Shown here: one piece after another, positions 1 through 64,000 of the stretch | How positions within the stretch are numbered: position 1 is the first letter of the stretch | Layout of the letters: each line of letters begins with the position of its first letter | Source: Leptolyngbya sp. NIES-2104 | GTDB lineage: Bacteria > Cyanobacteriota > Cyanobacteriia > Leptolyngbyales > Leptolyngbyaceae | Assembly: GCF_001485215.1 (NCBI RefSeq) | Contig: NZ_BBWW01000001.1 | Coordinates: 4,402,001-4,466,000, forward strand | DNA: 64,000 nucleotides | Reading direction: 5' to 3' | Program-made: the position numbers and the translations under genes | The notes under the pieces: model-generated | Database searches by the model: none | Seen by the model: only the letters and a program-made list of their open reading frames with translations | Told to the model about the DNA's origin: nothing

Positions 1-1006
1 AGAACTGAGCAATGGAAATGTTGATGCAGTCGTCCACGATGCTCCAATCTTGCAGTATGCGTTGAACTCTGGAGGCTTGAAAAATCTTCGAGTGAGTGAC
101 CAATTACTAACTTCTGAGTATCTTGGAATTCCGACTCCCAAAGGTTCACCAAACTTAGCCAAAATCAATCAAGGACTAGGCACGATTTTAGGCAATGGCA
201 CTTATGCGAACATCTATCGCAAATACTTCAACGCTGATCCGCCACAACTACCCGAAACCGTTCCGAACGGTGAGCAGCAGACTCGATCGACAAACTGGTT
301 TACTACAATGCAGAACGCTCTACCCGCGTTACTGACCGGAACTTTAGTCACAATTCAACTTGCGCTCATTTCAGCGGTGATCGGTTTAGCGCTCGGAACA
401 TTGCTAGGGATCATTCGACTATCCAAAAATCGGTATTTGCGGTGGTTCGCCAGAGCTTACATCGATTTCTTTCGAGGTACACCGCTGCTCGTTCAGATTT
501 TTATGATCTACTTCGGCATTCCCTCGGTGATCAAAGAACTCGGCTTGGAATTTAACCTTGATCGCTTTGTGGCTGCAATCTTAGCTCTGAGTTTGAATGC
601 GGCAGCGTACATTGCGGAAATCGTCAGAGCGGGAATTGGCTCGATCGATGTCGGACAAACTGAAGCAGCAGATTCACTCGGTTTAGATTCTCGGCAAACG
701 CTCCGATATATTATCTTTCCGCAAGCATTTCGCCGGATGTTGCCGCCACTAGGAAATCAGTTCATCTCCTTGCTCAAAGATACGACACTTGTTGCAGTGA
801 TCGGATTTGAAGAACTATTCCAACGGGGGCAATTAATCGTTGCAGTGAACTATCGACCGTTTGAGCTGTATGCACTCGTTGCCCTCATTTATTTAGCCTT
901 GACGCTGCTTTCGTCACAGGTCTTTAGTTACTTAGAGCGCCGCATGAATCCAGCACAGCACAAACCAAAAGAGAACAAGCGCGATCGAGTGTTGGTGCAA
1001 CAATAA
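1..1006 (+). CDS. Polar amino-acid ABC transporter, substrate-binding/permease fusion (5' end outside window)
   Basis: The frame is open from base 2, so the true start lies upstream of the window. The first 80 or so visible residues are the tail of a family-3 periplasmic solute-binding domain. From about base 300 the protein becomes a GlnP/HisM-class permease with several hydrophobic helices. It carries the hallmark FRGTPLLVQ motif and the EAA-type loop (EAADSLGLD, then FPQAFRR) that docks onto the ATPase. Binding-protein/permease fusions of this kind import glutamine, glutamate or basic amino acids. No ATP-binding partner lies downstream, so it must be upstream or elsewhere. The call is secure; the substrate is not readable from sequence. 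Confidence 0.88.
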   Translation, partial: ELSNGNVDAVVHDAPILQYALNSGGLKNLRVSDQLLTSEYLGIPTPKGSPNLAKINQGLGTILGNGTYANIYRKYFNADPPQLPETVPNGEQQTRSTNWFTTMQNALPALLTGTLVTIQLALISAVIGLALGTLLGIIRLSKNRYLRWFARAYIDFFRGTPLLVQIFMIYFGIPSVIKELGLEFNLDRFVAAILALSLNAAAYIAEIVRAGIGSIDVGQTEAADSLGLDSRQTLRYIIFPQAFRRMLPPLGNQFISLLKDTTLVAVIGFEELFQRGQLIVAVNYRPFELYALVALIYLALTLLSSQVFSYLERRMNPAQHKPKENKRDRVLVQQ

Positions 1007-1013
1007 CCAAGTT

Positions 1014-1400
1014 TCACCAATATCGAATGACAGAATAAGAATCAAAGACTTGATCTGCACTAATGATGGGAATCTCTTCAGTGATGGCTTGAGCGATCAG
1101 AAGTCGATCAAACGGATCTTTGTGATGAAAAGGCAATGCGGCAACTGTGGCAGTATGAGCAATCTCGATCGGCAAAATTTCTAGCTCATTCACTTGAATC
1201 TGTTGCTGCATCCAATTTTCAAACGAGTCGGGTAACTGATACTTACCGATGCTAATTTTGATGGCGATTTCTCAATGAGAAGCGGGACTAATCAACAAAT
1301 CATTCTGCGGGTCAATTATCAAATCATGAGCAGCTTGGCTGAGTGCAGAATCGTTCAACACAAACCACAAAAATGCCTGAGTATCCAGCAGCAGTTTCAT
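1014..1400 (-). pseudogene. VapC-like PIN-domain toxin interrupted by an in-frame TGA
   Basis: Read from the ATG at 1400, the frame gives MKLLLDTQAFLWFVL, a typical PIN-ribonuclease start with the first catalytic Asp. It continues to the stop at 1014 (128 codons) except for a TGA at codon 43 (1272-1274). The context is ISPASH-stop-EIAIK. Relatives have Trp there (WEIAIK), so a single TGG to TGA change explains it. Downstream the frame is intact and keeps the KDPFDRLLIAQA motif. A shorter product could start at the ATG at 1211, but it would lack the N-terminal catalytic Asp. The gene overlaps its antitoxin by 4 bp (ATGA). Probably an inactivated toxin; a sequencing error is the alternative. 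Confidence 0.85.
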
Positions 1401-1627
1401 GGCATGTAATCACCAAAATCTTTCAAATGAGTCTCATCGTCTGCCAGAATCACAAGTGTCCCCACAGCACTTCCAGGTTGTCTCGGTTTTCGAGTAGGTG
1501 GTGCTTCTGCGATGAGTCTTGCGACTGCTCGATTCTTTGAAAAAATTTGCACTTCTTCACCAGGCTGTAATCCTGCAATCAACTCCGGTAAGCGCAGTTG
1601 AGCCTCTTCTAAAGTAATCTGTGCCAT
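1397..1627 (-). CDS. Phd/YefM-type antitoxin (VapB role)
   Basis: This 76-residue protein begins MAQITLEEAQLRLPELIAGL, the usual fold of Phd/YefM antitoxins (an N-terminal DNA-binding dimer). It ends in DFGDYMP, the acidic/aromatic tail seen on antitoxins paired with PIN toxins of the MKLLLDT type. Its stop overlaps the toxin start in an ATGA, so the two were translationally coupled. It should neutralise the PIN toxin and repress the operon. The toxin carries a nonsense codon, so this may now be an orphan antitoxin. Confidence 0.85.
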   Translation of the reverse strand: MAQITLEEAQLRLPELIAGLQPGEEVQIFSKNRAVARLIAEAPPTRKPRQPGSAVGTLVILADDETHLKDFGDYMP

Positions 1628-1723
1628 TCTGTTTAATCGTCCTGCAACACTACCGCCAATTTTACAAGATAAACTCTAGCTGAATCTGTACACTTAAGAA
1701 TGTCGATCGTTGGAGGCGAAACT

Positions 1724-3586
1724 ATGGTGCGATTGCGAATTTGGCAATGGATTGTCCTAGCGCTCCCGATCGCGCTGGTGGTCGGTTTCCTCCTCGTCGC
1801 AGCGGGCTTTCAAATTCACGAATGGCATATTAACTGGATTTGGGCGATCGTGGCTCTGATCTTTCTCGGTTGGCGTTGGCTACTCGTTCAGTGGACACAG
1901 CCCGCCCTCAAAGAAGTGGAAGCGATCGTTACTGAACTGTCTGAAGAAACTCCTGAGCTAACCGATTCACCCGCAACTGAAACGACGCGAAAAGTTGAAA
2001 TAGAAGTTCAAAAGATTCTCGTTGAAGCACAATCTGATCCGCCACTTTGGGAAGATTGGAATACATTTTGGCAACGCTGCTTAAGTTTGATTCGAGCGAT
2101 CGCATCAATCTACTATCCTGAAGCCAAGAAACCTTTGTTAAACATCTATGTTCCGCAAGCTTACACCTTGGTACGGGGGACAGTGGATGATTTAGATCAA
2201 TGGATGACAAAGCTTTCACCTGTACTCAATCAAGTCACTGTTGGGCAAGCAGTTCAAGCTTACGAAATCTATCAAAAACTTGAGCCTTCTGCACGTAAGT
2301 TTTTGAAAGCTTGGAGTTGGGCGCAATGGTTTTTAAATCCTGCGGTTGCAGTTACAAAAACAGTTACACAGCGGAGTGGCAGTCAAGCAACGCAAGAACT
2401 ATTAGGAAATCTAAGCCAATTACTAAGAGAAGCTGCATTACGAAATTTAGCTCGACAAGCGATCGCACTTTACAGCGGCACAACTCCACCTGCGCTCAAT
2501 ACGCTTGAACCTGCAACACCGAAGTTTCAAACACTCCGAGAGATCATCAATCAAGCGAATCCAACCGATGAAATCGAACAAAAGCCTGTGAGTTTATTGC
2601 TCGTCGGTCGAACAGGTGCCGGAAAAAGTAGCGTGATCAATACCTTGTTTGTCGAAGCTCAAGCACAAGTAGATGCACTGCCTTCGACCGATCACATTCA
2701 AGACTATCGCTGGCAAACCGAAACCGGAGAAGCTCTAACGCTGTGGGATACTCCGGGATATGAACAAGTTGGACAACCGGAATTACGTGATCGAGTTCTA
2801 GAATATGCTGCTAACACCGATTTAGTTCTATTAGTCACGCCTGCAAATGATCCTGCACTACAGATGGATTTGGACTTTCTAAACGAACTACGATCGCTCT
2901 CTTTACCTACTATTACACTCGTGACTCAAGTCGATCGCTTACGTCCGATCCGTGAATGGAACCCGCCGTACAACTGGCAATTTGGCGATCGACCCAAAGA
3001 AGTTTCAATCCGAGAAGCGATCGCCTATCGTCAAGAAGTGCTTGGAGAGGTTTGCTCTTTAGTGTTACCGATCGTCACTACAGGAGACAATCGAGCCGCT
3101 TGGGGGGTCGATGCGTTATCAATGACGATTCTGAACACGATCGACCCTGCAAAACAAGGTCGATTAGCTCGATTTTTGCGCGACATTGATGCGAGAACAA
3201 CCACCGCTGCAAAAATTATCGATCGCTATACGTTTCAAATGACCACCACGCAAGGACTCACCGCATTTCTCAAAAGTCCAATTCTGCGATTTATTTCCAC
3301 GATCGCAACTGGTTCCCCCACGCTTGCATTTCTCTTAGCTGAACAGATCCCGATCGAACAATTACCGATCGTGATTGGCAAATTTCAGATGGCGTATGAT
3401 CTCTACACATTACTAAAACCCAACACACCCTTAGATCTGAAATTGCTTTGGAATTTAGCGATCGACAATGGTTCTACGCCCGATCGTGTTGCTTGGGCAT
3501 TTGGTCATACGTTAACTGAATATTGGACACAGAATTTAGCGATCGAACAGCTTGAAACACGCTACCACCACTACCTTAATCAGTAA
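1724..3586 (+). CDS. Membrane-anchored Era/dynamin-like GTPase
   Basis: 620 residues from the ATG at 1724, which has GGAGG seven bases upstream; an in-frame ATG at 1700 lacks such a site. Two hydrophobic segments lie in the first 60 residues. A long helical region follows, then a G domain with P-loop GRTGAGKSS (about residues 295-303), DTPG (about 342) and TQVD (about 401). The C-terminal 130 residues are helical and partly hydrophobic. The layout fits the membrane-associated GTPases of the YcjX/DUF697-like group found widely in cyanobacteria. No specific process can be assigned. It appears to be monocistronic. Confidence 0.75.
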   Translation: MVRLRIWQWIVLALPIALVVGFLLVAAGFQIHEWHINWIWAIVALIFLGWRWLLVQWTQPALKEVEAIVTELSEETPELTDSPATETTRKVEIEVQKILVEAQSDPPLWEDWNTFWQRCLSLIRAIASIYYPEAKKPLLNIYVPQAYTLVRGTVDDLDQWMTKLSPVLNQVTVGQAVQAYEIYQKLEPSARKFLKAWSWAQWFLNPAVAVTKTVTQRSGSQATQELLGNLSQLLREAALRNLARQAIALYSGTTPPALNTLEPATPKFQTLREIINQANPTDEIEQKPVSLLLVGRTGAGKSSVINTLFVEAQAQVDALPSTDHIQDYRWQTETGEALTLWDTPGYEQVGQPELRDRVLEYAANTDLVLLVTPANDPALQMDLDFLNELRSLSLPTITLVTQVDRLRPIREWNPPYNWQFGDRPKEVSIREAIAYRQEVLGEVCSLVLPIVTTGDNRAAWGVDALSMTILNTIDPAKQGRLARFLRDIDARTTTAAKIIDRYTFQMTTTQGLTAFLKSPILRFISTIATGSPTLAFLLAEQIPIEQLPIVIGKFQMAYDLYTLLKPNTPLDLKLLWNLAIDNGSTPDRVAWAFGHTLTEYWTQNLAIEQLETRYHHYLNQ

Positions 3587-3670
3587 TCTCAAACTACAGC
3601 ATATTCGTTCTAATTCGTATGTTTTTTACACAACCAAAGCGATTAACAATGTGATTACAAATCACCAAAC

Positions 3671-3700
3671 CTTAATTTAGTTTTAAATCAGTTTTAACCT
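3671..3700 (+). promoter_or_regulatory. Pho-box-like triple direct repeat
   Basis: Three octamers, CTTAATTT (3671-3678), TTTAAATC (3682-3689) and TTTAACCT (3693-3700), are each separated by the same trinucleotide AGT. That is an 11-bp period. Cyanobacterial Pho boxes are described as tandem PyTTAAPyPy(T/A) octamers with 3-bp spacers. The first and third repeats fit this and the middle one deviates. The array lies about 100 bp upstream of a response-regulator gene. An 11-bp period also suits any OmpR/PhoB-class regulator, so autoregulation is possible. Confidence 0.5.
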
Positions 3701-3798
3701 TTGGCTGAGCGACTTTGTTTATTGTATTGAAGGGTTTAGTTTATCAGCCAATCTAATAAATTTGATCGCTGATCTGAACCGTTGTTCGTAGGTCATAT

Positions 3799-4533
3799 AT
3801 GCGATCGTCCGGGTCACAATTTAGCTCTAATTTCTATCAAGCGACAATTTTAGCGATCGATGATGAAGCCGCAATTCTAGAATCGATTACCTCTGCCCTC
3901 ACCCAAGAAGGATATCGCGTTCTGACTGCTTCCGATGGACGGCAAGCTTTAGACATTATTCAAGCATTACAGCCAGAAGAGCCGCCGATCGATTTGATCA
4001 TTTTAGATTTGATGTTGCCTCGGTTAAACGGGCTGGATCTCTGCCGAATTTTGCGGCAACAAGGAAACACTGTACCCATTTTAATTCTGAGTGCAAGGGC
4101 GAGTGAAACCGATATTGTGGTCGGGCTGGAAGTGGGTGCAGACGACTATCTGACCAAGCCCTTTGGACTGAGAGAATTAATTGCGCGATGTCGGGCATTG
4201 TTGCGTCGTCGATCGCAAGACCTTCCCGAAACACAGCCGATTTTGCAATACCAAGACATTACTTTGTATTTGCAGGAGTATCGCGTGATTGTTCGAGGAG
4301 AAGAAACCAATTTATCGCCCAAAGAGTTCTCTCTACTAGAACTGTTCATGAGCAATCCCCGCCGCGTTTTTTCTCGTGAGCAACTGTTAGAGCAAGTTTG
4401 GGGAATGAGCTATTTAGGCGACTCTAAAACGGTAGATGTCCATATCCGATGGTTGCGGGAAAAATTGGAGATTGATCCGAGTGCACCACAATACATCATT
4501 ACGGTGCGGGGTTTTGGGTATCGGTTTGGGTGA
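3799..4533 (+). CDS. OmpR/PhoB-family response regulator
   Basis: 244 residues. Residues 15-130 form a complete receiver: acidic pair D21-D22, phospho-acceptor D70 in LIILDLMLP, and K120 in the conserved KPF. Residues about 145-244 are a winged-helix Trans_reg_C domain (LSPKEFSLLELF, then VDVHIRWLREKLE and the GFGYRFG end). No histidine kinase is adjacent, so the partner is unknown. The Pho-box-like repeat upstream raises the possibility that it is SphR or is controlled by it; the sequence alone does not distinguish this from other cyanobacterial OmpR-type regulators. Confidence 0.9.
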   Translation: MRSSGSQFSSNFYQATILAIDDEAAILESITSALTQEGYRVLTASDGRQALDIIQALQPEEPPIDLIILDLMLPRLNGLDLCRILRQQGNTVPILILSARASETDIVVGLEVGADDYLTKPFGLRELIARCRALLRRRSQDLPETQPILQYQDITLYLQEYRVIVRGEETNLSPKEFSLLELFMSNPRRVFSREQLLEQVWGMSYLGDSKTVDVHIRWLREKLEIDPSAPQYIITVRGFGYRFG

Positions 4534-4579
4534 ATGATATCGGCTGGCAATGCGATGAATGATGCGTTTATCCAACGAC

Positions 4580-4628
4580 GTAGAGACGCGAACAGGCAGT
4601 GCAGCGAAGCTCTTAATCGCGTCTCTAC
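4580..4628. repeat. Short palindromic repeat with GTAGAGACGCGA arms
   Basis: A perfect 12-bp inverted repeat, GTAGAGACGCGA at 4580-4591 and TCGCGTCTCTAC at 4617-4628, encloses 25 bp. Sequences with GTAGAGACG arms are, from memory, common dispersed extragenic repeats in filamentous cyanobacteria. It sits between convergent genes (the response regulator and the small membrane protein), where it could also fold as a transcript-end hairpin. Confidence 0.65.
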
Positions 4629-4654
4629 CCAAATTTGGCGGCGATCGATTAAAT

Positions 4655-5176
4655 TCACATCCATGTTCCAATCTGTGGCGCGATAAATGTATTAATCAAC
4701 CAACCCACCCATAACCCTTCCCAACCGACGATCGCTAAAACCCACTGCACCGAAGACCGCCGAAATCCCGCCCGTTCCATCCGGTATCTCGCGCCTCCCG
4801 ATGCCCACAACCAAATTCCAGTCAGTGCAAGTGCGATCGCACCCCACCGAATCAAATCCGCATTCTGTCCCCGCACAAATCCCAATGCAACCGCCCCCAC
4901 CCCCGCCAGCACAAACGCAATCAATCCCCCTCGTCCCAATAGAGTAGACGACGCAAACGTCACCAACAGAGAGATTGCTCCCGCTCCAAACCAAAACCCG
5001 ATCGCCGCTCCTGAGATTCCTAAACCCAACCCGATCAGCACATACACAACAAACAGCAACACCAATCCAGACAACGGAACTCGATCGAGTTCCTGTCTCG
5101 GAATCCGAAACGCCAAAATTGCCGTCAACACTCCACCTAAAATCGCGATCGCTGCATCAATCTGTGTCGGAACCAT
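4655..5176 (-). CDS. Small multi-spanning membrane protein, function unknown
   Basis: About 173 residues from the Met codon at 5176; an in-frame Met at 5200 would add eight. The protein has five or so hydrophobic stretches rich in Gly, Ala, Leu and Val (for example ISGAAIGFWFGAGAISLLV) with short charged turns. It has no enzymatic motif that I recognise. It is divergent from rpsB; its upstream region abuts the rpsB leader. I see no link to translation. Conserved cyanobacterial membrane protein is the fairest label. Confidence 0.6.
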   Translation of the reverse strand: MVPTQIDAAIAILGGVLTAILAFRIPRQELDRVPLSGLVLLFVVYVLIGLGLGISGAAIGFWFGAGAISLLVTFASSTLLGRGGLIAFVLAGVGAVALGFVRGQNADLIRWGAIALALTGIWLWASGGARYRMERAGFRRSSVQWVLAIVGWEGLWVGWLINTFIAPQIGTWM

Positions 5177-5261
5177 TCCCGCTTTCCCAAAACCCAGCAC
5201 CTAAAACCTAACACCCAAAGCCTTCTCCTGTGTTACCCTAGATAAGCTGTCAAAACTCACA

Positions 5262-5329
5262 CATTCAGGATTTCGGGTGGTGAACCTCAAATCACTGCTC
5301 CTGAATGGAAGTTAAACCCGAATAAGGAG
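5262..5329 (+). promoter_or_regulatory. rpsB leader: H-type pseudoknot candidate next to the ribosome binding site
   Basis: Stem 1 pairs CATTCAGGA (5262-5270) with TCCTGAATG (5299-5307), 9 bp perfect. Its loop contains TTCGGGT (5272-5278), which is complementary over 7 bp to ACCCGAA (5316-5322) downstream of the stem, giving the crossing order of a pseudoknot. A small GTGA/TCAC hairpin fits inside the loop. Stem 2 ends one base before the Shine-Dalgarno AAGGAG (5324-5329), with ATG at 5338. Many r-protein leaders are autoregulated; control by S2 here is inference. Confidence 0.55.
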
Positions 5330-5337
5330 AATATCGA

Positions 5338-6120
5338 ATGCCAGTTGTTTCCTTGGCTCAATTGCTTGAGTCTGGAGTCCACTTCGGTCATCAGACCCGG
5401 AGATGGAACCCCAAAATGAGTCCCTACATCTACACCGCCCGCAATGGTGTGCACATCATCGATTTGGTGCAAACTGCACAATTGATGGATTCCGCTTACA
5501 ACTATGTGCGGACGGCTTCAGAACAAGGGAAAAAGTTCTTATTCATCGGCACCAAGCGTCAAGCCGCAGGCATCATCGCTCAAGAAGCAAGCCGCTGTGG
5601 TGCGTACTACGTCAACCAGCGCTGGTTGGGTGGAATGCTCACCAACTGGTCAACGATTAAATCCCGCGTCGATCGCCTTAAAGAGCTAGAACGCCGCGAA
5701 GAAACAGGCGGACTGGATCTTCTCCCGAAAAAAGAAGCTTCCGTTCTGCGTCGTGAACTCGAACGGCTTCAGAAGTATCTGGGCGGTATCAAGAATATGC
5801 GGAAACTCCCGGACGTGATCATCATGGTCGATCAACGCCGGGAATACAACGCCGTTCAAGAATGCCTCAAGCTGAACATCCCGATCGTCGCTTTGCTTGA
5901 TACCAACTGCGACCCCGACACCGTTGATATTCCGATTCCGGCAAACGATGACGCGATTCGATCGATTAAATTGATCGTCGGACGGTTAGCGGATGCAATC
6001 TACGAAGGTCGTCACGGTCAACTCGAAGCCGAAGAAGAATTCGACTACGAAGGCGCAGAAGAAGAGTACGAGTACGACGAAACCGAAGTCACCGAAGGCG
6101 AAGAAGAAAGCGCAGAATAA
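5338..6120 (+). CDS. rpsB: 30S ribosomal protein S2
   Basis: 260 residues with the full S2 signature: the [20 protein letters not shown] start, [12 protein letters not shown] near the middle, and [21 protein letters not shown]2 binds late in 30S assembly and helps recruit S1. The last 30 residues are very acidic (Glu/Asp/Tyr-rich), a tail longer than in E. coli but usual for cyanobacteria. AAGGAG lies 8 bases before the ATG. It forms the standard operon with tsf, 65 bp downstream. Confidence 0.98.
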
Positions 6121-6185
6121 TAGGACAATATGGAGAAGATTTCGGGTCTTCTCCATTCTTTCTAAAACATTGGGAACTCAGGCAA

Positions 6186-6848
6186 ATGGCAGACATTTCA
6201 GCAAAAGCGGTGAAAGAACTGCGCGAAAAGACTGGCGCAGGCATGATGGATTGTAAAAAGGCGCTGTCCGAAAATGACGGCGATATGGAAAAGTCGATCG
6301 ACTGGCTTCGTAAAAAAGGCATCGCATCGGCAGGTAAAAAAGAAGGCAAGGTCACGGCTGAAGGTCTGGTCGATAGCTATATTCACATCGGTGGTCGGAT
6401 CGGTGTACTCGTCGAAGTGAATTGCCAAACCGACTTTGTAGCGCGTAACGAAGCGTTCAAAGAACTGGTTCGCAATATCGCGAAACAAATCGCTGCCAGC
6501 GCGAATGTGGAATATGTCAAGGTTGCGGATATTCCAGCGGATATCGTCGAGCGTGAAAAAGTGATCGAGATGGGCAAAGACGATCTCGCAGGCAAGCCGG
6601 ACAATATTAAAGAAAAAATCGTTCAAGGTCGGATCGATAAGCGCCTGAATGAAATGTGCTTGCTGCCGACTCCTTACATCAAAGACCCGAACATCACCGT
6701 CGAAGAATTGGTGAAGCAAAACGTGGCGCAACTGGGCGAAAACATCCAAATTCGTCGCTTTGTGCGGTTTGTCTTGGGCGAAGGCATCGAGAAGGAAGAA
6801 ACGGATTTCGCGGCAGAAGTCGCGGCACAAATGGGCGGCGCGAAGTAA
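6186..6848 (+). CDS. tsf: Translation elongation factor Ts
   Basis: 220 residues. The N-terminal UBA-like part carries [19 protein letters not shown], followed by the TDFVARNE motif that contacts EF-Tu. EF-Ts reloads EF-Tu with GTP by expelling GDP. The protein is short (about 220 residues against 283 in E. coli), as is normal for cyanobacteria, which lack part of the dimerisation and coiled-coil insert. It is the second gene of rpsB-tsf and is followed by a good intrinsic terminator. Confidence 0.97.
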
Positions 6849-6868
6849 TTAGCGCGATCGTGATTCAG

Positions 6869-6902
6869 AAAAGCGAGGAGTTGAATGCTTCTCGCTTTTT
6901 TG
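6869..6902 (+). terminator. Intrinsic terminator of rpsB-tsf
   Basis: AAAAGCGAG (6869-6877) pairs with CTCGCTTTT (6891-6899), with T residues continuing to 6901. It lies 20 bp after the tsf stop and 40 bp before the end of the convergent haemagglutinin gene. The A/T-flanked stem could work in both directions. Confidence 0.8.
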
Positions 6903-6942
6903 TGTTTTAGTGTCATGACGAACCAACAACAAAGCGAAAACA

Positions 6943-9900
6943 TTATGGAGCGATCGCACACGTCACCCCGCTACCACGCGACATCGGTTGTGCTGCAATT
7001 AATTCAATTGCGCCTGTGACAGCGTTGCGTCTCCAGCCCGTTGCTTCGAGCAGAACAGGTGAAGATGCTTGAGTAACAGGAGCTTCCGTTTTGTTCGATC
7101 GAGGTAAATCCCGTAAATCTGACCAAGTGAGATCGCCCCAAAATTCTTCGCTCGGATTAGTCGGAAGTCCGCCACGCCCAGAAATGATAAAACTACTGTC
7201 TTGGATTCCAGCGCAGCCCGTCGCAATCTGCTGACTCGAATCAACGACATCCGTTGGCAGATTTATTAAACCTGAGTTCGGATCAACGCCGAGCGTGGTA
7301 ATTTGCACGGTTCCATTCACTCCAAACTGTGAACTAGCACTAATATCATTGTCCGGAGTAAGTTGCGGACGAAACTGAAGCCCAAAAATACTCTGAGTCG
7401 TGATGTCGATATTGCCACCTCTACCCTGAAAAGCGTTCGCAATAATATCGCTATTTTCCAACCCCAAAATGATCGGAGCCGCGATCGCGATATTACCGCC
7501 GTTCCCAGTCCCCCCCGCTTCAGCCGTCAATTGACTGTTATTTCTCAGCAGCAGTAACTTTGATAGGCTCAGACTAATATTGCCGCCGTTGCTCGATGTG
7601 GTCGTTGCATTGATGCTAGAACGATCGCTTAAACTCAACCGTTCTCCACTCACGCTCACCATGCCACCGTTCCCAGTTCCTCTACTGCGGCTTGTGATTT
7701 GAGATTCATTGTTTAAAGCAATTTGCTCTGCTTCAATGTTCACGTTCCCCGCGCTGCCTTGACGACTCGATGCGGTTGAAATCTTTCCTCGATCGAGTGT
7801 GAGAGAATTTGCCACGATTCCAATCATTCCAGAAGTTCCATCCCTAACTTCTGCCTGAAGACTTCCCCCATCGGTGACTTGAACTTCATCTGCTTTCACC
7901 ATCAGATCGCCCGCGTCACCTGCCGCTGAACTGGTTACTGTCACCGTAGCATCTTTGCTAACGCGGACTCGATTGGCTCGAATGTTGATCGAACCCGCAG
8001 CAGAATTACTAGTTGAGGTCGCAGAAAGGCTACTCGGTGAACCGTTTGGAGTCGTGCCTTGAACCAGTAACGTACCGACTTGTGCAGTAATATTGCCTGC
8101 ATTTCCTCGCCCAGCGGTACTGACCGAGAGCTGTCCTCCGTTTGTAAGCTGCAATTGTCCGGTTTGAACCGCGATCGATCCGCCTTCGCCGATCGCGACT
8201 CCAGCAACGTTGGATGAAATATTGCTGATCGAGTTGCCCAATAAACCGACTCCATCAATTTGGACAAAATCCGAGGCTTGAACCGAGATTCTTCCAGCAT
8301 TGCCAACGCCGAACGTTGCGCTACTGATTTCTGCACCTTGACGCAGTTGGAGACGATCGGTCTGAATGTCTAGAAGTCCTGCATTCCCCTTGGCTGTAGG
8401 AGTGACGACAGTAAAGATGCCACTCGGCGTTGCTCCATCTTCAGTCGCCCCAGTTGCCAGAATGTCCGTTGCGCGAATCGTCACGCTGCCTGCATTTCCA
8501 GTTCCGAAAGTTCCTGCAACAATCTGACCTCCATCCAGATTCAATCGATCCGTGACGATCGAGACCGCGCCTCCATTGCCCACACCGGTATCTGCGACTG
8601 ATGCTCCAATGAGACTGAATTGTCGAGACGCATAATCACCCCGCATCTCGATCGTTCTGGCACGAATCGCTACATTTCCGCTAGTGCCCGTTCCCGCAAG
8701 GGATGCCGAAACTTTGGCACCGTTGAGCAGGGTGAGCGAGTCAGTCTCAACTGACAAGTTCCCTGCGTTGCCCGTGGCTCCTGAAAACGAATTCGTTAAT
8801 AAGCCAGCGACAGCGCCAGAGACAGTCCCCCGACCGTCGATCGTGATATCTTTTGCCTGTACTAAAAGACTTCCGGCATCACCAGATCCGAAAGTACCCG
8901 ACAGTGCGTAAGCGCCATTTAAGCTTAATTGTTGCGTCTCAAGTGTGAGTTTGCCACCGTTCCCGGTCGCATCTTGCAAAACCACACTCTCGAATCCGGT
9001 TCGAGCAAGATCGGTCGATGCTGCGACTCCTTGGATTGTGGTTGCCCGAACGGTGACATCGCCCGCATCGCCTGCACTATTGGTGAGTGCAGTGACTTGT
9101 GCCCCATTCAGTAGGGCGACTCGCTGGGCATCGATTGTGATGTTACCGCCTCTTCCCTGAGAGCCAGCAAAAGTGTAAATTGAAGTACTGTTCTCGTCGG
9201 GATCAGTCCCTCGAAGTTCGACTTGATCCGCTTGAATGGCAATATGACCCACGTTGCCATCTCCAGATCCGACCGAAGCGATCACGCCGCCATCTGATAG
9301 CTTAAGCGTGGGGGTGTGAACAGAAATATTTCCTGTGTTCCCCGTTGCACCAGGAGCGACAATAGTTGCCAGAGCACTGATTAAAGTTCCGGTTGAATCG
9401 ACTCTCGTGATCAATAAAGAATCTTGAGCGTTGACGGTGATGCCGCCACCAGAGATCGCGCCAGCGGTAGCAGTATAGGCTTGAGACCCGTTCGTGAGTT
9501 GAATTTGTCCGCCTTGAAGCTGAATCGTACCGCCGCCGTTGCCGCTCACATCCAGATATGAACTTTGCAGCAAAATGTTTTGAAATGCAGTGACTCCGGC
9601 ATAGTCAAAGCGCCAACCTGAACCATTGGGAACGAGAGAAACGAATTGATCGCTGCCGACACTCCCTAGTTCAATGTGTCCGTCAGGAACATTGAGGTAG
9701 CTATCTCGCAGCAGGAGATCGCCGCCGATGAATGCCAGCGTTTGTCCAGGATTTACCACAGGGGAAAACGCCTGACTGACAATTGCTCCCGGATTTTGTC
9801 CCATTTGTAGCCCAATCGGTGCACTGATTGTTAATAAAGGTGGACTACCGGGATTGACAGCACTAAATTCTGTACCGTCCGCAAATTTGACACTACTGGC

Positions 9901-10290
9901 TGTTGTCCCAACAAACGATCCTCCAATATTCAAGGACGCATTGGAGCCGAAGAGAATGCCGTTCGGATTGAGCAGAAACAGACTGGCACGCCCATTCGTT
10001 TGCAGTAAGCCATCAATCTGAGAGGTTGTGCCTCCAGTGACGCGGCTGAAGATTGTTTGAATATCGAGAGCGTTATTGAATCGCGCAGAACCGCCCGTGG
10101 GAACAGAGAATTCTTGGAAGCTATGAAACAGATTAGTGCCTGCTGTCCTGCCGCCTGTGATTGTAAAGTCGCGAGTGTTCGGGGTGTTGACGATCGTACT
10201 AAGCGTTCCATCTGGAGTCACGGTTTGAGCATGACTCGGTGCGATTAGACTGAGATTTACCAATGCTAAACAGAACAGAGCACGTTTCAT
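6943..10290 (-). CDS. Two-partner-secretion exoprotein (filamentous haemagglutinin N-terminal domain)
   Basis: 1115 residues from the Met at 10290, which opens a Sec signal peptide (MKRALFCLALVNLSL, ending APSHAQ). An ATG at 10350 would place 20 charged residues in front. The TPS domain follows, with the hallmark NPNGILFGSNASLNIGG. Then come about 800 residues of beta-helix repeats rich in GNAG, GGxI and NGGxI turns, and a cyanobacterial-type C-terminus (EEFWGDLTWSDLRDLP). Such proteins are exported through an FhaC/TpsB-type outer-membrane partner, which is not in this window. It lies 93 bp downstream of kaiC on the same strand, so read-through is possible. Ligand unknown. Confidence 0.85.
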   Translation of the reverse strand: MKRALFCLALVNLSLIAPSHAQTVTPDGTLSTIVNTPNTRDFTITGGRTAGTNLFHSFQEFSVPTGGSARFNNALDIQTIFSRVTGGTTSQIDGLLQTNGRASLFLLNPNGILFGSNASLNIGGSFVGTTASSVKFADGTEFSAVNPGSPPLLTISAPIGLQMGQNPGAIVSQAFSPVVNPGQTLAFIGGDLLLRDSYLNVPDGHIELGSVGSDQFVSLVPNGSGWRFDYAGVTAFQNILLQSSYLDVSGNGGGTIQLQGGQIQLTNGSQAYTATAGAISGGGITVNAQDSLLITRVDSTGTLISALATIVAPGATGNTGNISVHTPTLKLSDGGVIASVGSGDGNVGHIAIQADQVELRGTDPDENSTSIYTFAGSQGRGGNITIDAQRVALLNGAQVTALTNSAGDAGDVTVRATTIQGVAASTDLARTGFESVVLQDATGNGGKLTLETQQLSLNGAYALSGTFGSGDAGSLLVQAKDITIDGRGTVSGAVAGLLTNSFSGATGNAGNLSVETDSLTLLNGAKVSASLAGTGTSGNVAIRARTIEMRGDYASRQFSLIGASVADTGVGNGGAVSIVTDRLNLDGGQIVAGTFGTGNAGSVTIRATDILATGATEDGATPSGIFTVVTPTAKGNAGLLDIQTDRLQLRQGAEISSATFGVGNAGRISVQASDFVQIDGVGLLGNSISNISSNVAGVAIGEGGSIAVQTGQLQLTNGGQLSVSTAGRGNAGNITAQVGTLLVQGTTPNGSPSSLSATSTSNSAAGSINIRANRVRVSKDATVTVTSSAAGDAGDLMVKADEVQVTDGGSLQAEVRDGTSGMIGIVANSLTLDRGKISTASSRQGSAGNVNIEAEQIALNNESQITSRSRGTGNGGMVSVSGERLSLSDRSSINATTTSSNGGNISLSLSKLLLLRNNSQLTAEAGGTGNGGNIAIAAPIILGLENSDIIANAFQGRGGNIDITTQSIFGLQFRPQLTPDNDISASSQFGVNGTVQITTLGVDPNSGLINLPTDVVDSSQQIATGCAGIQDSSFIISGRGGLPTNPSEEFWGDLTWSDLRDLPRSNKTEAPVTQASSPVLLEATGWRRNAVTGAIELIAAQPMSRGSGVTCAIAP

Positions 10291-10383
10291 TGGAATAACT
10301 CTCTGGAATAAATTACTTCTGCCAGAGTGCCCCTTGCGTTCTGTATTCAAGACAGCATCAATTTGAAACTATGACAATTTCAA

Positions 10384-11940
10384 TCAATCCTTATCCTCGA
10401 TCCGCAATCCCTTCGTAATCCGCGATAAATCGCTCTTCTCATCGACTGCAATTCGTGTCGGCGATCCGCTAATAATTCGCTCAAAATTCCGGAACGAATC
10501 CTTAATTTCAGGACCTTTAGCGCTGATCGTATATTCGCGAATTCCCTTATCGTGCCAAGATCCACGCATCTTAAACACATTCAAAGCCCGCGACATTTCA
10601 CCGCGAATTTCGACGTATTGCAGCATGATAATCGTGTCGGTAATCGTCGAAATGTGCGAATCCGTAATCGAATGCGATCCCATAAATTGATCGGTCGTAT
10701 TCGTAAAGAATCCGGTGATTTCTTCTTGTTTCGCAAATCCGGTTACACCGATTACGAATTGGCGAAAGGCATTGTTACTCACTCCACGCGCTAGTGCGGA
10801 AAGAGAATCGATCGCAATTCGAGAGGGCTTAAATTCGCTAATCTCAGACTTAATAATCTGCAAGTGATCCTCAAGCCCCGCCGCTTCAGGATAAGCACAG
10901 ATAATTTTGAGCATTCCTTTCTGCTCTAAATCCTCGAAGTCAATACCCCAAGAGTAAGCATTTCTCGACAACTGAGCGCGGGACTCTTCATAAGCAAATA
11001 AAATGGCTCGATCGCCTCTTTGACAAGCCTCTTGCAGAAACTTACTCACAAGAAGCGTTTTCCCAGTTCCGGTCGCTCCAGTCGCGAGAATAATCGAATC
11101 TTTGAAGAATCCGCCGCCGCACATTTCATCGAGCGTTTTTACACCCGAAGACACACGAACATTCGACGATCGCTGAGTCAGTCGCATCGCACCGAGCGGG
11201 AAGATATTAATGCCCTGATTCGTAATCGTGAATGGATACTCACCTTTCATGTGAGTCGTGCCGCGTAGTTTCAGAATCTCGATCGTTCTTCTGCGTCGTT
11301 CGCCTTCGAGCACATTTCTGACGATCGCGACGTTATCGGAAACGAATTCTTCCACACCAAATCGCGCCACCGGACCATATTCATCGATGCGCTCAGTGGT
11401 CATGATTGTGGTTGCGCCTACTTGTTTTAAGCGAGCGACAAGGCGGAAGATTTCGCGACGAACGACCGAAGCGGCATCATATTGTTGAAACACAGCGGTG
11501 ACAGAATCGATCGACACCCGTTTCGCTTTGTATTTCCGAATCGCATATTGAATGCGCTCGATCAGTGCAGAAAGATCAAAATTTCCGACGACATCTTGCC
11601 CTTCAGGATCGGGGGAAGCATCAAGAATAAAGAGTTTCCCTTCATCGACAAATTTTTGCAAATCCCAACCAAAACTAAAAGCATTCTTAATAATATCGGC
11701 GGGTGATTCTTCAAAAGTGACAAACACGCCAGCCTCATCAAACTGAGTAATGCCGTTGTAGATAAATTGCACCGCGATTAGCGTTTTTCCGGTTCCAGAA
11801 GTGCCGCTGACTAATGTCGTCCGACCGATGGGTAAGCCACCGTGACTAATATCGTCAAAGCCCTCAATCATCGTGCGGATTTTGTGGACACCCGCAAGTT
11901 CGGATGGATTACGTTGTTCGGTTGAATGGCTCGAAGTCAT
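10384..11940 (-). CDS. kaiC: Circadian clock protein KaiC
   Basis: 518 residues with two RecA-type ATPase halves. Key positions coincide with Synechococcus elongatus KaiC numbering: Walker A K52 (GTSGTGKT) and K294 (GATGTGKT), catalytic Glu pairs E77/E78 and E318/E319, and the phosphorylation cluster T426, S431, T432 (ITDSHISTITD). KaiC hexamers autophosphorylate and dephosphorylate in a 24-h rhythm governed by KaiA and KaiB. It is the last of three minus-strand kai genes, 123 bp after kaiB. That gap holds a GGAGC/GCTCC hairpin at about 11963-11974 and could carry a separate kaiC promoter or attenuator. The C-terminal KaiA-binding tail is present. Confidence 0.98.
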   Translation of the reverse strand: MTSSHSTEQRNPSELAGVHKIRTMIEGFDDISHGGLPIGRTTLVSGTSGTGKTLIAVQFIYNGITQFDEAGVFVTFEESPADIIKNAFSFGWDLQKFVDEGKLFILDASPDPEGQDVVGNFDLSALIERIQYAIRKYKAKRVSIDSVTAVFQQYDAASVVRREIFRLVARLKQVGATTIMTTERIDEYGPVARFGVEEFVSDNVAIVRNVLEGERRRRTIEILKLRGTTHMKGEYPFTITNQGINIFPLGAMRLTQRSSNVRVSSGVKTLDEMCGGGFFKDSIILATGATGTGKTLLVSKFLQEACQRGDRAILFAYEESRAQLSRNAYSWGIDFEDLEQKGMLKIICAYPEAAGLEDHLQIIKSEISEFKPSRIAIDSLSALARGVSNNAFRQFVIGVTGFAKQEEITGFFTNTTDQFMGSHSITDSHISTITDTIIMLQYVEIRGEMSRALNVFKMRGSWHDKGIREYTISAKGPEIKDSFRNFERIISGSPTRIAVDEKSDLSRITKGLRIEDKD

Positions 11941-12063
11941 AGGGTTAGGATGTCAAACAAACGGAGCAAGCTCCTTAATATGAAAAAGGATTGGACAGGA
12001 TCGTTTCACTTATTTACCATAAAACTGCAAATAAAGCGGTTCAGTAAATCTAATCGAGTCGTT

Positions 12064-12381
12064 TTATTCTGCCTCCAGTTCTTCTTCACGCAGTTCTTCA
12101 TAGAGAAGATCAAGTCCAATCAGCACCTTTTCTCGATCGGATAAATCTCCGATAATTTTACGCACCGGAGGCGGCAGAATTTTTGCCAGTGTGGGAGTCG
12201 CGAGAATCTTATCTTCCTCGGCAAGCTGAGGATTTTTCAGCACATCAATCACTTTCAGCGCATATACACCTTGAAACTCTTTTTCCAAAATGTTGTTTAG
12301 CGTCTTTAGAGCACGTATTGAGTTTGGGGTATTCCCTGCCACATACAGCTTTAGGACATAAGTTTTTTTCAGAGGACTCAT
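12064..12381 (-). CDS. kaiB: Circadian clock protein KaiB
   Basis: 105 residues from the ATG at 12381 ([20 protein letters not shown]), the position matching the usual KaiB start. An ATG at 12390 would add three residues. The sequence is close to S. elongatus KaiB throughout, including [17 protein letters not shown] and the acidic C-terminus. KaiB is the fold-switching thioredoxin-like protein that binds phosphorylated KaiC, sequesters KaiA and recruits output kinases. It lies between kaiA and kaiC with gaps of 70 and 123 bp. Confidence 0.97.
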
Positions 12382-12451
12382 GAATTTCATCGTCGATCGC
12401 TATTGTTCATTAGAGTATCGTTCTAGCTGCCGAGACAATCCGAATTCTAAG

Positions 12452-13330
12452 TTAAGATTCGCGCGGAATAGAGCGGCGGTACATTTCACACAGGTGCGCG
12501 ATCGTGTCAATCAACGTCAATCGATAGTCAAGCAAAATCTCTTCACTGCGCCCTTCTAATTTTAGCTGTTTGGCAAATTCGTCCATCAGTTCCATGTGGA
12601 TCTCAACAATTTGTGAAACAGGCACGTCAGCAAAAAAAGCGGCGTTGACAAAGTTATCAATCTGCTGATTGAGATCGCCATCGTCTTGAAAGTAGTTAAG
12701 AATAATCAATCGATATTCGACCCGCAACTCGTCTAGAAACTCTTGCTGTTCCTGGGGTGGCAGATTTTTCAAGAACGCTTTTGGACTGCGCTTGTAATAG
12801 ATTCCCAAATAGCCTAGTCGCTCTTTGAGCTTGTCGGTCAATCGTCGCTGTTGCAGCATGAGGAAGTTTTGGGCGATTAAATCTTGCGTGAAATCGGGTG
12901 GCGTAATCGTATCAGGTAACTGGCAGACTGGGGAGAGTTCGAGGAATTCTTCGATCGAGCGATCAATCCACGTTTCAATCTGATTCAATTCGTTGAACGG
13001 CACCCACAATTCAGCAGTGTGATAGAGAAATCGCAAATCAAGCTGCCGCTGATCCGCATGGAAAATCACGATCGGGAGAAGAATCGCTGCGGTTCTAAGC
13101 CGATTTAGCAACGCTTCTAATTCTTTTCCGTCCTGCAAAATCAGACAATCAAGCTGTTGTTTTTGGTGTTCGATCAGTTGGAAAAAGTCTGCTTCGGAAG
13201 GCGCGATCGACAACGTATAGCGATCGCCGTGTACCAAAATTTCCTCGATCGAGCGAATCAGATCGGAAGATTCGAGGTACACACCGATCGAGAGTTGGGG
13301 ACGAGCGATCGAAGAAACTGAGGCTGTCAA
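12452..13330 (-). CDS. kaiA: Circadian clock protein KaiA
   Basis: 292 residues. The N-terminal pseudo-receiver is about residues 12-135 (SIGVYLESSDLIRSIEEIL). The C-terminal four-helix KaiC-binding domain is about residues 180-292, ending in EIHMELMDEFAKQLK, then EGRSEEILLDYRLTLID and CEMYRRSIPRES, nearly identical to known KaiA. KaiA stimulates KaiC autophosphorylation. The start is a TTG at 13330 in an unremarkable RBS context and no ATG is available nearby, so initiation may be weak. Full-length KaiA, not the short form of heterocyst-forming species. Confidence 0.95.
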   Translation of the reverse strand: MTASVSSIARPQLSIGVYLESSDLIRSIEEILVHGDRYTLSIAPSEADFFQLIEHQKQQLDCLILQDGKELEALLNRLRTAAILLPIVIFHADQRQLDLRFLYHTAELWVPFNELNQIETWIDRSIEEFLELSPVCQLPDTITPPDFTQDLIAQNFLMLQQRRLTDKLKERLGYLGIYYKRSPKAFLKNLPPQEQQEFLDELRVEYRLIILNYFQDDGDLNQQIDNFVNAAFFADVPVSQIVEIHMELMDEFAKQLKLEGRSEEILLDYRLTLIDTIAHLCEMYRRSIPRES

Positions 13331-13895
13331 GGCAAAAACCTGAGTATTGAAGAGCTAAACCGTATTCTAAAGAGTCTTAGATACCGATGTGTGGAAAATG
13401 CCGTAACAGAAAAACAGAATTTCGATGAGAGTGTTTGAAAAGTAGAAAAAGTTTCTTCGCTTCGATTGCGCCCCGCCCTGAAATGAATTTCGGGCTAACC
13501 GTGGAAAGTCTACTGAAGTAGACTCGGAGGCAGTTATAGGCTCTTAGTCCATTTCAATGGACTTTCGTCGATTAGCCCGAAATTCATTTCAGGGCGAGAC
13601 GATGCAACGAACGAAGACTTCTCAAACACTTTCTTAGAATTTTAAAGAGCTTATCAGACTGTTAACTATGATTGCACAAACTTCTTCTCTCTTTGCACAA
13701 ATGATTTGATGTGCGATGATTTAGGCGACATTCCGCTTAAATTCGCTGCATAAGAGTGCTTACACTCATCCTTATTAATTTCCATTTCAGTCAACGATTT
13801 TGTAGCCCTATTGACCATGATCAGCCGTTGACAAGCGACTAAGATTAAAGGCAACGCTGATTTACGTCCTTTTGCCGATCGTGCAGGATAAAGCG
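13331..13895. other. 565-bp divergent intergenic region between kaiA and the CBS-histidine kinase
   Basis: This gap must hold the promoters of kaiA(BC) to the left and the kinase gene to the right. Its middle (about 13430-13635) is a MITE-like repeat, listed separately. To the right, a TTGACA hexamer at 13828-13833 is a possible minus-35 box for the kinase, with no clear minus-10. No believable gene is present; a minus-strand frame at 13666-13962 is mostly antisense to the kinase and lacks family features. Confidence 0.6.
13430..13635. repeat. MITE-like nested-hairpin repeat, copy 1 (full length)
   Basis: Outer arms AGTGTTTGA (left) and its complement (right, near 13622-13632) enclose inner arms GCCCTGAAATGAATTTCGGG and its reverse complement (about 13485-13504 and 13575-13595). 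Between them stand two perfect hairpins, AGTCTACT-GA-AGTAGACT (13507-13524) and AGTCCATT-TC-AATGGACT (about 13546-13563). Related copies occur at about 26964-27103 and 48812-49011. No open reading frame fits inside, so it would need a transposase in trans. Confidence 0.75.
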
Positions 13896-16844
13896 ATGGT
13901 GACATCCACAGCCTCGATTCGTGAATTCGTCGAGTCTGCCCCCGTTTGCTTACAGTCGGCAACCTTGGCTGAAGTAATCGAACTGATGGGGCAGTATCGA
14001 TCTGACCGTTTAGTGTTCGTCAATGAACGGCAGTTTCCCATTGGCATTCTTCATGCCCATTCTCTATTGGCTCATGTCCGATCTGAAGAGATTGATCTAA
14101 AACTGTTCGTCGAAGCGTTACCGACGATCGATGATTCGATAGATCTACTAGAGATCGAATTCTCGAATCCAATGCGATATTGGGCGGTGATCGACCGGGC
14201 TGCTCGATTCGTTGGTTTAGTCGATAGTTTTGCGGTGCGATCGTGGTCGGAATTCATTCAAGCCAATTTCCCCAAACCGCTCAAACAGTCTTCTGAGTCG
14301 CTGTGGCATCGAGCGAAAGCGGAAACTTGCGCGGAATTAGAGCGCGTTCCGGTCAAGCTGAATCGATTGAGACTTCAGTTTGCAGAAGCGGGATATGTGA
14401 ACTCACAGGAACCGAAATACGATCGCAAATCGACGCTTGTTCAGTTTCTCGAACATTTACCGTTACCGTTGATGCTGCAAACGCGATCGGGTGAAGTGAT
14501 CGCCCAAAATCGGGTTTGGGAAGAACAACTCGGTGACGTGGTTGATCCAGCCTGGTTACAACGAGATGCCGCTGCGTTTTTGGAATATGTCACGCCGAGC
14601 CAGATTTCGATGAAATCCGTCGCTTCTAATTTCTGCGAGGTGGGTGCTACTCCGAATACTTGTGTGTGTGTTTGTCCGTTGAAAAGTGGACAAGAACGAA
14701 TTCTTCAATTCGCCAAAATTCCATTGGGAGATTTACTCTCAGATGAGACTGATCTGATGTTCCGGCTTGCTAGTTTCGAGCAAGGAACGACGAAGTTTCA
14801 TCAATCTAGCGAAGAAAGCATCTGGCTAGTTCTGGCTCAAGATGTCACTGAACAGCAGCAGCTATCTCGCGAATTAGCTGCGAAAAACGCGGATTTAGTA
14901 CAACTGAATCGCCTAAAAGATGAATTTCTCGCGTGTATCAGCCACGAATTGAGAACGCCATTAACCGCAGTTTTAGGACTATCGAGTCTGTTAAAAGATC
15001 AGCTTTCTGGATCGTTAACCGATCGACAAGTTCGATACGCTCAACTGATTCACCGCAGCGGACGGCATTTAATGTCGATCGTCAATGACATTTTGGATCT
15101 CACCCGAATTGAAACCGGACAGATCGAATTAACGCTCTATTCAGTCAGTGTGAAATCGGTTTGTGAAAGAGCGATCGAGCAAGCGCGACAACTCTGTTTA
15201 GAAGAACAAAATCCGGAAACTAGAACGAATCTAGAAGCAACCGAAGGCTTAGCCCATTGCACTTTAGAGATTGAAGCAGGACTCGAAGCATTAGTCGCGG
15301 ACGAATTACGCCTGCGTCAAATGTTGGTGCATCTCTTGTCGAATGCGCTGAAATTCACCGATTCATCCGGTCGGATTGGCATGAGAGTGAATCGCTGGGA
15401 GGGCTGGATTGCTTTCACCGTTTGGGATACTGGGATTGGAATTTCCGCTGAAAAGCAACATCTAATTTTCCAAAAATTTCAACAGCTTGAAAATCCCATG
15501 ACTCGCCGCTTTGAAGGGGCAGGATTGGGACTTGTCCTAACCCAACGATTAGCCAGACTTCACGGGGGCGATGTCTCATTCGTGTCTCGTGAAAATCAGG
15601 GCAGTGAGTTTACTTTGCTGATACCGCCAACTCACCCACAACCGACGAGTAGAATTGCAAATTCGCGGGTGAAAACGTCTACGGATAATCGCCTTGTGCT
15701 AGTCGTCGAAGCGGTGGTGAAATCGATCGAGCTTCTCTCAGATCAACTCGCAGAACTTGGATATCGCGTCGTGATTGCGCGATCGGGCACTGAAGCGATC
15801 GAGAAAGCTCGTCGTCTCCAGCCTTGCTCTGTTTTTCTCAATCCACTACTACCAACGCTATCCGGTTGGGATGTCCTCACCCTGTTAAAAGCTGAACCCG
15901 AAACCAAAGATATTCCAATCATTGTGACGGGGACTCGTGGCGATCGAGAACAAGCCCAACGTAATCAAGCCGATGGATTCCTCGCATTCCCGATCGTACA
16001 AAAATCGCTCAAGCAAGTTCTGACCCAACTTACCCCCGATGAACAGTCGGAAATCTCGATCGCTGAACCCGATGCCCAAACCTTAGTTATTTTGCGCCTC
16101 AGTCCGACTCGATACGGCGAACTTCAGCGCTTAGGCACTCCCACAGAAGCTGATCTCAATGCCCTACTCCACAGTCACAATTATCGAGTTGTCGAAGCAG
16201 ACGATTTAGATCAAGCCGAACTGCTCGCCCAAGTCTGGAAACCGAATATTGTGCTGCTCGATGCCGCTGTACCCGATCCAATCGGCTATTTGAAACTCTT
16301 AGGTGACTGTAGTTTTCTCGCCTCCTTGCCGCTGGTCACGCTCGATCCAGTCACCACGCAAGCCGCGAATCAGGTTCCAGGATTGTCAGTTTTCCCTTGT
16401 CTCGCGCCCGTTTCCGAAACTTCAGAGGCACTGCTACAAGTGATTCAAGTGGCAGCGGGATTTGCGTGGCGACCGTTAGTTTTAGCGATCGACTCTTCCA
16501 AACTCTATTCCCCCGATGCTAAACGGTCGGACTGGCTCCAAGCCGCGATGCAATACCTGCAAACGGCAGGATTCCGGGGAATGATGGGTCGATCGTGGCA
16601 AGATGTCCTACAAAAACTCGACACCCAAAGCATCGATTTACTCCTGTTTCATGCTTCTGATCTCGATCAAGCAAGTCTGTCGCAAATTTCCACGCTCAAG
16701 CGCTTCCGCGATCAAGTTGCGATCGTGATTATCAATCATCAGCCAGAAAATACGCCATTATTAGAACCGATTGCAACCGCTGTTCTCCCTCCGATGCCGA
16801 TGGAAGAATTACTCGATCGTATGAATCACATTCTAGAAGCGTGA
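13896..16844 (+). CDS. CBS-domain hybrid histidine kinase with three degenerate receiver domains
   Basis: 982 residues from the ATG at 13896 (AGGA eight bases upstream; an in-frame TTG at 13872 is less likely). Order: a CBS pair (about 10-130), a PAS-like region (180-320), HisKA with H350 in SHELRTP, and HATPase with N box NALKF (about 483), DTGIGIS (511) and GAGLGL (541). Three receiver-like domains follow. In the first (about 600-710) the phospho-Asp is Asn (VFLNPLLP) and the KP Lys is Phe. The second (about 728-850) keeps Asp in VLLDAAVP but lacks the acidic pair. The third is more degenerate. CBS domains usually bind adenine nucleotides. It is divergent from kaiA; pseudo-receivers recall CikA, which binds the clock. 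No transmembrane segment seen. The clock link is inference. Confidence 0.85.
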   Translation: MVTSTASIREFVESAPVCLQSATLAEVIELMGQYRSDRLVFVNERQFPIGILHAHSLLAHVRSEEIDLKLFVEALPTIDDSIDLLEIEFSNPMRYWAVIDRAARFVGLVDSFAVRSWSEFIQANFPKPLKQSSESLWHRAKAETCAELERVPVKLNRLRLQFAEAGYVNSQEPKYDRKSTLVQFLEHLPLPLMLQTRSGEVIAQNRVWEEQLGDVVDPAWLQRDAAAFLEYVTPSQISMKSVASNFCEVGATPNTCVCVCPLKSGQERILQFAKIPLGDLLSDETDLMFRLASFEQGTTKFHQSSEESIWLVLAQDVTEQQQLSRELAAKNADLVQLNRLKDEFLACISHELRTPLTAVLGLSSLLKDQLSGSLTDRQVRYAQLIHRSGRHLMSIVNDILDLTRIETGQIELTLYSVSVKSVCERAIEQARQLCLEEQNPETRTNLEATEGLAHCTLEIEAGLEALVADELRLRQMLVHLLSNALKFTDSSGRIGMRVNRWEGWIAFTVWDTGIGISAEKQHLIFQKFQQLENPMTRRFEGAGLGLVLTQRLARLHGGDVSFVSRENQGSEFTLLIPPTHPQPTSRIANSRVKTSTDNRLVLVVEAVVKSIELLSDQLAELGYRVVIARSGTEAIEKARRLQPCSVFLNPLLPTLSGWDVLTLLKAEPETKDIPIIVTGTRGDREQAQRNQADGFLAFPIVQKSLKQVLTQLTPDEQSEISIAEPDAQTLVILRLSPTRYGELQRLGTPTEADLNALLHSHNYRVVEADDLDQAELLAQVWKPNIVLLDAAVPDPIGYLKLLGDCSFLASLPLVTLDPVTTQAANQVPGLSVFPCLAPVSETSEALLQVIQVAAGFAWRPLVLAIDSSKLYSPDAKRSDWLQAAMQYLQTAGFRGMMGRSWQDVLQKLDTQSIDLLLFHASDLDQASLSQISTLKRFRDQVAIVIINHQPENTPLLEPIATAVLPPMPMEELLDRMNHILEA

Positions 16845-16846
16845 CG

Positions 16847-17221
16847 ATGGAAGACTGGATACAAGAAGGAATCGAGAAACTGATCGCCGAATATAGCGAT
16901 GTTCCCCCTCCTTGGGTGATTTTCGATGAACATCCCTACAGCCTGTGTTGGCGAATGGGCGGAGGAGAAGCGCATATCGAGATCTGGTCAGCCTGGTGGG
17001 AAGAGAAAAACTACAGCGAGGCTGAGCGGATCGAGTATTTTCGTCGCTGGATGCCGCCTCCACGCTGGCTCGAATGGACGATCGACGCAATTTGGGAAGA
17101 TGACGAAAGCGATTTCGATGAAAACGCCGCTTTTGCACGAATCGAAGCGATCGGACTTGGAACCAAAGCCGAGTTTGAGAAAGACTTCGACGATCCAAAG
17201 TGGTACAACGTTGAGGATTAA
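16847..17221 (+). CDS. Small acidic Trp-rich protein, translationally coupled to the kinase
   Basis: 124 residues from the ATG at 16847; a GTG at 16841 overlaps the kinase stop in a GTGA, so coupling is likely either way. The protein is acidic and unusually rich in Trp (for example WSAWWEEKNY, RRWMPPPRWLEW). It has no signal peptide, membrane helix or motif I recognise. Its position suggests a role with the CBS-kinase. Its stop codon shares TTAA with the convergent DUF6887-like gene. Function unknown. Confidence 0.7.
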   Translation: MEDWIQEGIEKLIAEYSDVPPPWVIFDEHPYSLCWRMGGGEAHIEIWSAWWEEKNYSEAERIEYFRRWMPPPRWLEWTIDAIWEDDESDFDENAAFARIEAIGLGTKAEFEKDFDDPKWYNVED

Positions 17222-17418
17222 CCTGCTGACTGATCGCCCTCAGTCTTTTGAGTCGTGCGAATCAAGTCTGCAAGCTGCTCCATTGACTGCACCCGAATCC
17301 GAGGCGAAGCATACACCTTGTCTGCAAGCGCATAAAATGCTTCATCATCATGACGATGCTTCATGACGTAGGATGCAAGTTCTTCGCGGCTCATCTCTGA
17401 AAAATTGGGTTTGCTCAT
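17218..17418 (-). CDS. DUF6887-like small protein
   Basis: 66 residues, MSKPNFSEMSREELASYVMK followed by HRHDDEAFYALADKVYA. This pattern matches, from memory, a cyanobacterial family (DUF6887) that is nearly always encoded just downstream of a DUF6888 gene, as here, with a 4-bp ATGA overlap. The size, tight coupling and dispersed occurrence are toxin-antitoxin-like, but I know of no demonstrated function. Confidence 0.7.
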   Translation of the reverse strand: MSKPNFSEMSREELASYVMKHRHDDEAFYALADKVYASPRIRVQSMEQLADLIRTTQKTEGDQSAG

Positions 17419-17624
17419 GATGGGTAATCCACAGTGCCATCTGGTTCGATTGTAACGATTAAATTCTCACCTGCAAGGATAAAGACGTTGCTCGTTCGCT
17501 CATCGATTCGTACCAGAGAAATGTCAAGAAACAGGTTAGTGAGTTGATAACAGATGCGAAAACATTTGAATGTTTTCGCAGAAGTCGGTAAAAGCGGGCT
17601 GGACATTATTATCTGTGTTGGCAT
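17415..17624 (-). CDS. DUF6888-like small protein
   Basis: 69 residues, with a second possible start at 17606. The core FKCFRICYQLTNLFLDISL, then VRIDERTSNVFILAGE, resembles the DUF6888 family that pairs with DUF6887. It overlaps the downstream partner by 4 bp. The pair sits between unrelated housekeeping-type genes, as mobile small modules often do. No catalytic residues are evident. Confidence 0.7.
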   Translation of the reverse strand: MPTQIIMSSPLLPTSAKTFKCFRICYQLTNLFLDISLVRIDERTSNVFILAGENLIVTIEPDGTVDYPS

Positions 17625-17649
17625 TAAAGCTGAGTCACTTTAGCATTTT

Positions 17650-18390
17650 TCAGTTCGTTGCTAAAAACTCCAGGTACGAACTGCTGATTTCTTTCACTGC
17701 CAACTCATACAATTGTTTTCCGTGTTCGGGGGTGGCAAGGGCGGGATTTGAACCCATGCGACCGTCGGGATAGCGATCGCGAAAATCGATCGCGCCATAA
17801 ATTCGATGCCCTCGCGCCACAGGTTCAATCAACGGCGCAGTTTTGATCGAGTCAGGATACACATACTGAGTTAACGCCACCTCGCTTGGTGTGGCATGAG
17901 ATCCTTCTTGATCTCCATATAGCTCTTTTGCCAATTTGTAGACCGAGCCGCACATATACCAATTGCTCACAACACATTGAACACTGTGCGAAATGCCCAA
18001 ATCTGACAAATAATCATACGTTTCCGAAAATGCCGCTTTCAATGTCGCCACATTCCCGCCGTGTCCATTGATGAAAAAGAATTTCCGAAATCCCGCTTTC
18101 GCCAAACTCGTCACATAATCGCGAATCACCAGAATCATCGTACTCGGTCGTAAACTCATGCTACCTGGAAACGCTGTGTGATGCAGTGCCATCCCGACAT
18201 TAATTGTGGGAGCCACGATCGCATCCGTTGAATCTCCGACTCCTTTCGCGATCGCTTCGGCACAAATCGCATCGGTGCCAATTAATCCCGTCGGACCATG
18301 TTGCTCAGTCGAACCGATCGGGATTATTATCCCGGTCGATCGCGCTAAATACGCCTCTACTTCTTGCCAAGTCGATAAGTGCAATAACAT
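17650..18390 (-). CDS. Creatininase-family amidohydrolase
   Basis: 246 residues. Metal-ligand motifs of the creatininase fold are all present: IPIGSTEQHGP near the N-terminus (Glu, His), GTDAICAEA (Asp), INGHGGN around residue 113, and EGSHATPSE (Glu). Members hydrolyse cyclic amides (creatinine, or formamide intermediates in MftE and FAPy deformylase). The particular substrate cannot be told. It is divergent from btpA with 94 bp between the starts, so the two may share a regulatory region. Confidence 0.88.
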   Translation of the reverse strand: MLLHLSTWQEVEAYLARSTGIIIPIGSTEQHGPTGLIGTDAICAEAIAKGVGDSTDAIVAPTINVGMALHHTAFPGSMSLRPSTMILVIRDYVTSLAKAGFRKFFFINGHGGNVATLKAAFSETYDYLSDLGISHSVQCVVSNWYMCGSVYKLAKELYGDQEGSHATPSEVALTQYVYPDSIKTAPLIEPVARGHRIYGAIDFRDRYPDGRMGSNPALATPEHGKQLYELAVKEISSSYLEFLATN

Positions 18391-18484
18391 ACGGTTTAAG
18401 CTGAGTTGAACGTTCTAATTTCAGTTTCGCATTCCGAATCGCGTTATCATTTTCTTTATTGATGTTGCTTAGAAAGTCGGTTTA

Positions 18485-19345
18485 GTGGGCGCTGTGGACT
18501 TAAAACAAATATTCAAAACTTCAAATCCAATTATTGGTGTCGTTCATCTCCTGCCCCTGCCGACCTCTCCGCGCTGGGGCGGTAGTTTGAAGACCGTTGT
18601 CGATCGAGCGGAACAAGAAGCGACCGCACTCGCAGCAGGCGGCGTAGACGCGATTATTGTCGAGAATTTTTTTGATGCACCGTTTCCAAAAGATCATGTT
18701 GATCCCGCTGTCGTGAGCGCGATGACTGTGATTATTCAACGATTGCAGCAGATGGTGACATTGCCGATCGGGATTAATGTGCTGCGAAATGATGCTCACA
18801 GTGCATTAGCGATCGCAACCTGTGTTCAAGCCCAATTCATCCGAGTGAATGTCTGGACAGGCATTATGGCAACAGATCAAGGCTTGATCGAAGGACGCGC
18901 CCACGAACTGATGCGCTATCGTCGCGAGTTAGGCAGCGATGTAAAAATTTTCGCAGATGTATTAGTGAAACACGCTCGTCCGTTGAGTTCTACAAATCTG
19001 ACCGTCGCGGTGCAAGATACGATCGAGCGGGGACTTGCCGATGCGGTGATTCTCTCTGGATGGGCAACAGGCGATCCTCCCAATTTAGAAGATTTAGAAT
19101 TAGCGAGAGACGCGGCGCAGGGTACGCCTGTCTTTGTCGGTAGTGGGGCGGATTGGGAAAATGTGCCTCAAATGATGCAGGTCGCGGATGGCGTGATTGT
19201 ATCGAGTTCACTGAAGCGACAAGGAAAACGGGAAAATTCGATCGATCCGATTCGCGTCAGTCGATTTGTGGAAGCGGCACGAAGAGGGGTTCCGCTGCCG
19301 AAAAATGAGAAATCAGTACCACCTGTGAAAATCCATAACTTCTAA
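18485..19345 (+). CDS. btpA: BtpA-family protein, photosystem I biogenesis
   Basis: 286 residues from a GTG at 18485; a second GTG at 18494 is equally possible. The TIM-barrel BtpA family is recognised by VVHLLPLPTSPR, VDAIIVENFFDAPF, INVLRNDAHSALAIA and the C-terminal VFVGSGADWENV. In Synechocystis BtpA is a thylakoid-associated factor needed to stabilise PSI reaction-centre proteins, especially at low temperature. It is followed 4 bp later by a Uma2 gene, likely in the same transcript. Confidence 0.93.
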   Translation: MGAVDLKQIFKTSNPIIGVVHLLPLPTSPRWGGSLKTVVDRAEQEATALAAGGVDAIIVENFFDAPFPKDHVDPAVVSAMTVIIQRLQQMVTLPIGINVLRNDAHSALAIATCVQAQFIRVNVWTGIMATDQGLIEGRAHELMRYRRELGSDVKIFADVLVKHARPLSSTNLTVAVQDTIERGLADAVILSGWATGDPPNLEDLELARDAAQGTPVFVGSGADWENVPQMMQVADGVIVSSSLKRQGKRENSIDPIRVSRFVEAARRGVPLPKNEKSVPPVKIHNF

Positions 19346-19349
19346 TTCG

Positions 19350-19973
19350 ATGACAACTGCGATCGCCAAACCCCTTCAGCACCCTCTCAGTTTTGAGGAA
19401 TTTCTCAGCCGATACGGTGACGACGATCGCTATGAGCTAATTGATGGAGAAGTATTCGACTTGGAACCAACAGGTTTACACGAGGAAGTCGCTGCCTTCA
19501 TCACGACAAAACTCTGTGTGCAGATTGATCAAACCGATTTACCTTGGTTTGTGCTTCAGCGAGGACTCTTACGCCCCTCGAATGTAGGAATGACAGCATT
19601 TCGACCGGATGTAGCAGTCATCGATCGTACTGAACTGACCAAAGAGCCGTTTTGGTCTGAGCAATCGATTCTGACACTTGGAAGCTCAATTCGGTTTGTT
19701 GCAGAAGTCGTAAGTAGCAATTGGCAAAACGACTATGCGCGGAAGGTCGAGGATTACGCTGTTCTAGGAATTCCCGAATATTGGATTGCAGATTACGCAG
19801 CTTTGGGTGGAACGCGGCACATTGGAAAGCCGAAACAGCCGACGCTTTCGATTTGTACGCTCATTGATGGAGAGTATGAGATCCAACAACTTCGGGAGGA
19901 TCAATCGATCGCTTCTCTCACCTTCCCGGATTTGAAGCTGACGGCTGAACAAGTTTTAAAGGCAAGTCGATAA
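19350..19973 (+). CDS. Uma2-family protein (restriction-endonuclease-like fold)
   Basis: 207 residues: LSFEEFLSRYGDDDRYELID, then a PDVAVID strand with its Asp, VAEVVSSNW and EYWIADY. This is the PD-(D/E)XK-like core of DUF820/Uma2 proteins, which are greatly multiplied in cyanobacteria and whose role is not established. It shares the GGxRxIGKPKQPT block with the Uma2 genes ending at 31291 and 59249, so these three are close paralogues. It lies 4 bp after btpA. Confidence 0.88.
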   Translation: MTTAIAKPLQHPLSFEEFLSRYGDDDRYELIDGEVFDLEPTGLHEEVAAFITTKLCVQIDQTDLPWFVLQRGLLRPSNVGMTAFRPDVAVIDRTELTKEPFWSEQSILTLGSSIRFVAEVVSSNWQNDYARKVEDYAVLGIPEYWIADYAALGGTRHIGKPKQPTLSICTLIDGEYEIQQLREDQSIASLTFPDLKLTAEQVLKASR

Positions 19974-19995
19974 ATATTCTGCTTCAACCTGAATC

Positions 19996-20026
19996 TAGGG
20001 ATGTCAGCAATACTTGACACTCCCTA
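19996..20026 (+). terminator. Possible terminator hairpin after btpA-uma2
   Basis: TAGGG-a-TGTCA (19996-20006) pairs with TGACA-ct-CCCTA (20015-20026), a ten-pair stem with one small internal bulge, 22 bp after the Uma2 stop. There is no strong T tract after it, so termination would be weak or factor-dependent. Confidence 0.4.
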
Positions 20027-20104
20027 TAGCGTTTCATCGTTTGTATTCTGTATTCTGTATGGTGAATACTCGTTTAGCATTGAAAATTGGAGAATCTGAG
20101 TTTT

Positions 20105-20545
20105 ATGCTCAAACCTATCGTTCGTCGTCTTAGTGTCACAGCGATCGCGCTTTTGCTGTTTCTCAATCTTTCACTTGGATTTGCGGGAGCGGCTCGTGCG
20201 ATCGAGATCTCTGGATCGATCGCTCAAGTGCAAGCTGCCCCGACTGCCCCGACCGATTCACCAGCAGTAGAAGATCCAGCGGCAGTGAAAGCAGCGGAAA
20301 AAGCAGCAAAGAAAGCGGCTAAAGAAGCAGAAAAAGCAGCAAAGAAAGCGGCTGAAGCGGAAGAAGACAAGCAGAAAGAACTTCTGAAGGCTGAGAAGAA
20401 GAAAGCGAAAGAAGCAAAGAAAGCTGAGGAGAAAAAGGAAAAAGCAGCGAAGAAAGCAGCAAAAGAAGCAGAGAAAGCAGCGGCAGCAGCTAGTACAGCA
20501 TCCGAATCAGCGGCGGCTTCAGCGTCCGAAGCAGCGGCGGAATAA
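20105..20545 (+). CDS. Secreted or periplasmic Ala/Lys/Glu-rich repeat protein
   Basis: 146 residues from the ATG at 20105; a TTG at 20087 would add six. A clear Sec signal peptide (Arg-rich start, then VTAIALLLFLNLSLGFAGAA, cleavage near ARA) precedes a short Pro/Thr linker. About 80 residues of AEKAAKKAAKEAEK-type repeats follow, with an Ala/Ser tail. The repeats should form one long charged helix or coiled coil, as in TolA or histone-H1-like tails. The function is unknown. Low complexity limits homology inference. The upstream region has a GTATTCTGTATTCTGTAT direct repeat at about 20041-20060. Confidence 0.7.
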   Translation: MLKPIVRRLSVTAIALLLFLNLSLGFAGAARAIEISGSIAQVQAAPTAPTDSPAVEDPAAVKAAEKAAKKAAKEAEKAAKKAAEAEEDKQKELLKAEKKKAKEAKKAEEKKEKAAKKAAKEAEKAAAAASTASESAAASASEAAAE

Positions 20546-20559
20546 ACGGTTTCCACCGA

Positions 20560-20583
20560 TCGGTGCATCGCATGGTGCACCGA
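20560..20583 (+). other. 8-bp perfect stem-loop after the Ala/Lys-rich gene
   Basis: TCGGTGCA (20560-20567) and TGCACCGA (20576-20583) enclose 8 bases, 15 bp past the stop codon. It lacks a following T run, so it may stabilise the transcript end rather than terminate it. Confidence 0.4.
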
Positions 20584-20631
20584 CAATCGATCGAGTAAAT
20601 TGCTATAGAATTCTCTTAGTTTTGATCTGTA

Positions 20632-21303
20632 ATGTTAGAAGTTGATTCGGATCAGTTTTATGCAAGTTTAGTGATTGAACATATTGTTTCAGTCGGTGCA
20701 GAGTCCGCCTTCAAACGGTGGCATCAGACCTATGTAAAACATGCGAAACGCTTTACAGGATTTATTCGGACTGATCTTTGTTTACCGTTGAAGTGCCCGA
20801 ATGCAGTCGTAAAGTGGTATTCGATCGTGCATTTCGACACGCCAGAACATCTAAACGAATGGGTGGAATCGAGCGATCGTAAACAGCTTGTCGAATCGGG
20901 GCAGCAGTTTTTTCGCGCTTATCGCTTCAAATCGTTTACGACTGGGTTAGAAGGTTGGTTTTCTAATACAGTTGGTCATGGAGAACAGTCTAGGCTCGGA
21001 CCTGCGACCTGGAAACAAATTTTAGCGGTTGTGTTGGGACTTTACCCGATCGTGATGCTGCAATCTAAGCTTTCTGCCCAGTTTAATTTTCTGAATGCTT
21101 TACCGCGTGAATGGGTGACACTGATTAATATTTTGATTAGCTCTACGCTGCTGAGTCTGGTGATGATGCCGTTGATTTCAAAACAATTTAGCTTTTGGTT
21201 GCAGCCTGCTTATCGATTAACATCGCGAAAAAATGATGTAGTTGGAGCGGGATTAATTGCGATCGCGCTCTTGATCATGATGACCGTATTTCATCAGTTC
21301 TAA
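20632..21303 (+). CDS. Antibiotic-biosynthesis-monooxygenase-like domain with C-terminal membrane helices
   Basis: 223 residues. Residues 1-115 look like a dimeric ferredoxin-like ABM domain (VIEHIVSVGAESAFKRWHQ, then FDTPEHLNEWVESSDRKQLV). The rest contains three hydrophobic helices (ILAVVLGLYPIVML, WVTLINILISSTLLSLVMM, VVGAGLIAIALLIMM). This matches the COG3224 architecture of membrane ABM proteins, whose substrate is unknown. It is transcribed toward desA and ends in a shared bidirectional terminator. Confidence 0.75.
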   Translation: MLEVDSDQFYASLVIEHIVSVGAESAFKRWHQTYVKHAKRFTGFIRTDLCLPLKCPNAVVKWYSIVHFDTPEHLNEWVESSDRKQLVESGQQFFRAYRFKSFTTGLEGWFSNTVGHGEQSRLGPATWKQILAVVLGLYPIVMLQSKLSAQFNFLNALPREWVTLINILISSTLLSLVMMPLISKQFSFWLQPAYRLTSRKNDVVGAGLIAIALLIMMTVFHQF

Positions 21304-21339
21304 AAAAGCTCCGGTTGTTCTAATCAACCGGAGCTTTTT
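21303..21339. terminator. Bidirectional intrinsic terminator
   Basis: AAAAAGCTCCGGTTG (21303-21317) and its exact complement CAACCGGAGCTTTTT (21325-21339) form a 15-bp stem with a 7-base loop and A/T tracts on both sides. It serves the ABM-like gene on the plus strand and the desaturase on the minus strand. Confidence 0.92.
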
Positions 21340-21342
21340 CAA

Positions 21343-22380
21343 TTATTTATCGTTGTAAGAGCGGAACGATTGGTAAGCGTAGTCTGGGTGATAGAGATGA
21401 CAGCGATCGGTAATCTCTTTCATCAGTCCCCAAGAAAACTGATGCTGTCTCAGCTTCGTTCCCCAATTCTGAACTAGGCTTTGATGGGCTAGTCGTAAGT
21501 TGTAGGACGGAATCGCGGTAGATAAGTGATGCGGAATGTGGACATTGATATCGTGACAGAGGAATTCGATCCATCTCGGATAATCACAATGTACTGTTCC
21601 GAACAATTGCGCCTGTGCAGCGTCCCATTCCTCCGGCTCTTTAAATTGGATGTCCGGTAAGGTGTGGTGAACGAGCGTGAAGGTGCTCATCCAGAAGTGA
21701 TACACCAACCAGGGCAAGAGCCAGAATTTGACAAAGCCCCAAACTCCAACCGTGAGAAATAACGTCGGAAAGACGATCGCAGCAAAACCGACGACAACCG
21801 CGATCGACAATTTCACTTTGCCATGATCTCGCTTGTTATAGTTCGACAAATTAAAGTGAACGATTGCCCAGTGCAGCACCGAAGCTAACCACCAGAACCG
21901 CCCACGAGTCGTTTCATAAGCGATCTTTGTGATCGGATCAAGCTGGTCGTACACTTCTGTTCGCCAAGGTTGCCAAGCATTATCAACATCCATTTTGTTG
22001 GTGTGATTGTGATGTTGATTGTGCAGAATGCGCCAGCAGTGGAACGGATAAATCAGCGGAGCCATGAAAATGTGACCGATCAGATCATTGACCCATTTAC
22101 GCTGAGCAAACGATCGATGTCCACAATCGTGTGCGATTACGAAAAATCCAGTTAATGCAGTTCCGGTAAAAATCCACGCAAACGGTAACAGGAACCAGGG
22201 AGCGGCTTGAATACTCCAGTAGCCAAGACCCACCATCGCAACATTGACGATAACGGAAGTCCAGGCTTTTTTCATGTCTTTTTGAAAGCACTCACGCGGT
22301 AGCGTCTTGATGATGTCTTTCAGTCGAAGGTTTTCAGAACTCGTGAGAGTCACGGAGTCGGGCGTGAGCGATGCTGTCAT
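21343..22380 (-). CDS. desA: Acyl-lipid Delta12-type fatty-acid desaturase
   Basis: 345 residues from the Met at 22380, preceded by GGAGAGA; the frame extends upstream to 22473 without a better start. Three histidine boxes bind the di-iron centre: HDCGHRS, HNQHH and HIPHH. The start ([15 protein letters not shown]) and the block [19 protein letters not shown] resemble Synechocystis DesA, which puts the Delta12 double bond into membrane lipids using ferredoxin. Regiospecificity is from family resemblance. desA genes are often cold-induced; no element for this is obvious. Confidence 0.92.
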
Positions 22381-22561
22381 GAACGATCTTTCTCTCCTGG
22401 AAGGACGGTAAAAATCATGCCGATCGAAACAAATTCTCGATCGAGAATTTGTCACATAAAAATCAGGCTCCAAGCAGCGGTAGCCCGACCTCAGCTTGTA
22501 AAATTACGAAGATTTCTGTTAAGAAACCTTAATTGTTATACCACGATCGCTGAAAACGAAC

Positions 22562-23137
22562 TCAAGATTCGTCTTTTTCGTCAGAGGGTAATCGTCTTCC
22601 TCGTCGTTTTCGCGCTTCCATTGCCCGCTCTAAAACCGTGAGCAATCCCGGCGCTTCTTCTTGGAGTGCGAGCAGTAAGCGTTCGCCTTCTTCGAGGTCG
22701 CCCGGATCTTCTCCGGTTTCCATCACGGCGTTTAATCGGGGCAGTGCTAATTCATCGACGAGTTCGACGAGGCTATGTAGGCAGCGATTGAATTGCCGCT
22801 CGGTGAGGGTGGAATCTTCGAGGGGAAATTCGATGATGGCGCGAATTTCACCATCGGACGGGTCATATTCCCACTGCAACATTTTGGTTTCCCAAGAAAT
22901 CGCCAGCATAGTTTGTAAAATTGCGGCTTTGTGTGGGTGATCTTTGACTCCAGATAAAACTCGTGGAGCAAACATTTCAAAGAATTCACCTTCTTCGTCA
23001 AGCTGAATCACAATGAGAAAATCTTCTAGGTTCTCACCGTACACACCAGTAAGAATGCGGCAACCTGCTTCATCAATGCGGTACTTCCATTCCTTTTTAT
23101 CGAGATAACTTGCAATTTGTTCTAGAGTTGCTGCCAT
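22562..23137 (-). CDS. YbjN / type III secretion chaperone-like fold protein
   Basis: 191 residues. The N-terminal 130 residues (LEQIASYLDKKEWKYRID, then FLIVIQLDEEGEFFEMFAP) fit the alpha/beta sandwich shared by YbjN and T3SS chaperones (CesT-like). The last 50 are acidic and then basic, ending in RKRRGRRLPSDEKDES. Such proteins are widespread in cyanobacteria as putative peptide-binding chaperones. No specific client is indicated. coaE lies upstream on the same strand. Confidence 0.7.
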   Translation of the reverse strand: MAATLEQIASYLDKKEWKYRIDEAGCRILTGVYGENLEDFLIVIQLDEEGEFFEMFAPRVLSGVKDHPHKAAILQTMLAISWETKMLQWEYDPSDGEIRAIIEFPLEDSTLTERQFNRCLHSLVELVDELALPRLNAVMETGEDPGDLEEGERLLLALQEEAPGLLTVLERAMEARKRRGRRLPSDEKDES

Positions 23138-23189
23138 AAAATTTTCTTTTTGTCATCCTGAACAGTCTAGCGGTCGAGGTCGATCGATT

Positions 23190-23780
23190 TCAACCGCTGA
23201 GGTTTAAGGCGCGATCGACTTGTTGAATCAAGCTCTCAGGCGTAGTGGAATTATCCAGAACGATGTTGGCGCGATCGCGCTTTTCCTCGATCGACATTTG
23301 ACTGCGAATTCGCGCTTGAGCTTGTTCTAGCGTTAATTTTTCTCGCTGCATGAGTCGCTGGATTTGTTGCGTTTCTGGGCAGGAGATCACCCAGATTTCA
23401 GTCACTAAATCGGTCATGTTGGCTTCAAATAAAAGCGGGATCACTAGCACGATTGTCGAATCAGTCTGTGAAAGTCGATCGCATTCTGTTTGCAAAACGG
23501 TTCTGACAAACGGGTGAATTTGTTGTTCTAACCAGGTGCGTTCAGTCGGATCGGAGAAAATGATCGATCCGAGTTTTGCTCGATCGAGCGAACCATCGAG
23601 ACGCAGCAGGGCGGAACCATATCGATCGATAATTCGCGACAGAATCGGTGATCCGGGTTCTACTGCCTCTCGTGCAATCAAATCTGCATCTAAAACAGGT
23701 AAATGATGAGCGGTGGCGAGATAGTTTGAAACCGTTGTTTTTCCCATTGCGATCCCGCCTGTGATTCCAATGATTCGCAT
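23190..23780 (-). CDS. coaE: Dephospho-CoA kinase
   Basis: 196 residues, the usual length. P-loop GITGGIAMGKTTVSN at the start, VLDADLIAREAV for the CoA-binding region, then VLVIPLLFE and the lid SQMSIEEKRDRANIVLDNS. It phosphorylates the 3'-hydroxyl of dephospho-CoA, the last step of coenzyme A synthesis. It sits upstream of the YbjN-like gene (52 bp gap) and is divergent from a glycosyltransferase. Confidence 0.96.
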   Translation of the reverse strand: MRIIGITGGIAMGKTTVSNYLATAHHLPVLDADLIAREAVEPGSPILSRIIDRYGSALLRLDGSLDRAKLGSIIFSDPTERTWLEQQIHPFVRTVLQTECDRLSQTDSTIVLVIPLLFEANMTDLVTEIWVISCPETQQIQRLMQREKLTLEQAQARIRSQMSIEEKRDRANIVLDNSTTPESLIQQVDRALNLSG

Positions 23781-23845
23781 CGAAAATTTCCCGAAGTTCC
23801 CGATCTAGTGTAGATTCAGGCTGATGTCTCGATCGATCTGTTCTC

Positions 23846-25471
23846 TTGGCTCCTGTGCTTGGTCTGATTACGGCTTTGCTGATTGGCGCGATTCTCAGGT
23901 TCTGGAATCTCGACCTCAAACCGCTCTGGATGGATGAAGTCATCACAGCGATTTTCAGCATGGGACGCAACTATTTAGAAGTGCCCGTCGAGCAGTTTTT
24001 TAATCTTTCAGCTTTGGATCAATTGTTTCAACTGAAGCCGACTACTTGCGCGAATATTGCTCAAACCGTTTCAGTGCAATCTGTTCATCCGCCGTTGTTT
24101 TTTTGCTGGCTGAATCAATGGCTGCAATGGGTTCCGGGGGACTGGGTCTGGAGATTGCGATCGCTGAGTGCGGTCGCTGGAATCGTTGCGATCGCGCTTG
24201 TCTACTGGCTCAATCGCATTGCTTTTTCTTCGAGTGCGGGAACGATCGCGGCGTTTGTAATGGCAGTTTCGCCGTTTGCGGTTTATCTGTCTCAAGAAGC
24301 GCGGCATTACACCGTTCCTATCTTGTTTGTGATTGTGGCGCTGGTGGGATTGATTCGGATTCAGCAAGACTTATTGAAGGGTCAGCGATCGCTTAAAGTT
24401 TGGATCGGTTGGACGATTGTGAATGGTATTGGGTTTTATGTTCATTACTTTTTAGTGTTAGCGATCGCGGCTCAGTTTTTTACTTTATCTGTCTTGCAGA
24501 TTCGATTGCGGCATCCGTATCGATTTTGGTGGCGGACTTGGGTCGCGATCGTACTTTCAGGTTTAGGCATTCTTGCCATTTGGCTGCCTTGGCTTCCGAC
24601 TTTTATCAGTCATATCACTCGTCCTGAGACGGATTGGTTAGCGACTTCGGAGGCGGCATGGTGGAGTTTTTTGATTCCGCTGTCTCAGTTTGCGGTGGGG
24701 TGGCTCGTGATGGTGGTGTCGTTTCCGGTCGAGTTTCAGCCTGTTTGGATTATTGTGCTCAGTGCGATCGCGATGGTGTTGTTTGCAGGTTGGATGATTT
24801 GGTGTGTGGTCAAAGGATTAAAAATGCTCTGGAATGATCCAAAAACACACTGGGAAACGTTGATTTTGGTGAGTTTTGTCGTCGGGGTTTTGATCGAATT
24901 TTTAGCGATCGTCTACATTCTCGGCAAAGATATCACACAAGTTCCACGCTATAACTTCATTTACTATCCGGCAGTTTGCGCCCTGATTGGAGCTTGCTTT
25001 TGGAAGTTGCAGCCGTCAAAATTTGAATCTCCAATTTTGCTGTATTTTGTGGGTGCATTAAGCTGTATTTTTGTCGTTTTTAACTTGGTATTTCTTAAGC
25101 CATACACTCCGGAGCGCGTTGCTCAAAATATTCTGTCTCCGAACTGTGCGGCGGTTGCAATGAGCTACAACGATTTTCAAGATATTGCTTTGGGTTTAGG
25201 ATTTGCTTTAGCGATTCAAACGGAAGCGAGATTACAACCTTGTCAGCCTGTTTTTGCGCTCTTTTCTCGGACTCAGGGATATGAAGCGTTTTGGCAGAAA
25301 GTTGCAGCCTCGAAGATTCCATCTGTACAGCAGTTTTGGGCGATCGCTCCGGGTTTAAGAATGCGCGATTTTCCGAATCAGGTGAAACTTCAGGGGAAAA
25401 TCTGCGATCGTAATCCACAAGCACAATATCGAATCGGAATTCCATACGTCGGTTACGATTGCCAAAATTAA
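23846..25471 (+). CDS. GT39/ArnT-like membrane glycosyltransferase
   Basis: 541 residues from a TTG at 23846, with a GTG at 23855 as alternative; the frame is closed just upstream and no ATG is near. The first loop carries the Asp-Glu motif LWMDEVITAI used by GT-C enzymes of the PMT/ArnT superfamily. SVQSVHPPLFFCWL and YLSQEARHYTVPIL follow, then ten or so transmembrane helices and a small C-terminal domain. These enzymes transfer sugars from polyprenyl-phosphate donors. Acceptor unknown. Confidence 0.85.
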   Translation: MAPVLGLITALLIGAILRFWNLDLKPLWMDEVITAIFSMGRNYLEVPVEQFFNLSALDQLFQLKPTTCANIAQTVSVQSVHPPLFFCWLNQWLQWVPGDWVWRLRSLSAVAGIVAIALVYWLNRIAFSSSAGTIAAFVMAVSPFAVYLSQEARHYTVPILFVIVALVGLIRIQQDLLKGQRSLKVWIGWTIVNGIGFYVHYFLVLAIAAQFFTLSVLQIRLRHPYRFWWRTWVAIVLSGLGILAIWLPWLPTFISHITRPETDWLATSEAAWWSFLIPLSQFAVGWLVMVVSFPVEFQPVWIIVLSAIAMVLFAGWMIWCVVKGLKMLWNDPKTHWETLILVSFVVGVLIEFLAIVYILGKDITQVPRYNFIYYPAVCALIGACFWKLQPSKFESPILLYFVGALSCIFVVFNLVFLKPYTPERVAQNILSPNCAAVAMSYNDFQDIALGLGFALAIQTEARLQPCQPVFALFSRTQGYEAFWQKVAASKIPSVQQFWAIAPGLRMRDFPNQVKLQGKICDRNPQAQYRIGIPYVGYDCQN

Positions 25472-25559
25472 TTCCTACGGTTTACCTATCTCGATGGGCG
25501 ATTATTATTATCAAGTCACAGATAATAAAAAGGTTTTCTGTAGGATAAAACCGCTAGTC

Positions 25560-26960
25560 ATGAATTCTAGAGTTTTAAAGCAAGAAGCAAACGCGCTTCA
25601 CAAAGCAGTTTCGCCGCTGTTGGCATTGGATGCTCGATTTGCAGAAGTGATAGTGCGGGATTTGGCTCGACTCGTTCAACAGTGTGCGCGGAGTCGTGGA
25701 ACGGTACGACCGCCGGAATTGCTTGCGTTTCTCGTGGTGTATGCGCTGATCAAGCAAGATGCAGAAAAATTAAACGCAGCCATTCATCTTTGGGAAACTC
25801 CGGAGCGATCGAAATATGAAAAGATCACGCTGCAAATTATTTTAGACTTGACTCAGGATCAGTCTGAAACGTTTTTATTACCTTCGATCGTCAATCGATT
25901 CGATGAAGAGAAGGGAACGAATTATTTAGGTACAGTAATTAATGCCGTTTATAAATTTGCTCAAGCGATCGTTAAATCTGATGGCTCAGTAGATCTACAA
26001 GATTTAGAAACACTTTCGCAGATTTGGCAACGACTTCATACTTATCAAAAACTAGAAAATTATCAATCAGGATTCGCTTCAATTCCAGGAATAGAATCGA
26101 CTGAAAGCCCTGAACAAATTTTAGAAGAGGCACTTTCTGAATTGAATGATTTGATTGGACTGGAAAATATTAAAGAAGAAGTGAAAACGCTGGCGAATTT
26201 TCTCAAAGTGCAAAAGATTCGAGTCGATCGCGGTTTAGCAAAAACTTCTGTTTCACTTCATGCGGTGTTTTGTGGACCTCCAGGAACCGGAAAAACAACG
26301 GTTGCGCGATTGATGAGCCGAATTTTTCACGGACTCGAATTTCTAAATAAAGGTCATTTAATCGAAACCGATCGCTCAGGGATGGTGGCGGGATATGTCG
26401 GACAAACTGCGAAGAAGGTCGATGATTTGGTCGATTCTGCGCTTGATGGAGTTCTCTTTATCGATGAAGCCTATGCGCTAGTTCCAGGAGAATCAGGACG
26501 AGATTTTGGGCAAGAAGCGATCGATGTTTTGCTCAAACGCATGGAAGATTATCGCGATCGCTTAGTCGTAATCGTGGCAGGATATACCGATGAAATGGCA
26601 ACCTTTATCGAGTCGAATCCAGGTTTAGAATCGCGGTTTAATCGATATTTTTATTTTAATGACTATAAGCCTGAAGAATTACTCGCAATTTTAGAAAAAA
26701 TGTGCGGTAAAAGCCACTTTAAGTTATCGAATGACGCACGAGAAAAACTACGATCAATCTTTGAAGATCTGTACGTCAATCGAGATAAAAACTTTGGAAA
26801 TGCAAGACTTGTACGGAATTTATTTGAGCGAATGATCGAACGTCAGGCGAATCGATTGGCTGTGTTAAATTCACTCAGTGATGAGACATTGACAACGCTT
26901 TTACCTGAAGATATCCCGGCTCAAGTCGGCAGTCGATACGCGGGTCAGCGTCGATCGTAG
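25560..26960 (+). CDS. AAA+ ATPase (CbbX/SpoVK type) with TerB-like N-terminal region
   Basis: 466 residues from the ATG at 25560; an ATG at 25494 would add 22 residues unlike the family. The N-terminal 170 residues are helical and include FAQAIVKSDGSVDLQDLETL, an acidic turn typical of TerB-like domains. Around residue 200 begins a CbbX/SpoVK-like AAA+ domain: LIGLENIKEEVKTL, Walker A GPPGTGKT, Walker B GVLFIDEAYAL, the pore-loop region GYVGQTAKK and the sensor region NPGLESRFNRYFYF. CbbX remodels red-type Rubisco, but many cyanobacterial relatives have other clients. A MITE-like repeat follows the stop. Confidence 0.82.
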   Translation: MNSRVLKQEANALHKAVSPLLALDARFAEVIVRDLARLVQQCARSRGTVRPPELLAFLVVYALIKQDAEKLNAAIHLWETPERSKYEKITLQIILDLTQDQSETFLLPSIVNRFDEEKGTNYLGTVINAVYKFAQAIVKSDGSVDLQDLETLSQIWQRLHTYQKLENYQSGFASIPGIESTESPEQILEEALSELNDLIGLENIKEEVKTLANFLKVQKIRVDRGLAKTSVSLHAVFCGPPGTGKTTVARLMSRIFHGLEFLNKGHLIETDRSGMVAGYVGQTAKKVDDLVDSALDGVLFIDEAYALVPGESGRDFGQEAIDVLLKRMEDYRDRLVVIVAGYTDEMATFIESNPGLESRFNRYFYFNDYKPEELLAILEKMCGKSHFKLSNDAREKLRSIFEDLYVNRDKNFGNARLVRNLFERMIERQANRLAVLNSLSDETLTTLLPEDIPAQVGSRYAGQRRS

Positions 26961-26963
26961 AAA

Positions 26964-27103
26964 GAGATTTGAAAGTTCTTTCGCTTCGATTGTCTCCCGC
27001 CCTGAAATGAATTTCGGGCTAACCGACGAAAGTCTACTGAAGTAGACTAAGAGCGAATTTCAGGGCGGGACGTTGCGACAAACGAAGACGGCTCGAACAT
27101 CTC
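26964..27103. repeat. MITE-like nested-hairpin repeat, copy 2 (internally deleted)
   Basis: Left arm CCCGCCCTGAAATGAATTTC (26997-27016) and hairpin AGTCTACT-GA-AGTAGACT (about 27031-27048) match copy 1. The second hairpin and part of the right arm are missing; the right side reads GAATTTCAGGGCGGGAC (27055-27071). Flanking sequences are also inverted (AGAGATTTGA against TCGAACATCTCT). It lies between the AAA+ gene and the cobalamin riboswitch. Confidence 0.7.
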
Positions 27104-27137
27104 TAACTGTCACGTTTCTTAAGAAAGGTTTGTCGAT

Positions 27138-27303
27138 CGAAACGGGTGGCAATCGAGTGTGATATGCTGCATGGGCTAAGGATTGGGGAAGTCCGGTGCG
27201 AATCCGGTACTGTGGCGCAACTGTGATGAGCGGCGATCGTTCGAGTCAGAATGCCAACCTGAGCAAGTCGATGAGATTCTCTGCGATCCACGGAGATGAG
27301 GCG
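27138..27303 (+). promoter_or_regulatory. Cobalamin riboswitch upstream of cobG
   Basis: The conserved core is easily read: GGGGAAGTCCGGTGCGAATC (27185-27204), then CGGTACTGTGGCGCAACTGT (B12-box region, to 27224), then GAGTCAGAATGCCAACCTGA (27243-27262). These are the invariant blocks of the AdoCbl/MeCbl riboswitch family (RF00174). A CTCTG/CGGAG element at about 27279-27295 overlaps the GGAG before the cobG ATG (27309), so control is probably at translation initiation. High cobalamin should switch off the cob operon. Confidence 0.88.
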
Positions 27304-27308
27304 TATTC

Positions 27309-28598
27309 ATGAGTTGGTTGGCGGCATCAAATCCTTGTCCTGGTTTATTCTACGGGACACCTGCACAAGATGGAACTTTGATTCGGATTCGGGTTCCGGG
27401 TGGAATCTTGAATCGAAAACAAGCGATCGCAATTTTAGAACTGAGCGATCGCTGGCAGACTTCAAACATTCAAGTCACCAATCGGGCAAATCTTCAATTC
27501 CGCGCAGTGCGATCGATTCCGACTTCTGAAGCTTATACAATGCTGCAATCGGTCGGACTGGCGGCAAAAGATCCTGAGTTGGATCATTTGCGAAATATAA
27601 TGACAAGCCCGACCGCAGGCATTGATCCAAGCGAATTGATCGATGTGCGATCGATTGTTCAAGCGATCGATGATTACATTCAGAACACACCAGAACTGAT
27701 TGGATTACCTCCAAAGTTTAGTATCGGGATTGATGGCGGCGGCACAGTTGGAATTGGGGCAAGATCTGGATCTCAATGGCAGCATCGATACAATGAAATT
27801 CAGCTTTCGGCAATCAGCCGCGATCGATTCAAGCTCACACTCGGCAGCAATCGACAGTTTTATGAAACGAACGTAGAAACATCTGATTGTTTAGGTGCGA
27901 TCGCAGCTTTATCACACGCTTATTTAGAGTATGTTCAACAGTCGCATAAGAAAAAACCTCGAATGCGCGATTTGTTGAAAGAATGGGGAATTGAAGGCTT
28001 TTTGAATCGGGTTCCTTTTGAATTTAACCCTTCAAATACTTCAATTTCAGAGGCACAATCACAGCATTTAGGAATTCAACCTCAGAAACAATCTGAACGT
28101 TCTTACATTGGAATTGCATTAAAGCTGGGGTGGATGTCGATCGCGCAACTCAAAGGATTGATTCAACTAGCAGAAACTTACGGTTCAGGGGAACTTAGGC
28201 TTACTCCTTGGCAGTCTATTTTGCTTCCCGACATTCCAACCATACAAGCTGCAAAAGTTTTGAGCGAAATCAAAGCATTAGAGCTATCGACTGATCCGAT
28301 TGATTCAGCGATCGTAGCTTGTGCTGGAAAACCAGGATGTGCAGCTTCAGAAACACACACTCAAATTCACGCCCTTGAACTTATGAAGCTTCTAGAACAT
28401 CCCATGAACATTCATATCACAGGTTGTAATAAAGGATGTGCTCAACCGAGTCCCGCAGAGCTTACCTTACTTGGAACGACCATTCAAGGAACTGAAGCTT
28501 ATTCAATCTATGCAGGCGATCGCTTATTAACAGATCAGCCGATTCCAGCTACAGAGATTTCCTCGATCGCACATCTTATTAACACGCGGCATGATTGA
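27309..28598 (+). CDS. cobG: Precorrin-3B synthase
   Basis: 429 residues with the duplicated ferredoxin-like and sirohaem/4Fe-4S modules of nitrite/sulfite reductases. The cluster ligands are CAGKPGCAASETHT and GCNKGCAQPSP near the C-terminus; RIRVPGGILNRKQA lies near the N-terminus. CobG inserts oxygen into precorrin-3A, the step that defines the aerobic route of cobalamin synthesis. It is the first gene behind the riboswitch and overlaps cobH by 8 bp. Confidence 0.9.
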   Translation: MSWLAASNPCPGLFYGTPAQDGTLIRIRVPGGILNRKQAIAILELSDRWQTSNIQVTNRANLQFRAVRSIPTSEAYTMLQSVGLAAKDPELDHLRNIMTSPTAGIDPSELIDVRSIVQAIDDYIQNTPELIGLPPKFSIGIDGGGTVGIGARSGSQWQHRYNEIQLSAISRDRFKLTLGSNRQFYETNVETSDCLGAIAALSHAYLEYVQQSHKKKPRMRDLLKEWGIEGFLNRVPFEFNPSNTSISEAQSQHLGIQPQKQSERSYIGIALKLGWMSIAQLKGLIQLAETYGSGELRLTPWQSILLPDIPTIQAAKVLSEIKALELSTDPIDSAIVACAGKPGCAASETHTQIHALELMKLLEHPMNIHITGCNKGCAQPSPAELTLLGTTIQGTEAYSIYAGDRLLTDQPIPATEISSIAHLINTRHD

Positions 28599-29220
28599 CT
28601 ATATTCGCAACGGCGACGACATCTATCGCAAATCCTTTTCGATCATTCGTGCAGAAGCAAACCTCGATCGCTTACCTGCGGATTTAGCTCATGTCACAGT
28701 GCGCCTCATTCACGCTTGCGGCATGACTGATTTAGCTAACGATATCGAAGCGTCTCCGAATGCCGTTCAAGCAGGAAGACAAGCCCTCGAAAAAGGAACT
28801 TCAATTCTCTGCGATGCTCAAATGGTCGCGAATGGCGTAACTCGAAAACGTTTGCCTGTGGATAATTCGGTCATTTGTACTTTGAATGATCCAACCGTTC
28901 CAGAGCTTGCAAAAACAATCGACAATACCCGATCAGCCGCTGCTCTAGAACTTTGGAAACCGGTGTTAGCCGGATCAGTCGTGGCGATCGGGAATGCTCC
29001 AACTGCATTGTTTCGATTGTTGGAATTGTTAGACGAAGGAGCACCCAAACCTGCAATAATTTTAGGCTTTCCGGTGGGATTTGTCGGAGCCGCAGAATCA
29101 AAAGCAGAATTGGCGGCAAACAGTCGGGGTGTGCCATTCATTACGCTGCATGGGCGACGCGGAGGAAGCGCGATCGCAGCCGCAGCGATTAACGCTTTAG
29201 CAAAACAAGAGGAGATATAA
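28591..29220 (+). CDS. cobH: Precorrin-8X methylmutase
   Basis: 209 residues, standard length for CobH/CbiC. The catalytic His is in VRLIHACGMTD; the CoA-like substrate-binding block VIGNAPTALFRLLE (here AIGNAPTAL) and GFPVGFVGAAESK are invariant in the family. The enzyme moves a methyl group from C-11 to C-12 to give hydrogenobyrinic acid. The start overlaps the end of cobG by 8 bp (ATGATTGA), and cobI follows after 2 bp. Confidence 0.95.
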   Translation: MIDYIRNGDDIYRKSFSIIRAEANLDRLPADLAHVTVRLIHACGMTDLANDIEASPNAVQAGRQALEKGTSILCDAQMVANGVTRKRLPVDNSVICTLNDPTVPELAKTIDNTRSAAALELWKPVLAGSVVAIGNAPTALFRLLELLDEGAPKPAIILGFPVGFVGAAESKAELAANSRGVPFITLHGRRGGSAIAAAAINALAKQEEI

Positions 29221-29222
29221 CG

Positions 29223-29918
29223 ATGACCGGTCGGCTTTATGGAATTGGTATTGGTCCTGGAGATCCTGAACTCCTGACGATGAAAGCGTTTCGCGTTCTG
29301 CGATCGTCGCCCGTAGTGGCTTACCCGATGTCCGATAGTGCGCGAAAATTAGCGCGATCGATTGTGGCGGAATATCTTCGCCCTGAACAAATCGAAGTGC
29401 CAATGTATTTTCCCTTCAAGCTCGAAGAATCCGCACAGCCCTACTATGACAAAGCAGCAGAAACACTCGCAGAACATTTAAATGCTGGCAGAGATGTGGT
29501 TGTACTGTGCGAAGGTGATCCATTCTTTTATGGTTCATTTATGTATTTGTACAATCGATTATCCGATCGATATCCAACTGAAGTGATTCCGGGTGTGTCT
29601 TGTGTGATGGCAAGCCCAGCAATTTTAGGAACACCGTTGACTTATCGAAATGATGTGTTTATGGTTGTCTCTTCGATTCTTCCAGCCGAAGAGTTAGCGG
29701 CTCGATTATCAGTCGCAGATGCAGCAGCGATTATCAAACTTGGTAAGCATTTTAGCAAAGTGGTCGAAGTGCTAAAACAGTTGGGACTATACGATCGAGC
29801 AAAATACATCGAACGCGCCACAATGCCCGGTCAGCGAATTATTCCGATCAGCGAAGTGAATCCCGCTGAAGTGCCTTATTTTGCGATGATTGTAATTCCG
29901 AGTCAGTGGCAACCGTAA
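29223..29918 (+). CDS. cobI: Precorrin-2 C20-methyltransferase
   Basis: 231 residues of the tetrapyrrole methylase fold: GIGIGPGDPELLTMKA at the start (SAM loop), CEGDPFFYGSFMYLY in the middle, and VIPGVSCVMASPA. It adds the C-20 methyl to precorrin-2, committing it to the corrin pathway. GAGGAG lies just upstream of the ATG. The TAA stop overlaps the ATG of the next gene in TAATG. Confidence 0.94.
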   Translation: MTGRLYGIGIGPGDPELLTMKAFRVLRSSPVVAYPMSDSARKLARSIVAEYLRPEQIEVPMYFPFKLEESAQPYYDKAAETLAEHLNAGRDVVVLCEGDPFFYGSFMYLYNRLSDRYPTEVIPGVSCVMASPAILGTPLTYRNDVFMVVSSILPAEELAARLSVADAAAIIKLGKHFSKVVEVLKQLGLYDRAKYIERATMPGQRIIPISEVNPAEVPYFAMIVIPSQWQP

Positions 29919-31294
29919 TGTCGATCGCTGTTGTTGTTTTAGGTCAAGCGAGTGTTCCCGTCGCTCGTCGAATTGTCGATGCTCTACCCAATGCAGTCTT
30001 GTACGGCTTAGAGCATCGAACCACTGGAGTCGATCGTACTTTTACTCAATTCGGTGAAACGGTTCGCGAATTGTTTAGTCGAGGAACTGCGATCGTCGGA
30101 ATTTGTGCTGCGGGAATTTTGATTCGCACCGTTGCACCGTTGCTAAATAACAAATGGAAAGAACCTGCGGTGATTGCGATCGCAGAAGATGGTAGTGCGG
30201 TAGTTCCGTTGCTGGGTGGATTACAGGGCGTAAATGATCTTGCTCGTGAGATTGCTACGGTATTGGAGACTGTTCCAGCAATTACAACGACCGGAGATAT
30301 TCGATTTCGGACTGCATTGTTATTGCCTCCGAATGGTTATCAACTATTAAATCCTGATGATGCTAAGACTTTTTTAGCGGATCTACTCGCAGGTGAAACC
30401 GTCAAAATCGAAGGGTCTGCACCTTGGTTAGAAAATAGTCAGCTACCGATCGCTGAAGATGCCAGATTAACCATCAAAGTCACCGAGCAAGCAATCGAAG
30501 GCGGTTCTGATTGTTTAGTGTACCAAGTGATTTCAACTCAACGATTGGCGATTATTGGAACGGGACCCGGATCAGCAGAATGGATGTCGCCGCAGGTGAG
30601 AGAAGTTTTGCGATCGTCTACAGATTGGATCGGCTATCAAACCTATCTGAACTTAGTTGAACCACTCCGCACAACTCAGCAAATTCATGTGTTTGACAAT
30701 CGTGAAGAATTAGAACGAGCAGCATTGGCGCTAAATTTGGCGGCTGAAGGGCGATCGGTAGTCATGGTGTCTTCCGGTGATCCAGGCATTTATGCGATGG
30801 CGGCGGCGGTATTTGAAGTTCTAGAGCGCGAAAATAAACCGGAATGGAGCGCGATCGACATTCAAGTCTGTCCGGGTATCTCCGCGATGCAAGCGGCGGC
30901 GGCTCAGGTGGGCGCACCTTTGGGACATGATTTCTGTGCGATTTCCCTCTCGGACATTCTCAAACCTTGGGAAACGATCGCCGATCGCATTTGTGCAGCG
31001 GCTCAGGCAGATTTCGCGATCGCCTTTTACAATCCCATTTCCAAAACTCGCACTTGGCAACTAGAAAAAGCAAAACATCTGTTATTGAACTATCGCACTT
31101 CTGATACTCCGATTGTTCTCGCTCGAAATCTCGGTAGACCTGGACAGCAAACCCAGGTGAAACGATTGGGAGATTTGTCGATCGAGGATGCTGATATGAG
31201 AACCGTGATCTTGATTGGCTCGAGTAAAACGCGATCGATTCCACGCTCAGATGGCGGCGTCTGGGTCTATACGCCTCGTCGGTATGATAGTTAA
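29918..31294 (+). CDS. cobJ: CbiG-like/CobJ fusion: precorrin-3B C17-methyltransferase
   Basis: 458 residues from the ATG at 29918, which overlaps the cobI stop. Residues 1-200 resemble the N-terminal and middle CbiG regions (GICAAGILIRTVAPLL, then VPLLGGLQGVNDLAREIA). Residues about 210-458 are a complete CobJ/CbiH methylase (IIGTGPGSAEWMSPQ, VVMVSSGDPGIYAMA, VCPGISAMQAAAAQVGAPLG). CobJ methylates C-17 with ring contraction. CbiG normally opens the delta-lactone in the anaerobic route, so its fusion here with cobG present is noteworthy, though fusions like this are known in cyanobacteria. The stop shares TTAA with the convergent Uma2 gene. Confidence 0.92.
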   Translation: MSIAVVVLGQASVPVARRIVDALPNAVLYGLEHRTTGVDRTFTQFGETVRELFSRGTAIVGICAAGILIRTVAPLLNNKWKEPAVIAIAEDGSAVVPLLGGLQGVNDLAREIATVLETVPAITTTGDIRFRTALLLPPNGYQLLNPDDAKTFLADLLAGETVKIEGSAPWLENSQLPIAEDARLTIKVTEQAIEGGSDCLVYQVISTQRLAIIGTGPGSAEWMSPQVREVLRSSTDWIGYQTYLNLVEPLRTTQQIHVFDNREELERAALALNLAAEGRSVVMVSSGDPGIYAMAAAVFEVLERENKPEWSAIDIQVCPGISAMQAAAAQVGAPLGHDFCAISLSDILKPWETIADRICAAAQADFAIAFYNPISKTRTWQLEKAKHLLLNYRTSDTPIVLARNLGRPGQQTQVKRLGDLSIEDADMRTVILIGSSKTRSIPRSDGGVWVYTPRRYDS

Positions 31295-31914
31295 TCTGCC
31301 ATTGCAAAGATTTGAGCCGCAGTGAGTTCTAGCTCCGTCAGAATCGAGGACACAATGCGATCGTTCTCTCGAAACAGTTGCGATTGATATTCTCCATTGA
31401 TCAATCGATTCAGTGTAATGGTCGGTTGCTTGGGCTTGCCGATATAGCGGATGCCACCAAACGCCCCATAATCCACGATCCAATACTCTGAAATGCCCAA
31501 CGCTTCATATTCTAGGAACTTTGTATCGTAGTCATCTGCCCAGTTCGTACTTACCACTTTAATCACTAAGGGTGGAGGAATATAGGCAGCAGCAGACATC
31601 GAACTTTGTCGCATTCGTTCCCATTCCGATGTCGCAAATACAACGATATCCGCTTTCCGACTTTCTTCACGTCCTGTCGTTGGATTGTTGCCTAATCGAA
31701 TCTGCTTTGACTGACGTGGAACATAGGGGCAATCTTGCGCCACACAATGATGATCTAGAAAAGCACAGAGTCGCTGAATCAGATCTTCGTGTTTGGCATT
31801 GGGTTCAGTGATTGGCATCGGCATCCCATCTCGCAGCTCGAAGCTTCTGCCTGTTCCGTCATCCCAAGCAAGAAACGCTTCAAATGTCAGTGGCTCAGCT
31901 ACAGTAGCAAACAT
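31291..31914 (-). CDS. Uma2-family protein
   Basis: 207 residues from the Met at 31914, 8 bp after the upstream SGNH gene; a Met at 31938 would overlap that gene. The frame continues upstream to 32022 but those residues are antisense-like. Core motifs: LTFEAFLAWDDG, RKADIVVF, VIKVVSTNW, ISEYWIVDYGAFGG and YIGKPKQPT. The variant VIKVVS (usually VVEVVS) loses the central Glu of the PD-(D/E)XK site, so it may be inactive. It is a close paralogue of the Uma2 genes at 19350 and 59249. Confidence 0.85.
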   Translation of the reverse strand: MFATVAEPLTFEAFLAWDDGTGRSFELRDGMPMPITEPNAKHEDLIQRLCAFLDHHCVAQDCPYVPRQSKQIRLGNNPTTGREESRKADIVVFATSEWERMRQSSMSAAAYIPPPLVIKVVSTNWADDYDTKFLEYEALGISEYWIVDYGAFGGIRYIGKPKQPTITLNRLINGEYQSQLFRENDRIVSSILTELELTAAQIFAMAD

Positions 31915-31921
31915 TACTTCT

Positions 31922-33307
31922 TTACGATGGTGGGACATTACCCCCAGTATACGGTTTTGGCTGAACATGCAGCCTTGGCACGATCGCATCATACAACCGA
32001 TTCGCGATCGCACTGTTCGCACTGTCTGTTAAATGAATCGCATCCTGAAACACTTCGCCCTGAGCCGTATTCACGGTTTCGGTTAAATTCAGCGTTGCCG
32101 TATTGGGCGTTTCGCGTTTGACTTGTTCGATCGCGCTCTGAAGTTTCGTATAGCCCGTTTTAATCTGCTCTGGGTAACGTGCTCCTAACTGATCGAGAAT
32201 TTCCTTTTCACGTCCCGCAGGTTTGGCAGCACGTGAAGACACTTCAGGCTGAAGCGCAATGAACAACGGAATCTTAGAAGCGGAGACAAGCCGGGAAACT
32301 TGCTGAAGATTTTGCCGATAGCGGGTTGTCCGTTGATCTAGCTCTTTTGTATCCGTCGTTAACCGATCTTGCACTGGAGCTTCAGTGGGTGGAATTAATT
32401 GCTTGAGTGCAGTTTGGGGACGAAATACCCAGTACTGAACGCTTTTAACAAGATAGAACTGATGGAAAAAGTTGTCTAAATGATTGCCCCAGCTTGCTAT
32501 CAAATGCCGCGGTGCACTTGCCATCAACGATTCGACTTCTGGAACATCAACACCTTCGTTGGCACTTGGCAACAAGAGATCAGAATAGCCATTCATCAGC
32601 ACGATCGCATCTGGCTTGTAAGGCAACACTTCAAACGCTAATTGCGCTAATTCATTGCCAGACGCATATCCAGGAACTGCGGCATTAATCACTCGATAGC
32701 GCGTTTCTCGAATCCGGGGAGGAAGTTTCAGCGCTTTTTCTAACTCATCCGCAAAATAAGGCAGCGTATCTGGTCGGAACTTATTCGGAGCAGATTTTTG
32801 AGCCGCGACTTGTTGATTTAGACGAGTTTCAAGCTGAGCCGCGATCGTACTTTGATTGTTAGAACTCAGTTGCCCGAATGCCGCTGATCCACCCAGTAGA
32901 AAAATTCGTACCTCATCTCTGGGTTTATCCAAGCTGACCGCTTGATCGGCTCGAAATCCTTGTTCATTGATTTTCCAGGCGGGATTTTGTTGATTGCCCA
33001 TCAGCCGATAACCCAACATCGGGCTACGTTTGACCGTTAGTTGTCCGTGATCTGGCAATCCGGCAAACGGTCGTCCTTGCTGATCGAGAAACTTCAAACG
33101 ATAAGCGGTGATATTTAGGGGTTCACCTCTAAACGCATCTAATTCTGCGGTTTTGCCTGCTGCGCCCACAGCTAAACGGGCAAACAGTTCCAATCCAAGC
33201 AAAACCAGCGGAATCGAGAGAAAGATCCACCGTTTCGGCAATGCCTTTTTCTTCTGATATAGCGAACGACTAGACCAGGAAGACTTTCGGCTAGACCTAA
33301 AAAACAT
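31922..33307 (-). CDS. Membrane-anchored SGNH/GDSL hydrolase
   Basis: 461 residues. A basic start (SSRKSSWSSRSLYQKKK) leads into one transmembrane helix (WIFLSIPLVLLGLELFARLA), so the enzyme should face the periplasm. Block I is FLLGGSAAFGQ (nucleophile Ser), an Asn block is VLMNGYSDLL, and block V is DAIHLTDSAN (Asp, His). This set fits SGNH esterases; many act on acetylated polysaccharides. Downstream lies a Uma2 gene on the same strand. Substrate unknown. Confidence 0.82.
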   Translation of the reverse strand: MFFRSSRKSSWSSRSLYQKKKALPKRWIFLSIPLVLLGLELFARLAVGAAGKTAELDAFRGEPLNITAYRLKFLDQQGRPFAGLPDHGQLTVKRSPMLGYRLMGNQQNPAWKINEQGFRADQAVSLDKPRDEVRIFLLGGSAAFGQLSSNNQSTIAAQLETRLNQQVAAQKSAPNKFRPDTLPYFADELEKALKLPPRIRETRYRVINAAVPGYASGNELAQLAFEVLPYKPDAIVLMNGYSDLLLPSANEGVDVPEVESLMASAPRHLIASWGNHLDNFFHQFYLVKSVQYWVFRPQTALKQLIPPTEAPVQDRLTTDTKELDQRTTRYRQNLQQVSRLVSASKIPLFIALQPEVSSRAAKPAGREKEILDQLGARYPEQIKTGYTKLQSAIEQVKRETPNTATLNLTETVNTAQGEVFQDAIHLTDSANSAIANRLYDAIVPRLHVQPKPYTGGNVPPS

Positions 33308-33595
33308 TCACACTTTCCTCTTTTACGATCGCAGTTCGGGTAACGCAGAATCCGTACTAAACCTGGTAGATGAAATTGATCGAACCGTTAGACATTCAAG
33401 TTTGCTCGATCGCACCTGACGATTTTTCAACAGTTGCAGACGGAATTTGAGTCCGCAAGGTCTTAAGATATTGGTTTCAAATCTTACTACCATACCGTAC
33501 AACGAAACCGTTTTTTCTGACATTTCTCAACATTTGAATCCGATTTGCCATCGCCAGATTCAATCACAAAGCGGGAATTCTGACGGAGAAAACAG

Positions 33596-34831
33596 ATGAT
33601 TTTTTCCGTTATGAATAAGTTGTCGCTTGAGCAATGTTACGCGCTGTTAGACGTGCATCCGGGAACTTCGATCGCAGAACTCGATGCAGCGTACTCGAAA
33701 AAAGTGATGGAGAAAATTCAGCAAGGCGCAAAGCAGGAAAAAGTCTTGCTCAAAGCAGCTTACGATCGCATTCGAGCAGATCTTTATCAATCAACTGAGG
33801 AACTTCCGCTAGTTCAACAGGTGACAGACTTGCTTCAACACCTCAGTCCAGAGCCATTTCACGTTAAATTTCAAGCAAATACGCTGCAATTGTTTTTCAA
33901 AACGAATTCAACAGCGGACTATGCAGATTTTATTTATGAAAATCTGAGTGAATTAAAATTGCCTGAAACTAAAACGATCGTGATTTACGGAATGCGATCG
34001 ACAAAAGCGGTCAACTGGAAAAAACAATTCCAGCTTGATGCAATTTCTAAGGACGATTTGAATCCTTATTCTTTCAAGAATCGCTATATTTTGCTTCTGG
34101 CATTTCCGATCGCGATGTGTAGCTCAGTTCTGTTTCAATCGCTTGGCTTTACGAGAATTTTGCTGCTTCCGTTGCAGATTTGGGTGCATGAAGTCGGTCA
34201 TGCAGTCGTCGCTTGGTTTTCAGGACGAAGAGCAATTCCGCTTCCCTTTGGTTGGACGAATGTGGCATTAGAGCGATCGCTGTTTGTTTATTTTGGCATT
34301 CTCTTTTTACTCGGTTTATCGTTCCGCGCGGGTTGGAAAGAGAAAAAGCGATCGACGATCATTTTCGCGATCGTTTGTGCAATTCTTCAGTTTGTGATGA
34401 CCTGGATACAGTCGGCTGATCACTTTGAAATGTGGCTATCTTTTGGCGGAATTGGCGGCGAATTCTATCTCAGTGCGTTAATGATTGCCGGGTTTTATTT
34501 TCAACTTCCGAACTATTGGAGATGGGATTTCTGGAGATATCCGTTTATCGTTGTCGGTGCGAATACGTTTTGGGCAGCATTTTCACGCTGGCAACAGATT
34601 AAGAAAGGGACAGAATCGATTCCTTGGGGGTCGCTTTTATTTGGAAATGGGGACGCTGGCGGTGATATGAATCAACTCAGTCAAGTGTATGACTGGAGCG
34701 ATCAGAGAATTATTGCAACTTACAACACACTTGGTAACGTCTGTTTTATCCTCTTGCTCAGTCTCTACATTTTCTTTGTGGTTAAACATCGGCGTTGGAT
34801 ACTTGATCGCATTAGCAGCAAACCCTTCTAA
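33596..34831 (+). CDS. Membrane protein with J-like N-terminal domain and HEVGH metalloprotease-like motif
   Basis: 411 residues, with GGAG 8 bases before the ATG. Residues 8-62 (LEQCYALLDVHPGTSIAELD, then a helix ending LKAAYDRIRA) look like a J domain without the HPD tripeptide. After a 100-residue soluble region come at least six transmembrane segments. HEVGHA at residues 198-203 lies inside a membrane-proximal helix (LQIWVHEVGHAVVAWFSG), as in site-2-type or other integral zinc proteases. A third ligand is not obvious. The next gene encodes an HTH-GrpE-like protein 27 bp downstream. Function unknown; a protease or inactive relative. Confidence 0.72.
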   Translation: MIFSVMNKLSLEQCYALLDVHPGTSIAELDAAYSKKVMEKIQQGAKQEKVLLKAAYDRIRADLYQSTEELPLVQQVTDLLQHLSPEPFHVKFQANTLQLFFKTNSTADYADFIYENLSELKLPETKTIVIYGMRSTKAVNWKKQFQLDAISKDDLNPYSFKNRYILLLAFPIAMCSSVLFQSLGFTRILLLPLQIWVHEVGHAVVAWFSGRRAIPLPFGWTNVALERSLFVYFGILFLLGLSFRAGWKEKKRSTIIFAIVCAILQFVMTWIQSADHFEMWLSFGGIGGEFYLSALMIAGFYFQLPNYWRWDFWRYPFIVVGANTFWAAFSRWQQIKKGTESIPWGSLLFGNGDAGGDMNQLSQVYDWSDQRIIATYNTLGNVCFILLLSLYIFFVVKHRRWILDRISSKPF

Positions 34832-34858
34832 TAGAGTTGAACTCAACAAGTACGATTT

Positions 34859-35452
34859 ATGCCAGATTACACGCCGCAGATTCGGGAATTCATGCGATCG
34901 CACAATCTCAAAACGTTCCGAGAACTCCGAGATCGCACTGGCATTTCTGAAAAACAACTCCTCAAACTGCGCCGTGGAGAACTTCAACAACTCCGCTTAG
35001 AAACACTCTCTCAATTTGCAGCAGGTTTAGAAATTTCACTCGCTGATCTACTTGCACTGTTCGACCTGATGCCAGCCATTCAGAAAGAATACGATCGACT
35101 ACAAACCCAACTATCCGAACAACGCGACACACTGTTGCAAGAGTTCCAACAATCGAGCTTACAAACCTTAGAACCGTGGTTGATTCAATGGTCTGCGGCG
35201 GCGTATGCAGCTCAACAAAATCCGCAAGCTCCAGCCGTGAAACTATTACCGTTAGTGCGTCCGATCGAGCAACTACTACAACAATGGGGAATCGAACAAA
35301 CTGCGATCGTCGGTTCTGAAATTTCTTACGATCCACAGCAGCATCAATTAATGGGCGGAACAGCGGCACCGGGCGATTTAGTGCGAGTTCGGTATGCGGG
35401 CTATCGACAATACGATCGACTGTTGTATCGTGCCAAAGTTAGCCCAATTTAG
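34859..35452 (+). CDS. HTH (XRE-like) protein with GrpE-like C-terminal domain
   Basis: 197 residues. Residues 5-65 form a helix-turn-helix (LRDRTGISEKQLLKLRRGEL). A coiled-coil region follows (IQKEYDRLQTQLSEQRDTLL), then a GrpE-like beta domain: YDPQQHQLMGGTAAPGDLVR continuing VRYAGYRQYDRLLYRAKV, parallel to the F-P-x-x-H, PG and GY-x-x-x-DR-x-LR pattern of GrpE. Real GrpE has no HTH. It could be a nucleotide-exchange factor or a regulator that uses the fold. It lies 27 bp after the J-like membrane protein, probably co-transcribed. Confidence 0.75.
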   Translation: MPDYTPQIREFMRSHNLKTFRELRDRTGISEKQLLKLRRGELQQLRLETLSQFAAGLEISLADLLALFDLMPAIQKEYDRLQTQLSEQRDTLLQEFQQSSLQTLEPWLIQWSAAAYAAQQNPQAPAVKLLPLVRPIEQLLQQWGIEQTAIVGSEISYDPQQHQLMGGTAAPGDLVRVRYAGYRQYDRLLYRAKVSPI

Positions 35453-35516
35453 TAGTGCAAAAATACTAAACGTAGAATATAATTATTTTCTAACGGCAAT
35501 TAGGAGTCTTAGTCTG

Positions 35517-36122
35517 ATGATTCTCCAAACCGAAACTAAGCGCAAATACACTCCGGAAGAATATTTAGAAGCTGAGGTGCAATCCGATGAGCGCCATGAA
35601 TACAACGATGGTGAGATTCTTTTAATGACAGGCGGACTTCCCAATCACAACAAAATCGCAGGCAATCTTCACACCGTGCTAAACGTTGCTTTGAAACGCG
35701 AACCATACGGCATCTTTGTAGCAGATCAGCGCCTATGGATTCCTAACAAGCGAATTTATACTTACCCAGATGTAATGGTGATGACGGAACCGCCTCAATG
35801 TCAAGAAGGTCGTAGAGATACTTTGATAGATCCATTGCTGATTGCAGAAGTATTGTCAAAATCTACTCGTGACTATGACAAAGCTGGTAAATTCAGCGCT
35901 TATCGCACAATCTCAGCATTTCAAGAGTATTTATTGATTGATCAATACTCAATTCATGTTGAACATTACACAAAGGATGGGAATCGCTGGATTCTAGTTG
36001 ATTATGAAGATGAGAATTTAGAGATCTCACTTTCATCTGTACCTTGTCAGATTTTGATTTCTGACCTTTACAACAAAGTCGATTTCTCTGAACAGCAGAA
36101 CGAGGAAAGCGATCGCACTTAA
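35517..36122 (+). CDS. Uma2-family protein (divergent type)
   Basis: 201 residues from the ATG at 35517, which has AGGAG about 10 bases upstream; the frame extends back to 35394 but that part overlaps the GrpE-like gene. Motifs: KRKYTPEEYLEAEVQSDERH, YNDGEILLMTGG, TYPDVMVM (Asp), LLIAEVLSKST (Glu) and FQEYLLIDQ. This is the HxxxNGEIxxM subtype of Uma2, different from the three other copies in the window. Catalytic Asp and Glu are kept. Confidence 0.88.
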   Translation: MILQTETKRKYTPEEYLEAEVQSDERHEYNDGEILLMTGGLPNHNKIAGNLHTVLNVALKREPYGIFVADQRLWIPNKRIYTYPDVMVMTEPPQCQEGRRDTLIDPLLIAEVLSKSTRDYDKAGKFSAYRTISAFQEYLLIDQYSIHVEHYTKDGNRWILVDYEDENLEISLSSVPCQILISDLYNKVDFSEQQNEESDRT

Positions 36123-36236
36123 AACGCTCTAGAGGTAGAATTCGCGATTTCTCCGTTCCCACCTTTGACTGATGCCACTCTTGTCTAAATTTGGTGAACT
36201 AGCAAGAGAAACCCAATAAGGTAGAGAGTGATTGTC

Positions 36237-36779
36237 ATGCGTAAAATCAATATTGGATTAAGCGACGAACAACGCCAAGGCGTATGCGAAATGCTAAACC
36301 GCGACTTGGCAGATGAGAACTTGCTTTTGATTAAGACCAAAAAATACCACTGGGATGTCACAGGTCCCGAATTCCGCTCCTTGCACCAGATTTGGGAAGA
36401 GCAGTACACCATTTTGAATGAAGCGATCGATGCGATCGCTGAGCGGGTTCGTCAGTTGGGCGACTATCCTGTTGGAACCGCAAAAGGCTTTATCGAATAC
36501 TCCACGATCGAAGAGCACACCGGTCAAGTTCCTCCTGCCTCGAAGATGGTCGAAAACCTCGTCGAAGACCACGAATTGATCATCCGCAACTTGCGCGAAC
36601 ACATCGATCGTTGTTCCGAAGAGTTCCATGACGAAGGAACGGCTGACTTCCTCACCGGAATGATGGAACAGCACGAAGAAATGGCGTGGATGTTGCGCTC
36701 GTTCATCCAAGGTAAGCGCGTTGAATCCGATGGCGAAACCCCGAACGAAGTCAAGTTCCCCGCAGGCGTCGCAAACTAG
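36237..36779 (+). CDS. dps: Dps-family ferritin-like DNA-protection protein
   Basis: 180 residues from the ATG at 36237; a GTG at 36228 is less likely. The first two helices carry the ferroxidase-centre pattern HWDVTGPEFRSLHQIWEEQY (His, Asp, Glu), and the later helix is FLTGMMEQHEEMAWMLRSFI. Dps dodecamers oxidise and store iron and protect DNA from peroxide. The gene appears monocistronic and ends in a strong terminator. Confidence 0.94.
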   Translation: MRKINIGLSDEQRQGVCEMLNRDLADENLLLIKTKKYHWDVTGPEFRSLHQIWEEQYTILNEAIDAIAERVRQLGDYPVGTAKGFIEYSTIEEHTGQVPPASKMVENLVEDHELIIRNLREHIDRCSEEFHDEGTADFLTGMMEQHEEMAWMLRSFIQGKRVESDGETPNEVKFPAGVAN

Positions 36780-36801
36780 CGATCGACTAATCTAAAACAG
36801 C

Positions 36802-36831
36802 GCCCGGAGCCTTCACGACTCCGGGCATTTT
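36802..36831. terminator. Intrinsic terminator after dps
   Basis: GCCCGGAG (36802-36809) pairs with CTCCGGGC (36819-36826), followed by ATTTTGC. It lies between dps and a convergent acetyltransferase gene that ends at 36833. Confidence 0.85.
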
Positions 36832-36832
36832 G

Positions 36833-37294
36833 CTATCTAATATCACATTCAACTTCTACAGGAGTCGGCGGCAATTCTAACGGCTGATTGAAATACACCA
36901 TCGTTGTCGTCTGGTTCACCTCAAATCCAATCCGCTTATAAAATTCCTGCTGATTCGTGGTCATTAAATAAAGCCGTTCCACCTTCGACACATGCGGATG
37001 GCTCAAAACGGTTTGCACTAATTTCCTTCCCAAACCCGCCCCTTGATAATCCGGATGCACAACAACATCCCAAATCGTGGCGCGGTAAACTCCGTCTGAA
37101 GTTGCACGAGCAAATCCAATTAATCGATCGCTATCCCAAGCCGAAATCACCGGATCACTATTTTTAATCGCGATCGCTAAATCCTCACAGGTACGATCGC
37201 TTGCCCAAAATGCTGCAACTTGAAATAACGCTTGAAGTTGAACCAGATCGATTTGGCTTTTACGATCGCAAAGTTGAACGTGACTACAATCCAT
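36833..37294 (-). CDS. GNAT-family N-acetyltransferase
   Basis: 153 residues. Acetyl-CoA loop VVHPDYQGAGLGRKLVQTVL (the Q-x-x-G-x-G/A motif) in the middle, then LYLMTTNQQEFYKRIGFEVN. The N-terminal part has VISAWDSDRLIGFARATSDG. This is a small single-domain GNAT whose substrate cannot be told. It is convergent with dps and divergent from the cytochrome c gene. Confidence 0.9.
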   Translation of the reverse strand: MDCSHVQLCDRKSQIDLVQLQALFQVAAFWASDRTCEDLAIAIKNSDPVISAWDSDRLIGFARATSDGVYRATIWDVVVHPDYQGAGLGRKLVQTVLSHPHVSKVERLYLMTTNQQEFYKRIGFEVNQTTTMVYFNQPLELPPTPVEVECDIR

Positions 37295-37480
37295 CCTGAT
37301 GTCCCAAAATGTGCGTGAAACCTTGTTGTATCTAAAATCGATTTTGATATCCGTCGCAAATGTATCACTCTGGCTTCAGAAAGTTTTTTGAGCTAAAGAA
37401 ACAAAGTCATGCGATCGCGAGTCAGTGCCCACGATTGCCGTATTATCAAAGTCAATCTAGTTCAACCGGATTCGAGTCGT

Positions 37481-38020
37481 ATGTCTAAGTTAGTTCCGCC
37501 CAAACCCCGTCGAATTCGGAGACGTTCTCCCGTCATCTTAATTGGAATTCTCTTGATTTGGAGTTTAATTCTCGGTTGGGGACTCGCTCAAGCCGTTGAA
37601 CCCTCAAAGAACTCGGCTGAGATTGGTACGGTCGATGTCGTCGCTGGCAATCTCAAATTAGGACAGCAGGCTTATCTAGAAAACTGTGCGACCTGTCACA
37701 TTGGAATTCCACCCGCTGCTTTCCCCACACAAACTTGGCGAGATTTGCTGAGAGATCCTCAACATTACGGCGCAACGCTGACCCCGTTGGAAGAGCCAAC
37801 TCGATCGCTCGTTTGGACGTATTTAAGAGCGTTTTCCCGCCAAGTCGTTGAAGGAGAGCGAATCCCTTTCCGATTTGGAGAATCGAAGGCGTTCAAGATT
37901 CTGCATCCGAAAATTGAATTATCTCGATCGATTCCAATCTCTAGCTGCGTCAGTTGCCACCCCGGAGCAAACCAATACAATTTCCGCAAGCTCACCGCCG
38001 AGTGGGAGAATTCACCCTAG
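37481..38020 (+). CDS. Membrane-anchored or exported dihaem cytochrome c
   Basis: 179 residues from the Met at 37481, which opens a basic signal segment (KPRRIRRRSPVILIGILLIW) ending near LAQA. An ATG at 37409 would add 24 residues. Two haem-binding motifs are present, CATCH (about residue 71) and CVSCH (about 157), the pattern of small dihaem c-type cytochromes in the thylakoid lumen or periplasm. Partners are unknown. A mazEF module lies immediately downstream. Confidence 0.82.
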   Translation: MSKLVPPKPRRIRRRSPVILIGILLIWSLILGWGLAQAVEPSKNSAEIGTVDVVAGNLKLGQQAYLENCATCHIGIPPAAFPTQTWRDLLRDPQHYGATLTPLEEPTRSLVWTYLRAFSRQVVEGERIPFRFGESKAFKILHPKIELSRSIPISSCVSCHPGANQYNFRKLTAEWENSP

Positions 38021-38028
38021 AACACTGT

Positions 38029-38055
38029 GCTACTCTGAGTAGTAATCGGAGTAGC
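38029..38055. promoter_or_regulatory. Inverted-repeat operator candidate of the mazEF module
   Basis: GCTACTC (38029-38035) and GAGTAGC (38049-38055) are perfect inverted repeats; the left one also forms TACTC-T-GAGTA (38031-38041). The element is 23 bp before the antitoxin ATG, where autorepression by a ribbon-helix-helix antitoxin would be expected. Confidence 0.5.
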
Positions 38056-38077
38056 ATAAGCTTTTAAGAGAAGTTCA

Positions 38078-38290
38078 ATGAAAGTCTCGATTTCTTTGTC
38101 AGATGATCTGGTTGCTTATCTTGATCAAAAAGTTGAGAACCGCAGTCAGTTAATCGAAGCACTTTTACAACGTTGGCGAAAGCAGCAAGAGCAGCAAATT
38201 CTAGTCGAAGCTGCGATCGCGTTGGACGAACTGGAATGGGATGAAGAATGGCAACAAGCAGCGATTACCGATTGGGAAGCATCTGGCTAA
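38078..38290 (+). CDS. Ribbon-helix-helix antitoxin of a MazEF-type module
   Basis: 70 residues. MKVSISLSDDLVAYLDQKV is the beta strand and first helix of an RHH/MetJ-Arc DNA-binding domain, followed by SQLIEALLQRWRKQQEQ. The acidic, Trp-containing tail (LDELEWDEEWQQAAITDW) is the likely toxin-binding part. It overlaps the toxin gene by 43 bp when the toxin starts at 38248. Confidence 0.86.
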   Translation: MKVSISLSDDLVAYLDQKVENRSQLIEALLQRWRKQQEQQILVEAAIALDELEWDEEWQQAAITDWEASG

Positions 38291-38616
38291 TTCGATTTGA
38301 TCCCTCGATCGGTTCAGAAATTCAGAAAACTCGTCCTGGAATTATTGTCTCTGCAACCGCATTCAATCAGCGCAGCCGAGTCACTGTACTTCCCATCACT
38401 TCTACAACTCCCAAGGCGAAAATGCTGCCTGTCATGATCGCGATCGCTCCTTCTGAAACAAATGGACTTGATGTGGAGAGCTACGCGGTTTGCATTGATC
38501 CGGCAACATTCGATAAAAAACGCCTGGTCAAACGTCTGGGACAGATCGAGATAGAGCAAATTCAACAGATCAAGCAGATTCTCGCTACGTACTTGGATCT
38601 AGAGCCGCCAGAATAA
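38248..38616 (+). CDS. MazF/PemK-family endoribonuclease toxin
   Basis: 122 residues from the ATG at 38248; a TTG at 38272 just after the antitoxin's coding end region is an alternative giving 114 residues. Core: GSIWLIRFDPSIGSEIQKTR, PGIIVSATAFNQRS, VTVLPITS and YAVCIDPATFDKKRL. This matches MazF/PemK mRNA interferases, including the basic KTRP motif. It appears intact, unlike the PIN toxin at 1014-1400. Confidence 0.9.
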   Translation: MATSSDYRLGSIWLIRFDPSIGSEIQKTRPGIIVSATAFNQRSRVTVLPITSTTPKAKMLPVMIAIAPSETNGLDVESYAVCIDPATFDKKRLVKRLGQIEIEQIQQIKQILATYLDLEPPE

Positions 38617-38777
38617 TCGCCTTTTGTTCGGCTTTCCCCCGATGCCTTTGCCCGTTCAGGTTTCGTTCTGAGTGATAGGATTGGAATACTTATCGGGATC
38701 GAAACAAAAGCGTAACTCTGCACGTTTTGATCACCGAAGCCACAACCCACATTCAGAAGCTCTGATTTTCCCCTGTC

Positions 38778-41700
38778 ATGCTTAAAAACCTCCTGGGCGA
38801 CCCCAATCAACGCAAGCTCAAGAAATACAAACCGCTGGTCAACGACATCAATCTGCTCGAAGAAGAGATTGAGCCGCTTTCAGATGACCAACTGAGAGCG
38901 AAGACCACTGAATTTAGAGAGCGACTCGCCAAGGCGAAAAACAAAGAAGAAGAGAAGCAGATTCTCGATGATATTTTGCCGGAAGCATTTGCGGTGGTAC
39001 GAGAAGCCGGAAAGCGCGTTTTGGGAATGCGGCACTTTGATGTGCAGTTGATCGGCGGGATGGTGCTGCACGATGGACAAATCGCGGAAATGAAAACTGG
39101 GGAAGGAAAAACTCTGGTTTCGACGTTGCCTGCTTATCTGAATGCGCTCTCTGGGAAAGGGGTTCACGTCGTTACAGTAAACGACTACCTGGCAAAACGC
39201 GACGCGGAATGGATGGGACAAGTTCACCGCTTTTTGGGTCTGAGCGTCGGACTGATTCAGCAAAACATGAGTCCGATCGAGCGTCAGAAAAATTACGCCT
39301 GCGATATCACTTACGCCACAAACAGTGAACTCGGCTTCGATTATCTGCGGGACAATATGGCGACTTCGATGGAAGAAGTGGTGCAACGCCCGTTTAATTA
39401 TTGTGTGATTGACGAAGTAGATTCGGTGCTGATCGATGAAGCCCGGACTCCGTTGATTATTTCTGGTCAAGTCGAGCGTCCGACTGAGAAATATTTGCAA
39501 GCTGCGGGAGTTTCTCGTGCGCTGAAGCGGGATGATCACTATGAAGTCGATGAGAAACAGCGAAACATTCTTCTGACGGATGAAGGGTTTATCGCCGCAG
39601 AACAGTTTCTTGGCGTTTCCGACTTGTTCGACCCGAATGATCCTTGGGCGCATTATGTGTTTAACGCGATCAAAGCAAAGGAACTGTTCATCAACGATGT
39701 GAATTACATTGTGCGAAACGGCGAAATCGTAATCGTGGATGAATTCACCGGGCGTGTGATGCCGGGTCGTCGGTGGAGTGATGGATTGCACCAAGCGATC
39801 GAAGCGAAAGAAGGGGTCGAAATCCAAAACGAAACCCAGACTTTAGCAACGATTACGTATCAAAACTTCTTTCTGCTGTATCCGAAACTCGCCGGAATGA
39901 CCGGAACGGCGAAAACTGAAGAAGCGGAACTTGAAAAGATCTACAAGCTTGAAGTCACGCTCGTTCCTACAAACCAACCGCGTCGGCGGGTTGATCTATC
40001 AGATGTCGTTTACAAAACGGAAGCAGGCGATTTAACCGTTTTTGCTCGTGAATGCGCTGAGAAGGTCGCACAAGGTCGCCCGGTTCTCGTCTGGGTGATG
40101 AACCTCGAAGCGATGAGTAACCTGTCTCAATTGCTCGAAAGACAGGAATTGCCGCACAATCTTTGTCCTGGTTTGCCTCAAAGCACCGAGCAAGCAAGAG
40201 AAATCGTACGGCAAGCGAAGCACCCCGGAATGATTACCGTGACAAACAGTTACGAAGTCTACCGGATGGTTCGGCAAGCGGTTCCTGAAGGCGATGAAGG
40301 TTTATTTGTTCTGAGCATTACCGGAAAGTGGAGTGCGATCGCGCTTGAATGCGAAGAGATGCACCGCACAGGTCGCCCGGTTCTTGTCGGTACGACCAGC
40401 GTTGAGAAATCAGAATTGCTGTCTCAACTGCTGCAAGAATTAAACGTGCCGCATAACCTACTGAATGCGAAACCGGAAAACGTCGAGCGGGAATCGGAAA
40501 TTATCGCTCAAGCGGGTCGGCTGGGCAAAGTAACGATCGCGACCAACATGGCAGGACGCGGAACCGACATTATTCTGGGCGGAAACTCCGATTACATGGC
40601 GCGTCTGAAGATCCGCGAGTTCTTCATGCCGCGAATCGTTGAGCCAGAAGATGACGATGATTTTTCAGGAATGGGCTTCGGAGAATCGCGGGATGGCGGG
40701 CAAGGTTTCGCACCCGGACGCAAGATCAAAACCTGGAAAGCAAAATCGGATATTTACCCGACGGAACTTTCTGCGGAAACAGAGCAAGCCTTGAAGGATG
40801 CGGTTCATATCGCCGTTCAGCATTATGGTGAGCGCAGTTTGCCAGAGTTGGAAGCGGAAGATAAGATCGCGACCGCAGCGGAAAAAGCGCCGACAGACGA
40901 TCCGGTGATTCAAAGTCTGCGGGCAGTCTATAAGATGATTCGGAAAGAATATGATGTCTTTACCGATCGAGAACACGAAGAAGTGGTAAGTTTCGGTGGG
41001 CTGCATGTCATTGGTACAGAACGTCACGAATCGCGGCGGATTGATAATCAGTTGCGCGGACGGGCAGGACGACAAGGCGACCCTGGATCGACTAAGTTCT
41101 TCCTTAGTTTGCAGGACAACTTATTGCGGATTTTTGGCGGCGATCGCGTTGCGGGTATGATGAATGCCTTCCGCGTCGAGGAAGACATGCCGATCGAATC
41201 GAAAATGTTGACTCGATCGCTTGAAGGCGCACAGAAAAAGGTCGAAACCTATTACTACGACATTCGGAAACAGGTATTTGAGTATGACGAAGTGATGAAT
41301 AATCAGCGTCGTGCCATTTATGCCGAGCGTCGTCGGGTGTTGGAAGGTCAAGATCTTAAAGAGAAAGTGATTGAATATGCAGAGCGCACAATGGACGACA
41401 TTGTAGAGGCGTATATCAATCCTGAACTGCCGTCGGAAGAATGGGAACTCGATAAGCTCCTGAGCAAGGTGAAGGAGTTCGTGTATTTGCTCAATGATCT
41501 AGAGCCGAGCGATTTAGAAGATATGACTTTGGGCGAGATTAAAGCGTTCTTGCACGAACAGGCTCGGATTGCTTATGACCTCAAAGAAGCAGAAGTCGAT
41601 TCGATTTCACCGGGTCTGATGCGTCAGGCGGAACGGTTCTTTATTTTGAATCGGATTGATACTCTGTGGCGTGAACATCTGCAATCGATGGACGGATTGC

Positions 41701-41876
41701 GCGAATCGGTGGGTCTGCGGGGTTACGGACAGAAAGATCCGCTAATCGAGTACAAGAGCGAAGGGTATGAATTGTTCTTGGAAATGATGATCAACATTCG
41801 TCGGGATGTGGTCTACTCGCTGTTCCAATTCCAACCGCAGCAACAACAGCCACAGGTTGAGGTTGAGGTGGTTTAG
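38778..41876 (+). CDS. secA: Preprotein translocase ATPase SecA with internal duplication
   Basis: 1032 residues, about 100 more than usual for cyanobacterial SecA. Conserved parts: MKTGEGKT Walker A (about residue 105-112), [41 protein letters not shown] and [12 protein letters not shown]. The surplus lies at residues about 414-514. There [20 protein letters not shown], then RPVLV, LSQLL and PHNL, repeat the pattern of the canonical segment at 514-600 ([20 protein letters not shown]). The extra copy lacks the GRGTD motif. SecA drives protein export through SecYEG into thylakoid and plasma membranes. The C-terminal Cys zinc motif is absent, as usual in cyanobacteria. Confidence 0.97.
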
Positions 41877-41885
41877 ATTGAGATG

Positions 41886-41927
41886 AAAAAAAAGACGATC
41901 GCATTAAAACCGCGATCGTCTTTTTTT
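41886..41927. terminator. Bidirectional intrinsic terminator after secA
   Basis: A-rich AAAGACGATCGC (41891-41902) pairs with GCGATCGTCTTT (41912-41923), extended by seven-base A and T tracts on either side. It separates secA from the convergent permease gene ending at 41933. The stem includes a HIP1-like GCGATCG core. Confidence 0.92.
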
Positions 41928-41932
41928 GTGAT

Positions 41933-43213
41933 TTATGCCCGAACCGAACTCGGTAACACGCGACACAAAATCACATACAATACCGCCGCCGAAATGACAC
42001 CATTGATCGGCGCGATTCCGAACCCTGCGGAACCAGAAAAATATGCGATCGCAGCTCCCACAATATAGGAAATCACACCCGCCCAATTAAAGGCAGGCAA
42101 CGGATCATCCAGCGAGGGAAACCGCCCGCCTCGATTAAACCAGAAGTCCGCCATAATGATGCCACCCACCGGAGGAATCACCGTTCCGAGAAATAGCAGG
42201 AACGGAATCATATTTCCATAAATGCCACCGAGAGCCAGAACTAGCGCAAAGGTTGCTCCACCTAACACGAAAGCAGTTCGTTTCGAGGTGCGGAAAAAGT
42301 TACTCCCTGCGATCGAGAACGCATAAATCGTATTGTCCTGCGTCGTCCAAACATTCAGAATTAATAGAACTAATCCACCGAGTAGCAATCCTTGTCTTGC
42401 CATTGCTTCGATCAAGTCATTCGTGCCGTAAACCAGCGTACAGAACGCGCCTGTGAACACGAGCAAGCCATTGATGAAGAGAAAAGCAAGTAAGGTACTT
42501 CCAACTGCATTTTTGGTCGAATCTGCATATCGGCTCCAGTTCGTTGCTTGAGTTCCACCAGAAATAAAGGTCGCAATCACAACCCCGATCGCTTCTGTCA
42601 CGCCGATCGATTTCTGCGGCGCGATCGCGAATAAATCACCTGCATCGCGAAACCCGATCGCTAAACTGAGCGCAATCAGAATCAACATTGCCGGAACTGC
42701 TAATCGGCTCAGCCAATCCATTGCGGTGTAACCCATGTAAGCCGTGACACAGAAGGCATAAGTGAAAAATACGATCGCGAACCACTCAAACGATGCAGGA
42801 ATGTTCAAGAGTTTCAAGAGGGCGCTAGCAATAAAGGCATTTGTCACGGCATACCAGCCAATCTGAGTAAAGCCGAGGATAAAATCAACCCATCGCGATC
42901 CAATTGCTCCAAAGCTAAATCGCGCCATTAGCACCGTACTCAGTCCAGTTTTTGCCGCAATATACGCCAATGCTGCACAGTATGCACCAAGCGCTAGATT
43001 TCCGACAATCATCACCCAGAGCATGTCTGCAAATCTGAGCGACGATCCGAGTGTTCCACCTGCGAGGAGTGTGGTGGAAGTGAGTGCAAACCCCATCAAT
43101 AAAGGAGCCAATGACCAAATCGGACGGCGATCGGACATCGGTACAGCAGACAGCGGATAGTCCTGATTGGCTTGAGATGAATCAGCGACTTGTGGTTCCC
43201 CAATAAGACTCAT
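41933..43213 (-). CDS. codB: NCS1-family cytosine/purine permease
   Basis: 426 residues from the Met at 43213; the frame reaches back to 43261. Twelve hydrophobic segments. Typical CodB/NCS1 stretches are WSLAPLLMGFALTSTTLLAG, LMARFSFGAIGSRWVDFILG, TNWSRYA and FLGTVIPPVGGIIMADFW. Family members take up cytosine, purines, allantoin or hydroxymethylpyrimidine with H+ or Na+. No catabolic enzyme is adjacent, so the substrate and the symbol are tentative. Confidence 0.82.
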   Translation of the reverse strand: MSLIGEPQVADSSQANQDYPLSAVPMSDRRPIWSLAPLLMGFALTSTTLLAGGTLGSSLRFADMLWVMIVGNLALGAYCAALAYIAAKTGLSTVLMARFSFGAIGSRWVDFILGFTQIGWYAVTNAFIASALLKLLNIPASFEWFAIVFFTYAFCVTAYMGYTAMDWLSRLAVPAMLILIALSLAIGFRDAGDLFAIAPQKSIGVTEAIGVVIATFISGGTQATNWSRYADSTKNAVGSTLLAFLFINGLLVFTGAFCTLVYGTNDLIEAMARQGLLLGGLVLLILNVWTTQDNTIYAFSIAGSNFFRTSKRTAFVLGGATFALVLALGGIYGNMIPFLLFLGTVIPPVGGIIMADFWFNRGGRFPSLDDPLPAFNWAGVISYIVGAAIAYFSGSAGFGIAPINGVISAAVLYVILCRVLPSSVRA

Positions 43214-43333
43214 AAGAAATCGCCTAGTAGAAATTCCTGATATTGTCCAATACTCAAGCAAACCTAAAGGTATTGCACGTTACGACCGGGTGCTTTTATA
43301 GTACAATTGATCTAAATTCTTTTTCCCTTAGTT

Positions 43334-43765
43334 ATGTCAGCCAAACTCACGATTTCTGGGAAAGTGATGGGCAAGACGCGCCCCACGTTTGCGAATTGGG
43401 AACTGTTATTGCCGGAAGAATTGGCAGCCAAAGGAATTACACTGCGATCGCTGCTCACGCACATTGTTCACGCGGAAGTAGAAGCCTTTCGATCGCGCCA
43501 AAGTCAACGTAGGTTACTCAACATTCTCAGTCCTGAGCAAATTCAGGCAGGACTTGCACAAGGAAAAATCGAATCGGGCGGAAGTGACCTCGATCAAGCT
43601 GTAGAGGTTGAAGAGGCGGTTGAGACTGCGCTCCAAGCCTTTTTGGATGGTTTTTATTATGTGTTTTTGGATGAGCAACAGGTTGAGGATTTAGATACAG
43701 AGGTCGTTTTGAGTGAACAATCTGAACTGCTGTTTTTGCGGTTGGTTCCCTTAGTAGGCGGTTGA
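43334..43765 (+). CDS. Small acidic protein preceding the giant DUF4132-like gene
   Basis: 143 residues: SAKLTISGKVMGKTRPTFAN then WELLLPEELAAKGITLRSLL, a helical middle (VEAFRSRQSQRRLLNILSPE) and an acidic region ending LFLRLVPLVGG. I recognise no named family. The gap to the next gene is 42 bp on the same strand, so the two are probably one operon and may act together. The codB gene is divergent upstream. Confidence 0.7.
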   Translation: MSAKLTISGKVMGKTRPTFANWELLLPEELAAKGITLRSLLTHIVHAEVEAFRSRQSQRRLLNILSPEQIQAGLAQGKIESGGSDLDQAVEVEEAVETALQAFLDGFYYVFLDEQQVEDLDTEVVLSEQSELLFLRLVPLVGG

Positions 43766-43807
43766 ACGGGTGGTCTGCGAAATTGTTGTTTTTGGAGCCT
43801 TTTAGGA

Positions 43808-46800
43808 ATGTTGAACCCCGAAATCGCACAAGCCCAACTCAAAGAAGTTTTAGATCCAAACTGTTCAAGACAGCGAATGGAACGGATTGCAGCGCTGCCA
43901 GAACCTTATCGCTCGATCGCACACGATCTAATGGGAACTAATGACCCAGCGCGATCGCAGTGGGAGTATTTACAAGCGCATCAATATCGCACTGCGGCAC
44001 TGAATCAATTAGCAGAAGTGAGCGATCCCACTGTAATTTTTGACTGCTTGTTTCCAAAGTTTGGGGCAGTTGTCGCCAGTGGCTGGGGATTGTTCGATCG
44101 ATTACCGTATCAGCAGAGCTATCATCGTCGATCGTTTCGCGTCCCAAATCATCCTCAGTTTCAATCAAAACGCTCTGCCTGGTTACTTGCGCTAATTGAT
44201 GCGACGACGGGCTATGATCATCAATCACTAGAATGGTTTGCGGCTTGGGTGCCTTATTTTCAGTATTATTCGATCGCTGATTATTTCGGCATTTTGTTTG
44301 CAGCCGCAATCGAGCAAGGAAATGAAACGATCTTTCAAATTTTGCTAGATTCAGCGCGAGGTGATCACGAAATCGGCGCAATGGGAAGACACATCACCCG
44401 CGCTTTTCTGATTAGCGATCGACCGGAAGCTTGGGACTTTATCGAACGATTGTTGTTAGCGGCACAGCGACAGGAAGGATTAAGACAAACCATTTTAGAA
44501 ATGGTCGATGAAGCGCACTCGATCGCGTTTGTGCGAATGTTGCGATTGATCGTAGCGGAGAAATTGACTCGATTTAGCTCAGTGATTCGGGCGATCGATG
44601 TTTGGTTTGGATTCGGGTTAGAGTCGCTAAATGAGAAGCTTGCTAAGCAGATTTTGACTCAGGTGAGCGAACTATTAGAAGATGAAACGGCTCAGCAGCA
44701 AGCTCTAGAAAGCTCTGATGCTCAGACGGTTTATCTAGCGCTTTGGACGTATGGATATCGAGACGCGATCGCTGCAATTGATATCGCGATTTCATTATTC
44801 AACCATTCTGAAGCCTCTCATCGTTTTGTTGCAGTACATTTTCTCGCACAGTTAGATCTTGCACCTGCACGACTTGCTTTGATCGATGCCATTGATGATC
44901 CAGATCTTACAGTTGCAACTCGCGCCGTTCAGGAATGTAGAGATGAAAATCTGAAAGATTCGGATGTGTTTGAGCGGTTAGAGCAGAATTTAGCTCGATT
45001 TTCTCAAAAGCCGAAAACAGTTTCGATCGTGTGGGATTGGGTCAAATTAGAATCTAGCCAAGAGCTTGTTGCCTTCATGATGGTAGAACAGTTAGGAACG
45101 CGATCGCCCAAACGATTGATTCCGTTTCTTCCAGTGATGGACTCATACAAGCGTCATCGAGTCGTGGAACTGTTAGCAGCAGTCGATCCTTGGGATGATG
45201 AGATTCGCGCAACCTTGTTCAAGTTAACCGGGGATGCGACGCAATGGGTACGAGAAACGGCAATTCGAGCATTGCATCGCTGTACGATTACAACCGATGA
45301 GAGCATCCAGATTGAACAATTGCTGACTCGAAAAGCAAGTGATTTGCGACGTGGTGTTTTAGGGTTGTTGTTGAATCAATCAGATGAAAATGCGATCGAG
45401 TCTGCGGAAAGATTACTCAATGCAAAACAAGCTCCACAGCGACAAGCAGGATTAGAACTATTACGGGAATTAGTTCTAGGAAAACGATGTGTTCAAAGAT
45501 CTCGAATTCTAGCGGCGAACTATCAGCAAGAGCGATCGAAGCGTTCCACAACTGAAGATCAGCTATTAGCAGCGATTTTAGAGCCTGAAACGAAAGAAGC
45601 AACCTTAACCGATGCGCTGGGATTAGTTGATATTGATGAACTAACACCGATCGTAAAACCAGAACCGCGATCGACGATTCAATTCACGACACCAGCCGCG
45701 ATCGCTTGCCTTACCTCACTCGATGAATTAATCCATGAACATCGCCAAACCCCAGTTAAAACCCGGACTTGGGAAAGCAACGAAGAAGAGCAACTTCTTG
45801 GAAATCTTCACTCCTGGCAATTGTATTGTGACAAAAACACCTTTGTTTTAACTGATGTTTGGGAAAATTGGTGGCAACAGAGAACACCAAGATTGCGCGA
45901 TGAAGATGGCTTAGAATTGCTGCGGATGATTGCTCCTAGATTCCAGCCCGCAACATCACAAACTACTGATGTGGTCGAGGTCGTTGAACTTGACAACGAG
46001 CAGCAGGGATTGATCGACGCATTGGAAGAAATCCCTGATCAACTTACAGCACTCATTCGATCCTATGTGCCTGACTATGTTCCTTATGATGAAATTGCTA
46101 ATCAAGTTGAACGATCGCTAAAAACCATTTCGATCGAGCTTCCTCAGCTTCGTTATCCAGAGCTAGTCAACGAAATTGCACGATGGTTGATGCGACAACA
46201 TCCACCAGAGCAAGCTTCAAATTTTGCGCTAGATGCGCTGGCTCAAATGATTCAACTGATTCCAACCGAGAAGCTGCGAGACTATCCCCGATGGAATCAG
46301 TACGAATATCAGGGATTGCGATCTCGCATCGAAACTTTTCTTCAAGGCTGGATTTACCTTGCTCAAGCACACGATCATCTGACGCTTGAATGGAATGACG
46401 ATCGACAACTTTGGTGGCAAATCACTCGCTGGTTTGACCGCTGGATGACATTTCATAATTCCATTACCACAATTTTCAGCACTTACGCGGCTTGGGAAGC
46501 TGGAGCAGCAAAAGAAGCCGATTTAATTTTTCAGATCATTGGCTCTTACGAAGAGGTGAGACCACAAGAGAATGCAACAGCAGCAACGATCGCGGAAGCC
46601 AAAGCAAGAGTGCGATCGTACTTTAATGAACTCTACAACCTGACTCGACGCAAGCCACAAGCAGAATATCAGCAGCTTCCGCGATTAAATGAAATTGTGG
46701 ATCGAATTCGTGCTCGAATTTTGTCGATCGAACTTCAGCGCGGCGATTTTCCGACTGCGGCTTCGTATGCGGCGAGACAACTGCGATCGATTACTGGAAT

Positions 46801-48811
46801 TTCTACTGTAATTCAGTTAATTCAAGGATTAGGACAAGAAAAAATTGTTCGAGGTTATAGCTACGGTAGCTTGAGTAAAGCTTCTGTGTTTAGTCACTTG
46901 ATGCGGGTGAGTTTTCCGGCTCCACAAGATACCCCCGAAGAGTTCAAGCAGCGAGTGATTTCGGCACAGATTCCAACCCAAAAATTGATTCAATTTGCAT
47001 TCTACGCGCCGCAGTGGGTGAACTATGTCGAATATGCACTAGGCTGGTCGGGGTTTGCGGATGCAGTGTGGTGGATTCATGCTCACACCAAAGATACAAG
47101 CTGGTCAGTCGAAGAAGAGGTGCGAGAAACTTGGGAAGCTCAGATTAGTGAACGAACTCCGCTTTCGACTCGAAGCTTAATGGATGGTGCGGTTGATGTG
47201 AGTTGGTTTCTAAGTCTTCGGAAGCGATTAAAACCGGAACGCTGGCAACAGTTATATGATTCGGCGCAGTTTGCATCGAGTGGTAGTGGACATCAACGGG
47301 CGAAACTGTTTGCAGATGCAATGTTGGGAAATCTCCAGATCGAAGCAGTTCGCGATCGCATCAATGAAAAACGCCACCAAGACTCAGTTCGTGCAATCGG
47401 ATTGTTGCCGTTACCGAAAGGGAAAAAGCGCGAAAAGGAATTACTCGATCGATATACCTTACTACAAGAGTTTCTCCGCTCTAGTAAAAAGTTCGGTTCA
47501 CAGCGTCAAGCGAGTGAAAAATTAGCAGTGTCGATCGGATTAGAAAACTTAGCCAGAACAGCAGGCTACATTGATCCACAGCGATTACAGTGGGCAATGG
47601 AGGCTTCTTTAGTTGCGGATCTTGCAGGTCAAGCACAAACGATCGCAATCAATGATGTAAGCGTAAGTCTCTCAATCAATGAATTGGGAGAGCCTGAAAT
47701 TGCAATTTCTAAAGCTGGAAAAGCTTTGAAATCGATTCCTGCAAAACTTAAGAAAGATCCGCAGATTCAAGCTCTGACGAACCGCAAACAAGACATTACA
47801 AAGCAAGCCTCTCGAATGCGGATTTCGTTAGAACAGGCAATGTGTCGGGGAGATCGATTTACAGTAGATGAATTAATGCAGCTTCGGACACATCCGGTAC
47901 TTGCGCCAATGTTATCTCAATTGATTCTTGTAAGTGATCAAGATATTGGATACCTGACCGAAACTGGATTGCGATCGCACAACGGAACCATTCAACCCAT
48001 TCAAGCAGATAGTCTCAGAATTGCTCATCCGTATGATTTGTTGCAATCGAATGAATGGCATCTCTGGCAACAGGATTGTTTTGAGCGATCGCGTTCTCAA
48101 CCCTTCAAGCAAGTGTTCCGTGAATTGTATGTACTGACGGCTCAAGAACAATCGGAAAAGCTTTCAAAACGGTATGAAGGGCATCAGGTGAATTCTAAAC
48201 AAGCGATCGCGCTTTTTGGACAACGCGGCTGGGTTGCAACACCAGACGAAGGCGTAAGACGCACCTTTCATACTGAGGGAGTCATTGCAGCAGTTGAATT
48301 GCAATATGGCTACTACACACCGCTCGAAGTTGAGGGATTAACTTTAGAAGGGGTGCGATTCTACCGTCGTGATGAGTGGAAACCTTTGCCGCTAGTCGAA
48401 GTTCCGCCGATGTTGTTAAGTGAAGTGCTGCGCGATCTAGATTTGGTCGTGAGTGTAGCGCATCAAGGCGGCGTTGATCCAGAGGCGACGGCTTCCACTG
48501 TAGAAATGCGATCGAGCTTAGTGCGTGAAACTTGTCGATTGCTAAAGCTTCCTAATGTTCATATTCAAAGCAATCATGTGCTCATCGAGGGACATTTAGG
48601 AAGCTACTCGGTGCATTTGGGGAGTGCAATGGTACATCGTCAGCCAGGAGGCGCACTTTGTATCATTCCAGTGCCTTCTCAGCATCGTGGGCGCATCTTT
48701 TTACCATTCGTTGATAACGATCCGAAAACTGCGGAAGTCATTTCTAAGGTGGTGCTGTTGGCGAAAGATAAAGAGATTCAAGATCCGACGATTTTGGAGC
48801 AGATTCTTTAA
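43808..48811 (+). CDS. Giant DUF5724/DUF4132-like (MolR-like) protein with HEAT-type repeats
   Basis: 1667 residues, cytosolic, no membrane segments or signal peptide. The N-terminal two thirds are helical with HEAT-like units (for example VRETAIRALHRC, ATRAVQECRDE). The last 600 residues carry LMQLRTHPVLAPMLSQLILV, GLTLEGVRFYRRDEWKPLPL, LSEVLRDLDLVVSVAH and HLGSAMVHRQPGGALCIIP. These recall, from memory, the DUF5724 and DUF4132 (MolR/YehI) families of bacterial giant proteins with no settled function; E. coli MolR was tied to molybdate only by early genetics. The preceding 143-residue gene looks co-transcribed. A MITE-like repeat follows the stop directly. Confidence 0.68.
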   Translation: MLNPEIAQAQLKEVLDPNCSRQRMERIAALPEPYRSIAHDLMGTNDPARSQWEYLQAHQYRTAALNQLAEVSDPTVIFDCLFPKFGAVVASGWGLFDRLPYQQSYHRRSFRVPNHPQFQSKRSAWLLALIDATTGYDHQSLEWFAAWVPYFQYYSIADYFGILFAAAIEQGNETIFQILLDSARGDHEIGAMGRHITRAFLISDRPEAWDFIERLLLAAQRQEGLRQTILEMVDEAHSIAFVRMLRLIVAEKLTRFSSVIRAIDVWFGFGLESLNEKLAKQILTQVSELLEDETAQQQALESSDAQTVYLALWTYGYRDAIAAIDIAISLFNHSEASHRFVAVHFLAQLDLAPARLALIDAIDDPDLTVATRAVQECRDENLKDSDVFERLEQNLARFSQKPKTVSIVWDWVKLESSQELVAFMMVEQLGTRSPKRLIPFLPVMDSYKRHRVVELLAAVDPWDDEIRATLFKLTGDATQWVRETAIRALHRCTITTDESIQIEQLLTRKASDLRRGVLGLLLNQSDENAIESAERLLNAKQAPQRQAGLELLRELVLGKRCVQRSRILAANYQQERSKRSTTEDQLLAAILEPETKEATLTDALGLVDIDELTPIVKPEPRSTIQFTTPAAIACLTSLDELIHEHRQTPVKTRTWESNEEEQLLGNLHSWQLYCDKNTFVLTDVWENWWQQRTPRLRDEDGLELLRMIAPRFQPATSQTTDVVEVVELDNEQQGLIDALEEIPDQLTALIRSYVPDYVPYDEIANQVERSLKTISIELPQLRYPELVNEIARWLMRQHPPEQASNFALDALAQMIQLIPTEKLRDYPRWNQYEYQGLRSRIETFLQGWIYLAQAHDHLTLEWNDDRQLWWQITRWFDRWMTFHNSITTIFSTYAAWEAGAAKEADLIFQIIGSYEEVRPQENATAATIAEAKARVRSYFNELYNLTRRKPQAEYQQLPRLNEIVDRIRARILSIELQRGDFPTAASYAARQLRSITGISTVIQLIQGLGQEKIVRGYSYGSLSKASVFSHLMRVSFPAPQDTPEEFKQRVISAQIPTQKLIQFAFYAPQWVNYVEYALGWSGFADAVWWIHAHTKDTSWSVEEEVRETWEAQISERTPLSTRSLMDGAVDVSWFLSLRKRLKPERWQQLYDSAQFASSGSGHQRAKLFADAMLGNLQIEAVRDRINEKRHQDSVRAIGLLPLPKGKKREKELLDRYTLLQEFLRSSKKFGSQRQASEKLAVSIGLENLARTAGYIDPQRLQWAMEASLVADLAGQAQTIAINDVSVSLSINELGEPEIAISKAGKALKSIPAKLKKDPQIQALTNRKQDITKQASRMRISLEQAMCRGDRFTVDELMQLRTHPVLAPMLSQLILVSDQDIGYLTETGLRSHNGTIQPIQADSLRIAHPYDLLQSNEWHLWQQDCFERSRSQPFKQVFRELYVLTAQEQSEKLSKRYEGHQVNSKQAIALFGQRGWVATPDEGVRRTFHTEGVIAAVELQYGYYTPLEVEGLTLEGVRFYRRDEWKPLPLVEVPPMLLSEVLRDLDLVVSVAHQGGVDPEATASTVEMRSSLVRETCRLLKLPNVHIQSNHVLIEGHLGSYSVHLGSAMVHRQPGGALCIIPVPSQHRGRIFLPFVDNDPKTAEVISKVVLLAKDKEIQDPTILEQIL

Positions 48812-49011
48812 CGTGAATTCGATAAGTCTTTGCGCTTCGTTGCTCACCCGCCCCGGAATAGAATTCGGGGAAGAGCGGTGCAAAGTCCCTTCAGGACTAC
48901 AAGCCTCATGGTCTTTAATCTTCAGTCCCCTTCAGTGGACTTCGTTCGACTAGCCCCGAATTCCATTCCGGGGCGAGACTAAATCGGAGTGAGAAACCTA
49001 TTGAATTCACG
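48812..49011. repeat. MITE-like nested-hairpin repeat, copy 3 (variant family)
   Basis: Outer arms CGTGAATTC (48812-48820) and GAATTCACG (49003-49011) bound exactly 200 bp. Inner arms CGCCCCGGAATAGAATTCGG and the reverse complement of CGCCCCGGAATGGAATTCGG (about 48850-48870 and 48953-48975) enclose hairpins AGTCC-CTTCA-GGACT and AGTCC-CCTTCAGT-GGACT. The layout equals copy 1 although the arm sequence has diverged. It fills the gap between two convergent genes and could end both transcripts. Confidence 0.7.
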
Positions 49012-49015
49012 ATCC

Positions 49016-49387
49016 TTAGCGTTTCGATCGCTCTGCTAATCCGTAACCGATCGCGATTCCCGCAGAACTTGCAATTAAGTCGATCGCGTCTAAACTACGA
49101 TTCGGTGACAATCCCTGTGCGAGTTCTTCTCCAAACGTAAACAGCGTGAATAATCCGGGAAAGACTGGCACAGGAATATTGAAAATTCTAATCTGCCGAT
49201 GATTCATCGCTTTGTGTCCGAGAAACGTCGCAATGCCGTAGAGAATCACATGAGCGAGTTTATCGTTTTCGGTGAGGATGGTCGGAAGTTTGCCTTGGTA
49301 CGCGAAGAATAGAATCGTTACGAAAATGGCGGAAAAGGCGATCGCACAAACGATCCAAATCCAACGGGAAGCGGTGACGGTTTTCAT
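49016..49387 (-). CDS. VanZ-like small membrane protein
   Basis: 123 residues with four hydrophobic segments. The VanZ-type core is NDKLAHVILYGIATFLGHKA (Asp, His) and FTFGEELAQGLSPNRSLDAI followed by DLIASSAGIAIGYGL, matching the E-x-x-Q and D-x-x-A-N/S-x-x-G pattern. VanZ confers teicoplanin resistance in some Gram-positives; in cyanobacteria the role is unknown. The stop is only 5 bp from the edge of the copy 3 repeat. Confidence 0.82.
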   Translation of the reverse strand: MKTVTASRWIWIVCAIAFSAIFVTILFFAYQGKLPTILTENDKLAHVILYGIATFLGHKAMNHRQIRIFNIPVPVFPGLFTLFTFGEELAQGLSPNRSLDAIDLIASSAGIAIGYGLAERSKR

Positions 49388-49576
49388 AAAAATCGCTCTG
49401 GAACTTCGATCGACTACAACAGCAAAGTTGCTGACTTCTGGAGCTTTGCGAAATTCTTACAGGCGAAACTTTGTAGGTCAAGAAACCCTAATGTACATCT
49501 AGGGACTTATGGCAAGATTTGAAAACATTTTTTAACATATAGTGCATAATGAACTCACAAGCTATTCCACGGCACT

Positions 49577-49795
49577 ATGATTCGTAAACCCTCCGCTGAT
49601 TTGGTTACGTTTCTTTCACGGCTCCGATCTGGGATTTGGATTTTCGGGATCTCGTCCTGGTTGTTTGGTTTAACCGATCGCTCTCTTGCCGCGTTTATGG
49701 ACGGTTATCTTTCTGCGATCGATATCGCTCAATTGTTTACTGCCTCATTTTTCTTCGTGGGTTGGTTGTTTTTGAAGCCAGCAAAGCTGTTCTAA
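49577..49795 (+). CDS. Small hydrophobic protein, function unknown
   Basis: 72 residues with two hydrophobic stretches (IWIFGISSWLFGL and IAQLFTASFFFVGWLFL). The start has no strong ribosome binding site. The 3' end overlaps the convergent histidine kinase gene by 51 bp. It could be a small membrane protein; an unexpressed frame cannot be excluded. Confidence 0.45.
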   Translation: MIRKPSADLVTFLSRLRSGIWIFGISSWLFGLTDRSLAAFMDGYLSAIDIAQLFTASFFFVGWLFLKPAKLF

Positions 49796-51694
49796 ACTTG
49801 CAAACTCCAATATGGGTAATTCAACCGTAAAGGTTGCCCCACGTCCTTCTCCCTCGCTTTCGGCATGCACCGTTCCACCGTGTAACTCAGCGAGATGCTG
49901 CACGATCGCGAGTCCAAGTCCTAACCCACCAAATTGTCTTGTACTGCTGCCATCTGCCTGCTTAAAGTGATCAAAAACATAAGGCAGAAATTCAGGATTG
50001 ATTCCGATTCCTTGATCGCGAACGGTGATTTGTGCGATCGGTCCGGTTTGTACTAGCGAAATTTCAACCCGTTCATTTTCTGGTGAGAACTTGATTGCGT
50101 TTGAAAGTAGATTCCAGATAATCTGTTGCAATCGATTCGAGTCACCTAAAACCATACAGGAAGCATCAGGAATGGTGGATTCGAGCGTGATCCCTTTTGT
50201 ATTCGCTGAGAGTTGAACGGTGTCGATCGCAGATTGAATGACATCTCTCAAATCAATTAGTTCTTTTTTGAGAACTAACTTCCCTTTCAGAATGCGCGAT
50301 ACATCTAATAAATCATCAATCAAGTTGATCTGAATCTTCGCATTCCGTTCGATAATTTCTAGCGCTTTCTCTAAACCTGCTTGATCAAATTTACGCTGTC
50401 TTAGAAGTTGAACCCAGCCTAGAATTGGATTCAATGGGGTTCGTAACTCATGTGATAGAACCGCTAGAAATTCATCTTTAATTTGATTTGATTTCGCTAA
50501 CTGTTCACTTCGATTCTGAAGTGATTTCATCAGATTTGCTCGATCGAGCGCGATCGCAACTTGATCGGCTGCTGCTTGCATCAATTCCTGTTCTTCTTGG
50601 GTGAAAAAAGTTCTCGATCGACTGCCAAACGACAATGAGCCTAACACTTTTCCTTTAGTGATTAATGGTTGGCATGAGTAAGCAGTAATGCCGATTGATC
50701 TTACTAAGATTGCTTGCTCTAATGTCGAATTTTGAACATCAGCTAAGCAAATTTGTGCTCCATTCTTTACCGCTGTTCCACAAACTGCCTGCCCAATTTC
50801 TAAGTGAGCAAACTCCGCCTTTTGGTCTGTGGTTAATCCATAAGATGAAGCAAGCTTAAGGTAGGAGTCTTCCTGTCTGGGTGTCACCAGGTAATTGAAA
50901 TACAGATCTAACTCTAACTGTACAGAAAGCCGTTCATACAGATTATCAAGCAGCGCGATCGGGTCTTCCGCTAACAATAAATCTCGCGTTGTGTCATACA
51001 GCAAATTCAGCTTGTCATTTTGTTTTTGAAGTGCTTGTTCTGCGGTTTCTCGTTGAATCAAATTCCGTCGTAGCTGCCAAACGAGAAGTTCTAAAAATAA
51101 TGCGATCGCTAAACAACTCGGAAGCGTTAACCAAACGATCAGATTTAATCGTCTTTGTTCTGCATTCGATCGCTGATCTAATAGCTGTCTTTCCTGACTT
51201 TGCATCTGATTAATCAGACCGCGAATCTCAATCATCAGAAATCGACCGCGATTGCTTTTCACAATCGATCGCGCTTCATCCATTCGGTTCTGATCCGCTA
51301 ACTGAATCGTCTGCCGTAACAACGACAATCGATCGGTCATTAACTGGTCAATCTGCGACAATCGTTGCTTCTGGCTCGAATTATCTCTTACCAACTCTTG
51401 CAAGCGATCCATCGTTTGATCGACCACTTGAATCGCATCATCGTAAGGCTGCAAATATTGTCGATCGTTCGTCAGCAAATAGCCCCGCTGCCCGACTTCC
51501 GCGTCTTTCAATTGGGATAAAAGCGATTCTGTCGTTAATAAAACTTGCTGCGTATGGCTCTCCCAGTGTTTTGCCTCTCGATAGCCTGTCAGCGTCGAGT
51601 AAGAGAGCATTCCGATACCGATCAGTGCCGCTAGAGAGCACCAAACCCCGATCGAGGCTTTGCGTGAGAACGATCGCTTCATGTATCGCGCCAT
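49745..51694 (-). CDS. CHASE3-GAF sensor histidine kinase
   Basis: 649 residues. TM1 (about 15-35), a CHASE3 extracytoplasmic domain (EVGQRGYLLTNDRQYLQPYD), TM2 (about 185-205), a GAF domain (about 250-395; IGQAVCGTAVKNGAQICLAD), HisKA with SHELRTPLNPILGWVQLL, and HATPase with NLLSNAIKFSPE, DQGIGI and GGLGLGLAIV. It senses an unknown external signal and has no adjacent response regulator. It is divergent from apcA, with 262 bp between the starts. Confidence 0.92.
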   Translation of the reverse strand: MARYMKRSFSRKASIGVWCSLAALIGIGMLSYSTLTGYREAKHWESHTQQVLLTTESLLSQLKDAEVGQRGYLLTNDRQYLQPYDDAIQVVDQTMDRLQELVRDNSSQKQRLSQIDQLMTDRLSLLRQTIQLADQNRMDEARSIVKSNRGRFLMIEIRGLINQMQSQERQLLDQRSNAEQRRLNLIVWLTLPSCLAIALFLELLVWQLRRNLIQRETAEQALQKQNDKLNLLYDTTRDLLLAEDPIALLDNLYERLSVQLELDLYFNYLVTPRQEDSYLKLASSYGLTTDQKAEFAHLEIGQAVCGTAVKNGAQICLADVQNSTLEQAILVRSIGITAYSCQPLITKGKVLGSLSFGSRSRTFFTQEEQELMQAAADQVAIALDRANLMKSLQNRSEQLAKSNQIKDEFLAVLSHELRTPLNPILGWVQLLRQRKFDQAGLEKALEIIERNAKIQINLIDDLLDVSRILKGKLVLKKELIDLRDVIQSAIDTVQLSANTKGITLESTIPDASCMVLGDSNRLQQIIWNLLSNAIKFSPENERVEISLVQTGPIAQITVRDQGIGINPEFLPYVFDHFKQADGSSTRQFGGLGLGLAIVQHLAELHGGTVHAESEGEGRGATFTVELPILEFASLEQLCWLQKQPTHEEK

Positions 51695-51956
51695 ATCAAC
51701 CGTGCGGTAGATTCTATCTAGGCTAACGCTTTCTTCGCTCTACTGAATGATAGATCTTTTGTATCCTGAGTAAAAATATTACAAAATGTTGCGAAGTAAC
51801 TGAGAAGGTGAACGCAATGCCGCACAATAATTTCGGAAGGTCGCTAAGTCAAACCGCCAAGAGCCAATAAGCTCCGAGCGCAGAGACTTACTAAGCCATT
51901 TGGGGAACTCCCGCTTTTAAACACACTCGGTTACATTTCCTTGGAGGAATCCATCA
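51695..51956 (+). promoter_or_regulatory. apcA leader and divergent promoter region
   Basis: 262 bp between the kinase start and apcA. It holds an A/T-rich stretch with ATATTACAAAATG around 51774-51787 and a TAAGTC/GACTTA inverted pair (about 51845 and 51886) that would fold the long 5' UTR. GGAGG lies 10 bases before the apcA ATG. A long structured leader is usual for highly expressed phycobilisome operons; no start site can be fixed. Confidence 0.4.
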
Positions 51957-52442
51957 ATGAGTATTGTCACGAAGTCAATCGTGAATGCTGACGCTGAGGC
52001 ACGCTATCTCAGCCCCGGCGAATTGGATCGGATCAAAAGCTTCGTCACCACAGGCGAAAAGCGTCTTCGGATTGCTCAAACCCTGAGCGACTCGCGTGAG
52101 CGCATCGTGAAGCAAGCAGGCGACCAATTGTTCCAAAAGCGTCCCGATGTCGTTTCTCCTGGTGGAAACGCTTACGGCGAAGAAATGACCGCTACCTGCC
52201 TGCGTGACCTCGACTACTACCTGCGCCTCGTGACCTACGGAATCGTTGCAGGCGATGTCACCCCGATCGAAGAAATCGGTGTTGTCGGCGTGAAAGAAAT
52301 GTACAACTCCTTGGGAACTCCGATCCCCGCAGTTGCAGAAGGCGTTCGTGCAATGAAGAACGTTGCAGCATCGTTGCTGTCGTCGGATGATGCGTCTGAA
52401 GCTGGTGCATACTTCGACTACTTGATCGGTGCAATGCAGTAA
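51957..52442 (+). CDS. apcA: Allophycocyanin alpha subunit
   Basis: 161 residues, beginning [20 protein letters not shown]. The phycocyanobilin-binding Cys is C81 in [12 protein letters not shown], and [15 protein letters not shown] is typical of ApcA. With ApcB it forms the trimers of the phycobilisome core that pass energy to the photosystems. GGAGG precedes the start. apcB follows after 63 bp. apcE, often upstream of apcA, is not here. Confidence 0.98.
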
Positions 52443-52505
52443 TCGCTGCAAAGCTCGATTTCCTCCTTTATTCATTAAGACCACGCGACTTACGGAACTT
52501 TAATC

Positions 52506-52991
52506 ATGCAAGACGCAATTACCTCGGTAATCAACACTTCTGATGTCCAAGGCAAGTACCTGGACGGATCAGCACTCGAAAAGCTCAAAGGCTATTTCTC
52601 GACTGGCGAACTGCGCGTTCGTGCAGCAACCACGATTTCGGCTAACGCAGCAGCGATCGTGAAAGAAGCCGTTGCGAAGTCGTTGTTGTACTCGGATATC
52701 ACCCGTCCCGGTGGAAACATGTACACGACTCGTCGCTATGCAGCTTGCATCCGTGACTTGGACTACTACCTCCGCTACTCGACCTACGCAATGTTGGCGG
52801 GCGACCCTTCGATCCTCGATGAGCGCGTTCTCAACGGATTGAAAGAAACCTACAACAGCTTGGGTGTACCCATTGCAGCAACCGTTCAATCGATCCAAGC
52901 GATGAAAGAAGTCACCGCTGGTTTGGTTGGTGCTGATGCTGGTAAAGAAATGGGCGTTTACTTCGACTACATCAGCTCTGGTTTGAGCTAA
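52506..52991 (+). CDS. apcB: Allophycocyanin beta subunit
   Basis: 161 residues, [21 protein letters not shown]81 in [12 protein letters not shown] binds the bilin, and N71 ([10 protein letters not shown]) is the conserved Asn methylated in beta-type phycobiliproteins. Second gene of apcABC. A long imperfect hairpin follows about 50 bp after the stop and may limit read-through into apcC. Confidence 0.98.
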
Positions 52992-53041
52992 GAGTTGGGT
53001 AAGGAATAAAGGTCTGCTTTGTTCTTTAGCTTTTCTCGATC

Positions 53042-53128
53042 GGTTTGGAAGTCTGGAGTGAGTATTAAGTGGTTGAGGCTAGTTTTGGCTTTTACGATTT
53101 AATATTGACTCTTGGCTTCCAACCTTTT
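53042..53128 (+). terminator. Hairpin attenuator candidate between apcB and apcC
   Basis: GGTTTGGAAG (53042-53051) pairs with CTTCCAACC (53116-53124, one bulge). The stem continues through the GAGT and TATTA blocks on the left against matching blocks before 53115, about 20 pairs with mismatches, followed by CTTTT. It should end most apcAB transcripts while letting some reach apcC. A second pair, TTTAGATT (53160-53167) with AATCTAAA (53192-53199), lies in the same 301-bp gap. No gene is present there. Confidence 0.55.
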
Positions 53129-53292
53129 AAACGAGGTTTGTTTTATTTTGTTTGATCCATTTAGATTTGTTAAGCCGCTATCATTTAGCTGAATCTAAAG
53201 TGCGATCGACATTTTTGAGATTTTTCTAAACTCGACCTGAAAGGCACTCGTTGCGCTGTGTCCTCTTTCTTCATCCTTTAGGAGAGATTCCA

Positions 53293-53496
53293 ATGAGAAT
53301 GTTCAAGATCACTGCTTGTGTTCCGAGCCAAACTCGGATTCGGACACAACGCGAACTGCAAAATACCTTCTTCACGAAGCTGGTTCCTTACGAAAACTGG
53401 TTCAAAGAGCAGCAACGCATCCAAAAAATGGGTGGAAAGATTGTGAAAGTTGAACTCGCGACAGGTAAGCAAGGCATGAATACAGGTCTAGCGTAA
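53293..53496 (+). CDS. apcC: Phycobilisome core linker LC7.8
   Basis: 67 residues from the ATG at 53293 (AGGAGAG upstream): MRMFKITACVPSQTRIRTQR to the KMGGKIVKVELATGKQG end. The frame extends upstream to 53251 but without family similarity. This CpcD-type linker caps allophycocyanin trimers at the ends of core cylinders. It is separated from apcB by a hairpin-rich gap and followed by a terminator. Confidence 0.97.
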   Translation: MRMFKITACVPSQTRIRTQRELQNTFFTKLVPYENWFKEQQRIQKMGGKIVKVELATGKQGMNTGLA

Positions 53497-53532
53497 GCGA
53501 GTTCGCAAGGTTTGCTAACTCTGAGCATTAGC

Positions 53533-53557
53533 AGGAGGTTTCTGACCTCCTTTTTTG
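53533..53557 (+). terminator. Intrinsic terminator after apcC
   Basis: AGGAGGT (53533-53539) pairs with ACCTCCT (53545-53551), with a T tract up to 53556, 36 bp after the apcC stop. Confidence 0.88.
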
Positions 53558-53646
53558 TTGGTCGTTTGTAAAGTCGTTCACTTATATTTGATGTCATCTG
53601 GTTAGAACATGAAAACAGAATTGTGCAATTAATACCCGCAGTACCT

Positions 53647-54189
53647 ATGTCTACGAGCGACACAATAGCCGCTCTGGCTTTACTACTTTCTGTTTCTTCT
53701 TTCGCTGTGTCTTTGCTTACTCTGTATTTCCAATTTCTACGAAAGACACGAGTAGTAAAGCTTACTCTACTTAATTGGTTTTCAGAAATTAGTTCAAGTA
53801 GTGAGACGATCTTGGTTCTACATTTAGCCTTTGCAAACTTGGGTAATCAGCCTAGTGTCTTGTTGAATGTTGGATTAGCCTTTGAAAGTAGCAGAAAGAG
53901 CCGTGTACTACTTCCAGAGCAAGAAAGCAAACGCGAACCAATGCTCTTGAAACCTTCAGATATTCAATCGGAAATCTACAAATTTGCGTGTTCAGAAAGT
54001 CTCCTTTCATTTGTTCTAGACCACGATTCGAGTCGGCAGGAAATTAAGCCGATTATCCGTTTTGAAATTCTTGATTCTACCGGGAAACACCATGAGAGAA
54101 GTTTATACGGTTGTATTGTCAAGGTTGAAAACTTCAGGGTATGTGGTACGCAGTATTCACGATATGCACAAGTAACATTGAACTCGTAA
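53647..54189 (+). CDS. Single-spanning hypothetical protein
   Basis: 180 residues from the ATG at 53647; the frame opens at a GTG at 53623. One transmembrane helix near the N-terminus (AALALLLSVSSFAVSLLTLY) is followed by a soluble beta-rich domain (ILVLHLAFANLGNQPSVLLN). That block looks like the Ig-like membrane-proximal domains of small bacterial proteins, but I recognise no family. Codon use seems less GATC-rich than its neighbours, consistent with an accessory gene. Function unknown. Confidence 0.6.
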   Translation: MSTSDTIAALALLLSVSSFAVSLLTLYFQFLRKTRVVKLTLLNWFSEISSSSETILVLHLAFANLGNQPSVLLNVGLAFESSRKSRVLLPEQESKREPMLLKPSDIQSEIYKFACSESLLSFVLDHDSSRQEIKPIIRFEILDSTGKHHERSLYGCIVKVENFRVCGTQYSRYAQVTLNS

Positions 54190-54309
54190 GCCCATCAGTA
54201 AATAGTTATGGCACGATACCAAAAATACAGCCTTGTGCAAGCAAAACAGCAAGAACAAGTTTCTCGCACTGATGCCGAATGAATAAATAAGTGGTAGCAC
54301 GATAAATTT

Positions 54310-54579
54310 ATGCAGTTTGAATGGGATGAAGTCAAAGCAGTACGCAACTTATCGAAACACGGAGTTTCGTTTGAAGAAGCAAAAACGGTTTTTGACGATC
54401 CTCTTTATGTTGACTTTTACGATTCAGATCATTCTGAGGAAGAAGATAGATATCTTATTATTGGGCAGTCGAAACGAGGACGATTGTTGATCGCTTCGTA
54501 TACTGAAAGAGAAGGTTCAATTCGCCTGATCAGCGCAAGAGCAGCAACACGAAGCGAGCGAGAAGCTTATGAAGAGTGA
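54310..54579 (+). CDS. brnT: BrnT-family toxin
   Basis: 89 residues: FEWDEVKAVRNLSKHGVSFE, then EEAKTVFDDP, DRYLIIGQSKRGRLLIASYT and the RLISARAATRSEREAYEE end. All the BrnT landmarks are present (W-D-x-x-K-x-x-x-N-x-x-K-H-G and ISAR). BrnT is a RelE-fold ribonuclease. The gene overlaps the antitoxin gene by 11 bp, in the toxin-first order normal for brnTA. Confidence 0.95.
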   Translation: MQFEWDEVKAVRNLSKHGVSFEEAKTVFDDPLYVDFYDSDHSEEEDRYLIIGQSKRGRLLIASYTEREGSIRLISARAATRSEREAYEE

Positions 54580-54823
54580 TAATTCAGAGATGGAAGACGA
54601 TTTGCGCCCAGAGTATGACCTGAAGAAACTACGGGTTAGAAGATTAGGTGCTGAAAGAAAAAGTTTTGGAAGCGCGACTGTCCGCTTAGAGCCTGATGTT
54701 GCAGAGATGTTTCCTGATGCTGATGCAGTTAATCAAGCATTACGGTTTTTGATTCGAGTGATGCGAGATCAACAGCCTCCTAGTTCAAATGTGCAAGCTA
54801 ATTATTCAGATCCAGCTAAATAG
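54569..54823 (+). CDS. brnA: BrnA-like antitoxin
   Basis: 84 residues. An acidic Tyr-containing N-terminus (DDLRPEYDLKKL) is the toxin-binding stretch; the C-terminal part (TVRLEPDVAEMFPDADAVNQ then ALRFLIRVMRDQ) is a ribbon-helix-helix of the BrnA type. It should neutralise BrnT and repress the operon. Confidence 0.9.
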   Translation: MKSDNSEMEDDLRPEYDLKKLRVRRLGAERKSFGSATVRLEPDVAEMFPDADAVNQALRFLIRVMRDQQPPSSNVQANYSDPAK

Positions 54824-54832
54824 TTAAGGACA

Positions 54833-55042
54833 ATGGATAACCAACGCTTAGATCCAGCGATCGCACAAGTCATTCTCAATGCACTGCCTGAACACATCCG
54901 TAAAGCATACCTCGCTCATGCCGCAGAGATTGAGTACCCGGTAGAAGCCGTTATCGAAATGGCACTTGCAGGATTTCTTGATTCAGAAGCACTCAGTTTT
55001 GTCGATTGTAAACCTGCTGCTTACGATGTTGCACAGGCTTAG
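54833..55042 (+). CDS. Small hypothetical protein downstream of brnTA
   Basis: 69 residues, MDNQRLDPAIAQVILNALPE, predicted helical, acidic, without Cys clusters or membrane segments. It starts 9 bp after brnA on the same strand, so it may be a third member of the module. No family recognised. Confidence 0.5.
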   Translation: MDNQRLDPAIAQVILNALPEHIRKAYLAHAAEIEYPVEAVIEMALAGFLDSEALSFVDCKPAAYDVAQA

Positions 55043-55107
55043 TATCACCGCTTCAAAGCGAATGCTATTCACACAGATCGACGACCGTTCCTTAGAGGCT
55101 GACATCG

Positions 55108-55320
55108 TTATGGTTGAGGTGAATTTGATAAAGCGAGCTTTTGTGATGCCTCTGCTTCTAGGCGGGCTAAAGTTGTGGCGGCTTCGGCGAGATAAAGCGC
55201 GATCGTCGCTCTCATGGCTGGATTGGTTTCACGCTGCAACTCTTCGCAGTGAAATAAGACTCGAATGCGGTAGGCTTCGATTGAAGTAGGCTCAAGTGCG
55301 TAGCGTTTTGGTTCAGACAT
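55108..55320 (-). CDS. Small helical hypothetical protein
   Basis: 70 residues, MSEPKRYALEPTSIEAYRIR and an Ala/Glu-rich helix (YLAEAATTLARLEAEASQKL). The start has a good Shine-Dalgarno (GAGAGGTG, six bases before ATG on the minus strand), which supports a real gene. It is divergent from the chelatase-subunit gene. No family recognised. Confidence 0.55.
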   Translation of the reverse strand: MSEPKRYALEPTSIEAYRIRVLFHCEELQRETNPAMRATIALYLAEAATTLARLEAEASQKLALSNSPQP

Positions 55321-55413
55321 CTAATCACCTCTCTAGTATTTCTACAAACTCTACTTACCATAATGCTTGGAAACACTCCGTACAATGAAGGGGAGTTCTT
55401 TTTCTCAACCAGT

Positions 55414-58400
55414 ATGAAGCGAATTGTTTTGATCGCGGGATTTGAGTCGTTTAATGCGGGACTGTATCGGCAGGCAGCGGAACTGGCTCAGGGGCGGTGT
55501 CCGGAGTTGGATATTCGCGTGTTTAGCGATCGCGATCTCAATACAAGTTCTGCTGAAGTGGAAGCGGCGTTACAAACAGCGGATGTGTTTTTTGCCAGCC
55601 TCTTGTTTGACTATGATCAAGTGCTTTGGTTGAGAGAGCGAGTGTCAGAGATTCCGATTCGATTGGTGTTTGAATCGGCGTTGGAATTGATGAGTTTGAC
55701 GCAGATCGGGAAGTTTGCCATTGGTGACAAGCCGAAAGGAATGCCGAAGCCTGTCAAGTTCATTCTCGATAAATTTAGCAACGGGCGGGAAGAAGATAAG
55801 CTTGCGGGATACATTAGCTTTTTGAAAACGGGACCGAAATTGTTGAAGTTTGTGCCTGTTCAGAAGGTTCAGGATTTGCGGAACTGGTTGATTATTTACG
55901 GGTATTGGAATGCGGGCGGAAGTGAGAATGTTGCGGCGATGTTTTGTACGATCGCGCAAAAATATTTAGGGTTGTCGGTTGGGGAAATTGCAGAAGCGAT
56001 CGAGACTCCCAATATCGGACTTTTACATCCAGATTATTCTGGTTATTTTGACTCACCGAAGCAATATCTAGAGTGGTATCGTCAGCGGTTTAATTCTGAT
56101 CATCCAACTGTTGGGATTCTGTTATATCGGAAGCACGTTATTACAAAACAGCCGTATATTCCGAAGTTGATTCGAGCGTTTGAGAAAGCGAATTTGATTC
56201 CGGTTCCGATTTTTATTAATGGCGTTGAAGGTCATGTTGCGGTTCGGGATTTGATGACGACTGAGTATGAGATGGAAATGCGCGATCGAGGAATTAAAGA
56301 AACGCTTTCACTCTCCGATCAGGCGGTAAAAGTCGATGCCATTGTTTCTACGATCGGGTTTCCATTGGTCGGAGGTCCCGCTGGATCAATGGAAGCAGGG
56401 CGACAAATTGAAGTCGCAAAACGGATTCTCAGCGCGAAGAATGTTCCTTATATGGTTGCAGCTCCATTGTTGATTCAAGATATTCATTCTTGGACGCGGC
56501 AGGGAATTGGCGGATTGCAAAGTGTGGTTTTGTATTCGTTGCCGGAATTGGATGGGGCGATCGATACAATTCCGCTCGGTGGTTTGGTTGGAGAAACAAT
56601 TTATTTAGTTCCAGAACGAGTCGATCGATTAACTGGAAGATTGAATCAATGGATTAAACTACGTCGAACTGCGCCTAAAGAGCGGAAAATTGCGATTTTG
56701 CTGTATGGATTTCCACCGGGATATGGGGCAGTTGGGACAGCGGCGTTATTGAACGTTCCGCGATCGCTACTCAAGTTACTTCAAGTCATGAAAGCGCAAG
56801 GATATGAGCTTGGAGACTTGCCCGAAGATGGGGAAGCTCTGATCCAAGCTGTGAAGAATGCAGATGAAGGAGATTCGATCGCAATCTCAACTCAAACTTT
56901 AGAACAATGGTTAGGCTATCTGCTGACTTCGAGAGTTAAGAAACAATGGAAGTCTTTATCAAATAGCGGCATTAAAACATTAGGTGATGACTTAGTTTGG
57001 GGCGGCGTACAGTTAGGAAATGTTTGGATCGGAGTACAGCCACCGCTTGGAATTTCTGGCGATCCGATGCGATTGATGTTTGAGCGGGATTTAACGCCTC
57101 ATCCGCAGTATGCAGCGTTTTACAAATGGCTTCAGAATGACTTTGGAGCAGATGCGATCGTGCATTTCGGAATGCACGGCACAGTAGAATGGCTGCCCGG
57201 TTCACCGCTCGGAAACACAGGTTATTCCTGGTCAGATATTCTACTTGGCAATCTTCCGAATCTTTATATCTATGCTGCGAATAATCCTTCTGAGTCGATT
57301 TTGGCAAAGCGTCGAGGCTATGGAACTCTGATTTCTCACAATGTTCCGCCGTATGGTCGAGCAGGATTGTACAAAGAGCTAGTGAACATTCGCGATCTAG
57401 TAGCAGAATATCGGGAAGATCCAGAAAAGAACTATGCGCTTAAGTCTGCGATCGTTCAAAAAATCATTGATATTGGCATCGATGCAGATTGTCCGTTTGA
57501 AGATGCGAAACGGTTAGGAATTGCTTTTAGTGTTGAGAACATTAGTTTATTTAGCAATGATGCTTTCAATCACTATCTAATCAAGCTGTATGAGTACTTA
57601 CAGGTTTTAGAAAATCGATTGTTCTCGTCGGGCTTGCATACGTTAGGTGAGAAACCATCAGCGGAAGCGATCGAGAGTTATCTAAATGCTTACTTTGACA
57701 ATCAGAGTTCCGAGCTTACTAGAATTGCTCAAGGTGAAGATTTAGCAGAGTATCAAGAAGCGATCGACATTCGCAATTTGCTTCTACAAACACCAGATGA
57801 ACTTACGAATCTATTACGGGGTCTAAACGGTGAATACATTCCTCCTGCTCCGGGTGGCGACTTGCTACGAGATGGTTTAGGAGCATTACCGACAGGTCGA
57901 AACATTCACGCGCTTGATCCCTATCGAATGCCTTCCCCAGCAGCATACGAACGCGGTCGCGAAATTGCTCGAAAGATCATTGATCAGCATTTGAAGGAAC
58001 ATCAAAGCTATCCTGAAACAGTCGCGGTAATGCTTTGGGGATTAGATGCAATTAAAACGAAAGGCGAATCACTTGGAATCTTACTAGAGTTAGTTGGTGC
58101 AGAACCGACGAAAGAAGGAACAGGGCGGATTGTTCGCTATAGTTTGAAACCGCTTTCAGAAGTTGGACATCCTCGAATTGATGTTCTCGCGAATCTTTCG
58201 GGAATCTTTCGGGATAGCTTTGTGAACATTATTGAACTATTAGATGATCTCTTCCAAAGAGCCGCAGAACTCGATGAGCCAGAAGATCAAAACTTTATTC
58301 GGAAACATGCGATCGCGCTTTCTCAAAAAGGCATCGAAAACCCCACAGCCCGTTTATTCTCGAATCCCGCAGGCGATTACGGTTCTTTAGTCAATGATCA

Positions 58401-59070
58401 AGTGGTTGCTTCAAATTGGGAATCAGGCGAAGAATTAGGACAAACTTGGCAGAGTCGGAATGTCTTTAGTTATGGTAGGAACGACAAAGGAGAGGCGCGA
58501 TCGCAAGTTCTCGAAACATTGCTCAAGACTACCGATCGCATTGTTCAAGAAATCGATTCGGTTGAATATGGCTTAACCGACATTCAGGAATACTATGCGA
58601 ACACAGGCGGACTCAAACGCGCCGCAGAACAACAAAAAGGTGCAAAAGTTCAGGCAAGTTTTGTCGAAAGCTTCTCGAAAGATACGACTCCTCGGAATTT
58701 GGAAGACCTCTTGAGAATGGAGTATCGCACGAAGTTACTCAATCCGAAATGGGCGGAAGCCATGACAGCACAAGGATCAGGCGGAGCTTATGAAATTTCG
58801 CAGCGCATGACCGCTCTGATTGGCTGGAGTGGAACAGTCGATTTCAAAGAATCTTGGGTGTACGACCAGGCGGCGGATACTTATGCGCTCGATTCAGAGA
58901 TGGCGAAACGATTGCAAGAAGCGAATCCTGAAGCGTTTCGGAATATTGTGGCGCGGATGCTTGAAGCGAATGGGCGCGGGTTTTGGAATCCGGATCAGGA
59001 AAAATTGGAAAAACTGCGATCGCTCTACGATCAATCTGATAGCAAAATCGAAGGAGTCCCAATCGCGTAG
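55414..59070 (+). CDS. Magnesium-chelatase H / CobN-family subunit (short form)
   Basis: 1218 residues from the Met at 55414; the frame begins at an ATG at 55363 and neither has a good RBS. The N-terminus (IVLIAGFESFNAGLYRQAAE, then FFASLLFDYDQVLWLRERV) is the ChlH-type DUF3479 region. The rest is the CobN/BchH domain: IVHFGMHGTVEWLPGSPLGN, SDILLGNLPNLYIYAANNPS, and GGAYEISQRMTALIGWSGTV near the C-terminus. Cyanobacterial ChlH is about 1330 residues; this length matches the second paralogue, annotated in some genomes as CobN. With cobG in the same window it may be the cobaltochelatase large subunit. Metal specificity cannot be read. Confidence 0.82.
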   Translation: MKRIVLIAGFESFNAGLYRQAAELAQGRCPELDIRVFSDRDLNTSSAEVEAALQTADVFFASLLFDYDQVLWLRERVSEIPIRLVFESALELMSLTQIGKFAIGDKPKGMPKPVKFILDKFSNGREEDKLAGYISFLKTGPKLLKFVPVQKVQDLRNWLIIYGYWNAGGSENVAAMFCTIAQKYLGLSVGEIAEAIETPNIGLLHPDYSGYFDSPKQYLEWYRQRFNSDHPTVGILLYRKHVITKQPYIPKLIRAFEKANLIPVPIFINGVEGHVAVRDLMTTEYEMEMRDRGIKETLSLSDQAVKVDAIVSTIGFPLVGGPAGSMEAGRQIEVAKRILSAKNVPYMVAAPLLIQDIHSWTRQGIGGLQSVVLYSLPELDGAIDTIPLGGLVGETIYLVPERVDRLTGRLNQWIKLRRTAPKERKIAILLYGFPPGYGAVGTAALLNVPRSLLKLLQVMKAQGYELGDLPEDGEALIQAVKNADEGDSIAISTQTLEQWLGYLLTSRVKKQWKSLSNSGIKTLGDDLVWGGVQLGNVWIGVQPPLGISGDPMRLMFERDLTPHPQYAAFYKWLQNDFGADAIVHFGMHGTVEWLPGSPLGNTGYSWSDILLGNLPNLYIYAANNPSESILAKRRGYGTLISHNVPPYGRAGLYKELVNIRDLVAEYREDPEKNYALKSAIVQKIIDIGIDADCPFEDAKRLGIAFSVENISLFSNDAFNHYLIKLYEYLQVLENRLFSSGLHTLGEKPSAEAIESYLNAYFDNQSSELTRIAQGEDLAEYQEAIDIRNLLLQTPDELTNLLRGLNGEYIPPAPGGDLLRDGLGALPTGRNIHALDPYRMPSPAAYERGREIARKIIDQHLKEHQSYPETVAVMLWGLDAIKTKGESLGILLELVGAEPTKEGTGRIVRYSLKPLSEVGHPRIDVLANLSGIFRDSFVNIIELLDDLFQRAAELDEPEDQNFIRKHAIALSQKGIENPTARLFSNPAGDYGSLVNDQVVASNWESGEELGQTWQSRNVFSYGRNDKGEARSQVLETLLKTTDRIVQEIDSVEYGLTDIQEYYANTGGLKRAAEQQKGAKVQASFVESFSKDTTPRNLEDLLRMEYRTKLLNPKWAEAMTAQGSGGAYEISQRMTALIGWSGTVDFKESWVYDQAADTYALDSEMAKRLQEANPEAFRNIVARMLEANGRGFWNPDQEKLEKLRSLYDQSDSKIEGVPIA

Positions 59071-59108
59071 ATTTGTTAAGCTATCTTAAGCACTCCATCG
59101 AAGTCGTT

Positions 59109-59252
59109 ATGACCACCGAAACCGAGAAACCACAAACAACTCAGGAAAAAACTGAGCCACCCACTGAAAAAATTCTATGTCCTCATTGTTTGAGAACAGC
59201 AACGAATGGAATTAAATGCCAGGGAATTTGTGTTGCTGATGATGGTTATTAA
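59109..59252 (+). CDS. 47-residue Cys-containing small protein
   Basis: The ATG at 59109 opens a 47-residue frame: a Thr/Glu/Lys/Pro-rich N-terminus, then ILCPHCLRTATNGIKCQGIC and VADDGY. The four Cys (C-x2-C, then C-x3-C) could bind zinc or a small cluster. It lies 38 bp after the chelatase-subunit gene on the same strand, and its stop shares TTAA with the convergent Uma2 gene. The ordered Cys pattern and acidic tail argue for a real gene. No family name known to me. Confidence 0.6.
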   Translation: MTTETEKPQTTQEKTEPPTEKILCPHCLRTATNGIKCQGICVADDGY

Positions 59253-59851
59253 GGCATCACATCGCTGAGGCGCAGAGATAAATCTGGAAATAATGGAGAT
59301 GCGATCGCATCTTCTAATCTATATTGCTTTTGCTGATATTGATCTTCTACAAGCTGATAAACCGTGAAAGTCGGTTGCTTTGGTTTACCGATGTACTGAA
59401 TGCCACCTAAAGCGCGAAAATCAACAATCCAATATTCAGGAATTTGAAGCAGTGCATATTCTTCAACTTTCCGCGCATAGTCGTCTTGCCAATTCTTACT
59501 TGCCACTTCAACCACAAGCTTTATAGCTTGCCCACTCATTAATATCGGTTCTCGTTGCCAAAGCGGTTCACGTTCTAACCGAGATTTGTCTAGAACAATC
59601 ACATCAGGGCGCAATGCTGTTGCTTCTGCTGCGGGCGGTTTGATCAAACAATTCTTTGGAATTGTCCACTTTAATCTCAACCTTAAAATTCCAGCGAACA
59701 ACCGACCTGCCACTTCTCCAGACACAGCCTCGTGTGGTCCAGTCGGCTCCATATCTCGCAATTCTCCATCAATTAGCTCGTAACGCGGATTGTCACCATA
59801 CTGAGCGACAAACTCTTCAAAAGTGAGTTCCTGAGAAGCTACATAAGTCAT
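59249..59851 (-). CDS. Uma2-family protein
   Basis: 200 residues: LTFEEFVAQYGDNPRYELID, GELRDMEPTGPHEAVSGEVA, RPDVIVLDKS (Asp), LVVEVASKNWQDDYARKVEE (Glu and Lys), IPEYWIVDFRALGG and YIGKPKQPT. Active-site residues of the PD-(D/E)XK-like fold are kept. Very similar in layout to the Uma2 protein at 19350. Role not established for the family. Confidence 0.9.
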   Translation of the reverse strand: MTYVASQELTFEEFVAQYGDNPRYELIDGELRDMEPTGPHEAVSGEVAGRLFAGILRLRLKWTIPKNCLIKPPAAEATALRPDVIVLDKSRLEREPLWQREPILMSGQAIKLVVEVASKNWQDDYARKVEEYALLQIPEYWIVDFRALGGIQYIGKPKQPTFTVYQLVEDQYQQKQYRLEDAIASPLFPDLSLRLSDVMP

Positions 59852-60151
59852 AGGCGAGCAATTCCATTGAACTTATCTTTATTATCCAACATTTAGAGAA
59901 CTTGAATTAAGATTGCAATAATCATCTAATTATTATCAATAATTTGTAGGTTTATTTAACTAACTTAATATTATTTCTCATCTGATCCATCTTAAAGAAG
60001 ATGAGGCGGGGATCAAACGATTCCTATGATTTAGAACGCTGGAACTTACAGAGATGTTTTGTTTTAGCAATTTGATACTGTGTTCAATCCAACCACTTAC
60101 TAGCCGAGACGCGATCGACAAGTAAAAGCGCGATCGTGAGGTGATTTGCTT
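59852..60151. promoter_or_regulatory. A/T-rich region upstream of the sugar ABC operon, with a 17-bp palindrome
   Basis: The 300-bp gap between the divergent Uma2 gene and the transporter operon is markedly A/T-rich. It contains a perfect inverted repeat, AATTATT-ATC-AATAATT (59928-59944), which could be an operator for a repressor of the operon. No gene or known RNA is visible here. GAGGTG lies eight bases before the ATG at 60152. Confidence 0.35.
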
Positions 60152-61462
60152 ATGGAAATGCTACAAGAATATCGCCATAAATTCGTGCAGTATTGGCGAC
60201 GATCGCTGACCTTTCGGATGGTTAGTTCGTTCGTTGCCTTTGCGCTCACTGCACTGCTGATCGTTCTTCCGTTGAGAGCACAGCAACCTGTTGTGTTATC
60301 GGTTTTGATTCCGGCTCCAGATGTGAAACCGTTTCCGCCTGTAATTGCAGAGTTTGAGCGGCAAAATCCAGGGATTAAGATCAATATTGTTGAAGGTCCA
60401 AACGCTTCTAACCTGGTCGAGGATTTGTATTCTTCTGCATTTTTGCTGGGGGACTCACCTTATGATCTCCTGAACATGGACATCACCTGGGTTCCAAAGT
60501 TTGCTGCCGCAGGTTGGCTACAAGATATTTCAGACATCATTCCACAATCGGAACTGGCTCAGTTTTTGCAGGGAGATATTGAAGGTGGACGATACAAAGG
60601 AAAGCTTTATCGCTTGCCGTATCGAACGGATGTCGGAATGTTGTACTACCGCTCAGATTTGCTGCAACAAGCAGGATTGAAGCCGCCGGAAACCTTTCAG
60701 GAATTGATTCAGGCATCGAAGACGGTGCAAGGAAAAAATGCGGCGCAGTGGGGTTATGTATGGCAGGGTCGGCAGTATGAAGGACTGTCTGCAATGTTCA
60801 CAGAAGTTCTACAAGGCAACGGGGGCTTTTGGATTAATCCACAAACGAATGAGGTGGGACTCGATCGACCAGAAGCGATCGATACCGTTAAATTTCTCGT
60901 AAGTACGATTCAGCAAAACATTTCACCGCCTGGCGTGAACACCTATATCGAGGAAGATACTCGGCGCTTGTTCCAGAGCGGTAACACGCTGTTTATGCGG
61001 AATTGGCCCTATGCCTGGGACTTGTTGAATAAAGATGATTCTCCAGTTCGCGGCAAGGTGGGAATTAAACCGATGGTTCGCGCACCGAATGAACGGAGCG
61101 GGGCGTGTCAAGGCGGTTGGGGAATGGGCATCTCTAGCAGCACTCGACATCCAGAAGAAGCACGTAAAGCGGTACGGTTCTTTACCAGTCCTGAAATTCA
61201 AAAGCAATTATCGATCGCTGGGGCGTATCTACCGACTCGACGGGCACTTTACAACGATCAGGAACTGCTTCAGCGCTATGAGTATTTCCCATTGGTGCTG
61301 AAAATCTTGGAAAATCCAGCCTTGCGTCCTCCGATCGCGCAATATGCTCAAGCTTCAGACATTTTGCAGCGCTACTTGAATGCGGTGCTTTCGGGTCAAT
61401 CTTCACCGGAAGCAGCAATGCAGGCGGCAGCACGGGAAACTCGATCGTTGTTAGGAGTGTAA
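60152..61462 (+). CDS. Sugar ABC transporter, periplasmic binding protein
   Basis: 436 residues from the ATG at 60152 (GAGGTG upstream; a TTG at 60146 precedes it). A basic N-terminal segment and a signal helix (SSFVAFALTALLIVLPLRAQ) come first. A family-1 extracellular binding protein follows: VIAEFERQNPGIKINIVEGP, LYRLPYRTDVGMLYYRSDLL, FMRNWPYAWDLL and ACQGGWGMGISSSTRHPEEA. It resembles trehalose/maltose or GgtB-type (glucosylglycerol) proteins. First gene of a four-gene operon. The sugar is not determinable here. Confidence 0.88.
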   Translation: MEMLQEYRHKFVQYWRRSLTFRMVSSFVAFALTALLIVLPLRAQQPVVLSVLIPAPDVKPFPPVIAEFERQNPGIKINIVEGPNASNLVEDLYSSAFLLGDSPYDLLNMDITWVPKFAAAGWLQDISDIIPQSELAQFLQGDIEGGRYKGKLYRLPYRTDVGMLYYRSDLLQQAGLKPPETFQELIQASKTVQGKNAAQWGYVWQGRQYEGLSAMFTEVLQGNGGFWINPQTNEVGLDRPEAIDTVKFLVSTIQQNISPPGVNTYIEEDTRRLFQSGNTLFMRNWPYAWDLLNKDDSPVRGKVGIKPMVRAPNERSGACQGGWGMGISSSTRHPEEARKAVRFFTSPEIQKQLSIAGAYLPTRRALYNDQELLQRYEYFPLVLKILENPALRPPIAQYAQASDILQRYLNAVLSGQSSPEAAMQAAARETRSLLGV

Positions 61463-61466
61463 GCCG

Positions 61467-62372
61467 ATGAAAGATGTGATTCGAGAACGAGAACGCCGCA
61501 CAGGTTGGTTTTTAACCATTCCAGCATTGGTGATTTTAGCGTTGGTGTTTGCTTACCCGATTCTAAGAGCGTTTTGGCAAAGCTTGTTTGCTCAGAACTT
61601 AGGAACTCAATTAAATTCAGAGTTTGTCGGGTTGGCGAACTTTGGGCGGATGGCTCAAGATGGGCGATTCTGGCGAACGTTGATCAATTCAGCGATCTTT
61701 ACCTTTGTATCGGTGTTCTTTGAGCTGATTCTGGGAATGGGGATTGCTTTGGTGTTGAATCAGCAGTTTCGAGGACGGGGAACGGTAAGAACGATCGCGA
61801 TTTTGCCTTGGGCGTTACCCACTGCATTGATTGCACTCGGTTGGACTTGGATCTTCAATGATCAGTACGGCATCGTGAATGACATTCTGATGCGGTTTGG
61901 AATCATTAACACCGGGATTAACTGGCTCGGAAATCCAACGCTGGCGATGATGGCGGTAATTTTTGCAGATGTGTGGAAGACAACGCCATTTATCAGCATT
62001 CTGCTACTGGCAGGATTGCAGTCGATTTCAAATGATCTGTATGAAGCACAAGCGATCGATGGCGCGAGTCCGTGGCAAAGTTTCCGAACAATCACCCTGC
62101 CGCTTTTAATGCCGCAAGTCGTGATTGCATTGTTATTCCGGTTGGCACAATCTTTTGGAATCTTTGACTTGATTAGTGTAATGACGGGCGGGGGTCCGGG
62201 CGGTGGAACTGAAACGGTTTCACTGTACATCTATTCGACGGTGATGCGCTATCTCGACTTTGGATATGGTTCAGCATTAGTTGTTGTAACCTTCCTGCTG
62301 TTGGTGTTGGCGGTTGCGATCGCGTCGTTTTTCCTCACCCGATCTAGAGCTAGAGCAGCAGGAGAAGTATAA
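61467..62372 (+). CDS. Sugar ABC transporter permease, MalF type
   Basis: 301 residues with six transmembrane helices. The EAA loop reads EAQAIDGASPWQSFRTITLP, the signature of CUT1-family inner-membrane subunits; GWTWIFNDQYGIVNDIL is also typical. It starts 4 bp after the binding-protein gene and precedes the second permease by 2 bp, so the genes are tightly coupled. Confidence 0.92.
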   Translation: MKDVIRERERRTGWFLTIPALVILALVFAYPILRAFWQSLFAQNLGTQLNSEFVGLANFGRMAQDGRFWRTLINSAIFTFVSVFFELILGMGIALVLNQQFRGRGTVRTIAILPWALPTALIALGWTWIFNDQYGIVNDILMRFGIINTGINWLGNPTLAMMAVIFADVWKTTPFISILLLAGLQSISNDLYEAQAIDGASPWQSFRTITLPLLMPQVVIALLFRLAQSFGIFDLISVMTGGGPGGGTETVSLYIYSTVMRYLDFGYGSALVVVTFLLLVLAVAIASFFLTRSRARAAGEV

Positions 62373-62374
62373 TC

Positions 62375-63259
62375 ATGACCACTGTATTTCCAGATTCTGT
62401 CGATCGACGAATGCCGGGAGGAAAAGCGACCAAAATCGGACGCAAACTGATATTACCGATCGCGGTTGCATTCACGGTGATATTTTGTCTTGCACCGATC
62501 TTGTGGCAGTTGCTCACATCGGTCAAGGTGAATGCTGATATTGCTGCAATTCCAAACGTTTACTTCCCCACGCGCTATACGTTGGATCACTATCGCGAAC
62601 TGTTTCAGCGTCGCCCGTTTTTGAACTACATCTTTAATAGCGCGATCGTATCGTTTGCATCGACGATATTAGCGCTGGGGGTAGGCGCTCCAGCAGCGTA
62701 TGCTCTGGCGCGATTGAAGCTTCAAGGAGAGCGATGGATTCTTGCTGGTATCTTGATTGTGACCTTGTTCCCGCCGATTCTATTGTTTATCGGATTGTTA
62801 GAAGTCGTTCGCTTTTTTGACTTGGGTAACAATTATCTTGCGTTGATCATTCCTTATACTGCGATTAACTTACCGCTGACGATCTTAGTGATGCGGAGCT
62901 TTTTCCAGCAGTTACCGAAAGAACTCGAAGATGCTGCAAGAATTGATGGTTATAGTACGCCGCGAATGCTGCTTGAAGTCGTGTTACCGATGACGATTCC
63001 CGCATTGGTTACGACTGGAATTCTCACATTCATCTCCGCTTGGAATGAATTCATTTTTGCACTGACTTTCATTACTCGCGAAGACATGAAAACAGTTCCG
63101 GTGGCGGGCGCTCAGTTGGGTGGAGCTTCGCCGTTTGAGATTCCCTATGGACCGATCGCGGCTGCAACTGTTTTAGGTACGATTCCCCTCGTTTTACTGG
63201 TGTTGTTCTTCCAACGCCGCATCGTTCAAGGTCTAACTGCTGGAGCTGTCAAAGGATAA
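62375..63259 (+). CDS. Sugar ABC transporter permease, MalG type
   Basis: 294 residues, six transmembrane helices. MalG-type features are the EAA loop EDAARIDGYSTPRMLLEVVL followed by PMTIPAL, and FISAWNEFIFALTF near the end. It pairs with the MalF-type subunit to form the channel. The ATPase gene starts 8 bp downstream. Confidence 0.92.
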   Translation: MTTVFPDSVDRRMPGGKATKIGRKLILPIAVAFTVIFCLAPILWQLLTSVKVNADIAAIPNVYFPTRYTLDHYRELFQRRPFLNYIFNSAIVSFASTILALGVGAPAAYALARLKLQGERWILAGILIVTLFPPILLFIGLLEVVRFFDLGNNYLALIIPYTAINLPLTILVMRSFFQQLPKELEDAARIDGYSTPRMLLEVVLPMTIPALVTTGILTFISAWNEFIFALTFITREDMKTVPVAGAQLGGASPFEIPYGPIAAATVLGTIPLVLLVLFFQRRIVQGLTAGAVKG

Positions 63260-63267
63260 TAACAATC

Positions 63268-64000
63268 ATGGAAAGAAACTTAGAACTCATTGATTTAAAA
63301 AAGGCTTACAGTGCGACTGTTGTTCCTGTAAAGAACATGAATTTGCAGGTGAAACAAGGTGAGTTTTTAACCTTGCTGGGTCCGTCAGGGTGTGGAAAGT
63401 CTACGATTTTGCGGTTGATTGCAGGATTGGAACAGCCAACTAGCGGACGAGTGATGATTAACGGTCGGGATGTGAGTCGGTTAAATCCGGGCGATCGTAA
63501 TATTGCAATGGTGTTTCAGAGCTACGCACTGTATCCACACATGACCGTGTACGACAACATTGCATCCGGGTTGAAGCTCCGTAAGACTCCACACGCTGAA
63601 ATCAAAGACCGAATTCGTGAAGTTGCTGATTTCCTAGGCTTGCATGAACTGATGGATCGTAAACCAGGTCAGCTCTCCGGTGGTCAACGTCAACGGGTTG
63701 CAGTTGCAAGAACTCTAGTGCGTCGTCCGGATTTGTTTTTGTTGGATGAGCCGCTCAGTAACTTAGATGCACTGTTGCGGGAACACGTTCGAGCAGAGTT
63801 GAAACAGTTATTTGGTTCGCAAAACGCGCCGATCGTCTATGTGACTCATGATCAAACGGAAGCAATGACACTTTCGACGAAGGTCGCGGTGTTGAACAAT
63901 GGTTATCTGCAACAGTTCGATCGACCCGATGTAATCTACAGTCATCCGGCAAATCAATTTGTGGCGGGCTTTATTGGCAGTCCGCAAATGAATTTTCTGC
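63268..64000 (+). CDS. Sugar ABC transporter ATP-binding protein, MalK/UgpC type (3' end outside window)
   Basis: The frame from the ATG at 63268 stays open to the window edge (244 codons visible). Walker A GPSGCGKST, Q-loop MVFQSYALYPHMTVYDN, signature LSGGQRQRVAVARTLVRRPD, Walker B LFLLDEPLSNLDA and the switch His in VYVTHDQTEAMTLS are all present. The missing C-terminal part would be the OB-fold regulatory domain of CUT1 ATPases. It completes the four-part importer, and a shared or dedicated role cannot be told. Confidence 0.93.
   Translation, partial: MERNLELIDLKKAYSATVVPVKNMNLQVKQGEFLTLLGPSGCGKSTILRLIAGLEQPTSGRVMINGRDVSRLNPGDRNIAMVFQSYALYPHMTVYDNIASGLKLRKTPHAEIKDRIREVADFLGLHELMDRKPGQLSGGQRQRVAVARTLVRRPDLFLLDEPLSNLDALLREHVRAELKQLFGSQNAPIVYVTHDQTEAMTLSTKVAVLNNGYLQQFDRPDVIYSHPANQFVAGFIGSPQMNFL

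Follow-up and report, generated by a model that had tools for sequence, protein, structure and literature searches.

An RNA upstream of rpsB, the gene of ribosomal protein S2, was described as the 'rpsB motif' by Meyer et al. 2009 (PMC2704228). In its passages on the motif, that paper includes a pseudoknot in the structure, lists Cyanobacteria explicitly, places nearly every example upstream of rpsB and a few ahead of the gene for EF-Ts, and cites an rpsB fusion in E. coli that is controlled in an S2-dependent manner. For E. coli, the sections of PMC10931766 on this operon report that surplus uS2 represses translation of rpsB-tsf with the assistance of bS1, and that the operator excludes the ribosome binding site, that is, the Shine-Dalgarno sequence (SD) and the start codon. 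PMC7247131, which deals with 20 ribosomal leaders and was consulted for uS2, rpsB and cyanobacteria, mentions rpsB only once, as part of an operon in Bacteroidia. Among the open-access papers searched, we found no experimental test of an S2 leader in a cyanobacterium.

Does a cyanobacterial rpsB gene carry the same leader? We analysed a stretch of 64,000 nucleotides of Leptolyngbya sp. NIES-2104 (the window), to which all positions refer. As in the published motif, the RNA lies directly 5' of rpsB and contains a helix P1, no or at most a short P2 (the motif has little or none in Cyanobacteria) and a hairpin P3, and the P2/P3 junction pairs with the strand 3' of P1 to form a pseudoknot (Table 1). 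Both P1 and the pseudoknot have compensatory support. Five pseudoknot pairs are predicted in the passages of PMC2704228 on the motif, three in Firmicutes, and seven can form in the window; we saw no structural difference between that description and the leader studied here. An earlier note on this DNA knew of no described cyanobacterial rpsB leader of this form, and the idea of an undescribed leader has to be given up, as Cyanobacteria are named in that part of the 2009 paper. The leader of the window is a real, well-conserved and already published RNA that Rfam leaves unannotated here.

Table 1. Coordinates of the rpsB leader and its neighbouring genes in the window
Feature	Position	Strand	Basis
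Predicted extended -10, TG-T-TACCCT	5231-5239	+	Conserved TG and spacing in leaders
Conserved CAC, final C is first base of P1	5260-5262	+	Alignment A1
P1 5' arm CATTCAGGA, pairs with 5299-5307	5262-5270	+	Read from sequence; changes on both sides in A1
Pseudoknot 5' arm UUCGGGU (TTCGGGT), pairs with 5316-5322	5272-5278	+	Read from sequence
P3 hairpin, pairs 5279-5283/5292-5296	5279-5296	+	Nested fold, A1, covariation; length variable in relatives
P1 3' arm TCCTGAATG	5299-5307	+	Read from sequence; covariation
Linker GAAGTTA, P1 to pseudoknot arm	5308-5314	+	Box comparison across leaders
Pseudoknot 3' arm ACCCGAA	5316-5322	+	AACCC in 117/117 leaders
SD AAGGAG	5324-5329	+	Read from sequence
rpsB, ribosomal protein S2, ATG at 5338	5338-6120	+	Pfam PF00318, E 1.6e-97
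tsf (EF-Ts), presumed	6186-6848	+	ORF; name also from rpsB-tsf order in E. coli

Direct reading of the sequence gives a perfect P1 of nine Watson-Crick pairs, at exactly the positions claimed in the earlier note. The crossing helix is a perfect match of seven pairs, and the complementarity of TTCGGGT to ACCCGAA just 5' of AAGGAG, likewise claimed before, ends one base ahead of the SD. The description of the element as an H-type pseudoknot holds for its crossing helices; because P3, with one G-U among its pairs, sits within the P1 loop, the leader is not a bare H-type fold. CAC at the start of P1 recurs in the E. coli leader and in the Rfam consensus sequences of t44 and rpsB. The last base of P1 and the linker together read GGAAG in the window, GGAGG in 96 of 117 Cyanobacteriia leaders and in that of E. 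coli, and GGUGG in the consensus of the Rfam family rpsB (RF01815).

Downstream of rpsB lies an ORF that we take to be tsf on account of its N-terminal sequence, presumably in one operon with rpsB. A 10-bp hairpin separates the two genes (6130-6156), and its loop, TTTCGGG, resembles the pseudoknot arm. In five other loci of the same genus the stem is kept in four (L016, L017, L018 and L026, not L023), with both arms altered in L017 and L026. The loop letters are kept in none of the five, so we take the likeness as chance and reject the idea that S2 has another site in this intergenic stretch. The hairpin may be an attenuator or a processing site.

Could the two crossing helices be a product of chance? 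When 5247-5337 was shuffled 20,000 times with its dinucleotides preserved, a stem of at least nine pairs with a crossing 3' helix of at least seven arose in five cases, which bears out the earlier claim that such a combination is improbable. Looser limits, of at least seven and at least five pairs, were reached in 174 of 5,000 shuffles, and it is therefore the length of the helices and, above all, their conservation that carry weight. Nested folding of 5235-5345 yields P1 and P3 again, at an ordinary energy (z -0.70, with 49 of 200 shuffles equally good); folding energy alone, being ordinary, gives no support.

Conservation was assessed within the class. Searches with PF00318 yielded rpsB sites in 118 distinct Cyanobacteriia genomes, and we compared the leaders of all but one, 117 including that of the window; in the remaining genome (G026) rpsB lies at a contig edge, and the covariance model R1, described below, finds the element there as well (E 2.4e-15). 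A looser anchored search, keyed on AACCC or AACCG, choosing the best fit and run without a shuffle control of its own, places the element in 117 of 117 leaders. Its position upstream of rpsB is so by construction, since that is where the leaders were taken from, and the AACCC of the 3' arm, found in every leader, has to be read with the anchor in mind. A stricter descriptor (score of at least 11) recognises 114 of the 117 and none of 585 shuffles. By the anchored search the crossing helix has seven pairs in 102 leaders, six in 12 and five in 3, and P1 has all nine pairs in 30, eight in 79, seven in 6, six in 1 and five in 1. This search was misplaced on P1 in L021 and L076; R1 puts L021, L030 and L076 in register. 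The distance from GGGTG to the 3' arm of P1 ranges from 9 to 106 nt in the anchored search. The P3 position accommodates an additional 70 to 106 nt in L002, L003, L006, L010, L015, L025, L027, L028 and others.

Covariation was scored in alignment A1, made of 57 diverse short-insert leaders picked from the 117. P1 shows double changes at all nine pairs, with 90.6% of cells paired, and its innermost pair fails in 35 of the 57 sequences. P3 shows them at five of five pairs, with only 75.7% of cells paired. The pseudoknot varies little within cyanobacteria: 95.5% of its cells are paired, one pair is invariant throughout A1, and double changes occur at three of seven pairs, each in a single sequence. 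In rows L013, L112 and L138 the pseudoknot arm is out of register by a single column, which lowers the count for this helix rather than raising it. Compensated pseudoknots include ATCGGGT/ACCCGAT (L029), TACGGGT/ACCCGTA (L024) and TGGGT/ACCCA (L095 and L097). The covariation observed in A1 was reached by none of 500 shuffles and by no slid control, and the compensatory changes that the earlier note had proposed looking for are found in both helices. Complementarity that arose by chance and serves no function would agree with the ordinary fold energy of the region; the rarity of the combination among the shuffles, its conservation in 117 leaders, 114 of them under a strict rule that no shuffle passes, and the covariation of its helices all speak against it, and we give this explanation practically no credence.

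R1 was built from A1 alone, without proteobacteria. Among 41 chosen sources, 170,583 bases in all, it nevertheless matches the rpsB leader of E. coli K-12, at a modest 22.7 bits (E 7.8e-4; L152:274-360), and the match overlaps that of Rfam family t44 (RF00127; L152:261-347). The E. coli rpsB-tsf leader has the same succession of elements as the cyanobacterial ones, namely CAC, P1, GGGGUG, P3, GUGGAGG and AACCCC. It differs in a longer P1 region, in a pseudoknot arm farther from the SD, and in a pseudoknot that reads GGGGU/ACCCC, as in the sister-lineage leader L035, instead of the CGGGU/ACCCG of the window. RF01815 resembles the window in the order of its elements, and some cyanobacterial leaders match it in register; its consensus differs in the GGUGG linker and in a pseudoknot CCGGU/ACCGG (pairing read off the consensus letters). 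Since AAGGAG follows closely on the pseudoknot arm in this consensus too, we rejected contact between pseudoknot and SD as a cyanobacterial peculiarity. RF01815 and RF00127 look like one operator split into two families.

The Rfam search that had also been proposed matched neither RF00127 nor RF01815 in the window or in its own genome. The gathering cut-offs are 44 bits for RF00127 and 40 bits for RF01815. We tested 15 leaders, 10 of them from Cyanobacteriia. Four of the 10 match RF01815 in register below its cut-off (L073, L096, L101 and L065), the best being L073 with 31.4 bits; one, L112, matches RF00127 in register with 28.2 bits, also below cut-off; the remaining five have no score with either family. 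At E <= 10, each of the two gave sub-cut-off matches in 6 of 14 controls, archaea included, and RF00127 exceeded its cut-off in only one control genome. Unrelated families score as well: Six3os1_3, an animal lncRNA, beside the window (E 0.0075) and Hatchet on short leaders (E 0.18). For this reason it is register and R1, rather than Rfam E-values, that carry the case. Weak Rfam matches across whole genomes have little meaning, and sub-threshold E-values alone are weak evidence. Both families are labelled as sRNA genes in Rfam, and their cut-offs miss the tested cyanobacterial leaders.

How widely does R1 itself detect the element? At E <= 0.001 it matches 326 of 388 Cyanobacteriia genomes and is without a match in 62. 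Twenty of the missed genomes were listed and 11 compared. Nine carry the element in their leader (G008, G010, G012, G013 and G016, with leaders L010, L028, L015, L025 and L006; G021, G027, G038 and G049, with leaders L027, L020, L024 and L078), and in eight of these GGGTG and P1 are 90 to 106 nt apart; for G003 and G022 the PF00318 search returned no S2 at all. Run on the window's own genome, R1 gives a single strong hit (E 3.2e-19), located at rpsB, with the runner-up at E 0.18. A cis-acting operator predicts just this, and it argues against the view that the leader answers to another ligand (EF-Ts, or bS1 alone) or yields a stable 5' fragment with the role of a small RNA. That view could appeal to the sRNA labels in Rfam, to the annotation of tff in E. 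coli as a putative small RNA and to the few motif copies ahead of the EF-Ts gene; as nearly every example precedes rpsB in the same passages of PMC2704228, we consider it very improbable.

A promoter is predicted just upstream of the element. The best TANNNT-type -10 has an upstream TG in 96 of the 117 Cyanobacteriia leaders, and a -10-like element lies 20 or 21 nt before CAC in 74; a generic scan of promoters, in which both hexamers were required, found none. Judged by this conserved sequence, transcription would start near 5246, upstream of P1. According to the earlier note, a start downstream of 5262 would speak against the element; the promoter-like element lies upstream of that position.

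What would the leader do? With good confidence we read it as the rpsB motif in its cyanobacterial form, an operator that acts in cis on translation and at which surplus S2 would block loading of the 30S subunit. Its identity as an S2 leader, the first half of the earlier proposal of an S2 autoregulatory RNA, is upheld by its position, its covariation and its homology to an E. coli leader with reported S2 repression; autoregulation, the second half, we infer for a cyanobacterium. The transcript would begin just 5' of P1 and form P1 and P3, and covariation indicates that the P1 loop would then pair with the strand right before the SD. By analogy to E. coli, S2 in excess of free 30S subunits would bind and stabilise the pseudoknot, which adjoins the SD inside the ribosome footprint, so that 30S loading on rpsB would be blocked and expression of the downstream tsf would drop too. 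When S2 is scarce, the ribosome would open the pseudoknot and translate. Surplus S2 most likely shuts down its own production via the leader in this way. Direct blocking of the SD may not be the mechanism, because the E. coli operator, as described in the sections of PMC10931766 on it, excludes the SD and the start codon and is helped by bS1.

The same leader could instead be a constitutive fold for ribosome recruitment or standby, with bS1 and the GGAGG box setting a basal rate of rpsB translation and no feedback by S2. The SD-like GGAGG linker found in 96 of the 117 leaders, in all 12 SD-less leaders of family f2 (see below) and in E. coli would suit such a fold, as would the need of the E. 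coli operator for bS1 reported in those sections. Against it, the relevant parts of both PMC10931766 and PMC2704228 report that S2 feeds back on the homologous leader of E. coli, and the box is not SD-like everywhere: GGAAG in the window and GGUGG in the RF01815 consensus also weaken the idea of GGAGG as a universal second SD. We therefore hold a constitutive fold to be improbable and retain the S2 operator as the preferred reading.

Outside family f2, all 105 Cyanobacteriia leaders carry an SD-like word, be it GGAG, AGGA or GAGG, 3' of the pseudoknot. In f2 it is missing from 12 of 12 leaders (L112, L137-L139, L141-L143 and L145-L149), and pseudoknot and GGAGG are kept. From its common leader type, f2 appears to be the Prochlorococcus/Synechococcus group. 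A pattern scan of named genomes, with TTCGGGTG, GGAGG and AACCCGAA fixed, gave at least 118 stretches, 80 of them listed. Among the matches listed, the SD-like word is absent in 42 of 42 genomes of Prochlorococcus, Synechococcus, Cyanobium and their allies (including the record named Microcystis elabens FACHB-917, which has a leader of picocyanobacterial type) and present in 34 of 34 other named genomes. Outside these two sets stand L169, a leader with AGGAG whose start the rule used does not recognise; L198, cyanobacterial, with a leader of the picocyanobacterial type and no SD; and L161 (a Bacteroidetes MAG) and L215 (Rhizobium), which we set aside as off-phylum stretches not at rpsB, due to chance or contamination.

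Is this loss of the SD peculiar to rpsB? In a crude count with unverified starts, taken before ATG-started ORFs of 200 or more amino acids, SD-like words precede 13 of 258 ORFs in picocyanobacterial loci versus 37 of 110 in the other named loci. As few picocyanobacterial ORFs have such a word, we rejected an rpsB-specific loss and regard the missing SD as a trait of the lineage. Where a start was found, the SD-like word is missing before tsf in all 10 loci of f2 and in all 36 of the named picocyanobacteria; it is also absent before tsf in 19 of 39 other loci of the class and 3 of 10 other named ones, which makes tsf alone a poor control. Because the S2 leader persists in picocyanobacteria without an SD, masking of an SD beside the AUG cannot be the mechanism there. 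It is conceivable, though rather unlikely, that the S2 operator of Prochlorococcus, marine Synechococcus and Cyanobium works SD-free, with the pseudoknot alone 10-17 nt before the AUG and control exerted via the pseudoknot and the GGAGG box. The box would then possibly be a landing site for the ribosome that the fold brings near the AUG.

We also compared leaders from sister lineages, which belong to other classes of the phylum; 33 were taken from the 103 genomes with an S2 match. The strict descriptor recognises four of them, both at a score of at least 11 (3 of 660 shuffles) and at a score of at least 10 (9 of 660 shuffles). L035, L040 and L046, with GGGU-type arms, look like true members; L126 is doubtful. 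L032 fails the descriptor, yet R1 matches it (E 3.7e-5). L033, L038, L039 and L049 have CAC, a 7-bp P1 and GAGG without an AACC arm, and in the other 24 of the 33 leaders the element was not convincingly found. By eye, six leaders from another class of the phylum (L045, L050 and L116-L119) have in common a pattern of approximately TGATAGG/CGATAGG, then CCCTAGTC and later CCCGTAGTACAATAC, which may be a different S2 leader. A further type of rpsB leader, also seen by eye, occurs in L057, L060, L061, L113 and L114, with an inner CAGTCGGGGC, partly variable letters and a likely closing helix GGACTTTA/TAAAGTCC.

Current Rfam cut-offs leave the leader of the window unannotated, and 117 genomes support one ribosomal-protein operator common to cyanobacteria and proteobacteria. 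Most ribosomal-protein operators are reportedly narrow in range (a view associated with Fu et al. 2013); if so, such sharing would be unusual. Should the picocyanobacterial operator indeed be SD-free, repression by S2 would be separated from masking of the SD. The natural SD-less variants could serve to tell the two apart as mechanisms of S2 control.
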